64,000 nucleotides of DNA, from NCBI RefSeq assembly GCF_900095855.1, contig NZ_FMIY01000002.1, forward strand, positions 177,322-241,321, read 5' to 3'. This document shows positions 1-64,000 of the stretch, in pieces; positions within the stretch are counted from its first letter, which is position 1, and every line of letters begins with the position of its first letter. The stretch comes from Megasphaera coli (GTDB lineage Bacteria; Bacillota; Negativicutes; Veillonellales; Megasphaeraceae). Below the pieces are notes generated by a model. It was given only the letters and a program-made list of their open reading frames with translations, was not told the DNA's origin and did not search any database. The translations under genes were made by a program, and so were the position numbers.

Positions 1-1
1 G

Positions 2-451
2 GTGGAAGAGGATATTGACGGCATTCGCGTCATCGGCCGTAAGCCCCTGCGCCCGGTTGATATTAAGACTCTGCCCTATCCGGGTTTTCCGACGGATATG
101 CAGGCGCAGTTTATGGCTCTTGCCACGATTTGTACCGGCAACAGCGTCATTACGGAAACGGTGTTTGAAAACCGTTTTATGCATGTAGAAGAGTTTAAAC
201 GGATGGGCGCAAAAATTCGCATCGAAGGGCGCAGCGCTTTTGTGGAAGGTATGCCCTTTCTGGCAGGCGGCCGTGTAAATGCTACGGATCTGCGTGCCGG
301 TGCGGCTCTTGTTCTGGCGGGTCTCGTTGCCAAGGGGCAGACGGAAATCGGCTCGCTATATCATATTGACAGAGGCTATGACAATTTTGTAGCAAAATTA
401 CAAAGGCTGGGTGCAGACATTGTCCGAATCCGGGTTGACGAAGAGAACTAG
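2..451 (+). CDS. murA: UDP-N-acetylglucosamine 1-carboxyvinyltransferase MurA (C-terminal part, cut by window edge)
   Basis: This is the last ~149 residues of MurA, the cytoplasmic enzyme that transfers enolpyruvate from PEP to UDP-GlcNAc in the first committed step of peptidoglycan synthesis. The fragment shows the family's [12 protein letters not shown] segment, which carries the catalytic-site Asp, the [15 protein letters not shown] helix and the [13 protein letters not shown] motif with the substrate-binding Arg. It ends in the usual helix plus strand [16 protein letters not shown]. The GTG at base 2 is an internal Val codon, not a start, so the gene begins upstream of the window. The stop lies 10 bases before the next start, so the two genes are likely co-transcribed. 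Identification is very secure. Confidence 0.95.
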
Positions 452-461
452 GAAAAGACGC

Positions 462-1499
462 ATGTCGCCGCTGCGGTACCTGTCGCCGGCTCGTTGGCTG
501 GGCACGGACATGGCCGTAGACTTGGGGACATCGAATATTATTATATACGTAAAGAATCGCGGCATAGTCATTGACGAGCCGGCGGTCATTGCCGTCGACA
601 TTAAGGAAAATCGGATCATTGCCGTCGGCAAAGCGGCGAAGGCCATGCTCGGCAGGGCGCCGCGGAATATACATACCTATCATCCTCTGCAATACGGGGT
701 TATTGCCGACTATGACGCAACGGAATATATATTGCGCCATTATATTCAGAAAGCCGTCGGCACGTATTCGTTGTGTAAGCCGCGGGTTATCGTGTCCGTG
801 CCGTCAGGTGTAACCAACGTGGAGCGGCGCGCCGTCATGGAAGCGGTTTTGCAGGCGGGAGCCCGCAAGATTGTCGTTATGGAAGAACCTTTGGCCGCCG
901 CTATCGGCGCGGGCCTCGACGTAGCCGCTTCGAACGGTTCCATGGTCATCGACATGGGCGGCGGTACGACAAATGTCGCCATTTTGAGCTTGAGCGGCGT
1001 AGTCATCAGCGAATCTCTGCGCATCGGCAGCCGCACCTTCGACGAGGCGGTCATACGTTATCTTGAGCGCAGCAAGTCCATTGCCGTGGGTTTTCATACG
1101 GCGGAAGAGCTGAAGATGCTTATCGGCACGGCCATTGCGGACGGGCGCAACCTCATGGCCGACGTGCGCGGCAGAAGTACGGAGACGGGACTGCCCGTAC
1201 AGGCGGACATTGATTCTCAGGAAATTCGCCGGGCCATTAAAGAGCCGTTGGAGCGCATTGTACGTACCGTCGTCTCCATCTTGGAAAAGACACCGCCCGA
1301 GCTGGCGGCGGATATTGCCGACCACGGCATCGTCCTCACGGGCGGCGGTGTCCTTTTGGACGGCTTTGACCGCCTTATTGCCAGAGCGACGGGCATGGCC
1401 GCATATTTGTGTGACGACCCGCTTTACTCCGTCGTTAACGGTGCCGGCAAGGCGTTGTCCGAAATGGACAGGCTTCAGGACAGTTTTTATGATTCTTAA
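462..1499 (+). CDS. MreB/Mbl-family rod-shape actin homologue
   Basis: Bacterial actin of the MreB/Mbl family, which forms membrane-associated filaments that guide cell-wall elongation. The actin-fold ATP site is visible: phosphate-1 loop VDLGTSNIIIYV (residues ~18-29), the EEPLAAAIGAGLDV segment, phosphate-2 VIDMGGGTTNVAIL and the adenosine motif GIVLTGGGVLLDGFD. Length is 345 aa, normal for the family. The frame is open from GTG 411, inside murA, but ATG 462 is preceded by AGGAAAAG at good spacing and gives the expected N-terminus, so 462 is preferred. The sequence shows only MreB versus Mbl ambiguity. Pairing with murA suggests a cell-wall elongation transcript. Confidence 0.9.
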   Translation: MSPLRYLSPARWLGTDMAVDLGTSNIIIYVKNRGIVIDEPAVIAVDIKENRIIAVGKAAKAMLGRAPRNIHTYHPLQYGVIADYDATEYILRHYIQKAVGTYSLCKPRVIVSVPSGVTNVERRAVMEAVLQAGARKIVVMEEPLAAAIGAGLDVAASNGSMVIDMGGGTTNVAILSLSGVVISESLRIGSRTFDEAVIRYLERSKSIAVGFHTAEELKMLIGTAIADGRNLMADVRGRSTETGLPVQADIDSQEIRRAIKEPLERIVRTVVSILEKTPPELAADIADHGIVLTGGGVLLDGFDRLIARATGMAAYLCDDPLYSVVNGAGKALSEMDRLQDSFYDS

Positions 1500-1512
1500 A
1501 GAGGTGAGCAGC

Positions 1513-1803
1513 ATGAAAATGATGAGAAGATTTTTAACCGCTTTAGGACTCACGGGCTTGATGGCAATGCCCGTGAGTGCTGCGGAAGTTGCATATACAT
1601 CCGTCTTGAGCGGTACGGTTACATCCGTTGCCGCCGTAGGGCAGACCGTGCAGGAAGGGGACGTCCTTCTTACGGTCAATACGCTGACCGGCCCCATGGC
1701 CGCAGCGAGAGCGCAGTCGGCAGGCGTCGTCAAATCCGTTGCCGTCAGTGCGGGCAGCACTGTCAATGCCGGTGAAACGGCCCTTGTTGTAGAAACGGAA
1801 TAG
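1513..1803 (+). CDS. Exported biotinyl/lipoyl-like domain protein
   Basis: A 96-residue protein with a signal peptide (MKMMRRFLTALGLTGLMAMPVSA, cleavage near AEV) followed by one biotinyl/lipoyl-type beta-barrel repeat: LSGTVTSVAAVGQTVQEGDVL and later SAGVVKSVAVSAGSTVNAGE. In carboxyl carrier proteins the hairpin between the two halves carries a modified Lys (EAMKM). Here the corresponding stretch is NTLTGPMAAARA with no Lys, so it cannot be biotinylated or lipoylated. The fold is also used in periplasmic adaptors. It starts 13 bases after the MreB-like stop behind GAGGTGAG and ends 3 bases before the S55 protein, which suggests a joint role with that protein. Function is unknown. Confidence 0.75.
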   Translation: MKMMRRFLTALGLTGLMAMPVSAAEVAYTSVLSGTVTSVAAVGQTVQEGDVLLTVNTLTGPMAAARAQSAGVVKSVAVSAGSTVNAGETALVVETE

Positions 1804-1806
1804 AGA

Positions 1807-3678
1807 ATGAAAAAATTAGGATATCTCCGCCGCCTGGCGGTGACGGCAATCCTCTGCAGTATGGCGACGGCTTCGGCTATGGCCGAGACCTTCATGCAGG
1901 TCGGCGAGATCCGGCCGGGCATGACGGGATATGCAAAAACCGTTGTTCACGGCAGACAAATAGAGACGTTTCCCGTAGAGGTACTGGGAATTATGAAAAA
2001 CGGCGGCCCGTCGGGCGACTTGATTTTGGCCAAATTTTCCGGGCCGCTTATGGAAGAGACCGGCGGCATTGCACAGGGCATGTCGGGCAGTCCCGTCTAC
2101 ATTGACGGCAAGCTCGTCGGTGCCATTGCCTACGGCTGGTCCTTTACCAACTCGCGCATGGGCATGATTACGCCTATTGCGGATATGGTGAAGCTTTGGA
2201 ACGACCCGACGAAGGAAGAAATTCCGGCGTTCAATGCGCGCGAAACGTCGCTCATTCCCATTGCAACGCCCATCATGGCGTCGGGCTTTGAGCCCGTCTC
2301 CATGGACTGGATGAAGGAAAAGCTCAAGGCTTATAACTTCGAGCCCGTTGACACGGCTGCAGCCGGTGACGACGGCACCGTTTTTCCGCTGGAGGCGGGC
2401 AGCTCCGTGGCGGCGGCCTTTGTGGACGGCGACATGCGGCTTGGCGCCATCGGCACGGTCACGTACGTGGACGACAAGAACATCGTCGCTTTCGGACATC
2501 CCTTCCTAAAGAAGGGCAGCATCAATTACTTCATGCATAACGCCTACATTTTCGCCATTGTCAATAACTTGAAGAGCTCCTTCAAACTCGGCTCCATCGG
2601 CGCCGAAGTGGGCAAGGTCGATCAGGACCGCGGTGCCGGCATTGCCGGCGAGTTCGGCGCAGTTTCGCCGGGCATTCCCGTAACGGTTACCGTGAATGAC
2701 AAGGATACGGGACGGTCGGCGACAAAGCACGTTAAGATCATTGAAGACAACGAGCTGACGCCGGTTCTTGCTTCGACGAGCGTTTACAATACGGTCAACA
2801 AGACGATTGACCGTACAGGCGGCGGCACGGCGACGCTGAATTACATTATTCGCTCGGCCGACGGCAGGGAAAAAGATATTACACGGCACAACATGTACTA
2901 TTCGGAAGATAATATTAACGAGAAATCGATTGACGAATTGTACAATGTCCTTGACATATTAAAGCATAACGAATTTATCGACTATCCCATTTTGTCCGTC
3001 GCCATGGACGTGTCTCTGACACAGGCCAAGCAGTCGGCGCGCATTGTCGACGCGACGGCGGCGCCTGTCGTGGTCAGCCCGGGAGACACGATTTACTTCA
3101 AAGTGAAGCTGCATCCCTACCGAGGTGAAGATGAAGTGCGGGATATGACCTTTACCGTGCCGAAAGATCAGCCCTTAGGCGATATGATTCTTGAAGTGCG
3201 CGGCGGCGGGATCACGCCCCTGCCGTACCTCATTGAAAAGCAGCGCTACAACCTGACCGATGAAATCATTGAGCGTCTGCGGACATATAAGGATTTCACC
3301 GATTTGAAGAAAAAAATCGAGGCGGAAGACGCAAATGATCAAATTGTCATCGAGATTTTGGAGCAAAACGTCAGCATGGTCAACGACGGCAAGACGAAGT
3401 CGTCCAAGGTGAAACTGGAAGGGAAAGAGCCGGTCGAGCCTAATGAGGACCTCGTAAAGCCGAAGAAAGACTTCCTCAAAGACGGTGACGATGAGGGTAA
3501 TGTCAAATCCGTCCTTGACACGCCTTATATTATTAAGGGCGACGGGCAGATTACAATTAAAGTCATGACGCCGGCCAAGCGGGATGCGGAAATAGAAAAA
3601 CGCAAGAAAAACAGTGAAGGAAAGGTAAGCCTCACGGAGTCTTCCGACGAAGAGAAGGACGGCTTGGCAAAAAAATAG
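1807..3678 (+). CDS. SpoIVB-type peptidase S55 domain protein, exported
   Basis: A 623-residue exported protein with a signal peptide (residues 1-26). Residues 89-96 contain IAQGMSGSP, the S55 (SpoIVB) active-site motif with the presumed catalytic Ser95. The His motif follows later, as TVTYVDDKNIVAFGHPF with His231. In SpoIVB itself the His motif precedes the Ser motif, so the two halves appear here in swapped order. The C-terminal ~250 residues form beta-rich stretches and end in a charged Lys/Glu-rich tail. In spore formers SpoIVB is a signalling protease. This gene sits among cell-wall and outer-membrane genes, so an envelope role is more likely. Whether it is an active protease cannot be told from sequence. 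The terminator directly downstream closes the transcript. Confidence 0.8.
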   Translation: MKKLGYLRRLAVTAILCSMATASAMAETFMQVGEIRPGMTGYAKTVVHGRQIETFPVEVLGIMKNGGPSGDLILAKFSGPLMEETGGIAQGMSGSPVYIDGKLVGAIAYGWSFTNSRMGMITPIADMVKLWNDPTKEEIPAFNARETSLIPIATPIMASGFEPVSMDWMKEKLKAYNFEPVDTAAAGDDGTVFPLEAGSSVAAAFVDGDMRLGAIGTVTYVDDKNIVAFGHPFLKKGSINYFMHNAYIFAIVNNLKSSFKLGSIGAEVGKVDQDRGAGIAGEFGAVSPGIPVTVTVNDKDTGRSATKHVKIIEDNELTPVLASTSVYNTVNKTIDRTGGGTATLNYIIRSADGREKDITRHNMYYSEDNINEKSIDELYNVLDILKHNEFIDYPILSVAMDVSLTQAKQSARIVDATAAPVVVSPGDTIYFKVKLHPYRGEDEVRDMTFTVPKDQPLGDMILEVRGGGITPLPYLIEKQRYNLTDEIIERLRTYKDFTDLKKKIEAEDANDQIVIEILEQNVSMVNDGKTKSSKVKLEGKEPVEPNEDLVKPKKDFLKDGDDEGNVKSVLDTPYIIKGDGQITIKVMTPAKRDAEIEKRKKNSEGKVSLTESSDEEKDGLAKK

Positions 3679-3685
3679 TTTTATG

Positions 3686-3723
3686 AAGAGAGGAGGCAAA
3701 TTTTCCTTCTCTCTTTTTCTTTT
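3686..3723 (+). terminator. Rho-independent terminator after the S55 gene
   Basis: An 11-bp stem (AAGAGAGGAGG at 3686-3696 pairing with 3705-3715, one G-U pair) with an 8-base loop is followed by a T-rich run. It begins 7 bases after the S55-protein stop and closes that operon before the mla promoter. Confidence 0.75.
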
Positions 3724-3764
3724 GTACAAATCCATGGAAAAGGGCGGTAAAATGGGAAAAATAT

Positions 3765-3793
3765 TTGAAAAATGCCGGTGTTCATGGTATGAT
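3765..3793 (+). promoter_or_regulatory. Sigma-70-type promoter of the mla operon
   Basis: TTGAAA (3765-3770), a 17-base spacer and TATGAT (3788-3793) form a near-consensus promoter between the upstream terminator and mlaE. It would give a leader of about 95 bases. This supports mlaEFD, with tolC, as its own transcription unit. Confidence 0.6.
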
Positions 3794-3894
3794 TATTGCC
3801 ATGAAAACTGGAGGATAAAGAAAAGTTTTCCGCTTTCTGTGCATAAACGCAAGCCTGCAGCGCACAGGCGGACAGGATGATAGAGGAGGTCGCT

Positions 3895-4659
3895 TTGCAG
3901 CAAGCATTGGCGTGTATCGGTCGCTTTACACTGCATATTTTTGAGGAAGTCGGTGTTATTGCCGTGCTCTTCGGGCAAACTATACGCCAATTGCCGCGTA
4001 TTCGCCGCAACCTGGTTATTCCGCAGATGGCCCGTCTCGGCGTCGATTCTCTGCCCATTGTAGGCCTGACCATGCTCTTTGCAGGTATGGTTATGACACT
4101 GCAAATCGTCGATATCCTCATGCGCTACGGCGCCCAGTCGACGTTGGGCGGTATCATGTCCGTCGCCATGGGCCGTGAATTGGGGCCTATACTGACGGGT
4201 GTTGTCGTCGCCGGCCGCGTCGGCGCGGCCATGACGGCCGAGATCGGGACCATGAAAGTGACGGAGCAGATAGATGCCCTGCGCTGTATGGCGACGAATC
4301 CCGTCGCCTACCTCGTCGTGCCGCGCTTTGCGGCGTGCGTCTTTATGGTGCCGCTTCTCACGTTTTACGGCTACCTCATCGGCACGGGCGGCGGCTATGC
4401 CGTTGCCATTTACAGCGCAGGACTGACCCATTTTACGTATATGCACTCTATCGAGTTTTTTACGGAAGTCAGTGACGTTCTCTACGGCCTTATCAAGGCA
4501 ATGGTCTTCGGCGGCATCATTTCTCTTGTGGCCTGCTATGAAGGCATGCATGCCAAAAGCGGTGCTGAAGGGGTAGGGCAGGCGACGACAAAGTCGGTTG
4601 TTACATCCATTATTTTCATTTTTATAACGAATTATATTTTATCGGTCATTTTGTACTAG
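3895..4659 (+). CDS. mlaE: MlaE-type phospholipid ABC transporter permease
   Basis: Inner-membrane permease of the Mla lipid transport system, MlaE/YrbE family. It has several hydrophobic segments and the conserved block GRELGPILTGVVVAGRVGAAMTAEIG, plus MKVTEQIDALRCMATNP, the family's signature coupling region. Length is 254 aa. The frame is open from ATG 3877, but TTG 3895 has a strong AGAGGAGG five bases upstream. It also gives the N-terminus (M)QQALACIGRF, which matches the start of E. coli MlaE, so the TTG is chosen. It is followed by mlaF after 8 bases and then mlaD. MlaE passes phospholipid between the inner membrane and the MCE protein. Confidence 0.92.
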   Translation: MQQALACIGRFTLHIFEEVGVIAVLFGQTIRQLPRIRRNLVIPQMARLGVDSLPIVGLTMLFAGMVMTLQIVDILMRYGAQSTLGGIMSVAMGRELGPILTGVVVAGRVGAAMTAEIGTMKVTEQIDALRCMATNPVAYLVVPRFAACVFMVPLLTFYGYLIGTGGGYAVAIYSAGLTHFTYMHSIEFFTEVSDVLYGLIKAMVFGGIISLVACYEGMHAKSGAEGVGQATTKSVVTSIIFIFITNYILSVILY

Positions 4660-4667
4660 GAGCGATA

Positions 4668-5426
4668 ATGATCAGCTTGCGTGACATAACCGTCGCTTAT
4701 GACGACAGGGTTATTTTGAATCACCTCAGCCTGGATATTTATGACAGTGAGACCTTGGTCATCCTCGGTACGAGCGGTTCCGGGAAGAGCACAATATTGC
4801 GCCTCATCATCGGCCTGCAAAAGCCGACGGCCGGACAGGTTCTAATTGACGGCAGGGATATTACGAACTGTTCGGAAGAAGAAATGGACGGCGTCCGCCG
4901 CAATATGGGCATGGTCTTTCAGTACTCGGCCCTCTTCGATTCCATGACGGTCGGTGAAAACGTCGCCTTCGGTCTGCGCCAGCACGGGCATCTTTCGGAA
5001 GAAGAGATTATACATATTGTGGCCGAGAAGTTACACGCCGTCGGTCTTGACGGTATTGAGGCGATGATGCCGAACGACTTGTCGGGAGGTATGAAAAAAC
5101 GTGTCAGCCTGGCCAGGGCCATCGCACTTGACCCTAAGGTCATCCTCTACGACGAACCGACGGCAGGCCTCGATCCGCTGCGCAGCACGGACATCAACAA
5201 GCTCATTGTGACCATGCAGACGCGGTTGAAGCCGACGTCCGTCGTTGTAACACACGATATGAACTCGGCCTTTTACGTAGCCGACAGAATGGCGCTTCTC
5301 TTGGACGGGAATTTCGTCATGGTCGGCACGAAAGAAGAGTTTGAGCGAACGGCAAATAAAGAAGTGCGCCGCTTTATTACAGGCGGCGCGGAAGATATGG
5401 AAAGGGGGGGGAAGTTGCATGAATAA
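4668..5426 (+). CDS. mlaF: MlaF-type ABC transporter ATPase
   Basis: Cytoplasmic ATPase of the Mla transporter, 252 aa. Walker A is GTSGSGKST (residues ~34-42), the Q-loop VFQYSALFDSMTV is typical of the Mla/Mkl subfamily, the signature is LSGGMKKR, Walker B is VILYDEPTAGLD and the switch His is in VVTHD. It follows mlaE by 8 bases with AGGAGC as ribosome binding site. Its end overlaps the next start by 8 bases, which indicates translational coupling to mlaD. A run of eight G bases (5404-5411) encodes part of the C-terminus and doubles as the Shine-Dalgarno region of mlaD. No MlaB (STAS) or MlaC gene is in the cluster. Confidence 0.93.
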   Translation: MISLRDITVAYDDRVILNHLSLDIYDSETLVILGTSGSGKSTILRLIIGLQKPTAGQVLIDGRDITNCSEEEMDGVRRNMGMVFQYSALFDSMTVGENVAFGLRQHGHLSEEEIIHIVAEKLHAVGLDGIEAMMPNDLSGGMKKRVSLARAIALDPKVILYDEPTAGLDPLRSTDINKLIVTMQTRLKPTSVVVTHDMNSAFYVADRMALLLDGNFVMVGTKEEFERTANKEVRRFITGGAEDMERGGKLHE

Positions 5427-6645
5427 ATGGTCTGCCGAAGCACGAGTCGGCTTGATGACGATCATCGGCATTCTCCTGCTCTTTTTCGTCGTTGTCAGCT
5501 TGGCACACACGGATGTGTTCAAATCGTCGGGAATTACGGCCCATGTCACTTTCAATGATGCCAACGGCCTGCAGGCGGGCAATTCCGTCCGCTACGTAGG
5601 CGTCAACGTGGGCAAGGTCGAATCGGTTGCCGCCGGCAAGGACGGCGTACAGGTAACGCTGAAGCTGAAAGAGGGAACGGAAATCCCGAAAGATTCGAAG
5701 GCGGTTATTACAACGGACGGCCTCTTGGGTGAAAAACTCGTCTCCATTACGCCCGGTCAGGACACGGCTCACTTGTTGACGGACGGCGGCACCCTGACAG
5801 GGGATACGGCCAAGTCCGTCGATGATGTTATGGATAACGCCAATAAACTCTTGAACAATGTTAACGACATGATGAAGAACGTCAACTCCGTCATCGGCGA
5901 CGAAAAAACACAATCGGCCATGCGCGGTTCCATTCGCAATGTGGAAGCCCTGACGGGAAATGCCAACGACATACTGGCGGCCAATGCGGGCAATGTACAG
6001 CAAATGACGGCCAACATGGTCGCCGTTACGGGGCAGCTCAACGAGACGGTGCAGCGCATGGACGGCGACGGTGCCGTAAGTTCGCGTATGCGCGATTCGC
6101 TGGAAAATATAAAGAACATAACGGATCGCTTTACGGTCGTTGCCGAGAAAATGGAAACGATTGCCACGGATCCGCAAAGCAGCGAGGATATTCGTCAAAC
6201 ACTTCACAATACGGCGCAAATTACGAGTAAAGTAAACCATATACTGGGCGGGAAGGTGGAAGGCGAAGCCGGCATATTGTATAATGATACGAAGAATAAG
6301 GCAGGTGGCCAGGCAAATTTTAAGGTGTACCGCCGCGACAGCTTCGCTCTCATCGGGGCGGAAAGCATCGGCGACGGTACGAAACTGAACTTGCAGTACG
6401 GTCACACGGGGAAGCTGTTTGATGCCAGACTCGGCCTCATACGCGGCAAATTCGGCGCCGGTGTGGATTTATTTTCACACCGCGATTTCCGCGTTTCCGT
6501 AGAAGGCTATGACCCCAATGATTGGCGGTATCGCCTGAAAGCACAGTATCGCCTTTTCCCGAATATTTTCCTTGTCGGCCAGTTCACACGGCCCATGAAA
6601 AGAAATGACGGCGGCAATTATTACGGTATCAATTATATTTTCTAG
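5419..6645 (+). CDS. mlaD: MlaD-like MCE protein fused to a C-terminal outer-membrane beta-barrel
   Basis: A 408-residue MCE-family protein. An N-terminal transmembrane helix (residues ~12-30) anchors it in the inner membrane. One MCE domain follows (~35-118, ITAHVTFNDANGLQAGNSVRYVGV), then a long helical region rich in Asn/Val heptads (~130-300). The C-terminal ~100 residues are of alternating, aromatic-rich beta strands ending YYGINYIF, typical of an outer-membrane barrel with a terminal Phe. E. coli MlaD is only ~180 aa and lacks this part. The same architecture is known for Veillonella parvula MlaD, which bridges the whole envelope. ATG 5419 is used because it overlaps mlaF and fits the family; earlier in-frame codons lie inside mlaF. 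Confidence 0.9.
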   Translation: MNKWSAEARVGLMTIIGILLLFFVVVSLAHTDVFKSSGITAHVTFNDANGLQAGNSVRYVGVNVGKVESVAAGKDGVQVTLKLKEGTEIPKDSKAVITTDGLLGEKLVSITPGQDTAHLLTDGGTLTGDTAKSVDDVMDNANKLLNNVNDMMKNVNSVIGDEKTQSAMRGSIRNVEALTGNANDILAANAGNVQQMTANMVAVTGQLNETVQRMDGDGAVSSRMRDSLENIKNITDRFTVVAEKMETIATDPQSSEDIRQTLHNTAQITSKVNHILGGKVEGEAGILYNDTKNKAGGQANFKVYRRDSFALIGAESIGDGTKLNLQYGHTGKLFDARLGLIRGKFGAGVDLFSHRDFRVSVEGYDPNDWRYRLKAQYRLFPNIFLVGQFTRPMKRNDGGNYYGINYIF

Positions 6646-6686
6646 CATATATGAAATAATGAAAGCATATAACGGAGGTTTCCACA

Positions 6687-8210
6687 ATGAATAAAAAGGT
6701 ATATAAACAGGTTCTTACGGCTCTCGTCATTTCGTCGCTCAGCACGCTTGCCTTTGCGGCCGACAGCACTGTCCGTCCCGTATCCATGGAGAGCACGGAT
6801 GCGACCGTGGGGACCGTGGCGTCGGCAAAAATTGCGACTGCCCGGGAATCCGATGTGCCGCCGGCTTTGCGGGAAACATTATCTCAGAAAATCAGAAAAG
6901 ATACGGCTAAGCGTACGGAAAAAGCGGCTAAAAAGAACGGTGCCGACCCGGTCATCGTTGTCGGGCGCGTAGCGCCGAATCAGGCCGTCCAGCTGACCTT
7001 GCCCAAGACCGTACGCATGGCGCTTGATTATAATCGTGATATTAAAATGGCGCATTATGACTTGAAATCGGCTGAATATGCCATCAATGAAGCCCGTGCC
7101 GGCAAGATGCCGACGCTTGCTTATGAATTTCAGGCCGGCCGCTCGAAGAGCTATACAACTGATACTATCGGAAGCAATTTTACAAACGGTCTTTCCGTCA
7201 ATATTCCTTTGTACACGGGCGGACGCGTGGAAGGCCAGATTGATATCGCAAAAATCGGCAAGACAAACGCACAGGAAGAGATTCTGCGCGTCGAACAAGC
7301 GACGAAGCTGAATGCCATTTCAGGCTATTACGCCTTATTGGCGTATGAGCAGTTAAAAGACGTATACGACGAATCGGTAACGAATTTGGAAGGACATGTT
7401 AAAAACGTAACGGCCCAGTATAATGTGGGAACTGTCGCTAAATTGGATGTTCTCACGTCGGATGTTTCTTTGGCGAATTCCAAAACCGATGCCGTGACGG
7501 CTGCCAATAACGTTGCCAATGCGGAAGCATCCCTTGACAACATCCTCGGTCTGCCCGTCAATACGCGCCTCGAATTGGCTGATCACCGCCTGCCCTTTGA
7601 TGAATACAATATGTCCCTGACCGATGCCATGGACTACGCCATGAAGTATCGTCCTGAAGTATTGCAGGCATCCCTGAGCGTACAGAGTGCGGAAGACAGT
7701 ATCGGTGTCGCTAAAGCGGGTTATCGTCCGACTGTCGGCATTTCCGCCGGCCGCGGTTGGGGCGATACGGATTTCCCCGGCACGAAAAACAGAAATTGGA
7801 CTATTGCCGGCACGGTAACGTATTCAATTTTTGACGGCGGCTCAACGCACGCGAAGGTGCGCGAAGCTGAGGAAAGCCTTTTGAAGGCACGTGAAAGTGA
7901 ACAGAAAGTACGCGAAGCCGTGCAGCTTGAAGTAAAAAAGGCATACCTTGCTATCCGTAGCGCCGCTCAAAAGGTGGAAGCTACGAAGACGGCCGTCACG
8001 CAGGCGGAAGAAAGCTTTAAAATCGCGACCGTCCGCTATCAGGCCGGCGTAGGTATCAACTTGGACGTTCTTGATGCGCAGCTCAATTTGAATAAAGCGA
8101 AGATCAATAATATTCAGGCCCTTTATGATTATAATGTCGGCATTGCTACCCTGGAACAGGCTATGGGTCTTGATGTCCGCACGGGCGTTGTAATACCGGA
8201 AACAGTATAA
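6687..8210 (+). CDS. tolC: TolC-family outer-membrane channel protein
   Basis: A 507-residue TolC/OEP family protein, the outer-membrane duct for type I secretion and efflux. It has a signal peptide (residues 1-25, ending STLAFA), a short linker rich in charged residues, and the duplicated helical-barrel repeats: VRMALDYNRDIKMAHYDLKSAEYAINEARAG and later DAMDYAMKYRPEVLQASLSV, each followed by a beta-strand turn. The closing motif YQAGVGINLDVLDAQLNLNKAK is typical. It lies 41 bases after mlaD with AACGGAGG as binding site and no terminator between, so it is probably read with the mla genes. A terminator follows. Its partner pump is not in this window. Confidence 0.9.
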   Translation: MNKKVYKQVLTALVISSLSTLAFAADSTVRPVSMESTDATVGTVASAKIATARESDVPPALRETLSQKIRKDTAKRTEKAAKKNGADPVIVVGRVAPNQAVQLTLPKTVRMALDYNRDIKMAHYDLKSAEYAINEARAGKMPTLAYEFQAGRSKSYTTDTIGSNFTNGLSVNIPLYTGGRVEGQIDIAKIGKTNAQEEILRVEQATKLNAISGYYALLAYEQLKDVYDESVTNLEGHVKNVTAQYNVGTVAKLDVLTSDVSLANSKTDAVTAANNVANAEASLDNILGLPVNTRLELADHRLPFDEYNMSLTDAMDYAMKYRPEVLQASLSVQSAEDSIGVAKAGYRPTVGISAGRGWGDTDFPGTKNRNWTIAGTVTYSIFDGGSTHAKVREAEESLLKARESEQKVREAVQLEVKKAYLAIRSAAQKVEATKTAVTQAEESFKIATVRYQAGVGINLDVLDAQLNLNKAKINNIQALYDYNVGIATLEQAMGLDVRTGVVIPETV

Positions 8211-8233
8211 GAACCGAATGGATCAGCATGCAT

Positions 8234-8267
8234 AAGAGAGGATTGTAATTTACAATTCTCTTTTTGT
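8234..8267 (+). terminator. Probable terminator between tolC and tamB
   Basis: AAGAGA-GG-ATTGTAA (8234-8248) can pair with TTACAATTCTCTT, leaving a two-base GG bulge, followed by a T5 run. Partial read-through into tamB is possible. Confidence 0.6.
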
Positions 8268-8297
8268 CTGTAGTATATATGCCGGAGAAGCAATGTA

Positions 8298-11200
8298 ATG
8301 AAAAGACACAGGGTGTTTGCCTGTGCGGTTCTGTTTTTTCTGATGGCATTCGGTGCGGCTCTTTTGTGGGCGCGCTTCACCTTGCTGCCGAAAGCGGAAG
8401 ACTTGATCAGGACCGGGGCGAATGAAAAAATTAACGGAACTTTTTCGTTTGCATATATGGACATGTCCCTGACGGGAGAACTCATTCTTACGGATGTTGC
8501 CGTTAAAGATGAGACCGGACGGGAAGTGTTGGAAACTGAAGAGGCGCGCATTTCCGTAAGTCCGGTGCGCGCTTTTTCGGCATGGAAGGATGATGCCGAT
8601 ATTACGGCGGCCGTCAACTCCATTAACGTGGAAAGGCCTGTGGTTCATGTGTGGCAGGACGGGCGGACGCAGGCTTGGAATGTAACAAAAATTCTGAAAA
8701 AACAGGCCGACAGTAAATCTTTATCGCTGCGTTCTTTGATTTTTGTGCATGACGGGATCGTGCAGGCCGCCTTGGCTGAGTCGAAGATGCTCATTCTGGA
8801 CGGCGTGAACGGTTCCGTTTCACTGCAGGACTATCCGACAACCAAGGCGGATTTTGACGGTACCGTCGACGGCAAACCCGTGTCCGCCCATGTTTCCTAT
8901 ACATCGCAGCGGCAGTATGACGTAAAAGTACGCGGTGAAGAAGTCGATATAACATACGGTGCGCCTTTTGCAGCTTCTGTCAGCGGTCTGCAGCTCACAG
9001 GCGGTAAGGTGAAGGATATCCTTTTGCATGTGACTCAGTCGCACCGGGGGTTTACGGCGGAAGGACGATTGGATGTGGCGGACGGCAGTCTGGTATATGA
9101 AGGGTATACCGTTGACAGTCTTAACGGGCATATCGGTATAGGTGATGACACCGTAAAACCGGAGAATGTGACGGGACATCTCAACGGTCAGCCTTTCAGT
9201 CTGAGCGGGACCGTAAAGACCGATACGGGCAATCCCGTTTTTAACCTGGACGTAAAGATTAAAGACGCGGACCTCGGCGCCCTTGCGCAGGGGAAGGATT
9301 TTTCCCTTGCAGGCAGGGCCGGCTACGACGGCAAGGTTTGGGGCACGGCGGATGACATAAATCTGAACGGGAAGGTTACCGTTTCGGACCTCGACTATGA
9401 CGGGTGGCATATTGACTCGGCCAAGGCCGACGTCGTATATGCGCATCACATGGGGACCGTTACGGGCGGACAGGCGTCTTTCTGCGGCGGCACGATTACG
9501 GCTGTCGGTACGTGGAACACAGATTCGGGAGCCTTTACGGGCAAGGCCGATGTAGAAGACGTACGCCTGGAAGAGGTACCGCAGGTTCCGGCCGGTTTGT
9601 CGGGTTTTGTGTCGGGCGAGCTTTTTTTTGCCGGCACGTCGGCGGATATGAGCTCCGTTACGGCCCGCGGGAGGATCGGCGGCGCAGCTCTTTCGTATGA
9701 CGGCATCGCCCTGGAGCGGGCGAGTGCCGACTTCCTCTGCGGCGGCGACATAATGACCCTTACGGATATTCGCGGCGACGTGCGCGGCGGTACCGTAACG
9801 GGTGCCGTTACGTATAACGGGGAGACGGGCGAAAAGGACGGCAGTCTGATTATGACGGACATACCCCTTGACCTGTTTAACCGTTTTGCCGATCTTTCTC
9901 TGGACGGTACAGCTTCGGCAGTCATCTTCTTTAACGGCGTTGAGCCGCAGTGGACGGCCGAATTTGACGGCCGCGACGGCAACGTGAACGGCATGGGGTT
10001 TGATAATATTTATGGCAGTCTGCACGGTACCGGACGGGCCTTTACAGTGAACTCGCTGACATATCGCTATAAGGACGGCACCCATTCCGTTCGAGGCACG
10101 GCGGATCTTGATTCACGGGCCGTCGACCTCACCGTGGATACGAAGCATTGCCGCCTGGAGCAGATCCTCATCGCTGCCGGTCGGACTGACGCCGGTCTGA
10201 CCGGTTGGGCAGATAATAGCGCCCGCATATCCGGGACCATTGATAACCCCGTTGTTACGGGAACGGCAACCTTGACGAACGGTTCCGCCAAGGGCTACCT
10301 CTATAAACGGGCGTACGTCAATTATCTTTATCATGATGCTGCAGTGTGTATGACGGACGGCACGATTGAAGCGTATGACGCGCTCCTGCATTTTTCGGGC
10401 TCCGCCGGCGAGCACCTTGATTTGGACGTGGAAGGGACGAATTTGGAAACGGACCGAATCGTTCGCAGTGAAGACAACGCAGTGAGCGGCGCCCTCAACG
10501 TAAAAGCCCACATCGGCGGTACGCCGCAGTCGCCTGCTGTAGGCGGTTCCTTACGGGCCGCGTCGCTTACGGTCAACAAGATTCTCCTTACGGATGCAAC
10601 CGGCGATTTTAGTTACGGCGACGGTATTTTACGCCTTCATCGCTTCGGCTTTAAGCAGGGAGACGGCACGTACGAGGCGGAACTCATGCACAATGCGAAA
10701 AACGGCCGCATTATCGGCCGTGCAGCCGTGCACGCCGGTGATTTGGCAAATGTTATTACCCTCGCGAAGTTGCCTCTCAAAAATATAACGGGCCAACTGG
10801 ACGGCAGTATTGCCGTAGACGGGACGACGGAAAATCCGAGCCTGCGCGTAACCGGGAAGATTACGTCCGGTACGGTGGGCGGCCGTGTCATGGAACCGTC
10901 CGACGTGGACGTGGCCGTAGAAGACGGCGTCATCAAGGTGAATTCCCTGGCTCTTACGGTGGACGGAGGCCTCCTGGCGGCACAAGGAACCTACGCGCTG
11001 CACGGTCCGGTCAACATTCAGGTAGCGGCAAAGAATTTCTCGACCGCCATCTTGCAGAATGTATCGGGAGCGGACAGTGTGCCCGTCGATTCGCGCGCCG
11101 ACTTCGCTCTGAACCTCAGCGGCAGCGGCGATGATCCTGTTGCCGAAGGATCCGTTCAGCTGAACGGCGGCACATTGAACGGAGTGTCCTTTACGGAAGC

Positions 11201-12590
11201 ATTCGCCCTCTTTACGGTTAAAGAAGGTATTATTACGCTCAATCAGGCTACACTCTCGCGCGACCCCTATAAGGCGACGGCAGCCGGCACGATTCCCTTG
11301 GCGGCCTTGCGGGACGATATGCGTGACGGCGCTGTCAATGTACGCGTAAAATTGGATAAGGCCGGTCTGGACGGGCTGACTTTTATCACTCCGGTCGTCG
11401 AAAAGGCGGACGGTGCCATGGCGGGGAACATCGTCATCACCGGCACCGTGCAAAATCCGCGCCTTGACGGCAGCGTGACTGTGCGCAACGGCTATATTAA
11501 ATTGCGTGACGTGGCCAATCCCTTGGCCAACGTGAACGGTGATCTTCTCTTTAAAGGCAATGAAGCGGTCTTGAGCAGCCACGGCACGATGGATAAGACC
11601 GGCAAAGACGACAAGGGATTCTACGACCTTCAAGGCTCGGCCGCCTGGACGGGCACGACGCTTGATGCTTATACGGCGACCTTGACGGCGCATGATCTGA
11701 ATGTGGACTGCGAGTACTACAAGGGTCCCGTAAACGGCAGCTTTACCGTCGCAAAGAACGGAAATTTGCCGAAGGTGAGCGGCAGCCTGGATATTAATAA
11801 TGCCACAGTCAGTATCCCTCTGACACTCGCCTTGGCGGAATCCGATTTTGATTGTGACCTAGATGTAGCTGTGCGGGCAGGCAATAAGGTGCGTTTCTAT
11901 GATTCCGGCCTTTATGACGTGTGGATTACGGGTGAGGCCGCCTTTGCGGGCAGTCTTTCCGCTCCCGATGCGACGGGACATTTTGAGGTGACGCGCGGCA
12001 ATATTCGCTACTTTGATACGCGTTTCAACATCAACAGGGGCCGCGCCGACTTTAAGGGAAATTCGTTCCTGCCTCAGGTCGACATGGATGCGGATACACG
12101 CATCGGTCAGTACACGGTCATGCTCAATTTGACGGGCCGTGCCGATAATATGGATATGACTCTTCGTTCGGATCCGCCCTTGACGAAGGCGCAAATCGTC
12201 TCGCTCATTACGCTGCGCAACAGCAATAAGCGTGACAGCTCGCTCAACCGCGAGGATGTGAACTCCCTCATCGGCAGCGGGATCCGTTTTACCCTGAACA
12301 GTCTGGGGTTGACGCAGAAACTGGAAGACGTCCTTTCCCTCGATATGCTGACTATTACGACGGGTGACCTCGATTTGACTGCTCATACGACAAGTGAAAG
12401 TAAAAATTATTATAATATTGAAATGGGCAAGTATTTATTTAACAATTTCATGTTAACTGCCGCCTTCGGGCTGAATCACAATGACAATCGTGTCGGTATG
12501 CAGTATAATCTGGGAAGCAGGTTCAGCGTGGATACATGGAAATCTCCCGACAATGTATACATAGGCGGGAGTTACAGATATACATTTTAG
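8298..12590 (+). CDS. tamB: TamB-family translocation/assembly protein (AsmA-like, DUF490)
   Basis: A 1430-residue protein with an N-terminal signal anchor (residues 7-25), a very long repetitive beta-rich body and a C-terminal TamB/DUF490 domain (about 1100-1430). That domain has the GNIRYFDTRFNINRGRADFKGN segment and ends in the terminal aromatic strand GGSYRYTF. TamB proteins span the periplasm as a beta-taco groove and are implicated in phospholipid transport to, and protein assembly in, the outer membrane. In diderms without TamA it is thought to work with BamA, which lies 1.4 kb downstream. Placement between mla-tolC and bamA fits this. The binding site is GGAG at 8284. Size is typical for the family. 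Confidence 0.9.
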   Translation: MKRHRVFACAVLFFLMAFGAALLWARFTLLPKAEDLIRTGANEKINGTFSFAYMDMSLTGELILTDVAVKDETGREVLETEEARISVSPVRAFSAWKDDADITAAVNSINVERPVVHVWQDGRTQAWNVTKILKKQADSKSLSLRSLIFVHDGIVQAALAESKMLILDGVNGSVSLQDYPTTKADFDGTVDGKPVSAHVSYTSQRQYDVKVRGEEVDITYGAPFAASVSGLQLTGGKVKDILLHVTQSHRGFTAEGRLDVADGSLVYEGYTVDSLNGHIGIGDDTVKPENVTGHLNGQPFSLSGTVKTDTGNPVFNLDVKIKDADLGALAQGKDFSLAGRAGYDGKVWGTADDINLNGKVTVSDLDYDGWHIDSAKADVVYAHHMGTVTGGQASFCGGTITAVGTWNTDSGAFTGKADVEDVRLEEVPQVPAGLSGFVSGELFFAGTSADMSSVTARGRIGGAALSYDGIALERASADFLCGGDIMTLTDIRGDVRGGTVTGAVTYNGETGEKDGSLIMTDIPLDLFNRFADLSLDGTASAVIFFNGVEPQWTAEFDGRDGNVNGMGFDNIYGSLHGTGRAFTVNSLTYRYKDGTHSVRGTADLDSRAVDLTVDTKHCRLEQILIAAGRTDAGLTGWADNSARISGTIDNPVVTGTATLTNGSAKGYLYKRAYVNYLYHDAAVCMTDGTIEAYDALLHFSGSAGEHLDLDVEGTNLETDRIVRSEDNAVSGALNVKAHIGGTPQSPAVGGSLRAASLTVNKILLTDATGDFSYGDGILRLHRFGFKQGDGTYEAELMHNAKNGRIIGRAAVHAGDLANVITLAKLPLKNITGQLDGSIAVDGTTENPSLRVTGKITSGTVGGRVMEPSDVDVAVEDGVIKVNSLALTVDGGLLAAQGTYALHGPVNIQVAAKNFSTAILQNVSGADSVPVDSRADFALNLSGSGDDPVAEGSVQLNGGTLNGVSFTEAFALFTVKEGIITLNQATLSRDPYKATAAGTIPLAALRDDMRDGAVNVRVKLDKAGLDGLTFITPVVEKADGAMAGNIVITGTVQNPRLDGSVTVRNGYIKLRDVANPLANVNGDLLFKGNEAVLSSHGTMDKTGKDDKGFYDLQGSAAWTGTTLDAYTATLTAHDLNVDCEYYKGPVNGSFTVAKNGNLPKVSGSLDINNATVSIPLTLALAESDFDCDLDVAVRAGNKVRFYDSGLYDVWITGEAAFAGSLSAPDATGHFEVTRGNIRYFDTRFNINRGRADFKGNSFLPQVDMDADTRIGQYTVMLNLTGRADNMDMTLRSDPPLTKAQIVSLITLRNSNKRDSSLNREDVNSLIGSGIRFTLNSLGLTQKLEDVLSLDMLTITTGDLDLTAHTTSESKNYYNIEMGKYLFNNFMLTAAFGLNHNDNRVGMQYNLGSRFSVDTWKSPDNVYIGGSYRYTF

Positions 12591-12610
12591 AAAAAGCCGA
12601 GGAGGCCGAC

Positions 12611-13243
12611 GTGCTTCAATCGTATTTGGCGGAATTGCGAAAAATTGAATTACTGAAACCGGAAGCGGAACGGGCTCTTTGGATCGCCTATAAAGACGAG
12701 GGATCGTCCGAGAGCAGGGCAAAGCTCATCGAACAGTATCAGCCGTTGGTCTTTAAGGAAGTTTTGCGACGGCAAATACGGCCGGACCATATAGCCGACG
12801 CGCTGCAGGAAGGAACATTGGGACTGATTGAAGCCGTAGAGCGATATGATTACACGAGAAATGTCGCTTTTTCCGTTTTTGCCATTCACCGGATTCGCGG
12901 TGAAATTACGGATTACTTGCAGCGCGAAGGGGCACATGCCGGAATTTCTATGGACGAACCCGATGAAAACGGCCTGACCCTTTGTGATATGTTGTCGGAT
13001 GAATCGGAAGATCCTGCCGATATGGCCGGGCGCAGCCTCTTGGTGGAGCAAATAGGAAAGCTTATGGCGCGCCTGCCCGAAAAGGAACAATTCATTATGG
13101 AGGCCGTTTATTTGCAGGATAAGCAGCCCAAGACAGTGGCCGAGTCTCTCGACGTGAGCCTGCCCTATGTGTATCGCCTGCAGAAACGGGGTATTCGGCG
13201 CATTCGCGGTATGGTCAGCCGGTTCATGCATAAAAATGATTAA
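12611..13243 (+). CDS. Sigma-70 family RNA polymerase sigma factor (alternative sigma)
   Basis: A 210-residue alternative sigma factor. Region 2 covers residues ~20-95, with ALQEGTLGLIEAVERYDY for core binding and NVAFSVFAIHRIRGEITDYLQRE for -10 recognition. Region 4 is at ~150-205 (LPEKEQFIMEAVYLQDKQPKTVAE, then a helix-turn-helix SLDVSLPYVYRLQKRG). The linker is acidic (DMLSDESEDPADM) and there is no clear region 3. GTG 12611 is preceded by GAGGAGG at 5-base spacing and lies just after the tamB stop. Earlier in-frame ATG codons lie inside tamB. Its position between tamB and bamA suggests envelope regulation, but no anti-sigma gene is recognisable. The targets are unknown. Confidence 0.82.
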   Translation: MLQSYLAELRKIELLKPEAERALWIAYKDEGSSESRAKLIEQYQPLVFKEVLRRQIRPDHIADALQEGTLGLIEAVERYDYTRNVAFSVFAIHRIRGEITDYLQREGAHAGISMDEPDENGLTLCDMLSDESEDPADMAGRSLLVEQIGKLMARLPEKEQFIMEAVYLQDKQPKTVAESLDVSLPYVYRLQKRGIRRIRGMVSRFMHKND

Positions 13244-13270
13244 TATAAATTAGTTGTAAAGATATAAAAA

Positions 13271-13305
13271 ACGGCGTTATTTATAGAAAAATGCATATAA
13301 CACCG
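13271..13305 (+). terminator. Possible hairpin after the sigma-factor gene
   Basis: CGGCGTTAT (13272-13280) pairs with ATAACACCG (13297-13305) with one G-U pair and a 16-base loop. Only a weak A/T run follows, so it may be a weak terminator or a leader structure ahead of the next gene. Confidence 0.35.
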
Positions 13306-13384
13306 AAAATTTCCATTAATATATGAGTACTAAAAAAACGTCGCTGCGGCGATAATTATAGTATATTGAAAGGAGGGATGCCGT

Positions 13385-13948
13385 ATGGGAAAGACCGAGC
13401 ACGACAAGGCGGAACAAGTTCATTCCGCAAGAGTTTGGCTTGATAAAGCGGAACGGTCCTTTCGCAGCAGGTCGGAAATACAGGGGGAATTAAACCTTCT
13501 TCTGGCTGAAGCGGAAATGAAGAATTTGCGTAAAAACCACGGTATCGGGCAGCGAGTCGTGCGCTTCGGCGCGGCTACAACGGCACTGGTCATCGCGGCG
13601 GCTCTGTGGGTTCTCTTGAGTCCTCTCGTGCGGCATCAACCGGCAGTACAACCGGAAACATCGGCAGCAGTACCGGCGGCGTATGAAGAAAGCCGTTGGA
13701 TCAAAGCCGAGCCGCTGCGGTTCGACGCGAAGGCGGCCGAAGCGGCGGTACCTGCAGGAAAGGCGGCAGAGCAGGCCGGAGTTGAAGTCGGGCAAACAGA
13801 ACCGGCCGAACCGGAGAGCGTTCCGGCAGAAACGGTGAGTCAATCCGCATCGGCACAGCGACAGGCAGTAATGTCATCAGTACAGATGCAGGAAACCGTA
13901 CAGGCCGCAAGACACAGTCTGCGCAGTACGGAATCAATACACAAGTAA
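13385..13948 (+). CDS. Single-pass membrane protein of unknown function upstream of bamA
   Basis: A 187-residue protein I do not recognise. A charged N-terminal part predicted to be helical (residues 1-56, rich in Lys, Glu and Arg) is followed by one transmembrane segment (TTALVIAAALWVLLSPLV, ~62-79). A long Ala/Glu/Pro/Val-rich, low-complexity tail without cysteine follows. The topology, a cytoplasmic head and an extended periplasmic tail, could suit an anti-sigma factor or scaffold. It lies next to a sigma factor gene, but no anti-sigma motif is visible, so that is only a suggestion. ATG 13385 has AAAGGAGG at good spacing. The gene ends 13 bases before bamA, so it is probably co-transcribed with it. 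Confidence 0.65.
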   Translation: MGKTEHDKAEQVHSARVWLDKAERSFRSRSEIQGELNLLLAEAEMKNLRKNHGIGQRVVRFGAATTALVIAAALWVLLSPLVRHQPAVQPETSAAVPAAYEESRWIKAEPLRFDAKAAEAAVPAGKAAEQAGVEVGQTEPAEPESVPAETVSQSASAQRQAVMSSVQMQETVQAARHSLRSTESIHK

Positions 13949-13961
13949 CGGAGGTTTTTTA

Positions 13962-16184
13962 ATGAAAATGCGTAATAAGAAGCTTTTAGCGGTGATGATT
14001 ACGAGTACTCTTATGACCTGCCCCGTTTTGGGGAATGAGACCGTAACGACTCGGGACGTTACGCTTACAGGCTATGAATCGGCAGAAGAATTGGCCGCTA
14101 TAGAACGCGGTGAACGGCCTGCAACGACAACGCAGACCGCCGTATCGGCGGAAACTTCGGAAACGACGACGAGTCCTGAAAACGCATCCGGGACGGAAGC
14201 GGCGCAGACGGCGATGAGCGGCCCTACGGGCTATGAACCGTCCGATGAAACGGCAGCGGCGACGGCCGTACCGGCTGCACAGCCTGCCGCGGCAAATGAG
14301 CCGGAAGAACCGGCCGAGGCGGCGCGGCCCGAAGCCTCCATGCCTGCAGATGTAATGGAAAGCAACGTTTCCTATATAGGTGGTCTCGGTGATTTCAAAG
14401 TGGATGAAAGCATCCCGGCGTATCCCATTGCCATCCTTTCGCAGGAACAGGAAACGGCGCTTCCTTACGGCAATGCTTTGACGGATGAAGAGGCCGCGGC
14501 CTATGCCGGAAAAGTCGTTACGGCCGTGACGGTAAGCCCCTTGCCGGAAGCCTTGCCGGAAGAAAAATTCTTGTCCCGCTTTGCCATGCGTACAGGGGAC
14601 ACGGTGGAGGCGAGTTATGTTCGCCATGACCTCAACGTTCTCGGTGCGTCCGGGCTTTTTGCCTCTGTAAAGCCCGTGTTTACGCCTGTCCCCGAAGGGG
14701 TAATGCTCAACTATGAAGTACAGCTGAATCCCGTCGTCAAGGGCGTCGAAGTGAGCGGCAACGAATCGATCAAATCGGACGATCTCATTAAAAGCCTTCA
14801 TATTACGTCGGGCAGTATTCTCAATTCGACAATTGTCAGCAAAGATATTTATGAATTAAACCGATACTATGCGAATCAGGGATATTTGCTCAGCCGTGTT
14901 ACGGCAATTAACATGGACGAAAACGGCATCCTCCACATCGGTATCAGTGAAGGACACGTAGAAAAGATCGTAATTCAAGGCAACAAGAAGACAAAAGATC
15001 GCGTTATTCGCCGCGAATTACGCATGAAGCAGGGTGACGTATTCAATAAAACCTTGGCGAGCCGCAGTGTTGAACGCGTCTATAATACAGGCTATTTTGA
15101 AGATGTTAACGTTCGCCTCCTGCAGGGCGAAAAAAACCGGAATGACGTTATTATGGAAATTGACGTTATTGAGCAAAAGACCGGTTCCGTTACTATCGGT
15201 GCCGGTTATTCCCAGTCCGACGGCCTTGTCGGTATTTTGGGACTCAGTGAAACGAACTTCCGCGGCACCGGCGACAAGGTGGGGATTAACTGGGAGTTCG
15301 GCGGCAAGACGCATTCCAACAAAAATTATACCTTTTCTTATACTCATCCGTGGCTTAATAGTCACGGCGATTCCATCGGCATGAGTATCTTTGACAGAGA
15401 AGCGGAATATGACGATTATAACGAAAAAGGTGATACCGTTTCGGAATACCGCAAGAAGACAACCGGCGGCAATATCACATACGGCCGTGTCCGCAGCGAG
15501 TATGTCAGCGATTATATTACATTGGAAACAAAGAAGACGAAATATCTCGGTCATGAAGGCGGTCCTTATAACTATGCAAGCTGGGCTTCTTCTTCGATTC
15601 CGGTCTATAAGAATTATATCAAGAACAACTTCGGTCAGACGAACAGCCTGACGTGGTCGCATGTATTCGATAATCGTGATAATATTTACGATCCGACACG
15701 AGGCAAGCGCCTTTCCTTTACGGGCGTTTGGGCCGGTCACGGTTTGGGCGGCGACTTCGATTACTACAAATTTATCGTTGAAAACCGCCTTTACTATAAA
15801 GTCGGTGTCAAACACGTCATTGCCGTTCGCCTTATGGGCGGTGTCGCGACAGGTGACATGCCGTACAATGATCTCTTTACTCTCGGCGGAGCGGACAATC
15901 TCCGCGGTTATGAAGACGACGAGTTCCGAGGCAATAAGATGTATCAGGCTACTATCGAGTACCGGTTCCCCATTGCCAAGAAAGTACAGGGGGTCGTGTT
16001 CGGCGATCTGGGTGCAGCTTGGGGCGGAACCGATAAGATTCCCTGGTATCATGAAAGCAAGGGGATTCACTACTCTGCCGGTGTCGGTTTGCGCGTAACG
16101 ACGCCTATCGGACCGATTCGCCTCGATTATGCCGAAGGGCAGCATGGCGGTAAATTCCACTTCAGCTTCGGCGGTAAATTCTAA
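13962..16184 (+). CDS. bamA: BamA/Omp85 outer-membrane protein assembly factor
   Basis: A 740-residue Omp85 protein that inserts beta-barrels into the outer membrane. After a signal peptide (residues 1-24) there is a Thr/Ala/Glu/Pro-rich spacer of about 100 residues. About three POTRA domains follow: ~180-245, ~247-325 (VVKGVEVSGNESIKSDDLI) and ~326-405 (EKIVIQGNKKTKDRVIRREL). The 16-stranded barrel runs to the end, with the Omp85 motif GGADNLRGYEDDEF and terminal Phe (FHFSFGGKF). E. coli BamA has five POTRA domains; fewer is usual in Negativicutes. It sits directly before three Skp-like chaperone genes and lpxD, the classic outer-membrane gene order. Confidence 0.94.
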   Translation: MKMRNKKLLAVMITSTLMTCPVLGNETVTTRDVTLTGYESAEELAAIERGERPATTTQTAVSAETSETTTSPENASGTEAAQTAMSGPTGYEPSDETAAATAVPAAQPAAANEPEEPAEAARPEASMPADVMESNVSYIGGLGDFKVDESIPAYPIAILSQEQETALPYGNALTDEEAAAYAGKVVTAVTVSPLPEALPEEKFLSRFAMRTGDTVEASYVRHDLNVLGASGLFASVKPVFTPVPEGVMLNYEVQLNPVVKGVEVSGNESIKSDDLIKSLHITSGSILNSTIVSKDIYELNRYYANQGYLLSRVTAINMDENGILHIGISEGHVEKIVIQGNKKTKDRVIRRELRMKQGDVFNKTLASRSVERVYNTGYFEDVNVRLLQGEKNRNDVIMEIDVIEQKTGSVTIGAGYSQSDGLVGILGLSETNFRGTGDKVGINWEFGGKTHSNKNYTFSYTHPWLNSHGDSIGMSIFDREAEYDDYNEKGDTVSEYRKKTTGGNITYGRVRSEYVSDYITLETKKTKYLGHEGGPYNYASWASSSIPVYKNYIKNNFGQTNSLTWSHVFDNRDNIYDPTRGKRLSFTGVWAGHGLGGDFDYYKFIVENRLYYKVGVKHVIAVRLMGGVATGDMPYNDLFTLGGADNLRGYEDDEFRGNKMYQATIEYRFPIAKKVQGVVFGDLGAAWGGTDKIPWYHESKGIHYSAGVGLRVTTPIGPIRLDYAEGQHGGKFHFSFGGKF

Positions 16185-16208
16185 TTATCGCGTAACGGCG
16201 GAGGGTCT

Positions 16209-17495
16209 ATGAGAGGAAAACTGTTCGTAACGGCCGCCCTTTGGGCGGTATGCTGTTCCGCCGTGTCGGCCGCCGCGATTGAACATGTTGACGTTCATTT
16301 GACATCGACGGGTCTGCCCGTGCCGCCGCTTGCAGGTAAGCGGATTTCCGCGAGCATTGAAACTGTCGGCAGGCGTATTCTCCTGGAGCGCGATGACAGT
16401 GAAGTGGCGCAAAATCAGGATGTTTATAAAAAGACGATGAATGATATCATCGACCGTGTTTTGATCGGCTACACGGTAGAAGATATTCGCATTGACCCGG
16501 CACAGAATACGGATGTATACGTGACCATTCGTCCTTGGGGCGATACAATCGAGCAGGTACGGCTGGATGCGGACTTCGGCTCCTTGCCGCCTATGGCGAC
16601 GGACTTGGCGAAAGAGGATATTCAAGGTGCGCAGGTACTTGTGGAAAATGTCCTCGTCGGTTTGCCGACAGACGCCTTGGACTGGGCAAGCGGCGCCGTG
16701 AAAGACGTGCTGGAGAGTGAGCTTGAGCAGAAGATTCCCGAGTTTTACCCGCACGTTGTTATTGAGCCGGCCAAGACGGCGACGGTGCACGTATACTTTT
16801 TGCCGAAGTTGCCGGTCGTTCGCAATGTCAATGCGGCGGTTAAGTCGGAAAATATACCGAAAATCATCTTTTACAAGATGAGAGAGAATGTAGAATCGCG
16901 CTATGCCGGCCTCGAAGGCCTGCCCGTCGCTTTTGTGCGGCGCCATGAGCGGGATATCCGGGAAGACTTGCAGAAGACCGTCACCGACCAGTGGGTTGTT
17001 AAAGAGTATAAACTTCATGTCGAATCGGAATTGACGGTTGATGAGAATATGAAGATTAGCCTGACGTCGGTCACCGACTTTTACGACATTCAGGCATCGG
17101 CGTATATCGACATGCGCCGCAACGGCGACAGGCATCACGACGACAGGGAAGATACGGTCGTGAAGGTACATGTCGGCCGCAAATTGGACAAACACCATGA
17201 ATTTTACGGTGAAGCCGAGTTTAAGCCGAGTACTTTAAAGTGGAACTTCATTCCCGGTTATTTTTACAGATGGCATGACGACAACTTCCTGGGGTATCAG
17301 TTTGAAACGGAGGACAAGAGCCACCACCTGTGGCTTCGCCGTCGTCTGACCGACAAGTGGAGCATCCGTTTTGATTGGGATATGACCAATCACGATGAAG
17401 AATTCGGCATTAACTATAGACTTCACGAATACGTCGGCTTAGAATATATTATATCGGAGCACGACCAGTGGCTTCGCATCATCGGGTATTTGTAA
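16209..17495 (+). CDS. Uncharacterised outer-membrane protein with C-terminal beta-barrel-like region
   Basis: A 428-residue exported protein I cannot name. It has a signal peptide (MRGKLFVTAALWAVCCSAVSA) and an N-terminal part (~25-280) with repeated alpha/beta units, for example IIDRVLIGYTVEDIRIDPAQNTDVYVTIRPWG, that look POTRA-like. The C-terminal part (~290-428) consists of alternating strands rich in Trp, Tyr and Phe (FIPGYFYRWHDDNFLGYQFE; WSIRFDWDM). It ends close to an aromatic, IIGYL. It follows bamA by 24 bases with GGAGGGTCT as binding site and precedes the skp genes, so a role in outer-membrane assembly is likely. It could be a lineage-specific partner of BamA. The beta-barrel call is from strand pattern only. 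Confidence 0.7.
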   Translation: MRGKLFVTAALWAVCCSAVSAAAIEHVDVHLTSTGLPVPPLAGKRISASIETVGRRILLERDDSEVAQNQDVYKKTMNDIIDRVLIGYTVEDIRIDPAQNTDVYVTIRPWGDTIEQVRLDADFGSLPPMATDLAKEDIQGAQVLVENVLVGLPTDALDWASGAVKDVLESELEQKIPEFYPHVVIEPAKTATVHVYFLPKLPVVRNVNAAVKSENIPKIIFYKMRENVESRYAGLEGLPVAFVRRHERDIREDLQKTVTDQWVVKEYKLHVESELTVDENMKISLTSVTDFYDIQASAYIDMRRNGDRHHDDREDTVVKVHVGRKLDKHHEFYGEAEFKPSTLKWNFIPGYFYRWHDDNFLGYQFETEDKSHHLWLRRRLTDKWSIRFDWDMTNHDEEFGINYRLHEYVGLEYIISEHDQWLRIIGYL

Positions 17496-17515
17496 TGATA
17501 AAGGAGTAATGCAAT

Positions 17516-17995
17516 ATGATGGCAGAAATGGGTAAGAAAAAGAACGTTAAAATTTTTTCGGCGGCAGTAGCGCTTGTTTTTGTCCTTTCCGTCGCGGCTA
17601 TGGCCGTAATGCAGACGGGTAATCCGGCCAGCGCGGCGCCGTCCAGCAATATAGGCGTAGTTGATACGAGCAAGGTTTTTGCACCCGATAACGAAGCGAT
17701 TGTCAATGCTCAGAAAGAACTGCAGACCGCGTCGCAGGATATGCAGAAGCAGTTTGAAGAACAGTCGGCCAACATGTCGGACGAAGAAAAGGCGCAGCTC
17801 TTCCAGAAGATGCAGGGTGATATGGCGGATAAACAGGAACAAATTCAGAAAGGGCTGAAAGACAAGCTGGAAGAAGCCGTAGGCAGCGTCGCTTCCACAA
17901 AGGGGCTCAGTCTCGTAGTGGACAAGAACGTCGTCCTCTATGGCGGCCAGGATATTACGGAACAGGTGGCAAAACAGTTGTCCGGCTCTAAATAA
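17516..17995 (+). CDS. OmpH/Skp-family periplasmic chaperone (first copy)
   Basis: A 159-residue OmpH/Skp-family protein. A hydrophobic N-terminal segment (residues ~12-32) ends in an ASAAP signal cleavage motif. The Skp pattern IGVVDTSKVF follows, then a long Gln/Glu/Lys-rich coiled coil and the closing strand LSLVVDKNVVLYGGQDITEQV. Skp trimers hold unfolded outer-membrane proteins on the way to BamA. It is the first of three consecutive paralogues and lies 20 bases after the upstream outer-membrane gene behind AAAGGAG. The N-terminus might start at MMAEM or at the inner Met (MGKKKN); the first is kept. Family assignment is secure; interchangeability with the next two copies is unknown. Confidence 0.88.
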   Translation: MMAEMGKKKNVKIFSAAVALVFVLSVAAMAVMQTGNPASAAPSSNIGVVDTSKVFAPDNEAIVNAQKELQTASQDMQKQFEEQSANMSDEEKAQLFQKMQGDMADKQEQIQKGLKDKLEEAVGSVASTKGLSLVVDKNVVLYGGQDITEQVAKQLSGSK

Positions 17996-18000
17996 AAATT

Positions 18001-18933
18001 ATGGTGAACGCTCATCGTGCGACATATTTAGGTTGTCTCATCATATGCATTCTCGTCGCTGCGGGTATTTGGCATTTTCTAACGAAGCCTGCGCCGCTTC
18101 CTGCGGCAAACGGCCCCGTCTATGCTTATGCCGACGTGGAACACATTATGATGAGTCATCCCGGTTATGCCGCGTATCACCGCCTGGAATTGGAGCGCAA
18201 TGCCATGGTGGCGCAGTATCAGTTCGAGCAATGGAATTACTCTCGTCAGGCAAGTCGGGACAATGAGGTCCTGCAAACCTTGGGAAAGACCGATATTGTG
18301 GGCGCGGCAGCGGCGGAAGAAGAACTGAAAGCAAAGGTTGCTTTAAAGGAAGCGGATTTGAATGCTTCACTGCAACAAAAGTATGAAGCCATACTGAAAG
18401 AAAAAGAAAAACAACTGCCCGCTTTATCCGAAACTGAGCGATTAAAAGCCCTGAACTTACAGCTTCAGCTCAATACGCTGGTCATGTCGGCAGCGCAGCG
18501 GGAAGCGGCGCGAAACGAGCTTATCGCCCTTCTGCGCAAGAACGGCGGTACCGACTCCGAAGCGGCCGTAGAAGCGGCGGAAGCGGAAATGGAGCCTTAT
18601 AAGAAAAAGGCTGAAAAAGAGCTGGAAGACTACATAGCCGCGACAAAGGCGGACTTGCAGAGCCGTCAGGACGGCACGGCGGAGCTTTTGCAGAAGCAAT
18701 TGGCAAGCATGCGGAACATGCCCGATCCGGTCGGTTGGAATGATGAATGGAAGAAAAAGCTGGCCGACAAGGAACAGGAAATGAACGATGCCAAAGAAGT
18801 TATTATGGCGGATATTCGCGCTCGTGCAGCTGATGTGGCCCTGGAACAGGGAATCGACATGATTTTCAGCGACTATGCCGGTATCGGAACGGCATTGGAC
18901 GTGACGGACGATATTATCGCCAAGCTGGCATAA
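18001..18933 (+). CDS. Long OmpH/Skp-like protein with N-terminal membrane anchor (second copy)
   Basis: A 310-residue protein, about twice the usual Skp length. A transmembrane segment (YLGCLIICILVAAGIWHFL, residues ~9-27) has no clear cleavage site and probably anchors it in the inner membrane. The Skp-like strand VYAYADVEHIMMSHPGY follows, then ~190 residues of Ala/Glu/Lys-rich coiled coil, and the end matches the family (VALEQGIDMIFSDYAG, DVTDDIIAKL). ATG 18001 starts 5 bases after the previous stop with no visible Shine-Dalgarno sequence, so translation probably depends on coupling. An anchored, longer tentacle would be a distinct chaperone form. Function is inferred from the neighbours and ends of the protein. 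Confidence 0.78.
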   Translation: MVNAHRATYLGCLIICILVAAGIWHFLTKPAPLPAANGPVYAYADVEHIMMSHPGYAAYHRLELERNAMVAQYQFEQWNYSRQASRDNEVLQTLGKTDIVGAAAAEEELKAKVALKEADLNASLQQKYEAILKEKEKQLPALSETERLKALNLQLQLNTLVMSAAQREAARNELIALLRKNGGTDSEAAVEAAEAEMEPYKKKAEKELEDYIAATKADLQSRQDGTAELLQKQLASMRNMPDPVGWNDEWKKKLADKEQEMNDAKEVIMADIRARAADVALEQGIDMIFSDYAGIGTALDVTDDIIAKLA

Positions 18934-18951
18934 TAGGGAGGCCTTTATTTT

Positions 18952-19371
18952 ATGAAAGCAATAAAAAAGAAATTTACAGCCCTTGTGTTGACGGTGTTGG
19001 CCGCAGGCGTTTTGGCCGGCTGCGGCAGTGAGGACAATGTGGGCGTAGTCGATACGGTGCGCGTACAAAAAGAAGCACCTCTGGCAAAACGGTATATAGA
19101 AAAACGGGAAGCAAAACGGGAAGAAATTCAAAAGAAACTGGAACAGGACAAGCTGTCTATGAGTGAAGAAGACTTTCAGAAAGAACAGCAAAAGCAGGGG
19201 CAGGAGCTGGAAATATACAGTGCCGGCATTCAGCGCCAGTTTAAGGCGGACGTTGACGGAAAGTTGGCGGAAATCGCTAAAAAGAAAGATGTCGGCATCA
19301 TTGTCGACCAGAGAGTCGTACCGAAGGGCGGTATTGATGTAACGGACGAATTAATAGCCGAATTACAATAA
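18952..19371 (+). CDS. OmpH/Skp-family lipoprotein (third copy)
   Basis: A 139-residue Skp-like protein with a lipoprotein signal: hydrophobic segment then lipobox LAGC (Cys at residue 23), followed by GSEDN. The mature part has the family start VGVVDTVRVQKE, a charged coiled coil (~45-105) and the family end VGIIVDQRVVPKGGIDVTDELIAELQ. Lipidation would fix this chaperone to the inner or outer membrane, unlike classical soluble Skp. The residue after Cys is Gly, not the Asp that signals inner-membrane retention in E. coli, though that rule may not hold here. It lies 18 bases after the second copy (GGGAGG binding site) and 15 before lpxD, so all four are one transcript. Confidence 0.86.
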   Translation: MKAIKKKFTALVLTVLAAGVLAGCGSEDNVGVVDTVRVQKEAPLAKRYIEKREAKREEIQKKLEQDKLSMSEEDFQKEQQKQGQELEIYSAGIQRQFKADVDGKLAEIAKKKDVGIIVDQRVVPKGGIDVTDELIAELQ

Positions 19372-19386
19372 AGAGGTGTGTTTACG

Positions 19387-20409
19387 GTGAAAAGGACGGT
19401 AAAAGAGTTAGCGGAATTTCTGGGAGGACGCGTTATCGGTGACGGAACCCGTATTATTGAAGATGTAAAAGGGTTGGCCGAAGCCGAAGCCGGCGACATC
19501 ACTTTTGCCGTCGACCCGTATACGGAGTATTTGCCTAAGATCCATGCCGGTGCGGTTATTGTGGAAAAAGAAGTGCCTGCCGGCGACAATACTCTCATCC
19601 TCGTAGATACACCCCGCCTTTCCTTTTCGAAACTGCTTGAACTCTTTCATCCGCGCCAAAGCGTAGAGAAGGGAGTTCACGCTACGGCCGTTATCGATAA
19701 AACGGCCGTACTGGGGGACAATACGGCCGTCATGGCCTATGCCGTTATAGGCAAAGAAGTATATATCGGCGCAAACAGCGTTATTTACCCGTATGTTTTC
19801 ATCGGCGACCGCGTGCGCATTGACGAAGGTGCCGTCATTTATCCGGGTGTCGTCATCTTTGAAAACACGGTCATCGGTAAAAACGCCGTCATCCGCTCAC
19901 ATGCCGTCATCGGCGGCGAAGGCTTCGGTTTTGCCACGAAAGACGGTGTGCATACGCGTATTCCCCAGATCGGGAATGTCGTTATCGGTGATGACGTGGA
20001 AATCGGTGCCGGCACAGCTATCGACAACGGTACCTTAGGGAGCACGAAGGTCGGCAGAGGTACAAAAATCGACAACCTTGTCCACTTGGGTCACAACGTG
20101 GAAATCGGTGAAGACTGCTTTGTCATTGCCCAAACGGGTATTGCCGGCAGTACGAAGACGGGGCATCACGTTACCTTTGCGGGACAGACCGGCTGCACCG
20201 GTCATATTACAATCGGTGACAACGTTACTTTTGCGGGCAAGTCCGGCATCATCGGTAACGTACCCAGCAATACGATTAACGCCGGCTTTCCGGCGCAACC
20301 GCATATGGAATGGAGCCGCACACAAGTGTATCTGCGGCGTCTGCCCGATCTGGCCAAGACGGTAAAGCGGCTGGAAAAGCGTCTTGCCGCCTTGGAAGGT
20401 AAAGAATAA
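19387..20409 (+). CDS. lpxD: UDP-3-O-(3-hydroxyacyl)glucosamine N-acyltransferase LpxD
   Basis: LpxD adds the second hydroxyacyl chain to UDP-acyl-glucosamine in lipid A synthesis, from acyl-ACP, in the cytoplasm. The 340-residue protein has the N-terminal uridine-binding domain (residues 1-100, DVKGLAEAEAGDITFAVDP). A left-handed beta-helix of hexapeptide repeats follows (~105-300, e.g. AVIGKEVYIGANSVIYPYVFIG). The catalytic His is in NLVHLGHNVEIGED and a C-terminal helical tail ends the protein. GTG 19387 is used: AAAGAGG lies 9-10 bases upstream, whereas GTG 19378 would sit directly on that site. The gene forms part of the bamA-skp-lpxD order shared by many diderms and shows that the cell makes LPS. 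Confidence 0.94.
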   Translation: MKRTVKELAEFLGGRVIGDGTRIIEDVKGLAEAEAGDITFAVDPYTEYLPKIHAGAVIVEKEVPAGDNTLILVDTPRLSFSKLLELFHPRQSVEKGVHATAVIDKTAVLGDNTAVMAYAVIGKEVYIGANSVIYPYVFIGDRVRIDEGAVIYPGVVIFENTVIGKNAVIRSHAVIGGEGFGFATKDGVHTRIPQIGNVVIGDDVEIGAGTAIDNGTLGSTKVGRGTKIDNLVHLGHNVEIGEDCFVIAQTGIAGSTKTGHHVTFAGQTGCTGHITIGDNVTFAGKSGIIGNVPSNTINAGFPAQPHMEWSRTQVYLRRLPDLAKTVKRLEKRLAALEGKE

Positions 20410-20419
20410 AGAGGCGTTT

Positions 20420-21316
20420 ATGTACAGGCTTATGAAAATTCTCAGCTTTATTATCTGCAACGTGCCGAAAAGTTGGCGGGAAAGACTGGGAAAGGAGCTG
20501 GGCGCTTTCTTTTGGGCCTTCGTGCCGCGGAAGCGGAAGAGCCTGGCGCAGCGGCAAATACTGGACTGTAAACTGACCGATTCACCCGATGAGGCCATGG
20601 CCATCGCCAAAGCGAGCAGTCTTCGCTTCGGCCCCATGATCGTCGAGGTGTTATCCTATCCGCGCCTGGTAAAACAGGGATTTTTCAATAAATTTACGGT
20701 ACTGGGGAAGGAATATCTCGATACATTGAAGGCAAGCGGCGAAGGAGCCGTGTTTATGGCATCTCATGCGGGGAATTGGGAACTTTTGGGTGCCTGGCTG
20801 GCTATGAGCGGCTATCCCCTCATTTCCGTAGCGCAGCAGCAAAACGGCGGCTCCGACGTCTTTATTAACGAGTATCGGGAAATGATGCATCAACACGTGA
20901 CGTACAAGACGGGGATTCGTGATATGGTGCGCTTTCTCGGCGAAGGCAAATACATCGGCCTGCTCATGGATCAGGATCCGGGTTATGCGGGGATTATGGT
21001 GAAACTCTTCGGCAAACCTACCTTAACTGCCGACGGGCCGGCCAAGCTGGCGGCCATAAAAAATTACCATATTGTGCCCATTTTTATTCATGAAGATCGT
21101 CCTTATCATCATATAATCGAAGTACAGCAGCCCTTTCGCATTTTTGCCGACAGTGAAGAGCTGACGAAAGACGAAAAAAAAGAACGCATTTACGAAGTAA
21201 CGCAGAAATTGAACGATATTTTGGAAGCGCATATCCGCAAGTACCCGGCAGACTGGTTTTGGCTTCATAACCGCTGGAAATGGACGAAGAGGCGGCAAGA
21301 AAAAGAGCGGATTTAA
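20420..21316 (+). CDS. lpxL: LpxL/HtrB-type lipid A acyltransferase
   Basis: A 298-residue lysophospholipid acyltransferase-family protein that adds a secondary acyl chain to the Kdo-lipid A precursor at the inner membrane. It has a hydrophobic N-terminus (MYRLMKILSFIICNV), the HX4E catalytic motif in MASHAGNWELLG (residues ~113-124), and the block YIGLLMDQDPGYAGIMVKLFGKP, which matches the family's second and third motifs. The end, YPADWFWLHNRWKWTKRR, is the standard LpxL C-terminus. ATG 20420 has TAAAGAGG upstream and begins 10 bases after the lpxD stop. The exact acyl donor and position (LpxL versus LpxM) cannot be read from sequence. It closes the outer-membrane operon. Confidence 0.9.
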   Translation: MYRLMKILSFIICNVPKSWRERLGKELGAFFWAFVPRKRKSLAQRQILDCKLTDSPDEAMAIAKASSLRFGPMIVEVLSYPRLVKQGFFNKFTVLGKEYLDTLKASGEGAVFMASHAGNWELLGAWLAMSGYPLISVAQQQNGGSDVFINEYREMMHQHVTYKTGIRDMVRFLGEGKYIGLLMDQDPGYAGIMVKLFGKPTLTADGPAKLAAIKNYHIVPIFIHEDRPYHHIIEVQQPFRIFADSEELTKDEKKERIYEVTQKLNDILEAHIRKYPADWFWLHNRWKWTKRRQEKERI

Positions 21317-21362
21317 GGAATTGTTTACCTTGCTTGCGCCGGTTGCGGTAAACCGTGCGGAA

Positions 21363-21391
21363 TTGACAAAACAGCGCTTTTTGAGTATAAT
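21363..21391 (+). promoter_or_regulatory. Consensus promoter for rpsU
   Basis: TTGACA (21363-21368), exactly 17 bases, then TATAAT (21386-21391): a perfect sigma-70/sigma-A promoter, as expected for a ribosomal protein gene. The leader to the rpsU start is about 50 bases. Confidence 0.85.
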
Positions 21392-21448
21392 TTTTATGTG
21401 TGCACAAGAGCACTCCCTAACGATACTTTTGGAGGGAGGGATAGAGAA

Positions 21449-21628
21449 ATGGCAGAAATCAGAGTCGGTAAAAACGAAACCTTGGACAGCGCTTTGCGCC
21501 GTTTTAAGCGTTCTTGCCAAAAAGCAGGCGTCCTTTCGGAGGTCCGGAAACGCGAGCACTATGAAAAACCGAGCGTTCGGAGGAAGAAAAAATCCGAAGC
21601 GGCGCGGAAACGCAAGTTTAAAGCATAA
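21449..21628 (+). CDS. rpsU: 30S ribosomal protein S21
   Basis: The 59-residue S21 protein of the small ribosomal subunit. It has the family's start [20 protein letters not shown], the central [19 protein letters not shown] and a strongly basic tail ([16 protein letters not shown]). ATG 21449 follows GGAGGGAGGG and gives the standard length; the open frame continues upstream but without homology. It has its own consensus promoter and lies 18 bases ahead of yqeY, a pairing common in Firmicutes. Confidence 0.96.
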
Positions 21629-21646
21629 TTCAAGAAGGTTGGTAGC

Positions 21647-22138
21647 ATGTCGTTAAAGGAAACATTGCTGCAGGATATGAAGGCCGCAATGAAAGAAAAA
21701 GAATCCGGTAAGACGAAGCTGGCAGTCATCCGTATGGTTCGGTCTTCCATTCGCAATGCGGAAATCGACGGAAAATGTGAACTCGACGATGTCGGCATCG
21801 GAACGGTTATTGCGAAAGAAATGAAGCAGCGGAAAGAATCGCTTGAAGATTTCGTAAAAGCCGGTCGTGCGGATTTGGCCGAACAGATTAAAGCGGAAAT
21901 GGCCGTCCTTGAACGGTATATGCCCGGACAGCTTTCCAAAGAAGAAGTGGAAGCGGTTGTGCGCGGTGTCATGGAAGGTATGGCGACTGCAGACCTGAAC
22001 ATGGGTACCGTCATGAAAGCCGTAATGCCGCACGTGCAGGGAAAGGCCGACGGCAAGGTTATTTCACAGACTGTAAGAGAACTATTGCAGAACCGACAGC
22101 TTCGGAATTCTATTGACAAACGGATGAATCGATTGTAA
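21647..22138 (+). CDS. yqeY: YqeY/GatB-like domain protein
   Basis: A 163-residue protein of the GatB/YqeY family, helical bundles related to the tail domain of the amidotransferase GatB. The characteristic features are present: KEKESGKTKLAVIRMVRSSIRNAEID near the start, KQRKESLEDFVKAGRADLAEQIKAE in the middle, LERYMPGQLSKEEVEAVV, and the C-terminal GKADGKVISQTVRELL. It is thought to bind tRNA or aid tRNA-dependent amidation, but the role is not established. It follows rpsU by 18 bases and is followed by a terminator. Confidence 0.92.
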   Translation: MSLKETLLQDMKAAMKEKESGKTKLAVIRMVRSSIRNAEIDGKCELDDVGIGTVIAKEMKQRKESLEDFVKAGRADLAEQIKAEMAVLERYMPGQLSKEEVEAVVRGVMEGMATADLNMGTVMKAVMPHVQGKADGKVISQTVRELLQNRQLRNSIDKRMNRL

Positions 22139-22184
22139 GATAAAACCGTAATTTTGGACAATACCATATAATCGAGTCAACGGG

Positions 22185-22218
22185 GACTCCACACCGGGCA
22201 GGTGCGGAGTCTTTTTTT
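22185..22218 (+). terminator. Terminator after rpsU-yqeY
   Basis: GACTCCACACC (22185-22195) pairs with GGTGCGGAGTC (22201-22211), one mismatch, loop of 5, followed by seven T. It separates yqeY from the glutamine synthetase gene, whose start lies 28 bases after the stem. A TATAAT at 22167 just upstream also makes an attenuator for the next gene conceivable. Confidence 0.75.
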
Positions 22219-22238
22219 GTAGATGAAGGAGGAGCAGT

Positions 22239-24140
22239 ATGAATACGGATAATTTGCTTTACGTAATTCCTGCAGGACAATATGGTAAAGAAGGCGTTTT
22301 GGCCCTTTTAGAACAGCACAGGGAAATTAAATTCGTTTCACTTGTCGGTGTCGACTTGGCAGGAAACGATACGGATGAAAAAATTCCCATCTCTCTGTTC
22401 TTCAAAGAGTATGAAAGCTTTTTTGACGGTTCCGCTTTTCAGACGGACGGTTCTTCCGTTGTCCTGCCCGGTATTGCCACATTGTCGAACGCCCGCGTCG
22501 ATATCAAGGCCGATCCCGACGTTAACTGGTTTGTCGACTATAACTGCGGCAATATTGATGAAGAAACGGGCAAGCCTGTCGGTACCTTGCGCATTCCGAG
22601 CTTTCTCGAGCACGCGACGGGCTTCATCGATTCCCGCTCCATCCTGCGCAATACGACAAATTACGTCGGCGAAGAAGTGCTGAAGCTGATCAAAGAAAAC
22701 GGTATTCAAGGTTTGACGATACATCCCGACGATATCGAGAAAATCGTTTTCACGACGGCAACGGAATTGGAATTCTGGGTCAAGTCGCCCAGCCAAGAAG
22801 TAGCTTCCCGTCTGCTTTCAACATCGCAGAAGCTGCAGGAACAGTATTGGCAGCGCACACACGGCGATGTCCGTACTGCTTTGGAACAAGCTGTGGAACG
22901 GCTGGCCCAATACGGCCTGGAACCGGAAATGGGTCATAAGGAGGTGGGCGGTATTAAGGCCCACATTGACGATTCGGGAAAACTCATCTTTGTCCTGGAA
23001 CAGCTGGAAGTGGATTGGAAATTCTCGTCCGACCCCGTACAGACGGCGGATAATGAAATTCAGGCGCGTATTATTATTCGCGAAGCCTTTCGTGAAAACG
23101 GCCTGGACGTTACCTTCCAGGCAAAGCCCATCCACGGCGTGGCCGGTAACGGCGAGCATACGCATATCGGTATGGGAGCCGTCCTGAAAAACGGTAAATA
23201 CGTGAATCTCTTTACGCCGGACGATATGCAGAAGGATTTCCTCTCGTCTCTCGGCTATGGAGCAATCATGGGGATTTTGAAGCACTACGAGGTTATTAAT
23301 CCCTTTATTTCCGCTACAACGGATTCGCTTAACCGCTTGCAGCCGGGCTTTGAAGCGCCTGTGTGCATCGTCGCCGCCCTGGGCGGGGAAACGCCGGACG
23401 TGCCGACGCGAAACCGATCCATCCTGGCCGGCCTCATCCGTAACGCCGTCAGCCCGAAGGCGACGCGCATTGAAATGCGTTCGCCAAACCCCTTTACAAA
23501 TACGTACATCGCCATTGCCCTCTTCTATCTGGCCGCCTTGGACGGCATCCGCTATGCCCTGATAAAGCACAAGTCGACGGGCGAACTCTTGGCGGAGCTC
23601 TCCAAAAAGCCCGGTGACGCGGCGGAATACTTGGAAGCGGCACGGGCATACCGTTCCGAGGTGGACGTTTTTGAAAACTATACGGAAGAAGAACGAAATA
23701 CTATGTTCGGCAAGGCGCCGGCGACGGTCTGGGAGAACTTCAAGGCCTTGAGCCTTTACCCAGAAAAAATCGATAATTTGGCATGTTCCGTCTTCGCCAA
23801 ACGGGTTATGGAGTCCTTTAAGGAGGGAGCTTTGAAGCGGTGGGTCTTGGAGCTGCAGTACCGCATTGTGCCGGACAATCTGGAAAAGGTCATTGCCGCC
23901 AAAATACTGCACACCGGCACCGACACGAATCCTCTGGAGGTAGAACGGTGGCAGGTAATCAATGCGCTGCGCACCGAGTTGGGGCGCGATACGGATAAGC
24001 AGCTGTCCATTTTCACACAGATTAAGAAAGCCCTGGCCGTAAAAGACTACGACACGGCTTCGGATCTGCAGATACTCATGGCGAAGAAGATGAATGAATT
24101 GAACGAACTTTATTATGAATATTCGCATAACGCATTTTAA
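22239..24140 (+). CDS. glnA: Glutamine synthetase, long clostridial-type
   Basis: A 633-residue glutamine synthetase that makes glutamine from glutamate, ammonia and ATP. The catalytic domain is clear: metal-site segment TELEFWV, the HGVAGNGEHTHIGMG ATP/ammonia-site block, the TTDSLNRLQPGFEAPV loop, RNRSILAGLIRN, and the arginine loop ATRIEMRSPNPFTNTY. It is longer than the GlnA I type (~450-470 aa) by a C-terminal helical extension of ~170 residues (about 460-633). It is shorter than GlnN (type III, ~700 aa). Similar ~630-residue enzymes occur in clostridia. The ribosome binding site is AAGGAGGAG. It stands alone between two terminators, with no glnR or glnB beside it. Confidence 0.9.
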   Translation: MNTDNLLYVIPAGQYGKEGVLALLEQHREIKFVSLVGVDLAGNDTDEKIPISLFFKEYESFFDGSAFQTDGSSVVLPGIATLSNARVDIKADPDVNWFVDYNCGNIDEETGKPVGTLRIPSFLEHATGFIDSRSILRNTTNYVGEEVLKLIKENGIQGLTIHPDDIEKIVFTTATELEFWVKSPSQEVASRLLSTSQKLQEQYWQRTHGDVRTALEQAVERLAQYGLEPEMGHKEVGGIKAHIDDSGKLIFVLEQLEVDWKFSSDPVQTADNEIQARIIIREAFRENGLDVTFQAKPIHGVAGNGEHTHIGMGAVLKNGKYVNLFTPDDMQKDFLSSLGYGAIMGILKHYEVINPFISATTDSLNRLQPGFEAPVCIVAALGGETPDVPTRNRSILAGLIRNAVSPKATRIEMRSPNPFTNTYIAIALFYLAALDGIRYALIKHKSTGELLAELSKKPGDAAEYLEAARAYRSEVDVFENYTEEERNTMFGKAPATVWENFKALSLYPEKIDNLACSVFAKRVMESFKEGALKRWVLELQYRIVPDNLEKVIAAKILHTGTDTNPLEVERWQVINALRTELGRDTDKQLSIFTQIKKALAVKDYDTASDLQILMAKKMNELNELYYEYSHNAF

Positions 24141-24160
24141 AAAAATGAGTTGTAGTCAGA

Positions 24161-24200
24161 AAAAGGGCGGGTTCCTGCGCATGGGAATCCGCTCTTTTGC
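24161..24200 (+). terminator. Terminator after glutamine synthetase
   Basis: A 15-bp stem (24161-24175 with 24184-24198, two G-U pairs) with an 8-base loop and T-rich end lies 20 bases after the glnA stop. Confidence 0.75.
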
Positions 24201-24283
24201 TCTTTGTCGTGTGAGAGTGTGTAAAAGACGGAAAAACGATTTTGACTTTTTGACTAAAAATGCTGTTTTTGGCTTAAAATCTA

Positions 24284-24312
24284 TTGACAAACGATTTTAA
24301 TCATGATATCTT
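24284..24312 (+). promoter_or_regulatory. Promoter of the hrcA heat-shock operon
   Basis: TTGACA (24284-24289), a 17-base spacer and TATCTT (24307-24312). Transcription would start near 24319, so the CIRCE operator begins within the first bases of the transcript, the normal arrangement for HrcA repression. Confidence 0.7.
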
Positions 24313-24323
24313 GTATACAGTCG

Positions 24324-24350
24324 TTAGCACTCTGATATTTTGAGTGCTAA
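24324..24350 (+). promoter_or_regulatory. CIRCE operator (HrcA binding site)
   Basis: TTAGCACTC, nine bases, GAGTGCTAA: an exact match to the CIRCE consensus and extendable by one G/C pair on each side. HrcA binds it and represses hrcA-grpE-dnaK-dnaJ until heat shock. It is the only CIRCE I saw in the window. Confidence 0.95.
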
Positions 24351-24370
24351 CGGTTTGAATAGGGGCGAGC

Positions 24371-25411
24371 ATGCGGGAACTGGATGAAAGAAAACAAAAA
24401 ATATTACAAGCCATTGTTCAGGATTATATAACATCCGCCGAACCCGTAGGGTCGCGCACAGTGGCACGTAAATATAATTTAGGCATCAGCGCCGCAACCA
24501 TACGGAATGAAATGTTCGATTTAGAAATGATGGGCTACTTGGAGCAGCCTCATACATCGGCAGGTCGGACACCGTCGGCAAAGGGATATCGTTTTTATGT
24601 CGACTGCCTGTTGCAGCCGGCAAAGATTCGGGAAGACGAAAAACGCCTTGTTCAATCGTGGTTTGCAGATAAGCTCGAAGACGTGGATCAAATTTTTCAA
24701 TCTACGGCAAAAGTGCTGGCCAAGATAACTCATAACGTGACTCTTGTCGTCGCGCCGCGGCAAATCGGGGCAAAACTGAAGTACATACGCTTCGTGCCCC
24801 TTGATGACCGGCGTGCCATTATGCTGGTAGTTACGGACTCGGGTGAAGTGGAAAACAGCATTTATGCCAAGCCCGCCGATGTAGATATGGACGAGCTCAA
24901 TCTGTTGGCCGAAAAGTTGACCAACCGTCTGACCGGTATGCGGCTCGATAAGATTACGGCCGAACTGCTGGATAGTTTTCGCGGTGACATCGTCGGCGAT
25001 TTGGACTTGTACCGTACGGCTTTTCGTTCGCTGCACCAATCGTTCCGCAAACAGGAATTGTACCGCGGCGGTACGATGGAGCTGCTCAACGCACCGGAGT
25101 TTCGGGATGTCGATAAAGCTCTTTCCCTCTTCGGCATGTTGGAAGAACGGGAGAAAATTGTCGATTTATTGAATGAAGGACGACAGGAAGGGGATTCATC
25201 CGTCGTCGTTCGCATCGGTGATGACCGTTCGCCTGTGCCGCTCAATGATTGCAGCATTATTGAAGCGACTTTTCGCGGTGATGATGAAGTCCTCGGCAAG
25301 ATCGCCGTACTCGGGCCGACGCGCATGGAATATGCCAAGATTATCGGTTTGCTTGAGTTTATGAAGGAACATGTAACGCAAATCCTGACACACTATCGCG
25401 ACGACAAGTAG
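24371..25411 (+). CDS. hrcA: Heat-inducible transcription repressor HrcA
   Basis: A 346-residue HrcA repressor. It has an N-terminal winged helix (residues 1-75, TSAEPVGSRTVARKYNLGISAATIRNEM) and the signature GYLEQPHTSAGRTPSAKGYRFYVD. A GAF-like domain and the C-terminal dimerisation region follow (EATFRGDDEVLGKIAVLGPTRMEYAKII). It represses the operon through the CIRCE site 21 bases upstream of its start and is kept active by GroEL in known systems. The binding site AGGGGCGAG precedes ATG 24371. It is the first gene of the hrcA-grpE-dnaK-dnaJ operon. Confidence 0.96.
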   Translation: MRELDERKQKILQAIVQDYITSAEPVGSRTVARKYNLGISAATIRNEMFDLEMMGYLEQPHTSAGRTPSAKGYRFYVDCLLQPAKIREDEKRLVQSWFADKLEDVDQIFQSTAKVLAKITHNVTLVVAPRQIGAKLKYIRFVPLDDRRAIMLVVTDSGEVENSIYAKPADVDMDELNLLAEKLTNRLTGMRLDKITAELLDSFRGDIVGDLDLYRTAFRSLHQSFRKQELYRGGTMELLNAPEFRDVDKALSLFGMLEEREKIVDLLNEGRQEGDSSVVVRIGDDRSPVPLNDCSIIEATFRGDDEVLGKIAVLGPTRMEYAKIIGLLEFMKEHVTQILTHYRDDK

Positions 25412-25427
25412 GAGGGGTATTGGAAGA

Positions 25428-26027
25428 ATGAGTGAAAACGGGAAAAAAGAGATAGAAGAACAAGAAAACCGGACGGCTGTGCCGGCAAGAGAAACGGTTG
25501 AGGACGATGCAGCCGTCTGCAGCCGAACGGAGACGGAAGAAGTTCCGGAAGAAGCGGCCGGAGAGCAGGAAGAAAAGAAAGAAGCTGCCGCTGCCGTAAA
25601 GGAAGTGCAGGAAAAGTACATGCGTTTGCAGGCTGATTTTGCCAACTTCAAAAAACGCTCCGCCGCAGAACGGCTGCAAGTGGCTGATACCGTAAAAAGC
25701 GAACTGATTGCGGAAATCCTGCCGGTCATCGACAATTTTGAACGGGCCCTGCAAGTACCGGCAGAAGAGCAAAGTGCGGAAGTCAAGGCCTTTATGGAAG
25801 GCTGCAAAATGATTTACAAGCAGCTCACGGACGTTTTGGAAAAAGCCGGCGTCAGAAAGATGGAAGCCTTGGGCAAGCCTTTCGACCCGGTTTATCATCA
25901 AGCAGTTATGCGTGCTCCCGTTGAGGGATACGCTGACGATACAGTAGCGGAGGTCTTGCAGGAAGGCTATCTGCTCGGGGACACGACTATTCGTCCCGCC
26001 ATGGTAAAAGTAGCATTTAACGGTTAA
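25428..26027 (+). CDS. grpE: Nucleotide exchange factor GrpE
   Basis: A 199-residue GrpE, the factor that releases ADP from DnaK. A poorly conserved, acidic N-terminal tail (residues 1-55) leads into the long dimerising helix (EVQEKYMRLQADFANFKKRSAAE) and the C-terminal beta domain with GVRKMEALGKPFDPVYHQAVMR and VAEVLQEGYLLGDTTIRPAMVKV, the family signature. ATG 25428 has AGGAGGGG upstream, 17 bases after the hrcA stop. It is read with hrcA and dnaK. Confidence 0.95.
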   Translation: MSENGKKEIEEQENRTAVPARETVEDDAAVCSRTETEEVPEEAAGEQEEKKEAAAAVKEVQEKYMRLQADFANFKKRSAAERLQVADTVKSELIAEILPVIDNFERALQVPAEEQSAEVKAFMEGCKMIYKQLTDVLEKAGVRKMEALGKPFDPVYHQAVMRAPVEGYADDTVAEVLQEGYLLGDTTIRPAMVKVAFNG

Positions 26028-26061
26028 TTCAATCGTGTCATAATTAGAGGAGGAATTTAGA

Positions 26062-27909
26062 ATGGCAAAAGTAATAGGTATTGATTTAGGAACGACAAAC
26101 TCCGTAGTCGCAGTCATGGAAGGCGGCGAACCTACGGTCATTACAAACACGGAAGGCTCGAGGCTGACTCCGTCGGTTGTCGGTTTTTCCAAGACGGGTG
26201 AACGTCTCGTCGGACAGCTTGCTAAGCGCCAGGCCGTTTCCAACCCGGAAAATACGGTTTCGTCCATTAAGCGGCATATGGGTGAAAACTACACTGTAAA
26301 AGTGGAAGGCAAGGACTACACGCCGCAAGAAATTTCCGCCATGATTTTGCAGAAATTGAAGGAAGATGCCGAATCGTATCTGGGTGAAAAAGTAACACAG
26401 GCGGTCATTACCGTACCGGCGTACTTCTCCGACAGCCAGCGCCAGGCAACGAAGGATGCCGGTAAAATCGCCGGTCTCGACGTACTGCGTATCGTCAATG
26501 AACCGACGGCGGCAGCTTTGGCATACGGCCTTGACAAAGGCGGCGACGGCAAGATCCTTGTCTTCGACTTGGGCGGCGGTACTTTCGATGTGTCTATTCT
26601 CGAATTGGGGGACGGCGTATTTGAAGTAAAGGCGACGAACGGCAATACTCATCTCGGCGGCGACGACTTCGACAATGCCGTTATGAACTGGATGGTTTCC
26701 GAATTTAAGTCCCAGACGGGAATCGACCTTTCACAGGATAAAATGGCGGAACAGCGCCTGAAAGAAGCGGCCGAAAAGGCAAAAATCGAATTGTCCACCG
26801 TCTTGTCGACGAATATCAACCTGCCTTTTATTACGGCCGACGCAAGCGGGCCGAAGCACTTGGATCTCACCTTGACGCGTGCTAAATTCAACGAATTGAC
26901 GGCAGACCTCGTTCAGGAGACAATGGAACCGACACGTAAGGCAATCGCCGATTCCGGCCTGTCAATCAATGAAATCGATAAGATTATTCTCGTCGGCGGC
27001 TCCAGCCGTATTCCGGCAGTCCAGGAAGCGATCAAATCCGTTCTCGGCAAGGAACCGGACAAGGGTATCAATCCGGATGAATGTGTTGCTATCGGCGCGG
27101 CTATTCAGGCAGGTGTTCTCGTCGGCGATGTCAAAGACGTACTGCTTCTCGACGTAACGCCGCTGTCCCTCGGTATTGAAACGCTGGGCGGCGTATTTAC
27201 GAAGATTATTGAACGCAACACGACCATTCCTACGGAAGGCAAGCAGATATTCTCTACAGCTGCCGACAATCAGCCGTCTGTTGACGTGCATGTTCTGCAA
27301 GGAGAACGTGAAATGGCGGCGGACAACAAAACGCTCGGCCGCTTTGAACTCTCGGGCATTCCGTCGGCACCGCGCGGCGTACCTCGTATTGAGGTTGCCT
27401 TCAATATTGATGCCAACGGCATTGTAAACGTTTCCGCCAAGGATCTTGGTACAGGAAAGGAACAGAAGATCACCATTACGTCTTCGTCCGGTCTCGACCA
27501 GAGCGAAATCGACCGCATGGTCAAGGAAGCGGCGGCTCATGAAGTGGAAGACAAGAAGCGCAAAGAAAAGATTGAAGTAAAGAACAACGCCGATACACTC
27601 GTATACCAGGCGGAAAAGACCTTGCAGGAAGTAGGCGACAAGGGAGATCAGACTAAGGTTGCCGACGTGAAAGACAAGATTGCGGCCTTGAAGGAAGCTA
27701 TCGCGTCGGATGATACGGAACGCATTAAGAGTGCAACGGAAGCCTTGACCAAGCCTTTGTATGAATTGACCGGCGACATGTACAAACAGGCCGAAGCTCA
27801 GCAGGCGGCGCAACAACAGGCCGAACAGCCGCAGGGCAATGCGGCGCAAGGACAGGACGACAACGTAGTTGATGCGGATTATAAGGTGGTCGACGACGAT
27901 CAGAAATAA
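26062..27909 (+). CDS. dnaK: Chaperone DnaK (Hsp70)
   Basis: A 615-residue Hsp70. The ATPase domain starts [19 protein letters not shown] and contains [51 protein letters not shown] and [13 protein letters not shown]. The linker [15 protein letters not shown] leads to the substrate-binding domain and a Gln-rich tail ending [12 protein letters not shown]. Length and gaps are those of the Gram-positive-type DnaK (no 24-residue insert of E. coli seen near residue 80). AGAGGAGG precedes the ATG. It acts with DnaJ and GrpE encoded on either side. Confidence 0.97.
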
Positions 27910-27934
27910 GATGTAACAGAAGGGGCTGCCTATA

Positions 27935-29152
27935 ATGAGTAAAAAAGATTATTATGAAGTCCTCGGCGTCTCCAAGAATGCGAGTGAAGCCGATATAAAG
28001 AAGGCTTTTCGCAAACTTGCCATTAAGTATCATCCCGACAAGAACCGGGATAATCCGAAAGAGGCGGAAGAAAAATTTAAAGAAGTCAATGAAGCGTACA
28101 GCGTGTTGTCAGATGAGACGAAACGTGCGCAGTATGACCAATTCGGTCCTGAAGCCTTCCAAAACGGCGGCACCGGTGCCGCCGGCTTCGGCGGTTTCGG
28201 CGGTTTCAGTCAAGGCGGTTTCAGCGACTTCGGCGATATATTCGAATCCTTTTTCGGCGGCGGCGGTCGTTCCGGACAAGCGAACGGACCGCAGCGCGGG
28301 GCGGACTTGCGCTATGACATAGATATCTCCTTTAAGCAGGCCGCCTTCGGCGCGGAAATGGAAATTCAGGTGCCGAAGGAAGATACATGCGGCCGATGCC
28401 GCGGCAACGGAGCGGAACCGGGCAGCCGGGTGGACACCTGCCCGGTTTGTCACGGCACGGGGCAGCAGCGGGTTGTACAAAATACGCCTTTCGGCCAGAT
28501 GGTCAATGTCCGTACGTGTTCCCATTGCGGCGGTTCAGGTAAGATCATCGAAAAGAAATGCAATGCCTGCCATGGAACGGGAACCGTCAAGGTTCGCAAA
28601 AAACTGCAAATCAAGATTCCGGCCGGTGTCGACGACGGTGCTCGTCTGCGTGTTGCCGGTGAAGGAGAACCGGGAACGCACGGCGGCGGTCACGGTGACT
28701 TGTATGTTTACATCTTTGTGCGCAAAGACGGACAGTTTACACGACGCGGCAATGACGTCATTTCCAAGCAGTCCGTATCCTTCACGCAGGCCGCTTTGGG
28801 GGCGACCATTCGCGTGGAAACACTGGACGGAAAAATTGACCTGAAAATTCCTGCAGGCACGCAGACGGGAACACTTTTCCGTATTAAAGGGAAGGGTGTG
28901 CCCGTACTGGGGTCCAGAGACAGACGGGGCGATCATCATGTACAGATCAACATCGCCACGCCGAAGCGGCTAAGTGCCAAGCAAAAGGAACTGCTCAGAG
29001 AATTTGGCAGGGAAAGCGGCGAAGACTGGCTTCTTGACGATGAGGGTGAAAATAAAAAAAAAACTAAAAAAGGAAGATTTTGGAATAAGTTGATTGAGTA
29101 TGTTCGCAGCCGCTTTGCAGCGGGATACCGTCAATTTACGGCCGAAATATAA
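27935..29152 (+). CDS. dnaJ: Chaperone DnaJ (Hsp40)
   Basis: A 405-residue type I DnaJ that delivers substrates to DnaK and stimulates its ATPase. The J domain (residues 1-70) has the HPD motif in KYHPDKN. A Gly/Phe-rich stretch (~75-115) follows, then four zinc-binding CXXCXGXG repeats ([32 protein letters not shown]) and the C-terminal substrate domains. The tail after residue ~370 is longer than usual and is encoded next to a run of ten A bases (29054-29063). A terminator follows, so dnaJ ends the heat-shock operon. Confidence 0.96.
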
Positions 29153-29158
29153 CGATAC

Positions 29159-29194
29159 AGCTGCGGGCAACCGATAAATGTCCGCAGCTTTTTT
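29159..29194 (+). terminator. Terminator of the heat-shock operon
   Basis: AGCTGCGGGCA pairs with TGTCCGCAGCT (one G-U/mismatch), a 9-base loop, then six T. It lies 7 bases after the dnaJ stop. Confidence 0.8.
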
Positions 29195-29212
29195 GATAGA
29201 GGAGACGGCTCC

Positions 29213-30091
29213 ATGCAGTGGAAAAAAATAGAACTTGTTGTTCCGGAAAAAGCGGTCGATATAGTTTCTCTCCTTTTATGGGAATGCGGGACCGGCGGCT
29301 TCGTTATTCACGATGAAGTAACCGGCGGAACCGTTTCGCTTGATGTATATATTCCTCATGAAAAGGCGGAAACGTCCCTCGCCGGCATATACCGCCGCCT
29401 TGACGCCTTATGGCGGGACAATCCCGGTTGGCCCTTATATCAATTGACTTGTAACGGCCCCGTAGATGACGATTGGCTGTACGAATGGCAGAAATTTTTT
29501 CATGCTGCCGATGTGACCGAACGTTTTACAGTCGTCCCGGCGTGGGAAGAAATAAAAGAGAAAGCAGATAAAATTGTGTTGCGCATCGATCCGGGGACTT
29601 CCTTCGGCAGCGGCCTGCACGCGACGACGTGCATGTGTCTTGGCGCCGTGGAGAAGCATGTGCGTCCCGGCGACACCGTCATCGATATCGGCACGGGTAC
29701 GGGCATTCTCGCTATAGGTGCCGCGAAATGCGGTGCGGCAGTCGTCCGAGCCGTCGACCTTGATGAGGCGGCAGTCGGCCGGGCGGTGATCAACACAAAG
29801 CTCAATGATGTCGGAGAGACGGTAATAGCGGCGCAGAGCGACTTGCTTAGCAACGTGGACGACTCCGCGCAGCAGGCCGACGTCATCGTCGGCAACTTGG
29901 TGACCGAGGCGATTTTAAAAGTATTGTCCGTAGTATGCGACTATTTAAAGGCGGGTGGAATATTTATCGGCAGCGGTATTATTGATGAACGCATTGACGA
30001 AGTGCGCCTTGCCGCAAAAGAGCGGGGACTGACTATGATTGAGGAAGAATTAAGGGACGGCTGGTATGCCGTCACTATGAGGAGAGACTGA
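29213..30091 (+). CDS. prmA: Ribosomal protein L11 methyltransferase PrmA
   Basis: A 292-residue SAM-dependent methyltransferase that trimethylates ribosomal protein L11. The N-terminal L11-binding domain (residues 1-95) contains WLYEWQKFF. The catalytic domain has DPGTSFGSGLHATTCMCL, the SAM-binding DIGTGTGILAIGAAKCGA and VGNLVTEAIL, where PrmA usually has NILA/NPPF-type residues. Its stop overlaps the rsmE start (TGATG). The dnaJ-prmA-rsmE-mtaB order is common in Firmicutes. Assignment is secure. Confidence 0.94.
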   Translation: MQWKKIELVVPEKAVDIVSLLLWECGTGGFVIHDEVTGGTVSLDVYIPHEKAETSLAGIYRRLDALWRDNPGWPLYQLTCNGPVDDDWLYEWQKFFHAADVTERFTVVPAWEEIKEKADKIVLRIDPGTSFGSGLHATTCMCLGAVEKHVRPGDTVIDIGTGTGILAIGAAKCGAAVVRAVDLDEAAVGRAVINTKLNDVGETVIAAQSDLLSNVDDSAQQADVIVGNLVTEAILKVLSVVCDYLKAGGIFIGSGIIDERIDEVRLAAKERGLTMIEEELRDGWYAVTMRRD

Positions 30092-30816
30092 TGCGTACCT
30101 TATTTACGAATTTTCCCATTGCAGAAGAATTTAGCCTCAGCACCGACGACACGTATCATGTCATGCGTGTTTTGCGCGCTTCCGTCGGCGATATGCTGTA
30201 CGTGACGGACAGCAGGGGCGCCGAGTTTACATGTGAAATTATTCGCGTTGACGGAGACAGGGCGCTCCTGCGTCCTATAGAGCAGACGAAGGAAGCACCG
30301 GAAAAAGGAGCGGATCTTGTCCTGGCGGCGGCGCTCCTTAAAAACGACAAATTTGAATGGGCCGTACAGAAGGCCGCGGAATTGGGCGTGAACCGCATCG
30401 TTCCTATACAAATGGAACACTGTGTAGTAAAATTAAATGACGATCGCCGTGCCGAACGGCGCAGGAGATGGCAAAAAATTGCTTTGGAAGCGGCAAAGCA
30501 ATGCGGCCGCTTCGATGTACCTGCCGTAGAAGCGGTAAAGACTCTTCCCGAGCTGATAGAATCTTTCAAGTCCCACTTTTTTCTCGTCCCCTACGAGTTT
30601 GAAACGGCGCCCGTTACGGACGCGGCCCGAAAAGGAGCGAGCCGCGACACGGTCATTTGCATCGGTCCTGAAGGGGGGTATGCGCCGCAGGAGATTGATT
30701 TGCTTCGCAGCGCCGCAGACTGCGTGACCGTATCGTTGGGGCCGCGTATTTTGCGGGCCGAAACGGCAGCCGTTGCGGCAGTGTCCATCATTATGTACGA
30801 AAGAGGATTCGTGTAA
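30091..30816 (+). CDS. rsmE: 16S rRNA (uracil-1498-N3)-methyltransferase RsmE
   Basis: A 241-residue SPOUT-class methyltransferase that modifies U1498 of 16S rRNA in the decoding region. It has the N-terminal PUA-like domain (HVMRVLRASVGDMLYVTD) and the KNDKFEWAVQKAAELGVNRIVP block. The knotted SAM-binding motifs are ICIGPEGGYAPQEIDLL and VSLGPRILRAETAAVAAV. It overlaps prmA by one base (TGATG), which implies coupled translation, and abuts mtaB. Confidence 0.95.
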   Translation: MRTLFTNFPIAEEFSLSTDDTYHVMRVLRASVGDMLYVTDSRGAEFTCEIIRVDGDRALLRPIEQTKEAPEKGADLVLAAALLKNDKFEWAVQKAAELGVNRIVPIQMEHCVVKLNDDRRAERRRRWQKIALEAAKQCGRFDVPAVEAVKTLPELIESFKSHFFLVPYEFETAPVTDAARKGASRDTVICIGPEGGYAPQEIDLLRSAADCVTVSLGPRILRAETAAVAAVSIIMYERGFV

Positions 30817-32133
30817 ATGCCGACGATTGCTTTTACGACACTCGGTTGTCGCGTAAATCAATATGACACGGACAGCATGCGCAGTCTGTTTTTTGCGGAA
30901 GGCTTTACGGAGACGGACTTTAACGGCCGTGCCGACGTGTATGTCATCAATACGTGCTCCGTCACGCACATGGGTGAAAAGAAGTCGCGCCAAATCATCA
31001 GGCGGGCGAAGAAAAACAACGAAGGGGCACTTGTCGTCGTGACGGGTTGTTATGCCCAACTGAGTCCTGACGTGTTGGCGGCCATTCCCGATGTGGATGC
31101 CGTTATAGGCACGAATGAGCGCAAGAATATCGTCACCATTGTTCGGAGCCTCTTGGGCAGGGCAAAGGCCGAAGCGGTTCTTGCCGTCCATGACGTCATG
31201 GGGCGCGATACCTTTGAAGAAATTCCTCTCTATCCGTCGGCAGTGGAGCATACGCGGGCGGATTTGAAAATACAGGAAGGATGCAATAATTTTTGCTCCT
31301 ACTGTATTATTCCGTATACGCGGGGCAGTCTTAAATCGCGCCGGCCCGATGCGGTTATTGCCGAGGCGAAGCGGCTTGTCTCCTTCGGGTTTAGAGAAAT
31401 CGTTCTCACGGGCATTCACCTCGGAGCGTACGGCATTGATCTTCCCGAACGGCCTACATTGGCACTCATTTTGAGGCGTCTTTTGGCGGAGACGGACGTT
31501 GCCCGCATTCGCATGGGGTCCATTGAATCCGTTGAAATCAGTGACGATCTCATTGACGCCATCAATTCGTCGCCCCGTGTCTGTCCGCATCTGCATTTGC
31601 CCATACAGTCCGGGTCCGATGCGATTTTAAGCGCCATGCACCGCCGCTATACGACTGAAGAGTATATTAATCTGGTTCGCAGGCTTCACGAAAAAGTACA
31701 CGGTCTCACAGTCTCGACGGACCTTATCCTCGGCTTTCCCGGCGAGACGGACGAGCGTTTTGCGGAAACCGTGAAAGCCTTGGAGCAGTTGAATTTTTCC
31801 CACATTCACGCTTTTCCCTATTCACCGCGCCAAGGTACGCCGGCGGCAGTCATGGCGGGACAAGTGAGCGGTGACGTCAAGAAGAAGCGTGTCGAACAGA
31901 TAAACGCCATGTCGGTCAGGCAAAAGGAAGCTATTTTAGACGGCATGATCGGGCAGGAAGTGCAGGTTCTTTTGGAGTCGGTGGAGAATGCTATGGGCGA
32001 AGGCTTTTCGGAGCACTACGAACGGGTGCGTGCAGAGGTTCCGGCCGATTATGAATGCGGCCGTATTATAAATGTTCTGCTGACGGGCCGTGACGGTTCC
32101 GTATTGACAGGCAATATAAAGGAGGTTTCTTAA
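30817..32133 (+). CDS. mtaB: tRNA t6A37 methylthiotransferase MtaB
   Basis: A 438-residue radical-SAM methylthiotransferase that adds a methylthio group to t6A at position 37 of tRNAs decoding ANN codons. It has the N-terminal UPF0004 domain with cluster cysteines (TLGCRVNQYD; INTCSVT; VTGCYAQ) and the radical-SAM motif CNNFCSYCIIPYTRG. The core contains HLHLPIQSGSDAIL and LILGFPGETDERF, and a C-terminal TRAM domain closes the protein (GQEVQVLLES, ADYECGRIINVLLTG). The TLGCRVNQYD start separates it from MiaB. The start directly abuts the rsmE stop. Confidence 0.94.
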   Translation: MPTIAFTTLGCRVNQYDTDSMRSLFFAEGFTETDFNGRADVYVINTCSVTHMGEKKSRQIIRRAKKNNEGALVVVTGCYAQLSPDVLAAIPDVDAVIGTNERKNIVTIVRSLLGRAKAEAVLAVHDVMGRDTFEEIPLYPSAVEHTRADLKIQEGCNNFCSYCIIPYTRGSLKSRRPDAVIAEAKRLVSFGFREIVLTGIHLGAYGIDLPERPTLALILRRLLAETDVARIRMGSIESVEISDDLIDAINSSPRVCPHLHLPIQSGSDAILSAMHRRYTTEEYINLVRRLHEKVHGLTVSTDLILGFPGETDERFAETVKALEQLNFSHIHAFPYSPRQGTPAAVMAGQVSGDVKKKRVEQINAMSVRQKEAILDGMIGQEVQVLLESVENAMGEGFSEHYERVRAEVPADYECGRIINVLLTGRDGSVLTGNIKEVS

Positions 32134-32134
32134 A

Positions 32135-32479
32135 ATGGAAGACTGCATTTTTTGCAAAATCATCAACGGCGAAATACCGAGCAGGAAAGTTTATGAAGAC
32201 GATACTTTTTATGCTTTTGAAGACATTGCGCCTGTGGCACCCGTACATGTACTGGTTATTCCGAAAAAACACGTAAAAAGTATTGCGGCTTTGACGGAAG
32301 CGGACGGCGACGTGGCGGGAAAGATGCTCTTTGCCCTCCGGACGGTCGCTGAGAAATTGGGCTTGGCCGAAGACGGTTACCGTGTCGTCTTTAATACAGG
32401 CGAAAAGGCGGGACAGACGGTTCATCATATGCACGCGCATATTTTAGGCGGCAAAGAAATGGCTTGGCCGGGAGTATAA
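32135..32479 (+). CDS. HIT-family nucleotide-binding protein (HinT-like)
   Basis: A 114-residue histidine-triad protein, probably a purine nucleoside phosphoramidase. It starts CIFCKIINGEIPS, the classic HinT opening with two zinc-type cysteines, and ends in the triad HHMHAHILGGKEM. A strong AAAGGAGG lies in the 3' end of mtaB, and the start is 1 base after the mtaB stop. Its stop is followed one base later by the ATG of a tiny membrane-protein frame. Confidence 0.93.
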   Translation: MEDCIFCKIINGEIPSRKVYEDDTFYAFEDIAPVAPVHVLVIPKKHVKSIAALTEADGDVAGKMLFALRTVAEKLGLAEDGYRVVFNTGEKAGQTVHHMHAHILGGKEMAWPGV

Positions 32480-32480
32480 G

Positions 32481-32582
32481 ATGGCTGCCCGGAAAGAACG
32501 GCCCTTACTCGCGACAATTCGCGTCGTCGCTCTTATCGCCTTGGTCGGCATAATAGCTTTTTTGGCGATTAAAGGGTTATAA
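32481..32582 (+). CDS. Possible 33-residue single-pass membrane protein
   Basis: A short frame beginning one base after the HIT gene stop. It encodes 33 residues: a basic head (MAARKERPLLATIR) and one hydrophobic segment (VVALIALVGIIAFLAIKGL) that would span the membrane once. GGGAG lies 6 bases before the ATG, inside the HIT gene, so coupled translation is plausible. The positive-inside topology and the position before the terminator fit a real small gene. I have no homologue to name, and chance cannot be excluded. Confidence 0.5.
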   Translation: MAARKERPLLATIRVVALIALVGIIAFLAIKGL

Positions 32583-32650
32583 GAGAATGAAGAGGAGACG
32601 CATAAACAGGTGATCCTTGAAAAATAATACATAACGGCAAGCTTTGGATA

Positions 32651-32696
32651 TTCCCCTGACAGGACCGGCAATTATGTGTCAGGGGAACTTTTTTTC
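32651..32696 (+). terminator. Terminator of the prmA-rsmE-mtaB-HIT operon
   Basis: TTCCCCTGACA (32651-32661) pairs perfectly with TGTCAGGGGAA (32677-32687), with a 15-base loop and a following T run. Confidence 0.85.
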
Positions 32697-32780
32697 CTGC
32701 TCTGTAGATTTTAATCTTTCTTTTAAGCAAATACTCAGAACCGTCCTATATAGTAAAAGCCGTAAGAGGAGGCGCGCGAT

Positions 32781-33146
32781 GTGGACAGGGACAAAATCTT
32801 CGGCTTTGTAGGTGAAAAAAAGGCGACGGAACTTTTACAGGCCAAGGGCTATACCGTTTGCTGCGTTAATTACCGCACGGCTGTCGGCGAAATAGATATT
32901 GTTGCCAAAGACGGAGATACACTTGTCTTTGTGGAAGTAAAATCGCGGCACTCTCTGGAATACGGTTTGCCTTCCGAGGCGGTTGCTTTTTATAAGCGGC
33001 GGAAAATTGTCAGAATTGCCCAAGTGTATTTGGCACAGCACGGTCTTTGGCAATCACCGTGCCGTTTTGATGTGGTGGAAATCTTAAAAAGGGCGGGACG
33101 GCCTGTTGCCGTTCGTCATATTATACATGCTTTTACGGCGGAGTGA
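32781..33146 (+). CDS. yraN: YraN/UPF0102 family endonuclease-like protein
   Basis: A 121-residue YraN-family protein with a restriction-endonuclease-like fold. The conserved motifs are present: GEKKATELLQAKGY, the catalytic-type GEIDIVAKDGDTLVFVEVKSR (D...EVK) and a C-terminal RFDVVEIL. GTG 32781 has AGAGGAGG at 7-9 bases. The role in the cell is not established; the family is nearly always beside comM/dprA or rnhB in Firmicutes, as here. It ends 3 bases before comM. Confidence 0.9.
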   Translation: MDRDKIFGFVGEKKATELLQAKGYTVCCVNYRTAVGEIDIVAKDGDTLVFVEVKSRHSLEYGLPSEAVAFYKRRKIVRIAQVYLAQHGLWQSPCRFDVVEILKRAGRPVAVRHIIHAFTAE

Positions 33147-33149
33147 CCT

Positions 33150-34667
33150 ATGTTTGCGCGTATTTTCGGAGCATCCGTTTTGGGGCTGCACGGCCATTTA
33201 ATTACGGTAGAATCGGATATAGCTAACGGCTTGCCGGCTTTTGATATTGTGGGTCTTGCGACGGTAGCCGTAAAAGAATCGAAGGAGCGTGTTCGCGCAG
33301 CCGTGAAAAACAGCGGCTTCGAGTTTCCTATGCGGCGGATTACAGTGAACCTGGCGCCGGCGGACATGAAAAAGGAAGGCGCCGGTCTGGATCTGGCCAT
33401 AGGCGTCGCCCTCATGGTGTCGAGCGGGCAAATAAGCGGGGAGACCTGTGAAAAGGCGCTGTTTATAGGTGAGCTTTCCCTGGACGGCGGCGTCAGACCG
33501 GTAGCAGGTGTCCTCTCCATGGTCCTGGCCGCGGCGGAGCGGGGATTTACGCACGTCTTCGTCAGTCCGGACAATGTGGGTGAAGCTCTCTTGTGCGAAA
33601 ATATAACTGTATATGAAACGCCCGATTTTTCGGCCCTCATAGAACACTTGCGGGGCGTACGGAAAATTAAGGCCGCCGCCGGCCGCGACAGTACGGCCGA
33701 TATACCGCAATACAGTGTGGACTACAGCGAAGTTCAGGGACAGGTCATTGCCAAAAGAGCCTTGGAAATCGCTGCCGCCGGCGGGCACAACCTGCTTATG
33801 GTCGGTCCGCCGGGTGCGGGAAAATCCATGCTTGCCAAGCGAATTCCGACGATTTTACCGCCCATGAATATAAAAGAGTCCTTGGAAGTGACACAAATTT
33901 ACAGTGTTGCCGGACTCTTTCACAAGGAAGGGCGCCTTTTGGAACGCCCTTTCCGCAGTCCGCATCACACCATTTCGGCAGCAGGCCTCATTGGCGGCGG
34001 TTCCGTACCGAAACCGGGGGAAGTGACGCTCAGCCATAAGGGCGTCCTCTTTCTCGACGAGCTGCCCGAATTTTCCCGCTCCGTCCTGGAAGTACTGCGT
34101 CAGCCCTTGGAAGACAGGGTGGTTCACTTGGTACGTGTCAACGCGGCCCTGTCCTATCCGGCCCAATTTATGTTGATCGCCGCCATGAATCCCTGCCCGT
34201 GCGGCTATCTGCACGACAAGGACAAGCCTTGTGCCTGCACGTCCGGAGAAATTAGGCGTTATGTGAGAAAAATATCAGGTCCTCTTCTGGACAGAATCGA
34301 CCTGCATGTAACCGTCGAACGGCCCAAGTATGAAGAGCTTACGTCGCCTGCTCGTCAGGAAGCGTCGAGCACTGTCAGAGACCGTGTACTGGCTGCGGGA
34401 GAGCGGCAGGAAAGGCGGCTATACCCGTACGGTATACGCAATAACGGCATGATGGGACATCGCGAAATCAGAGAAACGTGCCGCATTACGGCAGGCGGCG
34501 AGAAGCTGCTGCACGATGTTTTTCATAAGCTTAAACTGAGTCCGCGCAGTTATGACCGCCTCATTAAGGTGGCCCGTACGGTTGCGGATTTGGCCGGTGC
34601 CGAAGAAATCGGCGAAGAACATATTGCCGAGACCGTCAGCTACAGAGATACGCTGCAGAGGATGTGA
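33150..34667 (+). CDS. comM: YifB/ComM-family AAA+ ATPase (Mg-chelatase-like)
   Basis: A 505-residue YifB/ComM protein. It has an N-terminal Lon-like domain (residues 1-165, IVGLATVAVKESKERVRAAVKN) and an AAA+ domain with Walker A VGPPGAGKSML and Walker B GVLFLDELPEF. The Mg-chelatase signature NPCPCGYLHDKDKPCACT follows, with a C-terminal helical domain ending. ComM is a hexameric helicase that promotes branch migration during natural transformation. It lies directly before dprA, which supports a competence role. Confidence 0.94.
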   Translation: MFARIFGASVLGLHGHLITVESDIANGLPAFDIVGLATVAVKESKERVRAAVKNSGFEFPMRRITVNLAPADMKKEGAGLDLAIGVALMVSSGQISGETCEKALFIGELSLDGGVRPVAGVLSMVLAAAERGFTHVFVSPDNVGEALLCENITVYETPDFSALIEHLRGVRKIKAAAGRDSTADIPQYSVDYSEVQGQVIAKRALEIAAAGGHNLLMVGPPGAGKSMLAKRIPTILPPMNIKESLEVTQIYSVAGLFHKEGRLLERPFRSPHHTISAAGLIGGGSVPKPGEVTLSHKGVLFLDELPEFSRSVLEVLRQPLEDRVVHLVRVNAALSYPAQFMLIAAMNPCPCGYLHDKDKPCACTSGEIRRYVRKISGPLLDRIDLHVTVERPKYEELTSPARQEASSTVRDRVLAAGERQERRLYPYGIRNNGMMGHREIRETCRITAGGEKLLHDVFHKLKLSPRSYDRLIKVARTVADLAGAEEIGEEHIAETVSYRDTLQRM

Positions 34668-34671
34668 TGCC

Positions 34672-35802
34672 GTGAAAGAAGTGGTAAATGGCAATCGGCC
34701 GGTATCGCAGGAAGAACGAATATATTTGGCAGCGCTTGCGTCCGTGCACGGCTGGGGGCCGGCGACGATTCGCAAACTTCTGGCCCGTTTCGGCACGGCC
34801 GAAGACATTTGGCTGGGGCCGGCGGAGCGCCTGACACTTTCCCCAACCGCCTTGGAAGCGTTCTCGGCGCAGCGCCGTATTTTTGACGGTGAAAAGCTGC
34901 TGAGAAATTTAGAAACATACGGTGTAACACTTATTACATGGTACGATGCGGACTATCCCGCTTTGCTGCGGGAGACGTGCAATCCGCCGCCTGTTCTTTA
35001 CTGGCGCGGGCCGGCACTGCAAAGCGAGAGAACCGTTGCCGTCGTCGGCTCACGCAGGGCCGGACCGTACGGTCTCAATGCAGCCCAACTCATCGGTACG
35101 GAGCTTGTACAATTTGAGGCAGTCATTGTCAGCGGCGGTGCCAGAGGCATCGACACGAAAGCTCATGAAGGAGCCCTGCGCGGCGGCGGCAGGACAATTG
35201 TCGTCACAGGCTGCGGACAGGACCGGATATATCCGCATGAGAACAGGAAGCTCTTTGAGCGTATTATCGACGGCGGCGGTGCCGTGTGCTCGGAGTTTCC
35301 CTTCGGCATAGAGCCGTTGGCACAAAATTTTCCGCGCCGTAATTGCGTTATTGCCGGCTTGTCGCGCTGTACTGTCGTCGTCGAAGCGGATATACGCAGC
35401 GGTGCTTTGATTACGGCTGATTTTGCTCTTGAAGAGGGGCGCGACGTCTTTGCCGTTCCGGGCAGTATATTTTCCCGAACTTCGCGCGGTACGAACGGTC
35501 TTCTGAGAAACGGTGCCCAAGCTTATACGGCTGCAAGCGACGTGGCTGGCGAATACGGCTGGATAGAGGCGATTGCGCAAGAATCGGGCAGCGCCGCAGC
35601 GGCTGTTTCCCTGAGTGACGAGGAAACACGATTATGGGAGATCTTGCGGACTGACGAGGCCGTATCGGCAGAAGAATTGGCAATGCGGACGAATATGGCC
35701 GCAGACGCCGTGGCACGACTTCTCCTTTCCCTGCAGCTGAAGGACATTGTGGATATGAAGGGCGGCATGTACATGCGTTCCGCAAAGTCCTGTTTAAAAT
35801 AG
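34672..35802 (+). CDS. dprA: DNA-processing protein DprA
   Basis: A 376-residue DprA, which binds incoming single-stranded DNA and loads RecA in natural transformation. The N-terminal SAM-like/HhH part (YLAALASVHGWGPATIRKLLARFG) is followed by the Rossmann core with VAVVGSRRAGPYGL, VSGGARGIDTKAHEGAL and VTGCGQDRIYPHENRKLF. NFPRRNCVIAGLS and a C-terminal winged-helix region follow (ILRTDEAVSAEELAMRTNM). GTG 34672 is used: it lies 5 bases after the comM stop with GAGG upstream. With comM here and comF at 44.7 kb, the strain probably has a competence system. Confidence 0.94.
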   Translation: MKEVVNGNRPVSQEERIYLAALASVHGWGPATIRKLLARFGTAEDIWLGPAERLTLSPTALEAFSAQRRIFDGEKLLRNLETYGVTLITWYDADYPALLRETCNPPPVLYWRGPALQSERTVAVVGSRRAGPYGLNAAQLIGTELVQFEAVIVSGGARGIDTKAHEGALRGGGRTIVVTGCGQDRIYPHENRKLFERIIDGGGAVCSEFPFGIEPLAQNFPRRNCVIAGLSRCTVVVEADIRSGALITADFALEEGRDVFAVPGSIFSRTSRGTNGLLRNGAQAYTAASDVAGEYGWIEAIAQESGSAAAAVSLSDEETRLWEILRTDEAVSAEELAMRTNMAADAVARLLLSLQLKDIVDMKGGMYMRSAKSCLK

Positions 35803-35897
35803 TTATGGCCGGACCGCATAGCCGTATCCCTCGTTGCGGAAATATTTGAAAATAAATAAGAACGGCGTAAACTCCGCATTCCTGCGGTATTATCCGC

Positions 35898-35926
35898 TTG
35901 CAATCTTTTGTTTTTTGCAGTACACT
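35898..35926 (+). promoter_or_regulatory. Weak promoter candidate downstream of dprA
   Basis: TTGCAA (35898-35903), 17 bases, TACACT (35921-35926). A transcript from here would pass a small hairpin (35939-35956) and then a strong terminator-like hairpin before the gene at 36077. Confidence 0.35.
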
Positions 35927-35972
35927 GTATATATCTATATTGCCGTTGACGGCAATTGAAAGATAGGCGGTT

Positions 35973-36010
35973 AATAAAAGAGGTGCCAAGACAGCACCTC
36001 TTTTATTCTA
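35973..36010. terminator. Strong terminator-type hairpin between dprA and the exported protein gene
   Basis: A perfect 14-bp stem (35973-35986 with 35994-36007) and a 7-base loop, with A-rich and T-rich ends so it can work in both directions. It is 170 bases after dprA and 70 before the next gene. It may terminate the dprA transcript or act as an attenuator. The rest of the 274-base gap holds no gene that I can see. Confidence 0.75.
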
Positions 36011-36076
36011 GGTAAAAGGGAACGGATATAAAGAACGTTTGTAGCAGCTATAGTATTACAGTAAAGAGGGATACAT

Positions 36077-36715
36077 ATGAAAACTAAACTGTTCGTCTGC
36101 CTGTTGGCGGCACTCATGGTTGCGACGTTTCCCGTCGCGGCGAAGGACAAAAATAAAGGTACCGGGACGGTTCTCGAAAACTGGGGCACCGTCTCCGTAC
36201 CGAACGACCTTTATATGGAAGCGGGGACACAGCCCGTTTTGATTGCGGATACGGCTGATAACGACATGGTCACGGCTCTTGCCCGCGTCTTGCCGGGCAA
36301 TACGCCGCAGACATATCAGCTCGTAAAGGCCGATCAGGGAGCTTTCCAGTACGGCTATATGCTGCACTACAGATTAAATGCCTACGAAGTACAGACACTT
36401 GTCGGCACGAGCAGTAAAGGCACGTCGCTTGCGAGCTCAATTAACGCGGCCCTGCAGGCAAAACTGCCTCGTCAGTACTATCTGACGGAGCCCGTAAAGG
36501 CGCAGACCGTGAACGGTACGACCTTCTATACAGGCGCCGTGGAAAAGCGGATTTTCATCAATCAGGCAGACTTCACCGAAACAATCCGTATCATTGTCCG
36601 GCAAGGCGATTCCCTTGCGGACGTAGTTCTCGTTTTGGGGCATGACGGTGAAAATGCGGATTTGTTGCCGGCAGTAACACAAATGCTGATACAGGCTAAG
36701 AGAGCGAAGAAGTAA
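36077..36715 (+). CDS. Exported protein of unknown function
   Basis: A 212-residue protein I do not recognise. It has a clear signal peptide (MKTKLFVCLLAALMVATFPVAA, cleavage before KDKNKG). The mature part looks like a compact alpha/beta domain (YGYMLHYRLNAYEVQTLVGTSSKGTSLASSINAAL) with no cysteine and no lipobox. It ends in a basic stretch (QAKRAKK). A soluble periplasmic location is the simplest inference. The start has AAAGAGGG at 7 bases. It lies alone after a strong terminator, 45 bases before the threonine aldolase gene, possibly sharing its transcript. Confidence 0.7.
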   Translation: MKTKLFVCLLAALMVATFPVAAKDKNKGTGTVLENWGTVSVPNDLYMEAGTQPVLIADTADNDMVTALARVLPGNTPQTYQLVKADQGAFQYGYMLHYRLNAYEVQTLVGTSSKGTSLASSINAALQAKLPRQYYLTEPVKAQTVNGTTFYTGAVEKRIFINQADFTETIRIIVRQGDSLADVVLVLGHDGENADLLPAVTQMLIQAKRAKK

Positions 36716-36760
36716 AGGAACTTAATTGTTGATTATGCCGAAAGAACGGAGGCGGAGCGT

Positions 36761-37795
36761 ATGATACGATTTGAATGCGATTATTTGGAAGGTGCGGCGC
36801 CGCAGATTTTAGCAGCCGTAGAAAAGGCAAACTTTGAACAGAATCCCGGCTATGGTGCGGATCGGCATTGTGAGAATGCGCGTAAGCTGATTAAAGAAGC
36901 ATGCCGGACTGAAAAAAGCGATGTTCACTTTGTTGTCGGCGGGACGCAGGCGAACCTGACGATTATCGGCGCAGCTCTCAAGAATTACCAAGGCGTGTTG
37001 GCACCGGTCACATCCCACATTAACACTCATGAAGCAGGCGCTATTGAGCTTACGGGCCATAAGGTTATGAGTATACACACGCCTGACGGCAAGCTGCGGC
37101 CCGAAGACATTGAAAAGCAGTGCCGCATTTACGCGGACGATACCCATCAAACGCACATTGTCCAACCGGGCATGGTCTACATTTCCCAGACGACGGAAGT
37201 GGGTACCCTTTATTCCAGGGCGGAAGTGGGCGAGCTTTACAAGGCCTGCAAGAAGTACGGGATCCTTCTCTTCATCGACGGAGCCCGTCTGGGCTATGCC
37301 GTTACGGCACCCGGCAATGACCTTATGCTGGAAGACGTGGCGCAGTACTGCGACGTTTTTACCGTCGGCGGTACGAAACAGGGTGCTCTTTTCGGCGAAG
37401 CCGTCGTTATACAGGACGAAACATTAAAACGGGAATTTCCGTATCATGTCAAACAGCGCGGCGCCCTCCTCGCCAAGGGGTGGCTCTTGGGCATACAGTA
37501 TGAGACGCTTTTTACGGACGGCCTCTATTTGAAGCTCGCAAAACACGCTGCCGACCTTGCGGTTAAACTTCATCAGGGATTCAAAGACGCAGGCTTTGCC
37601 TTCCTCTATGACCATGAGACAAATCAGCAGCTGCCCGTTTTTACAAAAGAGCAGTTTAAAAAATTGAGCGAAACGTATAGTTTCGACCACTTTGCCGACG
37701 TGGAAGACGGAAAGATTGCGACGCGCTTCTGCACGTCCTGGGCGACAAAAGAAGAAGATGTGGAACAGCTTTTGGCTGCTGTCCGTGAACTGTAA
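36761..37795 (+). CDS. Low-specificity threonine aldolase (PLP-dependent beta-eliminating lyase family)
   Basis: A 344-residue fold-type I PLP enzyme that most likely cleaves threonine/allo-threonine to glycine and acetaldehyde. It shows the family start FECDYLEGAAPQIL, the substrate/PLP loop VVGGTQANLTIIGAAL and the SHINTHEAGAIELTGH block. The PLP aspartate lies in LFIDGARLGYAV, with the PLP-binding lysine in VGGTKQGALFGEAVV. GGAGGCGGAG precedes the ATG, and a terminator follows. The exact substrate (L-threonine versus related beta-hydroxy amino acids) cannot be told from sequence. Confidence 0.85.
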   Translation: MIRFECDYLEGAAPQILAAVEKANFEQNPGYGADRHCENARKLIKEACRTEKSDVHFVVGGTQANLTIIGAALKNYQGVLAPVTSHINTHEAGAIELTGHKVMSIHTPDGKLRPEDIEKQCRIYADDTHQTHIVQPGMVYISQTTEVGTLYSRAEVGELYKACKKYGILLFIDGARLGYAVTAPGNDLMLEDVAQYCDVFTVGGTKQGALFGEAVVIQDETLKREFPYHVKQRGALLAKGWLLGIQYETLFTDGLYLKLAKHAADLAVKLHQGFKDAGFAFLYDHETNQQLPVFTKEQFKKLSETYSFDHFADVEDGKIATRFCTSWATKEEDVEQLLAAVREL

Positions 37796-37806
37796 ATATT
37801 ATCGTA

Positions 37807-37840
37807 AGGGCACTCGACGAGGGTGCTCTTTTTCTTTTTA
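37807..37840 (+). terminator. Terminator after threonine aldolase
   Basis: A 9-bp stem (37807-37815 with 37821-37829, two G-U pairs), a 5-base loop and a long T-rich run. Confidence 0.75.
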
Positions 37841-37987
37841 TCGAATATTTTATGGCAATCAAGAGATACATGATGAAGAAAAAATGCAGCTTATATAACC
37901 GGACATAGTGGGACTGTTCCGAGGTTTCCGATTGCTGTGACTGACCGGAAATCAGTAATAGGGGCTATTTATTTTTACAATGTTTGT

Positions 37988-38017
37988 ATGTTATAATTGA
38001 TTTATAAACTTTATAAC
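37988..38017 (+). promoter_or_regulatory. Promoter -10 and inverted-repeat operator candidate of the glycyl radical enzyme operon
   Basis: TGTTATAAT at 37989-37997 reads as an extended -10 (TGn-TATAAT) with no good -35, as in activator-dependent promoters. GTTATAA (37990-37996) is repeated inverted as TTATAAC (38011-38017). The 12 bases TATGTTATAATT here recur at the promoter of the regulator gene (42004-42015, minus strand), so this may be the operator of the XRE-cupin protein. The rest of the 240-base gap upstream shows no gene. Confidence 0.45.
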
Positions 38018-38036
38018 GTATTATGGAGGTGAAGAT

Positions 38037-40406
38037 ATGTTGACAGAACGAATTCAGGCGGCAAAGGACAATTATATAAACAGTAAGCCTCATATTTCGT
38101 ATGAACGGGCGAGGATCTGGACGGAGGCGTATAAAAAGACGGAAGGGGAATCTCCGATCATACGCAGGGCCAAGGCTTTTAAATCCGTTTGCGAGCAGTT
38201 GGTTGTCACGATCTTTCCCGGCGAACTGATCGTTGGTGCTGTAGGTGAATTCCGCAAATGCGGCATTCTGACGCCCGAGTTTTCCTGGACATGGGTAGAT
38301 GAGGAAATGGATACCTTTTCCGAACGTGTACAAGATCCTTATGAGATGACGGAAGAACAGCGGCGATTCGTACGGAAGCATATCTTTCCGTATTGGAAAG
38401 GACGCTCTCTGGAAGAGGCATACTTGGCACAGCTGCCTAAAGAGATTGCCAAAGTCGCCGTAGATACCGGAATTATCGACATTGACTCAAAGTGGCGGCA
38501 GTCTGTCGGTGAAATTACGCCGGATTATGAAGACGGCCTGTTTCCTAAAGGATTCCGGGGTATTATTGAGGAATGTAAAGCAAAAAAACGTATGCTGCAT
38601 CTTTCTCGGCCGGGAGATCGGGAGAAAACGGAATTTTATGATTCGGTCATTTCAGTAAGTGAAGGATTAATCATATTGGCCCGCCGCTATGCCGACAAGG
38701 CGGACTCACTGGCGAGAAGTGAAAAGGACACGATTCGCAAGGGTGAATTAAAGGAAATTGCCCGTACTTGCCGTCATGTTCCCGAATTTCCTCCGAAGTC
38801 GTTCCGGGAAGCGTTGCAGATGATCTGGTTTTACCAGCTTGGCGGTATTTTGATGGAAAATCCGTTATCCTTAAATCCCGGACGGTTTGATCAGTATATG
38901 TATCCGTATTATCAGTATGATATAAAACATAAGCTTCATGATGACGAGGGAATCCTGGAACTGATCGAATGTTATTGGTTGAAATTATCTGAATGGGTCT
39001 GGACTATTTCCGCCAATACGGCAGATTTTTTCGCCGGGTACAACCAGTTTCAGAATCTCACTGTCGGAGGCAGCGACCGGAACGGGAAGGATGCTACGAA
39101 TGAGCTCAGCTACTTGGCCTTAAAGGCAACATCGGAAGTAAAGACGCATCAGCCGGGGCTTTCCGTACGAATTTCAGGGGACAGCCCGCGCAAGTTCATT
39201 GACGCCGTCATGGAATTGGTTGCGCAGGGAACCGGATTTCCTGCCATTCACAGTGACAAAACCGGTTATCGCATGCTGAAGAATTTGGGCTATGAAACGG
39301 CAGACGCCCGTGACTGGAATAATTGCGGCTGTGTTGTACCTCATTTTCGTAAGACCTTTGAATGGACCAGTACGGTCAACGTCAATTTCAGCAGTGCGTT
39401 GGAATATGCAACTAACGGCGGTAAAAGCCGTCTTACAGGGAAACGGATGGGCCTGGCTTTGAAACGCACGCGTAAATTTAAAAACTATGAAGAAATTGAG
39501 GATACATTTTTCAAACAATTCGATAATTTGATTGCCATCTCCGTTGCCGGTACCCTGGTTGCTCAAAAATTACAGAAAATGATGATTCCGCGGCCTCTTT
39601 TTTCGGCTTTATTCGGTGAGTGTCTGGAAAGCGGCAGGGACTTGGTAGATGGAGGAGCAAAATATAATATAGGACCGGTGCTTACCGGAATCGGTTTGGC
39701 GGAAACGGCGAACAGCCTGGCTGCAATCAAACAGCTTGTCTATGTTGATAAGGTTTGCACTGCAGATGAATTGTTGAACGCCCTGGATCAAAATTGGGCA
39801 GGGTATGAAAAGCTGCGGGCTTTAGCTATCAAAGCTCCTAAATACGGTAACGACGATAATTTTGTTGATGATATTGCACGCAAGATTGCCAATCATTTTT
39901 ATGAAGAGACCCGGAAATATACGGATATTTACGGCAGTCGATTTACAAGTGCCTTTATGGGAATTTCCAATTTCATTCCTACAGGCCGGGTTATCGGTGC
40001 TACCGCCTGCGGCAGAAAGGCGGGAGAGCCGATTTCGGAAGGTGTTTCTCCCGTTGCGGGGACAGATATTTCTACGCCTTTGGCTGCCATGAGATCGGCG
40101 GCAAAAATGAATCAGGATATTCATTCCGGCGGTACTTTGCTGAATATTCGCCTTGGTCATGAACTGGTCGGCACTAAACGGGGACGCAGTAATCTTGCCG
40201 CTGCCGTCCTGGCGTTCTTCGATATGGGAGCTTTTCATGTCCAGTTCAACACGTTATCTACGGAAACGCTCCTGGACGCACAGGTACATCCCGAAAACTA
40301 CAGAGATTTGTTGGTCCGGGTAGCCGGTTACAGTACACAGTTTGTACACCTGTCTAAAATTCTGCAGGATTCAATCATCCGCAGGAGTGTACATGATGGA
40401 CTCTAA
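38037..40406 (+). CDS. Glycyl radical enzyme of unassigned specificity
   Basis: A 789-residue PFL-like glycyl radical enzyme, oxygen-sensitive and cytoplasmic. The C-terminal radical loop is VRVAGYSTQF (Gly764). The active-site cysteine region is DWNNCGCVVPH (Cys430 and Cys432). Dehydratases and C-N, C-S and decarboxylase members (CutC, HypD, propanediol dehydratase, HpdB) have Cys-x-Glu there; here the third position is Val434, so the general-base Glu is missing. There is also no double Cys as in pyruvate formate-lyase. Overall length and N-terminal layout resemble HypD (about 789 aa), but the chemistry must differ. The gene overlaps its own activase and is followed by a regulator. The substrate is unknown. 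Confidence 0.88.
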   Translation: MLTERIQAAKDNYINSKPHISYERARIWTEAYKKTEGESPIIRRAKAFKSVCEQLVVTIFPGELIVGAVGEFRKCGILTPEFSWTWVDEEMDTFSERVQDPYEMTEEQRRFVRKHIFPYWKGRSLEEAYLAQLPKEIAKVAVDTGIIDIDSKWRQSVGEITPDYEDGLFPKGFRGIIEECKAKKRMLHLSRPGDREKTEFYDSVISVSEGLIILARRYADKADSLARSEKDTIRKGELKEIARTCRHVPEFPPKSFREALQMIWFYQLGGILMENPLSLNPGRFDQYMYPYYQYDIKHKLHDDEGILELIECYWLKLSEWVWTISANTADFFAGYNQFQNLTVGGSDRNGKDATNELSYLALKATSEVKTHQPGLSVRISGDSPRKFIDAVMELVAQGTGFPAIHSDKTGYRMLKNLGYETADARDWNNCGCVVPHFRKTFEWTSTVNVNFSSALEYATNGGKSRLTGKRMGLALKRTRKFKNYEEIEDTFFKQFDNLIAISVAGTLVAQKLQKMMIPRPLFSALFGECLESGRDLVDGGAKYNIGPVLTGIGLAETANSLAAIKQLVYVDKVCTADELLNALDQNWAGYEKLRALAIKAPKYGNDDNFVDDIARKIANHFYEETRKYTDIYGSRFTSAFMGISNFIPTGRVIGATACGRKAGEPISEGVSPVAGTDISTPLAAMRSAAKMNQDIHSGGTLLNIRLGHELVGTKRGRSNLAAAVLAFFDMGAFHVQFNTLSTETLLDAQVHPENYRDLLVRVAGYSTQFVHLSKILQDSIIRRSVHDGL

Positions 40407-41298
40407 AGGGAAAATCCTTCAGCTGCAGCATTATTCCGTGAATGACGGGGACGGTATCCGTACAGTCATTTTTTTTGCCGGATGCCCGCTTCGCTGTAAA
40501 TGGTGTGCGAATCCGGAAGGGTACAGTCTGAAAAACCGGATCCTGTACGATTCTTCGAGGTGTCTTGCCTGTAATGCGTGCAGTGCCGTTTGTCCTGACC
40601 GTCTCTCCTATGATCTGGATAAAGAACAAGCCGGAAGGGACTGCAGCGGATGCGGTATGTGTGTGACAGCCTGTCCGACAGGGGCTCGAAGAAACAGTCT
40701 GTACGAGGTGACTGTTGAAGAAACAATATCTTTCTTGGAATCGCAAGTCATATTTTTTGAACAATCCGGCGGCGGCGTGACTTATTCCGGCGGCGAGTGT
40801 ACCTTCCAGACGGAATTTCTTTGTGCATTGTCACGGAAACTGTACGATATGGGCATAAGCCAGGTAATGGAGACAAGCGGATATTTTGACTTGGATACGG
40901 TTCGGCCCGTATTGGAACGGATGGACCTGCTGTTCATAGATATCAAGTTGATGGACAGGGAAAAACACAAGTATTATACGGGCGTAGATAATGCTTCTAT
41001 TTTGGAAAATATCAAACTGCTCGGTGCGGCAGGAAAACGGATCGTCATCCGTATTCCCTTGATTATGGGAGTGAACGGGGACGATTCCAATATCAGGAAA
41101 AGTGCGGCTTTTGTCAGGCAACATCTTCCGAATCCCCAAATAGAATTGTTGCCGTACCATGAATATGGAGCAGATAAATACCGGCAATTAGGGATCCTAT
41201 ATAAAAATGACGGGTTTCGCTCTCCCACACCGGAAGAGGTGAAAAAAGCAGAGGATATAATACATTCGGAAGATGTAAAAATAGTGTCATATAAATGA
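40393..41298 (+). CDS. Glycyl-radical enzyme activating enzyme (radical SAM)
   Basis: A 301-residue activase that installs the glycyl radical on the enzyme encoded just upstream, using SAM and a [4Fe-4S] cluster. The radical-SAM motif is CPLRCKWC. A ferredoxin-like insert carries two further clusters, CLACNACSAVC and CSGCGMCVTAC, as in activases of dehydratases and decarboxylases but unlike the short PflA. GGVTYSGGECTFQ is the SAM-binding block. It overlaps the enzyme gene by 14 bases. ATG 40393 or 40396 may be the start; AGGAG lies 5 and 8 bases before them. A shared terminator lies between it and the convergent regulator. Confidence 0.93.
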   Translation: MMDSKGKILQLQHYSVNDGDGIRTVIFFAGCPLRCKWCANPEGYSLKNRILYDSSRCLACNACSAVCPDRLSYDLDKEQAGRDCSGCGMCVTACPTGARRNSLYEVTVEETISFLESQVIFFEQSGGGVTYSGGECTFQTEFLCALSRKLYDMGISQVMETSGYFDLDTVRPVLERMDLLFIDIKLMDREKHKYYTGVDNASILENIKLLGAAGKRIVIRIPLIMGVNGDDSNIRKSAAFVRQHLPNPQIELLPYHEYGADKYRQLGILYKNDGFRSPTPEEVKKAEDIIHSEDVKIVSYK

Positions 41299-41346
41299 AA
41301 AAAGAGAGCAGTTTCGTGTTAACGGACGAGACTGCTCTCTTTTTGC
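41297..41346. terminator. Bidirectional terminator between activase and regulator genes
   Basis: A long stem of about 19 bp (41298-41317 with 41325-41344, one G-U pair) with A-run before and T-run after. It serves both convergent genes. Confidence 0.85.
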
Positions 41347-41348
41347 TT

Positions 41349-41918
41349 TCAGTATTTCATGAGATTGTGGAAAATGACGTCTTCCTCCGTTTCGTTGGCA
41401 TAAGCATGTCGGATGTTACAGGGGAAATTTATTTTCGCCGGCGCCGCGAGTTTGAAAACCTTATTTTCTAAGGTCAATGTCAATACACCCTTTGTTACTA
41501 CAATATATTCTTCCACCGTTTCGCGATGCGGTTCCGAATGATGCGTTGTATTAGGCTTAAGGATAATATAAAAGTATTCAAAACCGCGAATCGGAGAAAA
41601 AGGAAAAATATTGTACAGCAGCATTGAGCGGTTTTCATTATACACAGGCTGTATATCCGTCGTAATATGCGCCGGTTCATAGTCGTGTTCCGGCTCGTTA
41701 AGAAGGGTAGAAAAAGATAACTGCAGCCCTTTGGCGATTTTCCAAAGAACCGAAATAGTCGGAACCGAAACGCCCCGTTCGATTTGACCGAGCATCGTTT
41801 TGCTTACGCCGGTCAGTTCAGCAGTATTATCCAAGGTTAAAGCACGTTCGCGGCGTATTTTCTTTAATACTTTGCCTATTTCAGTAATAGGATCATATGT
41901 ATCTTTATCATACTTCAT
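41349..41918 (-). CDS. XRE-family regulator with C-terminal cupin domain
   Basis: A 189-residue DNA-binding regulator. An N-terminal helix-turn-helix (residues ~12-70: IGKVLKKIRRERALTLDNTAELTGVSKTMLGQIERG) is joined to a cupin domain (~110-186: FYIILKPNTTHHSEPHRETVEEYIVVTKG), which probably senses a small metabolite. It faces the glycyl radical enzyme and activase genes and shares their terminator, and its own promoter shares a 12-base motif with the enzyme promoter. It is therefore the likely regulator of that pathway, responding to the substrate or product. Such XRE-cupin proteins often control amino-acid or polyamine catabolism; the ligand here is unknown. Confidence 0.85.
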   Translation of the reverse strand: MKYDKDTYDPITEIGKVLKKIRRERALTLDNTAELTGVSKTMLGQIERGVSVPTISVLWKIAKGLQLSFSTLLNEPEHDYEPAHITTDIQPVYNENRSMLLYNIFPFSPIRGFEYFYIILKPNTTHHSEPHRETVEEYIVVTKGVLTLTLENKVFKLAAPAKINFPCNIRHAYANETEEDVIFHNLMKY

Positions 41919-42003
41919 CGTGATCTCTTCTCGTCTCCTCTTCCGGCTGCGGTATGGCTCCGCGGGGTGTCCGGTTTCTTTCCGACGCCATCTTATATGG
42001 ACG

Positions 42004-42033
42004 AATTATAACATATTGTTTCAGAAACCGCAA
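42004..42033 (-). promoter_or_regulatory. Promoter of the XRE-cupin regulator gene
   Basis: On the minus strand, TTGCGG (42028-42033), a 17-base spacer and TATAAT (42005-42010). The bases around the -10, TATGTTATAATT, are identical to the -10 region of the glycyl radical enzyme gene and may be a shared operator half-site. Confidence 0.6.
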
Positions 42034-42263
42034 AAATAAGCAATTTCTCTTTTTAGGCATAGAAAAAAGGATATTCCTGCCGGAATCGATGCTCAATGGC
42101 CCCGATCATACGTCCGAATGCAGCGGCGGTGATATATCCTTTCTGCCGTTCAGTATGCGCAAGAACACAGCTCTTTGCAAGAGAAATACGGATAGTTTTT
42201 AAACGGATTCTGGGGTATAATCAAAATATACAGGCTTTAAACCTTAAAGGAACGGGAATACAG

Positions 42264-42536
42264 ATGAATCTTGATGCATGCCGCAATGAAATCGACAAAA
42301 TAGATGAGAAAATAACAGCCCTTCTCGAAGCACGGCTGCAGGTCGTCGCAGCCGTGGCCGCTTATAAGGAAACAAACCACCTGGCCGTTCATGACGGCGT
42401 GCGGGAAGCGGCGATCCTCGCAAAGGTGGCCGAACGGGCTGCCGACAAGGAAACGGTGCCGTTTATCCGGCATATATACGAGGCTATTATGGATGAGAGC
42501 AAGGCGTACGAGCGCGTGAAAATGAAGAGGGATTGA
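42264..42536 (+). CDS. Monofunctional chorismate mutase (AroQ class)
   Basis: A 90-residue helical chorismate mutase that converts chorismate to prephenate for Phe/Tyr synthesis. It opens with the family pattern LDACRNEIDKIDEKITALLEARLQVVAAVAAYKE, including the active-site Arg and Lys. The later Arg/Glu positions are in VHDGVREAAILAKV and the end is HIYEAIMDESKAYE. ATG 42264 gives the normal length. The frame is open from 42096, but those residues have no homology and lie in the upstream promoter region (TATAAT at 42216). It is followed one base later by recD2, so the pairing is operonic, not functional in any obvious way. Confidence 0.9.
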   Translation: MNLDACRNEIDKIDEKITALLEARLQVVAAVAAYKETNHLAVHDGVREAAILAKVAERAADKETVPFIRHIYEAIMDESKAYERVKMKRD

Positions 42537-42537
42537 T

Positions 42538-44703
42538 ATGGCGGAGACGGAACAACTGGAAGGCATAGTGGAGCGCATTCTCTTTGAGTCGCCCGATTCG
42601 GATTACGTCGTCTTTCGCATAAAGAGGGATGACGGCGGGATGACGCTTACCGTTACGGGAAACGGTGTCAAGCCTTTTGTGGGTGATCGCCTCGCAGTAA
42701 ACGGCCGCACGGTTACGCATAAGAAATACGGCCGCCAGTTTGCGGCGGAACGGTGGCGGCGCCGCCTTCCGGATACGCTCGAAGGAATGGAACACTTCCT
42801 CGGCTCCGGAGCAATCGACGGGGTGGGGCCCGCCTTGGCCCATCGCCTGGTACGCGCCTTCGGTACGGATACCATGCACATTTTGACGGAAGAACCGCAG
42901 CGCCTCCTCGAGGTGGACGGAATCGGTGAGAAGAAGCTGGCCACCATTACGGCCTCCGTGCAATCGGAGCGGCAAGTAAATGAATTGGCACTTTTACTGG
43001 AGACTCACCACATCTCCGGCCGCTATGCAAAGCGCCTTCTTGCCAAGTATGAAAGCGACGCGGCCTACGTTTTGGAGCAGGAGCCGTATCGGCTTATCGG
43101 TGAAATTGATGGTATCGGCTTTAAGACGGCCGATCAGATTGCCCTTGCTTTCGGCACGGAGCCTTTGGCGGCGGAACGGCTGGCCGCCGGTTTGCAATAT
43201 GTCCTGCGCGATATGACCGCAAACGGCCACGTCTGCATTCCCGAAGATGAGCTCATCGGCCGTGCTGCTGCCATGCTGCACGTCGAGACACTCACCCTGC
43301 GGGAAGTCCTGGCGGAGAGTGTTGTGACGGGACAGCTCGTGGCCGAAGACTACGGCAGTCTTACGTACGTCTATACGGCAGACGCCTATGAGGCGGAACT
43401 GCGCGTTGCCGGACGGATACGTGATATGGCCCGTATGGCGCCGCTGAAACTGCGCTCCCACGTGGAACTCTTTCTCAGCCGCCAGGAGGGGACACATCGC
43501 ATCAAGTTGGCGGACAGGCAGCGTGAAGCCGTGGAACAGTCGCTGCAGTCGGGATTTTCCGTCATTACGGGCGGGCCGGGCACGGGGAAGACAACGGTTG
43601 TGCGCACCGTTATTCGCCTGGCCGAGCAGGAAGGGCTGCGCATTATCCTCTGCGCACCGACGGGACGGGCGGCCAAACGCCTGGCGGAAACGACGGAGCG
43701 GGATGCGAAGACCATTCATCGCCTTCTCGTGCCTGCAGGCTACGTCGGTACGAAACAGGTTTTTGAGTATACGGAAGAAAATCCGCTCAAAGCGGATCTT
43801 ATCATTGTGGACGAAGTGTCCATGCTCGATCTGGAATTGACGGACAGCCTTTTACAGGCCCTCGACTCAAAGTGCCGCTGCGTCTTTGTAGGCGATGCGG
43901 ACCAGCTTGCCTCCGTCGGTGCCGGTGCCGTCTTACACGACATTATTGCCTCCGGGGCGGTGCCGGTCGTGCGGCTCGACACCATATTTCGGCAGGAAGA
44001 GGGCGGCGTCATCGTTACCAATGCCCATCGTATCAACTGCGGCGCCATGCCCGTTGTCAGCACGGACGGTGAGTTTCGCTTCATTGAAATCGGTGACGAC
44101 GAAGAAGGCGCGCAGCGCATTGCCGACGTGTACAAAAAGGAACAGGAACGGGCACGGGGCAATATGTTCGCCGTCCAGGTCCTGTCTCCCATGTATCGTC
44201 AGATTTGCGGTGTCGATTCTTTAAATGAAATCATACAGGCACAAATGAATCCGCCTGTCCCCGGCAAGAGCGAGTATACGAGCGGTGACCTTCATTTTCG
44301 TGTGGGCGATAAGGTCATGCAGAAGCAAAATAACTATGAGAAAGGCGTCTTTAACGGTGATTTGGGCGAGATATTCGCCGTAGGAGAAGATTTCGTCTTC
44401 GTTCGTTATGCCGAGCAGGACGTAAAATACGAGGGTGCCGATATAAAAGAAATAACCTTGGCCTATGCCGTAACGGTGCACAAGAGCCAGGGCAGCGAAT
44501 ACGAAACGGTCATTATCGTCCTCGTCGACGGACATGCCGTCATGCTGCAGCGCAATTTACTGTATACTGCCGTGACGCGCGCCAAAAAGCAGGTCATTCT
44601 CATGGGCACAAAACGGGCTTTGCGCCTTGCCGTGGAGAACAGGCGCGCCGCTGTAAGGCATACGCTCTTGACACAGCGGCTGAGAGGGGAAGAAATATGT
44701 TGA
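42538..44703 (+). CDS. recD2: ATP-dependent RecD2-type DNA helicase
   Basis: A 721-residue SF1B helicase of the RecD2 class, which works without RecBC. It has an N-terminal OB-like domain (EGIVERILFESPDSDYVVF) and tandem helix-hairpin-helix motifs (GVGPALAHRLV; VDGIGEKKLATI; IDGIGFKTADQIA). The helicase motifs are motif I ITGGPGTGKTT, motif Ia CAPTGRAAKRL, motif II IIVDEVSMLD, motif III FVGDADQLASVGAG and motif V/VI YAVTVHKSQGSEYETV with LLYTAVTRAKK. It starts one base after the chorismate mutase stop and overlaps comF by 7 bases. It acts in DNA repair and replication restart. Confidence 0.94.
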   Translation: MAETEQLEGIVERILFESPDSDYVVFRIKRDDGGMTLTVTGNGVKPFVGDRLAVNGRTVTHKKYGRQFAAERWRRRLPDTLEGMEHFLGSGAIDGVGPALAHRLVRAFGTDTMHILTEEPQRLLEVDGIGEKKLATITASVQSERQVNELALLLETHHISGRYAKRLLAKYESDAAYVLEQEPYRLIGEIDGIGFKTADQIALAFGTEPLAAERLAAGLQYVLRDMTANGHVCIPEDELIGRAAAMLHVETLTLREVLAESVVTGQLVAEDYGSLTYVYTADAYEAELRVAGRIRDMARMAPLKLRSHVELFLSRQEGTHRIKLADRQREAVEQSLQSGFSVITGGPGTGKTTVVRTVIRLAEQEGLRIILCAPTGRAAKRLAETTERDAKTIHRLLVPAGYVGTKQVFEYTEENPLKADLIIVDEVSMLDLELTDSLLQALDSKCRCVFVGDADQLASVGAGAVLHDIIASGAVPVVRLDTIFRQEEGGVIVTNAHRINCGAMPVVSTDGEFRFIEIGDDEEGAQRIADVYKKEQERARGNMFAVQVLSPMYRQICGVDSLNEIIQAQMNPPVPGKSEYTSGDLHFRVGDKVMQKQNNYEKGVFNGDLGEIFAVGEDFVFVRYAEQDVKYEGADIKEITLAYAVTVHKSQGSEYETVIIVLVDGHAVMLQRNLLYTAVTRAKKQVILMGTKRALRLAVENRRAAVRHTLLTQRLRGEEIC

Positions 44704-45353
44704 AGCGGTTGGGGGAACTGTGGAAAAATATTATATATCCGCCCCGCTGTCCCGGCTGCGGATCGTCCGTTGCGGTGCACGGAGAATGGTGCAGTCCCTG
44801 TGCTGCAAAGCTCTTTCATTTTCGTATGCTGAACGGCAGTCGTAAGCGGCTCGGCCTTGACGGCTGTTACGCCCTCGCCGATTACGACGGCGCCGTGCGT
44901 CGTGCCGTCAGCCGCTTGAAATATCACGGCAAACTGCATTACGGTGACGCTTTTTTCTATATGCTCGAATGTTTCCCGTGGCCCGAACGGTTGACGGCGT
45001 GTGATGTGATCGTTCCCGTGCCCCTCTATCCGGCAAAGGAAAAGAAGCGCGGCTTCAATCAAAATGACATCATCTTTAAGCCTTGGGCCGAGTCGCACGG
45101 ACTCGTATGGATGCCTGCACTGCAGCGCGTCCGTCCGACGGCATCCCAATGGAGTCTGCAAAAGGCGGAGCGGCAGGAAAATATAAAGCGGGCCTTTGCC
45201 TGCCAACACTCCTTCGGGCGTATGGCCGAGCATATACTTCTCGTCGACGATATTTACACGACCGGCGTGACAATGCAAACCTGTGCGGCCATCCTGAAGC
45301 GAAAAGGGGCCCAAACCGTGACGGGCCTCGTCATCGCCAGCTCGGCGCCATAG
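44697..45353 (+). CDS. comF: ComF-family phosphoribosyltransferase-like protein
   Basis: A 218-residue ComF protein, needed for transport of DNA in natural transformation in known species. An N-terminal four-cysteine zinc motif (PPRCPGCGSSV...WCSPC) is followed by a PRTase domain with VIVPVPLYPAKEKKRGFNQN and the PRPP loop ILLVDDIYTTGVTM. It overlaps recD2 by 7 bases, and the binding site GAGGGGAAG lies in the recD2 end. Together with comM and dprA earlier in the window it points to competence. Confidence 0.92.
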   Translation: MLKRLGELWKNIIYPPRCPGCGSSVAVHGEWCSPCAAKLFHFRMLNGSRKRLGLDGCYALADYDGAVRRAVSRLKYHGKLHYGDAFFYMLECFPWPERLTACDVIVPVPLYPAKEKKRGFNQNDIIFKPWAESHGLVWMPALQRVRPTASQWSLQKAERQENIKRAFACQHSFGRMAEHILLVDDIYTTGVTMQTCAAILKRKGAQTVTGLVIASSAP

Positions 45354-45415
45354 GGGAAAAGGCCGGCCTTTCGTTCAAAAGATGTTTAGCAGAAATACAT
45401 GGAAGGGAAGCGAAG

Positions 45416-46207
45416 ATGGGAAAAGAGGCATTTCGGTGGAATGGGAATTTATACGCTGCGGCCAATAAGGTACAAGCTGAAGTGGGAGAACGACTGATAA
45501 GCAGGACCCCTTTTAGTGAGGCTGCTCTTGTTTTGGATGTCGGCTGCGGAAGCGGAAATCTGACGTTTAAAATCGGAGCAAAGGTACCGAAGGGAAGGGT
45601 CACGGCTATCGACCTTTCAGAGTCAATGATCCGAAAGTGTAAGTCGGAACTTGCAGTATATCATATGCAAAATGTTGAATTTGAAGTACGCGGAATCCAT
45701 GAAATTACTGATGAAGATATTTTTGATATAGTTTTTTCCAATTCGGTCCTTCATTGGATAACGGATATACAGGATGCAATCGACAGATTCTATAGAGCCT
45801 TGAAAAGCAAGGGCGTTCTCAGTGTTCAATTTCCGCTGCTCAATGCCGGTCATCCCCTTATTGCCTATGCAGAGCGTGCAATCAAAGAGTTAGGTGTACA
45901 GGAGTATTACAAAAATTGGCGGTTCCCATGGTATGTTCCGAAAAGTGCGGCTTCTTTTTCTCGTGTATTGACACAAGCCGGATTTATGGATGTCCGTGTT
46001 ATACCGGAATCAAACCGGTGTGTATTTGATTCGCCTGAAGAGGTATACCGGCATTTTATTTCGGTTGGATTGGAATTATATGCCGCCCGGTTTCCCGGTG
46101 AAATGAGGGATATGTTTATGGACTCGGTGAAGCAAAACATCCAACGTGATTTTCCGCAAGCCGTTACGTTAAAATATGAGCGGTTGTTTGCTTCAGGAAA
46201 AAAATGA
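45416..46207 (+). CDS. Class I SAM-dependent methyltransferase (trans-aconitate methyltransferase-like)
   Basis: A 263-residue methyltransferase. Motif I is VLDVGCGSGNLTFKIG, motif II/post-I has RVTAIDLSESMIRKCKSE, and the motif IV region has DIFDIVFSNSVLHWITD. This last block resembles the Tam/BioC group (VFSNAALHW). The C-terminal part (RFPWYVPKSAASFSRVLTQAGF) also fits that group. The substrate is probably a small carboxylic acid but is not determined. The frame is open far upstream through comF, but ATG 45416, behind GGAAGGGAAG, gives the right domain start. Base composition is more AT-rich than comF and begins the accessory stretch. Confidence 0.8.
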   Translation: MGKEAFRWNGNLYAAANKVQAEVGERLISRTPFSEAALVLDVGCGSGNLTFKIGAKVPKGRVTAIDLSESMIRKCKSELAVYHMQNVEFEVRGIHEITDEDIFDIVFSNSVLHWITDIQDAIDRFYRALKSKGVLSVQFPLLNAGHPLIAYAERAIKELGVQEYYKNWRFPWYVPKSAASFSRVLTQAGFMDVRVIPESNRCVFDSPEEVYRHFISVGLELYAARFPGEMRDMFMDSVKQNIQRDFPQAVTLKYERLFASGKK

Positions 46208-46261
46208 CACAGTGCTTCAATTTCAATAAATAATGACAGATCTCTGAATAGACAACACAGA

Positions 46262-46307
46262 GGGGCTGTAACAGAATAACTGAAAAACGTCATTCTGTTA
46301 CAGCCCC
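46262..46307. repeat. Perfect 16-bp inverted repeat, possible dispersed element
   Basis: GGGGCTGTAACAGAAT (46262-46277) and its exact reverse complement (46292-46307) with a 14-base loop. No T-run follows on either side, so it is not an ordinary terminator. The motif looks like a dispersed intergenic repeat or transposon end. Confidence 0.55.
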
Positions 46308-46344
46308 CATCGGGAGTTACCCCAACATTTGCAAAAGAGCTTAA

Positions 46345-46372
46345 AAAAAGACCCGACGCATCGAGTCTTTTT
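46345..46372. terminator. Bidirectional terminator downstream of the Abi gene
   Basis: AAAAAGACCCG pairs with CGAGTCTTTTT (one mismatch), with a 6-base loop. A/T runs on both sides allow use by the methyltransferase transcript and by the Abi gene on the minus strand. Confidence 0.65.
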
Positions 46373-46452
46373 AGGGCTTAGTCCGAAGACACGAGCCACT
46401 TTCTCCAATATTATTGTAGCAAATCAGCCAAAAGAAAGCAAGAAAATTATAG

Positions 46453-47424
46453 TCATGATTTTGTGAGGAATACTTTTAATGATTCCATATTCTGTCGTGT
46501 CCCTGAGCCAAGAATTTGATTCCAAACAGAGACCGAAATTTGTTGTCGTAACAGCTCTTTACTGGTATTATATCTGGATATCAGTTGTTTACATTCCGTC
46601 TTTGTTACCTGCATTTTTCTTAATACATAGAGAATAAGAATGATATAGGCATCAATATATTGAAAATCTATTTGCTGAACGGAGGTTTCTCTTTGCAAGA
46701 GATTGATAAGACGCGGGCTTATTCGATTAGAACGAAAACGGGCATCAAAGATTACATTATTATGGGCGATGGCATTTCGGAGATCCTTGATAGTAAAAAT
46801 AATATCTTTAGTCAGCTTACCATCCGCATCCAAATTTGACGGTAGACCTAATAATTTGGATGTATATAGCTTAACATCTTTGTTGCAACACCAAAAAAAG
46901 GTACCAAAATCTCCAAGTGTCATGGACTCGAATATAGCCCAGATAGGAATTTCCCGGTCTTTATTAAAGAAGTGATTAACAATTTGATTACGTTGATTAT
47001 AGTCACGCTTCAGTGTGCTGTTAATAGAGCCGCGTAACGATATTCGTTTAGTGAAAAAACGTTTATATTCCTGACTGCCTGCTGCAAATGTTTTATAATA
47101 GGTCAACGAATGATTAAAGATATCATTGATATTTTCAGATTTGCTGTCGGCAAGGATGGCCTCAATTACGTAGCTTTTGAGTGCTGTCTCAATAAACATG
47201 ACCTTTGAATACAGTAATGATTTCAAATGCATATCAAAATTGTTTATAGCAAGGAGTTCATCAAAAGTTCGAAATGGTATCTTGTTTTGTGGGGTACGGA
47301 TGAAACGATATCCTTTGTATCCATGATAGTAGCCAAGATTTCGTAGAGCATGAACCTGACTGCTTTTTATGGATATTTTATGAGTATTGCGCAAGTAGCG
47401 CATCATTTGTCTTATGGTTAACAT
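46453..47424 (-). CDS. Abi-family abortive infection protein (Abi_2/AbiD-F type)
   Basis: A 323-residue protein of the Abi_2 family, associated with abortive phage infection in lactococci. The family start LTIRQMMRYLRNTHKISI, the helix LLYSKVMFIETALKSYVIEAI and the motif RNAIAHN are visible. RNAIAH (Arg216-His221) is an RX4H pattern as in HEPN ribonucleases, so RNA cleavage is a plausible mechanism. CAT at 47422-47424 marks the start chosen; GAGAGGA lies 8 bases upstream. The longer frame to 47559 adds residues without homology. It is AT-richer than the core genes, next to an IS element, and stands alone. The target phage is unknown. Confidence 0.8.
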   Translation of the reverse strand: MLTIRQMMRYLRNTHKISIKSSQVHALRNLGYYHGYKGYRFIRTPQNKIPFRTFDELLAINNFDMHLKSLLYSKVMFIETALKSYVIEAILADSKSENINDIFNHSLTYYKTFAAGSQEYKRFFTKRISLRGSINSTLKRDYNQRNQIVNHFFNKDREIPIWAIFESMTLGDFGTFFWCCNKDVKLYTSKLLGLPSNLDADGKLTKDIIFTIKDLRNAIAHNNVIFDARFRSNRISPRLINLLQRETSVQQIDFQYIDAYIILILYVLRKMQVTKTECKQLISRYNTSKELLRQQISVSVWNQILGSGTRQNMESLKVFLTKS

Positions 47425-47733
47425 CGGTATAAATCCTCTCGGTTTTCTTTTATTATAGCATTTGAGATAGGGGATGAATAGAATAATAAAGGATATAGCA
47501 CAAATGGCGGTGGGATAAAATCTCTGCTTCCCTTTTGCCTGTGACCACCGCCCCCTCAAATGTGAAAAATGCGAAATTCATAAAGGGAGATATCACGCAG
47601 ATTTTGAATTGAATACTCCATAGCTCCAGGCATCATACCCGGGGCTTATTTTTTCGCCTGAGAGAAGGAAATATTTTTATGAATGATTGCGGAGACAGCA
47701 GATAAAAACTGGGTTGTAGGATCCGAAAATCAT
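47425..47733. other. Intergenic stretch between the Abi gene and the IS200 element
   Basis: About 310 bases without a supportable gene. On the minus strand TGCTATAAT near 47458 reads as an extended -10 promoter for the Abi gene. GGCGGTGG (47506-47513) and CCACCGCC (47545-47552) form an 8-bp inverted repeat. A short hairpin with a T6 run (47622-47654) looks like a leftover terminator. Confidence 0.4.
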
Positions 47734-47843
47734 AACCACCAGTAGAACTGGTGGTTTGCTCTGACCCTATAAGGGTCTATCTCTTGTGGTAGCACCAAAT
47801 GGTGCACTGAATAAAATCCGGCAATCACATCACTGTTACTGGC

Positions 47844-47870
47844 AGCCCCCTACTCGGGGGCTCTTTCTTT
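47844..47870 (+). terminator. Terminator inside the IS element, facing incoming transcription
   Basis: AGCCCCC (47844-47850) pairs with GGGGGCT (47856-47862), followed by TCTTTCTTT. It works on the plus strand, opposite to tnpA, and would block outside transcripts from running antisense through the transposase gene. Confidence 0.55.
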
Positions 47871-47876
47871 GCCTAC

Positions 47877-48341
47877 TTATGTACTCTTCTTACCCGTAAA
47901 CGGGTCTACATACTCTTTGAAATCCAACGTGTCCTGTGCTATATCTTCCTGTAGTTGTTGTCGGATATAGGTTTTTATCGCACCTTCGTATTTTCCTACC
48001 GTGTCCACATAGTACCCCCGACACCAGAAATGTCTATTGCCATACTTATATTTTAAGTTTGCATGTTTATCAAATATCATTAAACTGCTCTTACTTTTTA
48101 GATATCCCATGAAACCGGATACACTTAGATGTGGTGGTATTGTCACCAGCATGTGGATATGATCCGGACAACATTCTGCTTCCAGTATTTCTACGTGCTT
48201 CCGGGTGCACAACTCCCGCAATATTTTTCCTATATCCACCTTTATGGTCCCATATATAGCTTGTCTTCTATATTTGGGCGCAAATACGATATGGTATTTG
48301 CATCTCCATTTACTGTGTGATAAGCTTTGTACGTCATTCAT
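47877..48341 (-). CDS. tnpA: IS200/IS605 family transposase TnpA
   Basis: A 154-residue HUH single-strand transposase (Y1). The start SKWRCKYHIVFAPKYRRQ is the IS200 hallmark. The metal-binding HUH motif is HIH (61-63) in CCPDHIHMLVTIPP, and the nucleophile is probably Tyr125 in AIKTYIRQQ. Length is that of complete IS200 transposases and no frame break is seen, so the element may be active. A strong AGGAGGTTC lies 8 bases before the start but can be locked in a hairpin with an upstream complementary sequence. Confidence 0.95.
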   Translation of the reverse strand: MNDVQSLSHSKWRCKYHIVFAPKYRRQAIYGTIKVDIGKILRELCTRKHVEILEAECCPDHIHMLVTIPPHLSVSGFMGYLKSKSSLMIFDKHANLKYKYGNRHFWCRGYYVDTVGKYEGAIKTYIRQQLQEDIAQDTLDFKEYVDPFTGKKST

Positions 48342-48348
48342 TGACAGT

Positions 48349-48410
48349 GAACCTCCTATCCGTTATGTGATGTGGTTGCCAGACCATCATCATTCTAACA
48401 CAGGAGGTTC
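48349..48410 (-). promoter_or_regulatory. Ribosome-binding-site sequestering structure of tnpA
   Basis: The tnpA Shine-Dalgarno sequence (minus strand AGGAGGTTC, 48349-48357) is exactly complementary to bases 48402-48410. In the transcript this would form a 9-bp stem that hides the site and keeps transposase levels low. A comparable 5' leader structure is known for Salmonella IS200. Confidence 0.6.
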
Positions 48411-48485
48411 CTTCTTTTTCTATAAGTATTTTTTTGCTCCCCCAGTAAACTGGGGGTTTAGTCATGCCTGTTCGGCGCCAAACAC

Positions 48486-48519
48486 AAAGACCGCATTTCA
48501 CTTGGGAAACGCGGTCTTT
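48486..48519. terminator. Terminator hairpin at the antitoxin stop
   Basis: AAAGACCGC pairs with GCGGTCTTT, extended inward by four more pairs, 34 bases in all. It overlaps the antitoxin stop and lies about 30 bases from the IS200 end. Confidence 0.6.
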
Positions 48520-48787
48520 AATCATTAAGAGCAGTCATCACTTCAGCGACGGAATCATATGTGCGGCTGAGGTTGCGATGGTGATTTATATCATCCAAGA
48601 TACGAAGTGTTTCTTCATTATTTGTATACAATCGCATATCAAAAGGAAGTCCGCCATGACGTACTACCGTTTTTAAAAATATAGTAATAGCTGTAGATGT
48701 AGGTAGGCCTAATTCAGAGAAAATGTGTTCTGCCTGTGTTTTTAAATCTGCGTCGACACGAAGATTCAGATTTTTTGTTGTAGCCAT
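48518..48787 (-). CDS. Orphan type II antitoxin of the RelB/DinJ family
   Basis: An 89-residue ribbon-helix-helix antitoxin. The opening TTKNLNLRVDADLKTQAEHIFSELGLPTSTAITIFLKTVVRHGGLPFDM is the RelB/DinJ N-terminal domain almost in full; the C-terminal ~30 residues would wrap a RelE/YafQ toxin. No toxin gene follows: a terminator and then the IS200 element lie directly downstream. CAT at 48785-48787 is the start, with AAAGGAG upstream; earlier in-frame Met codons add no homology. It may be an antitoxin stranded when its toxin was lost, or an anti-addiction gene. Confidence 0.88.
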   Translation of the reverse strand: MATTKNLNLRVDADLKTQAEHIFSELGLPTSTAITIFLKTVVRHGGLPFDMRLYTNNEETLRILDDINHHRNLSRTYDSVAEVMTALND

Positions 48788-48857
48788 ATGAATCAACTCC
48801 TTTAAGATTATTATAAGGCAAAGCAACGTAAGTATAAAGGAGTTTTCGTTACAAAGC

Positions 48858-49463
48858 CTATTTTCCCAATGTGTCGATAAAGGCTTTGATTATTTCCGGG
48901 TCGAAGAGGAGGCCCGAGGCGCTGAAGAGCTCGCGAACGGCCTGTTGCTTCGTTTTTGCCCAGAAATCGGCGGACGGATTGATAATGGCGTCATAGTAAT
49001 CGGCAACGGCGATGATACGTGCACCGAAGGGAATATTGGCGCCGCGCAGATGTTTCGGATAGCCCGAGCCGTCCCACCGTTCGTGGTGATGAACGATGTA
49101 AGGGATGATGTCGTGACAGCAGGGGATATTTTCCAGCATGTTGCCGCCCGCTTCGGCATGGCGGCGGTAGGCGGCTTTTTCCGTACGGTTCAAATAAGGA
49201 GCTTTCGCAAGAAGTGTGCCTGAAAGGGTCACTTTGCCGATATCATGTAAGAGCGAGGCGTATTTTATGAGTTCTATTTCGCTTTTCGGCAAGCCCAGCT
49301 TGGCTGCAATGCTGACGCTGTAATTGGTAACCTGCAGGGAATGTCTGTATAAGCGTTGGCTCTTCATTTGTAAAAACGAGACAAGCCACGCCGTTATAGA
49401 TTCTAGCGATTCTTTTTCATCAAAGCCCATGCCGGCCGCTTGTTTTAACGATAACATGTACAT
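48858..49463 (-). CDS. Stand-alone HD-GYP domain protein (probable cyclic-di-nucleotide phosphodiesterase)
   Basis: A ~201-residue HD-GYP domain with no sensor domain. The metal-site HD is in LLHDIGKV, the second block is HHHERWDGSGYPKHL with the GYP signature, and the later Asp is in IIAVADYYDAI. Such enzymes degrade c-di-GMP or related cyclic dinucleotides. The N-terminal ~35 residues form a short helix only. ATG 49463 is used; a TTG 9 bases earlier is possible but sits almost on the AAAGG sequence. It follows the AdoMetDC-like gene by 32 bases and no terminator lies between, so the two are probably co-transcribed. Confidence 0.88.
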   Translation of the reverse strand: MYMLSLKQAAGMGFDEKESLESITAWLVSFLQMKSQRLYRHSLQVTNYSVSIAAKLGLPKSEIELIKYASLLHDIGKVTLSGTLLAKAPYLNRTEKAAYRRHAEAGGNMLENIPCCHDIIPYIVHHHERWDGSGYPKHLRGANIPFGARIIAVADYYDAIINPSADFWAKTKQQAVRELFSASGLLFDPEIIKAFIDTLGK

Positions 49464-49495
49464 AAGGGGCAAAACCTTTCTGCTTTTTAACGAAA

Positions 49496-49981
49496 TTACT
49501 GATTCGGCGGCCGTTTCGGGTGCCGCAGGATGTTGATCATTTTGGCGCTCGTCCGCTTGATGCGGGCGCCCGTGTTCTTCATACGCCGTACGGTCGTAAT
49601 CTTGGATTTTCTCTTCGGACGCATGTCGCGGATAGAGCCGAAGTCGCCGCGGCGTACGCTGGTCGCCTTAATGCGATCGGATTTGAAGGCTGTTTTAAAA
49701 ATACCCATAATGCGGCTTAAATGAAGATCCGCCGAGAAACTGTAAATATCTACGGCCGCATAAGACAAAACGGGGTAGTAATGTATGCAAATATGTGTAT
49801 TGCCCGTAAAGGCGAGGCCCGTCATTTCATCGGGTGATTGAAAAAAATTGATTTCTTCTATAGCAATGCCTATACAGGCAAAGGCATTTTCCAAGGACGG
49901 CCGCAGGTCTTCCGGCATGGTGACGGCAAGGCGACAGTTATAAAAATCAATGAGCAAATGCTTTCCTAAGGTATTATTCAT
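49496..49981 (-). CDS. AdoMet decarboxylase-like protein lacking the pyruvoyl serine, with basic tail
   Basis: A 161-residue protein whose first ~110 residues align with prokaryotic S-adenosylmethionine decarboxylase (SpeD/SpeH): start LGKHLLIDFYNC, middle MTGLAFTGNTHICIHYYP, then YAAVDIYSFSADL. In active enzymes the ESH motif is cut before Ser, which becomes the pyruvoyl group; here it is Asn61-Thr62-His63. The proton-donor Cys of the TCGD motif is also absent (YSFSAD). The last ~45 residues are extremely basic (RPKRKSK, RIKRTSAK), unlike SpeD. It is therefore probably not a decarboxylase. ATG 49981 is chosen because the ATG at 50014 lies inside the promoter -10 box. Confidence 0.82.
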   Translation of the reverse strand: MNNTLGKHLLIDFYNCRLAVTMPEDLRPSLENAFACIGIAIEEINFFQSPDEMTGLAFTGNTHICIHYYPVLSYAAVDIYSFSADLHLSRIMGIFKTAFKSDRIKATSVRRGDFGSIRDMRPKRKSKITTVRRMKNTGARIKRTSAKMINILRHPKRPPNQ

Positions 49982-50012
49982 AAACTCCCACCGGCTGATA
50001 TATTTGCAACCC

Positions 50013-50041
50013 ATTATATAATGTTTCCTTTTCCTTGTAAA
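50013..50041 (-). promoter_or_regulatory. Promoter of the AdoMetDC-like/HD-GYP operon
   Basis: On the minus strand, TTTACA (50036-50041), a 17-base spacer and TATAAT (50013-50018). Transcription would start near 50006, which rules out the ATG at 50014 and leaves a leader of about 25 bases before ATG 49981. Confidence 0.75.
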
Positions 50042-50106
50042 CGCGAACGAGTGTACGCCTCGGGCCGGTTAAACGAGAATAAAGAGGCCGGTCTTACAGT
50101 GAATAC

Positions 50107-50140
50107 GCGAAAAGGCCTCTTCCCGTTTTGAGAAGAGGCC
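50107..50140 (-). terminator. Terminator of clpB
   Basis: On the minus strand GGCCTCTTC (50132-50140) pairs with GAAGAGGCC (50114-50122), followed by TTTT. A further copy of AAGAGGCCGGT at 50082-50092 could form an alternative pairing. Confidence 0.75.
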
Positions 50141-50190
50141 GGTATATAAAAATTGAATAGGTCTATTCGTAATATGCCGAATATGGAAAA

Positions 50191-52770
50191 TTACGCCGAC
50201 ACGGGTGTGAAGGTAAAGTCCGTGCCCGAGTAATCAATACGGACGGTTTGGCCTTCCCGCACGGCGCCGCTGATAATGTCGCGGCTCAAGGCTGTTTCTA
50301 CAGTGTGTGTAATAAGGCGGCGCAGAGGACGGGCACCGAACTGCGGTTCGTATCCCTTTTCCGCCAGGGCATGCAGGGCTTCGTCCGACCAGGTCAGGCT
50401 GATATTCATCTGCTTTTGCAGGCGCGCGCCGAGGTTTTTGAGGAGAATCCCGGCAATTTCCAGCACCTGTTCCCGCTGCAGCGCCTTGAAGACGACAATA
50501 TCGTCAATACGGTTGAGAAATTCCGGGCGGAAGTAGTCTTTAAGGATGCGGCGTACCGCTTTTTCCGCTTCGCCGAAGTCCGTCGTTTCAAGGATTTCAT
50601 GGGAGCCCAGGTTGCTCGTCATGATGATGACCGTGTTCTTGAAGTTGACGACGCGGCCCTTGCCGTCCGTCAGGCGGCCGTCATCGAGGATCTGCAGAAG
50701 CACGTTGAAAATATCGGGATGGGCCTTTTCGATTTCATCGAGGAGAATGACGCTGTACGGTCTGCGCCGTACGGCTTCGGTGAGCTGACCGCCTTCATCG
50801 TAGCCGACGTATCCCGGAGGCGCCCCGATAAGGCGGGAGACCGTGTGCTTTTCCATATATTCGCTCATGTCGATGCGGATGATGTTCCGTTCATCGTCAA
50901 AAAGCGATTCGGCGAGGGCTTTGGCCAGTTCCGTCTTGCCGACGCCTGTCGGGCCGAGGAAGATGAACGAGCCGATCGGGCGGTTCGGATCTTTTATGCC
51001 CGCGCGGGCGCGGATGACCGCGTCGCTGACGACCTGTACCGCTTCATCCTGACCGATGACCCGTTCATGAAGCGTATCGTCCAGGTGGAGAAGCTTTTCC
51101 CGTTCACCGGTCATCATCTTTGTCACGGGAATGCCCGTCCAACGGCTGACGACTTGGGCAATGTCTTCTTCGCTCACTTCCTCCTTGAGAAGGTGGCTGT
51201 CGCTTTCCTTGGAAAGCGCTTCTTCCTGTTCGGCCAACTGCTGCTGTAATTGCGGCAGCTTGCCGTATTTCAATTCCGATGCCTTGGCCAAATCATACTC
51301 CCGTTCGGCTTTTTCCATTTGGTGGCGCACATCATCCAGTTCCTTCTTCAAGGCCTGAGTCCGCAAGATGGCCTGCTTTTCCTTATCCCAACGGGCTTTT
51401 AGCGTTTCCTCTTCGCCTTGAAGCTCCCTCTTGGCATCGACGATTTTTGCCAGCCGTTCCTTGGAGGCATCGTCCGTTTCCTTATTGAGGGATTGTTCTT
51501 CTATTTCAAGCTGCATGATCTTATGGCGTACTTCATCAAGCGGTGCCGGCATAGATTCGATTTCCGTGCGGAGCTTTGCGGCCGCTTCGTCGACAAGGTC
51601 GATTGCCTTGTCCGGCAGGAACCGGTCCGAAATATAGCGATCCGAAAGAACGGCGGCCGCTACCATGGCGTTGTCGCGAATACGGACGCCGTGGTGCACT
51701 TCATAGCGTTCCTTGAGGCCGCGAAGAATGGTAATCGTATCTTCCACGGACGGCTGGTTGACCATGACCGGCTGGAAGCGGCGTTCCAAGGCGGCGTCTT
51801 TTTCAATGTACTTCTGATATTCATTCAGCGTCGTCGCACCGATACAACGCAGTTCGCCGCGGGCAAGCATGGGTTTTAACAGATTGCCCGCATCCATGGA
51901 GCCTTCAGATGCGCCGGCGCCGACAACCGTATGGATTTCGTCGATAAAGAGGAGAATTTGCCCCTCCGACTTGGCGATTTCATTTAAAACCGACTTCAGC
52001 CGTTCTTCAAATTCACCGCGGTACTTGGCACCGGCAATAAGGGAACCCATGTCGAGAGAGTAGAGCGTCTTGTTTTTTAACGATTCCGGTACGTCGCCGG
52101 CAATGATGCGGCTTGCCAGTCCTTCGACGATGGCCGTCTTGCCGACACCCGGTTCGCCGATGAGGACCGGGTTGTTTTTGGTGCGGCGCGAGAGAATTTC
52201 TACGGTACGGCGAATTTCGTCATCTCTGCCGATGACGGGGTCGAGCTTGCCTTTGCGGGCCGCCGCCGTCAGGTCGCGGCCATATTTTTCCAGGGCCTTG
52301 TAATTGCCTTCCGGGTCGTCCGACGAAACGGACTGCTTGCGGTTGGCCTTAACCGCGCTGAGGATTTTGTCGGCGTGGAGGCCGAATTGGCTGCACACGT
52401 CCTGAATTTCTTTGTCGCCTCCTTCGACGATGCCCAAGAGCAGGTGTTCCGTGCTGATGTAGTCATCGCCCATGGCTTCAGCGCGCTGCTGAGCTTTGCC
52501 GATAATGCGCACCGCTTCCGTCGACATGGCGAGACGGCTTTGTCCCTGAACGGAAGGAATTTTTTTCAAAAGCTGTTCCAGCTTAGCCCGCAGCAAGGGC
52601 AGGTCGGTTTTGCAATCGTCAAAGACCGTGGCAAGAAGCCCTTCCGGCTCCTTCGTTAGACCGAGAAGCAAGTGGACTGCCGTAATTTCCTGATGATAAT
52701 GAAGGGCAGCCAATTGCTGCGCTTCCTGGAATACTTCCATAACCTTTTGCGTATATTTTTCATTTTCCAT
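50191..52770 (-). CDS. clpB: ATP-dependent chaperone ClpB
   Basis: An 859-residue ClpB disaggregase, which pulls apart aggregated proteins together with DnaK. The N-terminal Clp repeats are at residues 1-145. The first AAA+ domain has Walker [17 protein letters not shown] and Walker [16 protein letters not shown]. The coiled-coil middle domain (~400-525) distinguishes ClpB from ClpA/C. The second AAA+ domain has [17 protein letters not shown] and [12 protein letters not shown], and a C-terminal small domain closes the protein. The second ATG (52770) is preferred: AAAGGAGG is 8 bases from it but only 2 from the first. It stands alone, with no CIRCE upstream. Confidence 0.95.
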
Positions 52771-52845
52771 TGTCATGACCTCCTTTATCTGTCAGTGTAA
52801 AGGAAAATATCATAGTCAGTCGTATTTCTTATAACTACAGCTTTT

Positions 52846-52873
52846 ATTATACACGCAAAGGTCAAAAAGTCAA
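52846..52873 (-). promoter_or_regulatory. clpB promoter with GTCAAA direct repeats
   Basis: On the minus strand TTGACT (52868-52873), 16 bases, TATAAT (52846-52851). On the plus strand the region reads GGTCAAA-A-AGTCAAA. These heptads resemble half-sites of the repressor CtsR, but the spacing is 1 base instead of 3, so CtsR control is not established. Confidence 0.6.
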
Positions 52874-53157
52874 ATAAGGAGAAAGGAAATAGTTAATGTT
52901 TTTACTTAACAGCAGTGGATAAACAGTTTTGTCAGTTTATCAGGTAAACAAAAGATTATGGGTAAATAAAACTTTTACTGATATACCTAAAACTCATGAG
53001 ACTTAAATAATTATTGAAGTGTATATAAGTAGTTATTGCTTAAAATGGGGAATGTTTAAATTAATAAGAATAAAGCGTAATATAAATTCTAAATCTAATA
53101 GTGGATATATATAATTTATTAAAAAATATATTATTCAAAATAGCATATCTTTCTATA
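52874..53157. other. AT-rich divergent intergenic region
   Basis: Between the clpB promoter and the promoter of the first adhesin lie about 280 bases, very rich in A and T, with no supportable gene, tRNA or strong hairpin. The composition contrasts sharply with the core genes and may bind nucleoid proteins or regulators of the adhesin. Confidence 0.5.
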
Positions 53158-53185
53158 TTGATAATCTCAATAGATATGATATAAT
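53158..53185 (+). promoter_or_regulatory. Promoter of the first adhesin gene
   Basis: TTGATA (53158-53163), 16 bases, TATAAT (53180-53185). It leaves a leader of about 85 bases ending in AAAGGAGTG before the adhesin ATG. Confidence 0.6.
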
Positions 53186-53277
53186 CGTCATAATTGTGGC
53201 AAAATAATGATTTAAAAATATTTTATGGACAATAATTCGTGTTTTAAAAGAAGATTACAGAAAAGGAGTGTTAATGT

Positions 53278-56200
53278 ATGAATCAAATTTATAAGGTTGT
53301 GTGGAGCAAAGTGAAGGGTTGTTATGTTGTCGTGTCGGAATTGACAAAGCGGTCCGGCAAAAAATCTTATAGGCTCTCCGAAAGCAAGGCATTGCTTCGG
53401 GTGGTTGTCTGTACGATGATGATGACCGGCTGTCTGCTTCCTGTAGCTATTCAGGCAAATGTAGTACAAGGACCGGGGGCGTCTGCCGCCGGCAGTGAAT
53501 CTGTAGCTGTAGGTGATAATGCCAAAACAGAGTCTACGAATAAAGGCGGCGTTGCCATCGGTTCTAATGCTCAGGCATTGGGTGAAGATATGAATGCTGA
53601 AGGGTCAACATATTCGGCCGGCACGATTGCTATCGGCATGAATTCAAAAGCTACTGCCAACAGTGATATTGTTATTGGCCGCAACGCAAAGACTATACAG
53701 CCGGATCCCTCTTTTCCGCATAAGCAGATCAAGGACGGCTCTATTGTAATCGGTTCGGAATCGGTCGCTTACGGTAATACCGGCGATGTGATCATCGGTA
53801 CGCGGGCGGAAACGAATATCAAGGTCAAGATGGATAATATTGCACACGGTACTAATACCGGCCAATTGCAATATGGTCAGGGCGTAGCGATCGGTAGCGG
53901 TTCCAAAACATATGGTACGCAGGCTTTAGCTATAGGTGCGGATACAAGGGCGATTGGCAATTCATCCCTGGCCATCGGCGGCGACGATATCAATATGGCG
54001 CGCAGTGTATTGGAAGCCGCAGTTCCTCAGCTGATCCCCGGTAACGGCATTCAGAAGACTTTCCTCCGAGAAATGAATGCGATCGGGATGGATAAAAGTA
54101 AATTAGGCAGTGCCGAGTTGAATACGTCCGGGAAGTACGCCAATACGGCTGCTTTAGGAGATGCCACGACAGCTATCGGCATGATGAGTGAAGCTTTCGG
54201 GACGGGTTCTACAGCAATCGGTATAAACTCTATGACCAAAGGCGTTGCCAGCACCGGTATCGGGATCATGGCGAGAAGCTGGGGGAAAAATTCCGTATCA
54301 ATGGGAAGTCAGGTAGGCGCTTACGGAGATAATTCGGCTTCCATCGGCGTCTCGAATAACGTCGGCCTGGATATGACAAACGGAACCATATCCGGTGAAT
54401 CGTCTGCCGCCTTAGGGGTTCAGAATACTGTTTACGGCAATAGTGCTTATGCCATCGGCGGAAAAAATACCATCGGCTCGGCTACCGTGACGGAAACGGA
54501 AGTGGCAAACGGTAACGATAAAGATAAAATAAAGACTGTAACTGCCGGTACGGTAAAAGGGAATAACTCAGGCGTTTTCGGCTATAATAATACAGTAGCC
54601 GATGATAATTCCTATGTTATAGGCAATAATAATGCAATAAAGAAAGAAGGCACGGCAGTCAATGCGACGAATGCCTTTGTCATAGGCAACAACAGCAAGG
54701 CTTCCGATGAAAATACAATCGCTGTAGGTTACAAAACGACGGCGTCCGAAAAAGGGAGCATGGCCTTGGGAGCAGAGGCGAAGGCAAGTGCCTCTAAAGG
54801 AGATGTCGCACTGGGATCCGGCTCGGAAACGGCAGCTGCCGTAGGAACGGCTTCGGCAACTATCAATGGAGAAAACTATAACTTCGCGGGAACCAATCCG
54901 GGATCCACCGTAAGCATAGGTAAAGCGGGAACGGAACGTACGCTTACGAATGTAGCTGCAGGCCGTATTTCCGGCACCTCTACCGACGCTATCAACGGCA
55001 GTCAGCTCTATGCGGTGACGAATGCGCTTGATAAAGGCGTCGTTTATGCAGGAGATGTAAAGGAGGCGGCTGCACCTGCCAATATATTCACACGGCGATT
55101 AGGTGAACAAACGAATATTGTCGGCGGCATAACGGATGTATCCAAGCTGACTGATAATAATCTGGGGGTTGTTTCCGACGGGAACGATACGCTGACTGTA
55201 AAGTTGGCCAAGGATCTTACGGGGTTGAATACGGTCAATGCAACGACGCTTAAAGCCGGAGATACTATGATAAACGACAACGGCGTCACTATCAATAACG
55301 GCCCTTCCGTTACAAAAAACGGGATCAATGCGGGCAATAAACAAATTACCAACGTAACCAGCGGCGGAACGACAGATACCAATGCGGCCAATATCGGCGA
55401 CGTAAAACAGGCGGTCAATAATATTACAAATACATTGACAACAAAAGGATTGAATTTCAAGGGCGATGATGCCGCCGTTATCCATAAAGATCTGGGCACA
55501 CAGCTGGATATCAAGGGCGGTGCGACAGGAGATTTATCGGATAACAATATCGGAGTCGTGTCCGAAGCGGGTGCCTTGAAACTAAAGCTGGCTAAAACAT
55601 TGTCAGGACTGACGAGTGCACAATTTATAGACGGCGGCAAAACGACGACGATCAACGGCGGCGGAGTGACCATTACCCCGAGTTCGGGAGACCCGACGAA
55701 GACGGTAAGTTTGACAGACGGAGGTTTGAATAACGGCGGAAACACGATCACCAACGTGGCTGCCGGTGTCAATGATACGGATGCGGTTAATGTAAAGCAG
55801 CTGAAAGATACAATTACAGCGAACAAGACCGTCTTGAAGGACGGGAAGAATACGACCGTCACAGGCAGCGGGACTTCCGCCGATCCGTATAAGGTAAATC
55901 TGAACGACCATGTGACGCTGGGGACGGATCCGGCCAAGAAGATTGATATAAACGGAGAAACGGGAATTATCAAAGCCGGTGACAAGGTAACTATTGACGG
56001 TACGAAAGGGAACATCACTTCCGGCAAGGTGACCGTCAACGGAGAAAACGGAACGGTCAACGGGCTGACCAACAAAACCTGGGATCCGAACAACTTCACC
56101 AGCGGACAGGCCGCCACAGAAGACCAGCTCAAAGCAGTAGACCAAAAGATTACCAATACGTCCGAAGAACTGACGAAAAAAGGAATGGACTTTGCCGGTA

Positions 56201-57672
56201 ATGAAGGCGAATTCCACCGGAACCTGGGAGAGAAAGTCACCATCAAAGGAGAAGGGACCAAAGCTGCCTCCGAATACTCCGGTGAAAACATCAAAACCAT
56301 TGCCGATGCGAACGGTAATATCACCGTCAAAATGGACAAGAACCTGAAAACCGAAACCATTGTCGCTACAGGTAAAGACGGCAAAGACGGCAAAATCGGT
56401 ATCAACGGGAAAGACGGCAAAACGACAAATATCTCCGTTACCCGTGACGGCAAGCCCGGAGTAGACGGTGCACCGGGTACGACCACGACCCGTATCGTAT
56501 ACCAGAAACCGGACGGAACCAATGAGGAAGTTGCTACCCTGAATGACGGCATGAAGTACGGCGGCGATACGGGAGCAGTCATCAAGAAGAAACTGAACGA
56601 ACAGGTGAACGTCATCGGCGGCATTACAGATGAAAGCAAACTGACGACAGAAGATAACCTCGGTGTCGTATCCGATGGCAATAACAACCTGAAAGTCCGC
56701 ATGGCCAAAGACCTGAAAGGCCTCAACAGCGTGACCACCAACACCCTGACTGTGGGAGACGTGAAAATCGACAACAGCGGTATCAACGCAGGGAATAAGA
56801 AAATCACCAACGTAGCAGCCGGAGACATCTCCGCCAACTCCACCGACGCCGTCAATGGAGGGCAGCTGTGGAAAACAAACCAGACAATCAACAATATAGG
56901 AGGAGCAGTCAATGAACTTGGCGACCGGATGGACAGAGTAGGAGCAGGAGCGGCAGCATTGGCAGCACTCCATCCGCTGGACTTCGACCCGGATGACAAG
57001 TGGGATGTGGCAGCCGGCTACGGTAACTACAAAGACGCTCATGCGGTAGCGGTAGGAGCATTCTATCGTCCGAATGAAGATACGATGTTCAGTGTAGGAG
57101 GCTCCTTCGGAGGAGGAGACAACATGGTGAATGCCGGAGTCAGCGTGAAGCTGGGACAGGGCAACCATGTATCTACATCACGGGTAGCTTTGGCTAAGGA
57201 AGTAGAGGACTTGAAAGCGATTGTCAAGGCGCAGAGTGCTGAGATTAAAGCTATGCGTGGAGCCATGCAGTCGGGGGTAACGGGTATGAAGGATGTTAAT
57301 TTCCCTGATGTACCGAAAGACCACTGGGCATACTCTTATGTAAAATCATTAGCGGACAGAGGTCTTTTGGAAGGCTATCCGGACGGAGAGTTCAAGGGAG
57401 ACCGTTCAATGACCCGCTATGAATTTGCGGCTATTATTTACCGTGCACTGCAGAATGGCGCGCCTATTGACAGCAACATGGCAAAGGCCATCGGTGAATT
57501 CGACCCCGAAATTAATCGAATAAAGGATTTGGACCGCACTCGTGTTGACCGTATTTCAGGCAAGGATAATGACCGTCATAAGGTGGAACGCGTCCGTGTC
57601 AATAATGAAAGCAATAAAGAAACGGGTGATTACCGCGATATATACGGTTCCCATATTTCACCGGAAGCGTAA
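53278..57672 (+). CDS. Trimeric autotransporter adhesin (YadA-like) with C-terminal SLH domain
   Basis: A 1464-residue type Vc adhesin. The start NQIYKVVWSKVKGCYVVVSEL is an extended signal peptide (ESPR), cleaved near residue 60. YadA-type head repeats (SVAVGDNA, VAIGSNAQ, AIGADTRA) fill residues ~70-520. Necks and stalk follow (ITNVAAG...DAVNV), with a short collagen-like GKDGKDGKIGINGKDGK piece (~1032-1060). The YadA anchor barrel (~1205-1290) contains VGAGAAALAALHPLDFDPDD. Unusually the protein continues with a coiled coil and one SLH domain (~1340-1395, FPDVPKDHWAYSYVKSLADRGLLEGYPDG), then a charged tail. The trimer would display its head outside, while the SLH part faces the periplasm and can bind cell wall. 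Confidence 0.92.
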   Translation: MNQIYKVVWSKVKGCYVVVSELTKRSGKKSYRLSESKALLRVVVCTMMMTGCLLPVAIQANVVQGPGASAAGSESVAVGDNAKTESTNKGGVAIGSNAQALGEDMNAEGSTYSAGTIAIGMNSKATANSDIVIGRNAKTIQPDPSFPHKQIKDGSIVIGSESVAYGNTGDVIIGTRAETNIKVKMDNIAHGTNTGQLQYGQGVAIGSGSKTYGTQALAIGADTRAIGNSSLAIGGDDINMARSVLEAAVPQLIPGNGIQKTFLREMNAIGMDKSKLGSAELNTSGKYANTAALGDATTAIGMMSEAFGTGSTAIGINSMTKGVASTGIGIMARSWGKNSVSMGSQVGAYGDNSASIGVSNNVGLDMTNGTISGESSAALGVQNTVYGNSAYAIGGKNTIGSATVTETEVANGNDKDKIKTVTAGTVKGNNSGVFGYNNTVADDNSYVIGNNNAIKKEGTAVNATNAFVIGNNSKASDENTIAVGYKTTASEKGSMALGAEAKASASKGDVALGSGSETAAAVGTASATINGENYNFAGTNPGSTVSIGKAGTERTLTNVAAGRISGTSTDAINGSQLYAVTNALDKGVVYAGDVKEAAAPANIFTRRLGEQTNIVGGITDVSKLTDNNLGVVSDGNDTLTVKLAKDLTGLNTVNATTLKAGDTMINDNGVTINNGPSVTKNGINAGNKQITNVTSGGTTDTNAANIGDVKQAVNNITNTLTTKGLNFKGDDAAVIHKDLGTQLDIKGGATGDLSDNNIGVVSEAGALKLKLAKTLSGLTSAQFIDGGKTTTINGGGVTITPSSGDPTKTVSLTDGGLNNGGNTITNVAAGVNDTDAVNVKQLKDTITANKTVLKDGKNTTVTGSGTSADPYKVNLNDHVTLGTDPAKKIDINGETGIIKAGDKVTIDGTKGNITSGKVTVNGENGTVNGLTNKTWDPNNFTSGQAATEDQLKAVDQKITNTSEELTKKGMDFAGNEGEFHRNLGEKVTIKGEGTKAASEYSGENIKTIADANGNITVKMDKNLKTETIVATGKDGKDGKIGINGKDGKTTNISVTRDGKPGVDGAPGTTTTRIVYQKPDGTNEEVATLNDGMKYGGDTGAVIKKKLNEQVNVIGGITDESKLTTEDNLGVVSDGNNNLKVRMAKDLKGLNSVTTNTLTVGDVKIDNSGINAGNKKITNVAAGDISANSTDAVNGGQLWKTNQTINNIGGAVNELGDRMDRVGAGAAALAALHPLDFDPDDKWDVAAGYGNYKDAHAVAVGAFYRPNEDTMFSVGGSFGGGDNMVNAGVSVKLGQGNHVSTSRVALAKEVEDLKAIVKAQSAEIKAMRGAMQSGVTGMKDVNFPDVPKDHWAYSYVKSLADRGLLEGYPDGEFKGDRSMTRYEFAAIIYRALQNGAPIDSNMAKAIGEFDPEINRIKDLDRTRVDRISGKDNDRHKVERVRVNNESNKETGDYRDIYGSHISPEA

Positions 57673-57718
57673 GCCGGAACGGCAAGCAAAACAGGCATAA
57701 GGAAATAGTTTAAGAAAC

Positions 57719-57763
57719 ATAAAATACGGTATCCGTCAGATGTGATGGGTACCGTATTTTTAT
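57719..57763 (+). terminator. Terminator after the first adhesin
   Basis: A 14-bp stem (57721-57734 with 57747-57760, two imperfect pairs) and 12-base loop, followed by T. Confidence 0.7.
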
Positions 57764-57796
57764 GTGAATGAGACGGTAAGACGTCATCAGAGTAAT

Positions 57797-57945
57797 AGAT
57801 TCTTCACTTTGTGTCACTATTCCGCTTTCTGTCTTTTTCATACAGCATTCTTGTCTCGTTCAGAATGACGAGGCATGGAAGTCGTCATAATGAGGGGGGC
57901 GGCAATCGTCATCCAGAGCGAAAGCGAAGGATCTGCTGCCGTAAT
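57797..57945. repeat. Intergenic repeat with GCGAAAGCGAAGGATCT core
   Basis: The sequence GTCATCCAGAGCGAAAGCGAAGGATCT (57918-57944) resembles the dispersed intergenic repeat family with core AGCGAAGCGAAGGATCT. A degraded inverted copy (AGATTCTTCACTTTGTGTCA) begins near 57799, so the block is a long imperfect inverted repeat. The small frame across it (57811-58137) has no protein-like features. The rest of the 700-base gap to the next adhesin holds only a 7-bp inverted repeat (58043-58074) and the promoter region. Confidence 0.5.
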
Positions 57946-58168
57946 GAGGAAGACGGAAATTATATCCTCTTTTACGATTTGAGTCATTGCGGCAAGCGAG
58001 TACCTTCCACCACTAACGTGGTCTGCCGGATTCATGGGAATAGTTGGCGCCAATTTGACAAGAAAGTCGCCAACTTGATTTGTCTCCAAAGGTTAGAATA
58101 TTTTTTTGTGAGTCAACTTTTGAAATTCGATGACTGAAATTGCAAGGATAGAAATTACAAACAATCTT

Positions 58169-58177
58169 TGCTATAAT
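58169..58177 (+). promoter_or_regulatory. Possible extended -10 promoter of the second adhesin
   Basis: TTTGCTATAAT contains TATAAT at 58172-58177 preceded by TGC, an extended -10 pattern, but there is no good -35. The leader would be about 190 bases and ends in GGGAGGAAAGT before the ATG. Confidence 0.4.
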
Positions 58178-58373
58178 ATTTATGTTATATTAGTGAAAAA
58201 AATTAGTGAAAAAAGAGTTTTATGCAATGGTTCATGCTACGGGATTTGTTCATTAAAATCGGAAGTTGATTTGTGTGACAGGGAGAGGTGAGACGAAGCG
58301 CGAAGGGGAAACAGCGTCAGGAAAATATAGTGGCTCTTTTATATTTTTATTTCTTTAATATTGGGAGGAAAGT

Positions 58374-61300
58374 ATGAACAGAATTTACAAGATTGTATGG
58401 AGCAAGGCAAAAAATGCCTATGTGGTAACGTCGGAACTGGCGAAGAACCACACAAAAAGCGCTTCGGGGAAAGCAGTGAAAGCGGCGCTGGCGGCTGCCG
58501 TGGGGATGGGGCTCCTCATGGGCGGCTACACGGCAAGCGCAGCGGATAATACACCCGGTGCCGGTAGTGGAGTAGCTGTCGGTACGGGCAGTAACGCGCC
58601 GAAAACGGAAAATGTGGCTGTCGGAAAAGGGGCAACAATTAAGTATTCTAATGGTGCTAGTGCTGCTACCGGGGATGTGGCTGTCGGAAGTGATGCCGTT
58701 ATTGATAACTATGCCAGCCAGGGGGGCAGTGTTGCTATCGGTAAAAATGCAAAAATAGAAAATATGACTGGGAGGCAGGAATCACTATTTGCATTGGGGC
58801 AAACAACCTATCACTCTGGAAATTTTTGGGGAACACTACAAATTCCCGACAATCCGGAGAATGTGGCAGGAAGTATAGCTATTGGTGATAACACCTATGC
58901 ACGGACGGGGAGCATTATGATTGGTTCTCATAATTATAGAGGAGATATAGGAGACCAATCTGTAGATACATCTAAAACAAAAGACTATGGAGTCAATATT
59001 AATGCAACCACTTTAGGAACGAATAGTTTTAATCAAGGAGCTTTTTCTACCGTTAGCGGTGCTTACTCCATTATTTCCGGTAAATATGATGGAAGCGGTT
59101 TCTCCTCACATGTTGGACAGAATTTTGGCGCCACGATTACCGGTTCTCTGAACAGCATTGAATCTGCTACTGCTTCTTCCGCGTATTCCGGCGTGGCGAA
59201 CAGCATTGTCGGTACAGCGAACAGAACGGCTAATTCTAACGGTTCCCTCATCTTCGGCGCCGGTAATGAAATCACCAATTCCATTACCAATATTTCCGCT
59301 CCTTCCGGCAATAGTACTTCTGCCAAGGATCTGGCTGACAAGCTTCGTGCATCGGTGAAATCATCCAACAGCGGCGGTGCCACTCTTGCCATCGGCGGAG
59401 GAAATACAGCGGATTGGACCCAGCTTTCTCAAATTATTGGTGTGAACAATACGTTGAAAGGTACATCTGGGGCTATTAGTAAGTTTAACATGATTGATGG
59501 CTACAAAAATACCGTAACAAAGGCTGAGCACGTGTCCGTAATCGGCTCCGAGAATACCGTTGAAAACAGCAAGAGCCAGACCGTCATCGGGGACAGCAAT
59601 AAGATTACCGATAGAAATGCCGGTACGGTTTCCGGGAAGCAGGAAGAAAGGACGAAAAATGTGTCCGACCTTGTCATCGGCAAGGGAAATAAAATTGAAG
59701 GCAACAGTACCTATATGAAAGGGTATGAGAGTCTGACCGTCATCGGGAATAATAATGAAATGGTCAATCCCGGCGCGGGTATCGTGATCGGGGATAACCA
59801 GAAAGTTGGGGCGATTAAAGAATCTGTTGTTATCGGTTCCATGACACCGGAAGAAAAGGCCGATTCCGATATCCAGCAGAAACATGCCAGCGTCGTTGTC
59901 GGGTATCACGCCCAGAGCGGGACCAGAGACGGCGGCGGAATGAATGTGGCTCTTGGACATGGCGCAAAAGCTTATGGCTGGCAGGAGACCGTGACAGGGA
60001 TCAAATCCATTGTGGAGGCAGGCGATTCCGGCCTTGACGGCTATCTGGCTTCTGTCTATGGCGGTCTTAATACCGTAGCGTCAAATAAGGCGGACCAGAA
60101 TGATGGGATGGCAAACACTGTTGTCGGTACCCTGAACAAAACAGAAGGCGCCAATGGGGCGCTCGTTTTCGGCGCGGGCAATAGCGTTACGCATTCTTTC
60201 GGGACGGCGCCGACCGATGAAAATGGAAACAGTATGAACGAATATTGGGATGATACCATATCATTTCATGGACAGGAATATGCCGGCGGAACCGGACAGC
60301 TAAGTCATGATGAGCTCAGGAAAGCAATGGGATTAGCCATGTCGACCGGCGGCGGTTCTGTGGTCACCATGGGGAACGGAAATACTTCAGATTATGCTGT
60401 CCATTCTCAGATCATCGGTTCCGGAAATATCCTTACCGGTACAGCAAATACACCCAGCATCAATAATACGATTAACGGATATGGAAATACAGGCAGGAAT
60501 GTGGAACGTATGTCTATGATGGGTACCGGGAATAATATGTCAGGCAGTACGGCCGATGTAGTGATTGGGGATTATCACCATATGGACGGTGGTAAAAACA
60601 ATGTAATCCTTGGATCCATGGCTACGGAAAAGAAGACTGTAGAGAAAACGTATACGAGGAAAGATGCTTCGGGCAATGTTATTCTTGAAAAGAAATATAA
60701 GGTGATGGAAAATGTACCGATTAAATCGCATACGGCGAACATAAGCAATGCGGTGATGCTCGGCTACAATACGGATGTGGAAAAAGACGGCGGCGTAGCG
60801 CTCGGTGCGGATTCGATTGCCTCTGTCGACAAGGGCGTTGAAGGCTATGACCCGGCTGCCGGTAATCATGCCAATGATACGACAGGCACCTGGAAAGCGA
60901 CAGCTGCTGCTGTTTCTGTCGGTAAAGCGGCAGATCCGACCGGGGCGGCAGGCTCTCCGGCAATCACCCGCCAGATTACAAATGTGGCGGCCGGTACACA
61001 GGACACTGATGCGGTGAATGTGGCACAGCTGAAAGCGGTACAGACAGCCGCCGATGCCTCGAAAGTGCATTATTATAGCGTGAATGATAAAGGATATCAT
61101 GTAGGCAACTATAATAATGACGGCGCAAAAGGCGGCATGGCGCTGGCTGCCGGTGCGGGTGCAGCAGCCAATGGTACAGCTTCTACCGTGACAGGCGCTT
61201 TCTCCCGTGTGGACGGCGATGGAGTCAACGGTTTTACGAATGGCTTCCAGGGGGCAACCTCTTCCGTTTACGGCACATTCAATGTTGTCGGGGCAAAGAA

Positions 61301-63419
61301 CGGCGTAAAATTTGACGGTGTGGCAAACAGCATCGTCGGTGTGGCAAATAAGACGGAAAATGCCAATGCGGCCCTGATCTTCGGTGCTGGCAACAAAGTA
61401 ACAAATTCCTACAGACCGGTTACGGGAAGCGTGAGCACGCTGTCACAGGCTATGCAAAAAGCGCTTAACACAGGTGATAATAGCGATATGATCACCGCTT
61501 TGGGTGAGATGACCAAGACCAGCGGCGGAGCAGTGCTTGCCATCGGCGGCGCCAATACGGCCGACTACGCGCAGCTGTCCAAATTGGTCGGGGTTGGCAA
61601 CACACTGACCGGTACGAACGGGCATGAAAGCCTCTACAACATGATTGATGGGTATCTGAATACCGGCAAAAATGTCAATCATGTATCCGTCATCGGCTCC
61701 GAAAACACGGTGGAAGACACGGATGATGCCCTCGTGATGGGCAACAAACGAAAACTTTCAAACCACGCCGACAACAGCATCGTTCTGGGCTCCGGAGACA
61801 GCACCATTACGACGAGCGTGGCAAACGCCGTAGCCATCGGCCATAATGCCAATGTGACCGCGGCCGGCGGTGTAGCTCTCGGCTTCGGCTCCATAGCTTC
61901 TACCGCAGCCGGTGCCGCAGGCTATGATCCCAAGACCGGCGGGGCTTCGTCCGACGCGTCTGCGACATGGAAGGCCACACAGGCGGCCGTTTCCGTCGGT
62001 GATGCGGCAAACAATGTGACCCGTCAGATTACGGGCGTGGCGGCAGGTGCGCAGGATACGGACGCCGTCAATGTGGCGCAGCTGAAGCAGGTTCAGTCAA
62101 CGGCGACGACGGCCGCGAATATGGAAGTAAAAGGCGGAAATAATGTGACTGTCGATAAGACGACTGCCGGCCCCGATAACCATACAGTCTATACGGTTAA
62201 TTCCAAGGACACGTATACGACGGGCGGCACGTATGATGCGGCAACGAAGAAGCTCAAATTCACGCAGAATGATCCGTCCAAGAATTATGAAGTTGACGTA
62301 AGCGGTCTCGTAGGTGCCGGCGGCAGCGGTAATCTGACCTTTGCGGGAGATTCGGGCAGTCCCGTCACCAAGAATTCAGGCGAAACGCTCGGTATTACCG
62401 GCGGTGTCAGTGAAGCGGATACGGCTTCGGCGAACAATATCGGCGTCATTGCCAAGGACGGCAAGCTGAACCTGAAGCTTGCCAAGAACATCGACCTGGG
62501 CAGTGACGGCAGCGTCAAGACCGGCAATACGAAGGTCAGCAATACGGGCGTGACGATTGCCGGCGGCCCGTCCATGACGACGACAGGAATCGATGCGGGC
62601 GGCAAGAAGATCACCAATGTGGCGGCCGGAGAAGTCAGCAGCACTTCGACGGATGCCGTAAACGGCAGCCAGCTCCACGCCGTAAAGAATGACGTACAGA
62701 ACATCACGAACAATGTGACGAATATCAGCGGCAAAGTGAACAAGCTGGACAACCGTCTTGACCGCGTCGGCGCGGGAGCGGCGGCATTGGCGGCTCTCCA
62801 TCCGCTGGATTTCGATCCGGACGACAAGTGGGATTTCGCAGCGGGTTACGGCAATTACCGCGGTGCCAACGCCGTGTCGGTAGGTGCTTTCTACCGTCCC
62901 AATGAAGACACGATGCTGTCCGTCGGCGGCAGCTTCGGCGGCGGTGAAAACATGGTCAACGCCGGTATCAGCCTGAAGCTGGGTCAGGGCAATCATGTAT
63001 CCACCTCCAAGGTGGCTATGGCCAAGGAAATCAAAGATCTGCGCCAGGAAGTAGAACAGCTGAAAGGCGCTCTCGTTAAGATGTCGCAGGGACAACAGCT
63101 GGATACTACGAAGATGAAGCTCTTCCCGGACGTACCGGAAAACCATTGGGCTTATGAATATGTAGCCACCTTAGCCGGCAACGATGTGGTGGAAGGCTAT
63201 CCGGACGGAAACTTCGGCGGTGACCGCATGATGACCCGTTATGAATTTGCAGCTATCGTGTATCGTGCTATGCAGAGAGGCGTCAATGTAGATGCCCGTA
63301 TGCTCGCTGAGTTTGAACCTGAATTGGAACGGTTCCGCGTAGATACGATTGCAAAAGATAAAGCAGGCAATCCGTCAATTGAACGGGTTCGCGTTATTTC
63401 CAAGAAAGATAAGAAGTAA
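58374..63419 (+). CDS. Large trimeric autotransporter adhesin (YadA-like) with repeated head modules and C-terminal SLH domain
   Basis: A 1681-residue paralogue of the adhesin upstream. It opens with the ESPR MNRIYKIVWSKAKNAYVVTSEL, cleaved near ASA (residue ~57). The head holds YadA repeats plus three long related modules at ~224-410, ~538-737 and ~937-1130. Neck motifs (ITNVAAGTQDTDAVNVAQL type) occur at ~866, ~1216 and ~1411. The anchor barrel is at ~1455-1540 and nearly matches the first adhesin. A coiled coil and an SLH domain follow (~1583-1635, FPDVPENHWAYEYVATLAGNDVVEGYPDG), then a basic tail. It probably mediates attachment or co-aggregation; the ligand is unknown. Confidence 0.92.
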   Translation: MNRIYKIVWSKAKNAYVVTSELAKNHTKSASGKAVKAALAAAVGMGLLMGGYTASAADNTPGAGSGVAVGTGSNAPKTENVAVGKGATIKYSNGASAATGDVAVGSDAVIDNYASQGGSVAIGKNAKIENMTGRQESLFALGQTTYHSGNFWGTLQIPDNPENVAGSIAIGDNTYARTGSIMIGSHNYRGDIGDQSVDTSKTKDYGVNINATTLGTNSFNQGAFSTVSGAYSIISGKYDGSGFSSHVGQNFGATITGSLNSIESATASSAYSGVANSIVGTANRTANSNGSLIFGAGNEITNSITNISAPSGNSTSAKDLADKLRASVKSSNSGGATLAIGGGNTADWTQLSQIIGVNNTLKGTSGAISKFNMIDGYKNTVTKAEHVSVIGSENTVENSKSQTVIGDSNKITDRNAGTVSGKQEERTKNVSDLVIGKGNKIEGNSTYMKGYESLTVIGNNNEMVNPGAGIVIGDNQKVGAIKESVVIGSMTPEEKADSDIQQKHASVVVGYHAQSGTRDGGGMNVALGHGAKAYGWQETVTGIKSIVEAGDSGLDGYLASVYGGLNTVASNKADQNDGMANTVVGTLNKTEGANGALVFGAGNSVTHSFGTAPTDENGNSMNEYWDDTISFHGQEYAGGTGQLSHDELRKAMGLAMSTGGGSVVTMGNGNTSDYAVHSQIIGSGNILTGTANTPSINNTINGYGNTGRNVERMSMMGTGNNMSGSTADVVIGDYHHMDGGKNNVILGSMATEKKTVEKTYTRKDASGNVILEKKYKVMENVPIKSHTANISNAVMLGYNTDVEKDGGVALGADSIASVDKGVEGYDPAAGNHANDTTGTWKATAAAVSVGKAADPTGAAGSPAITRQITNVAAGTQDTDAVNVAQLKAVQTAADASKVHYYSVNDKGYHVGNYNNDGAKGGMALAAGAGAAANGTASTVTGAFSRVDGDGVNGFTNGFQGATSSVYGTFNVVGAKNGVKFDGVANSIVGVANKTENANAALIFGAGNKVTNSYRPVTGSVSTLSQAMQKALNTGDNSDMITALGEMTKTSGGAVLAIGGANTADYAQLSKLVGVGNTLTGTNGHESLYNMIDGYLNTGKNVNHVSVIGSENTVEDTDDALVMGNKRKLSNHADNSIVLGSGDSTITTSVANAVAIGHNANVTAAGGVALGFGSIASTAAGAAGYDPKTGGASSDASATWKATQAAVSVGDAANNVTRQITGVAAGAQDTDAVNVAQLKQVQSTATTAANMEVKGGNNVTVDKTTAGPDNHTVYTVNSKDTYTTGGTYDAATKKLKFTQNDPSKNYEVDVSGLVGAGGSGNLTFAGDSGSPVTKNSGETLGITGGVSEADTASANNIGVIAKDGKLNLKLAKNIDLGSDGSVKTGNTKVSNTGVTIAGGPSMTTTGIDAGGKKITNVAAGEVSSTSTDAVNGSQLHAVKNDVQNITNNVTNISGKVNKLDNRLDRVGAGAAALAALHPLDFDPDDKWDFAAGYGNYRGANAVSVGAFYRPNEDTMLSVGGSFGGGENMVNAGISLKLGQGNHVSTSKVAMAKEIKDLRQEVEQLKGALVKMSQGQQLDTTKMKLFPDVPENHWAYEYVATLAGNDVVEGYPDGNFGGDRMMTRYEFAAIVYRAMQRGVNVDARMLAEFEPELERFRVDTIAKDKAGNPSIERVRVISKKDKK
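59043..59603 (+). repeat. Head module A of the second adhesin
   Basis: Residues ~224-410. The module runs STVSGAYS, then GVANSIVGTANRT, LIFGAGNEIT, a variable helix-like insert, ATLAIGGGNTADWTQLSQIIG, NMIDGYKNT and HVSVIGSENTVE. It is one of three diverged copies in the same protein. Confidence 0.7.
59985..60584 (+). repeat. Head module B of the second adhesin
   Basis: Residues ~538-737. It has the same order of motifs as module A: ETVTGIKS, GMANTVVGTLNKT, LVFGAGNSVT, a variable insert, SVVTMGNGNTSDYAVHSQIIG, NTINGYGNT and MSMMGTGNN. It is the most diverged copy. Confidence 0.7.
61182..61763 (+). repeat. Head module C of the second adhesin
   Basis: Residues ~937-1130. The motifs are STVTGAFS, GVANSIVGVANKT, LIFGAGNKVT, a variable insert, AVLAIGGANTADYAQLSKLVG, NMIDGYLNT and HVSVIGSENTVE. 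It is closest to module A. Confidence 0.7.
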
Positions 63420-63425
63420 ATATAT

Positions 63426-63467
63426 AACATAAAAGAAGAGCTCCGGCCGGAGCTCTTCTTTTATGTT
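63426..63467. terminator. Bidirectional terminator between adhesin and thiolase
   Basis: A 42-base perfect palindrome centred on CCGG, with A-rich left and T-rich right arms. It separates the convergent adhesin and thiolase genes. Confidence 0.85.
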
Positions 63468-63491
63468 GCTTAAATACTGTTAAAAACAAGC

Positions 63492-64000
<509 letters not shown>

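Follow-up and report, generated by a model that had tools for sequence, protein, structure and literature searches.

The Negativicutes possess a family of short proteins that combine the fold of adenosylmethionine decarboxylase (AdoMetDC or SpeD) with a basic C-terminal tail, and these proteins can be regarded with high confidence as pseudoenzymes. The member from Megasphaera coli is encoded on the minus strand of a 64,000-nucleotide stretch of the genome, hereafter the window. The gene lies at 49499..49981, with the ATG at 49981, the last codon at 49499-49501 and the stop codon at 49496-49498, and its predicted product is 161 amino acids long. The family appears to be specific to the Negativicutes and nearly universal in them, and is filed here as a new, class-wide family of bacterial SpeD pseudoenzymes descended from the known class 1b SpeD. 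No published bacterial SpeD pseudoenzyme was found in the literature searched, which had most subscription journals outside it.

Fold and catalytic residues of the window protein

The window protein consists of one 110-residue domain followed by the tail. Residues 8-112 match the Pfam family AdoMet_dc (PF02675) with 66 bits (E 4.5e-18), and the sequence matches in the PDB are the AdoMetDCs of T. maritima and A. aeolicus. Residues 6-111 form a confident SpeD fold in the AlphaFold model, mostly with pLDDT >90, and the best Foldseek match to this model is the non-processing S63A mutant of T. maritima AdoMetDC (1tmi, E 4.4e-9). These matches agree with the original prediction that the SpeD-like domain is well kept. 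The protein shares with class 1b SpeD (T. maritima 1TLU/1TMI, PF02675, TIGR03330) the fold, the layout of the motifs, His67, the Tyr-Pro, the AVD strand and the C-terminal RG, and the common descent of the two is clear. After AdoMetDC, the best Foldseek matches include the kinetochore proteins CENP-N and Iml3, at a weak TM of 0.36-0.40. These matches give a weak hint that the SpeD fold may recur in chromatin-associated proteins, and at such TM values they were not accepted as evidence of nucleic-acid binding.

The window protein differs from class 1b SpeD in that it lacks both the pyruvoyl serine and the catalytic cysteine, and in that it scores 54.7 bits against the NCBIfam SpeD equivalog TIGR03330, below the cut-off of 75.65. 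Ser63, His68 and Cys83 of T. maritima SpeD are essential for self-processing (PMC10407285). In the alignment, the pyruvoyl-forming Ser63 corresponds to Thr62 (codon 49796..49798, minus strand), the catalytic His68 to His67 (49781..49783, minus strand) and the catalytic Cys83 to Phe82 (49736..49738, minus strand). Two of the three self-processing residues, Ser and Cys, are therefore gone and His67 is kept. The original prediction had read the ESH motif as NTH and had noted that the cysteine of TCGD is missing, and both readings were correct. It had also allowed for a sequencing error at the Thr62 codon, whose coordinates it had given correctly, and had proposed a search for homologues with the same motif. 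That search found NTH in Megasphaera micronuciformis (L033) and Anaeroglobus geminatus (L034), two independently sequenced sisters, which excludes such an error.

Loss of catalytic residues across the Negativicutes

Matches to the family profile occur in 193 of 200 Negativicutes genomes (profile matches are counted, including a few of the lowest-scoring ones that were not individually inspected), in 164 of the 167 genomes of good quality and in 78 of 81 genera. Named members include Veillonella, Megasphaera, Dialister, Negativicoccus and Allisonella, which identify the class as Negativicutes. An AdoMet_dc protein is present in each of the 60 genomes in the search of relatives, and most of these genomes have two, a short tailed protein and a long E. 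coli-type SpeD. The matches that were read from outside the class are ordinary, tail-less SpeD proteins of about 125 amino acids with ESH and TCG. Three well-assembled genomes of one family (G368, G441 and G489 of f138) have no AdoMet_dc protein, unlike their close relatives, which shows that loss of the gene is possible. A phage origin was considered and rejected, as viral contigs hold only distant SpeD proteins that share 21-34% identity and match no further than residue 114.

The loss of catalytic residues that had been predicted for the window protein extends well beyond it, and in a refined form, since absence of the serine is class-wide and His67 is retained. The serine position of 157 distinct family sequences is occupied by Gly (70), Ser (45), Cys (15), Phe (11), Ala (9), Thr (6) or Val (1), so that Ser is absent from 112 of them, in a sample that is weighted towards Veillonellales and does not amount to an even census. 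His67 is kept in 153 of the 157 and the cysteine in 81. Only 25 keep both Ser and Cys, and these may still be active. The canonical SpeD comparison set, by comparison, has ESH and Cys in 20 of 20 sequences. A tree of 140 sequences, constructed with the serine column left out, requires 12 or more switches between Ser and another residue, as against one change at His63, three at His67, one at Asp78 and none at Arg111. A count of changes does not separate loss from gain. Since ESH..TC is common to canonical SpeD and the basal tailed copies, loss is the natural interpretation.

Copies without the serine are working genes under strong purifying selection. The median dN/dS in 56 pairs of such copies is 0.044, with values of 0.041 for the domain and 0.033 for the tail, as measured in pairs of at least 80% identity after distant pairs had been discarded as saturated.

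The basic tail, the promoter and the gene neighbourhood

The Lys/Arg-rich tail comprises residues 111-161 (49499..49651, minus strand) and has a computed pI of 12.0, compared with 6.0 for residues 1-110. Across the tailed family the median pI is 9.5, versus 5.5 for canonical SpeD. The conserved start of the tail, RGDFGSIRDMRPK from Arg111 (49613..49651, minus strand), is specific to the class. Arg111 is invariant (157 of 157), Pro122 is found in all 156 sequences in which the position is present, and position 119 is Asp in 145 and Glu in 11. The family pattern reads RGDFGS..DMKPK.K....RRV.NTGAKV. Asp12 is likewise invariant across the family where canonical SpeD has Glu, and the family differs from class 1b SpeD in the replacement of Glu11 by Asp in all tailed members, as well as in the tail of about 50 basic residues. 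The window protein carries these hallmarks, namely Asp12, Arg111, Pro122 and the basic RGDFG..DMKPK tail. A helix is predicted at residues 130-153 with low confidence (pLDDT about 57-63 in the AlphaFold model). Its amphipathicity is clear in Selenomonadaceae, where the best-window helical moment of 0.77-0.81 exceeds that of nearly all shuffles. The helix is weakly amphipathic in the window protein and in its Veillonella and Dialister relatives, and polar in the window protein and Veillonella.

In basal families (Sporomusaceae-like), an intact ESH..TC motif and a RGDFGSE.DMKPK.KVSIAPLRRVRNTGAKVL.FLSR.K tail occur in one protein. Because these basal members carry the same tail, their sequences show the specific tail to be older than the loss of the catalytic residues, which went later in several lineages. 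The original prediction of an added Lys/Arg-rich tail was thus right as to the tail, which is real and about 50 residues long with a pI of 12, and wrong in treating it as an addition to a dead enzyme. The same holds for the suggestion that an enzyme has become a non-catalytic protein. It is strongly supported by the repeated disappearance of Ser and Cys, by purifying selection on the dead copies and by retention in genomes lacking the spermidine pathway, but the order of events that it implied does not stand. A borrowed domain was considered as the source of the tail and rejected, since Pfam gives nothing for the tail beyond PF23874 at a non-significant E of 0.15, and no second protein in 149 genomes of the phylum has it. 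In that set, a profile of the tail alone recovered the family gene in four genomes, all Negativicutes, although only those four carried the family.

A sigma70-type promoter, TTTACA-N17-TATAAT, lies just upstream of the gene at 50013..50041 on the minus strand, matches the consensus at 11 of 12 positions and ends 31 bp from the ATG at 49981. It is kept in 12 of 12 Megasphaera-clade loci with nearly constant spacing. A TATAAT lies within 80 bp upstream of the family gene in 48 of 85 loci, against a background of 3.8%. The family gene has a dedicated and conserved promoter that is, as predicted from its sequence, strong. The list of open reading frames also holds a longer version with an ATG at 50014. 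This ATG is unlikely to be the real start, and the start at 49981 is supported because the alternative overlaps the -10 box of the conserved promoter. Codon adaptation of the gene, calculated against a reference limited to the ribosomal-protein operon and 48 window genes, is 0.755, compared with a ribosomal-protein mean of 0.758. This value is weak evidence for high expression because the ordinary E. coli-type SpeD of the same genome scores equally high (0.767).

The neighbourhood of the gene varies among lineages and indicates no single process. In the Megasphaera clade, the family gene lies between a gene for a Clp-type ATPase and an HD-domain gene. In the window these are a ClpB-type ATPase gene upstream (50191..52776, minus strand, the same strand as the pseudoenzyme gene), which serves as context only, and a gene for an HD_5, HD-GYP-like protein downstream (48861..49472, minus strand; PF13487, E 3e-36). 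Neighbours were named by reading their sequences, and family searches were confined to these two window genes. A divergent ctsR-mcsA-mcsB-clpC operon adjoins the family gene in many basal families and several Veillonellales, and in Acidaminococcaceae-like genomes the gene lies beside a recD2-like gene. The divergent ctsR operon suggested a CtsR operator as a general feature, but upstream of the family gene such an operator is absent in 84 of 85 loci and present in one. No polyamine genes occur among the recurrent neighbours that were identified. Genes for a flavodiiron protein, a FabK/nitronate-monooxygenase-like enzyme, rubrerythrin and carbonic anhydrase are found nearby in many basal families (e.g. 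L135-L164), and these neighbours would lend the locus an oxygen-stress flavour in strict anaerobes. A separate observation concerns a low-G+C stretch on the minus strand that adjoins the pseudoenzyme gene in the window (46453-48826; G+C of 39% over 46001-48000). It holds an Abi_2-type abortive-infection-like gene (46456-47424), an IS200-type Y1 transposase (47880-48341) and a RelB-type antitoxin (48521-48787), all on the minus strand, and looks like a small mobile or defence island.

Possible roles of the family

Besides the window gene, the M. coli genome encodes a separate E. coli-type SpeD (TIGR03331, 433 bits) and the spermidine synthase SpeE. In at least 17 genomes, two of which are single-contig assemblies (G417 and G447), the tailed copy is the sole AdoMet_dc protein and there is no PF01564 spermidine synthase. 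Those of these lone copies that were included in the tree have Gly in place of the serine, leaving out the copies of G374 and G017. This INDEPENDENCE from spermidine synthesis, in which the tailed copy persists without SpeE or another SpeD, means that the family is not generally a decarboxylase for spermidine, nor an activator of one. Its role is very likely independent of spermidine synthesis. In some other genomes (G001, G088, G330, G412 and others), a SpeE-like aminopropyltransferase (PF01564, E about 1e-56) is present and the tailed copy is the sole SpeD homologue. The tailed copies read from genomes of this type lack the serine, and the source of decarboxylated SAM in them is puzzling.

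The family protein very probably has some job other than SpeD catalysis. The best overall explanation, which is favoured without being secure, is that it is an unprocessed SpeD-fold pseudoenzyme of the Negativicutes, with the basic RGDFG..DMKPK tail serving to dock it on an anionic partner. A second, non-catalytic role would have been gained by an ancestral class 1b SpeD that already had the conserved basic tail. Catalysis could then have become dispensable, one reason being that most of these genomes have an E. coli-type SpeD for spermidine synthesis, and the serine, and often the cysteine, were lost many times while selection held the fold and the tail. The protein presumably remains a single uncut chain and acts as a binding protein. 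The charge of the tail fits contact with a polyanion without saying which one, and it is somewhat probable that a polyanion is bound. RNA or the ribosome is slightly favoured over DNA or an acidic membrane. That the partner is a nucleic acid, a proposal drawn from charge alone, is a tentative assignment. The old pocket might still bind a small cation or a nucleoside, and retention of binding to SAM or a polyamine in particular is conceivable but rather doubtful.

Alternatively, the family could retain a connection to catalysis. The dead copy might form a heterodimer with the active E. coli-type SpeD of its genome and so switch it on, a role suggested by the coexistence of dead and active copies in the window's genome and most of its relatives, and by the known dead AdoMetDC paralogue of trypanosomes that has such a role (PMC5201418). 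The prozyme, like the window protein, is a dead AdoMetDC relative living beside an active copy, a likeness that in the bacterial case is drawn from sequence. The prozyme, however, is a eukaryotic, two-domain class 2 protein and an obligate partner of AdoMetDC, and is reported to occur only in trypanosomatids (eLife 2016; PMC5201418), whereas the bacterial proteins have one domain and are maintained even where no active SpeD is present. The genomes that lack another SpeD homologue and a spermidine synthase, at least 17 in number, refute activation as a class-wide role. Moreover, the dead copy is a single-domain class 1b protein and its would-be partner belongs to class 1a, and the basic tail is left unexplained, so this role is improbable. 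Another option is that the protein is still a pyruvoyl enzyme, processed at Thr62 or another residue, or acting as an arginine or ornithine decarboxylase of the SpeDA/SpeDC type. In favour of this, the protein keeps the fold and His67, Ser and Cys are both present in 25 of 157 family members, and SpeD homologues with altered substrates are widespread (PMC10407285). Those homologues resemble the present family in having an altered role and in having been spotted through extra SpeD copies or a missing SpeE, but they are pyruvoyl enzymes that are expected to keep S63, H68 and C83 and that sit with polyamine genes (PMC10407285). In the tailed family, by contrast, Ser and Cys are lost and there is no clustering with polyamine genes. 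No pyruvoyl group can arise from the Gly, Ala, Phe or Val that orthologues have at the cofactor position, and the equivalent of Cys83 is Phe in the window protein, which makes continued pyruvoyl catalysis very improbable. Ordinary decay of a redundant SpeD into a pseudogene would account for the lost catalytic residues and for the E. coli-type SpeD in many genomes, but with a dN/dS of about 0.04 in dead copies, open frames, a conserved tail and promoter, and presence in 78 of 81 genera, it can hardly be entertained.

Other alternatives assign the protein to a particular cellular process. The basic tail helix could anchor it to a membrane surface of the diderm envelope as a peripheral protein, perhaps one tied to polyaminated peptidoglycan, as the Negativicutes tie their outer membrane to polyamine-modified peptidoglycan (PMC10628300) and the family is near-universal in this class. 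The high helical moment in Selenomonadaceae would suit such an anchor. The helix of the window protein and Veillonella, however, is polar and weakly amphipathic, no envelope gene lies nearby, and the link to polyaminated peptidoglycan, though tempting, is a coincidence of distribution only, so that this role is considered unlikely. That the protein serves Clp/McsB protein quality control, or the response to oxidative stress, as an adaptor or regulator is suggested by the adjoining ctsR-mcsA-mcsB-clpC genes of several Veillonellales and many basal families and by clpB in the Megasphaera clade. Given the near-absence of CtsR operators, the loss of adjacency in Selenomonadaceae and Acidaminococcaceae-like genomes, and an operon that is divergent with neighbours that differ, this is a quite improbable role. 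A more ambitious form of the docking explanation, for which the odds are long, would make the dead SpeD a class-defining regulator whose pocket senses a polyamine or SAM and whose basic tail acts on RNA, the ribosome or envelope assembly. If true, such a regulator would couple polyamine supply to translation or to polyaminated peptidoglycan.

On the pseudoenzyme reading, a near-universal and strongly selected gene of a whole class, whose members include Veillonella, Megasphaera and Dialister, common genera of the mouth, gut and vagina, encodes a dead SpeD. The family also bears on annotation. A Selenomonadaceae copy with Gly at position 62 (L081) scores 76.8 bits and passes the TIGR03330 adenosylmethionine decarboxylase cut-off of 75.65. 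Scores of this type are a likely source of wrong enzyme annotation, and predictions of polyamine pathways for such genomes can therefore be wrong. Finally, with intact-motif relatives and living members at each intermediate stage at hand, the route by which the enzyme became a non-enzyme can be tested directly.
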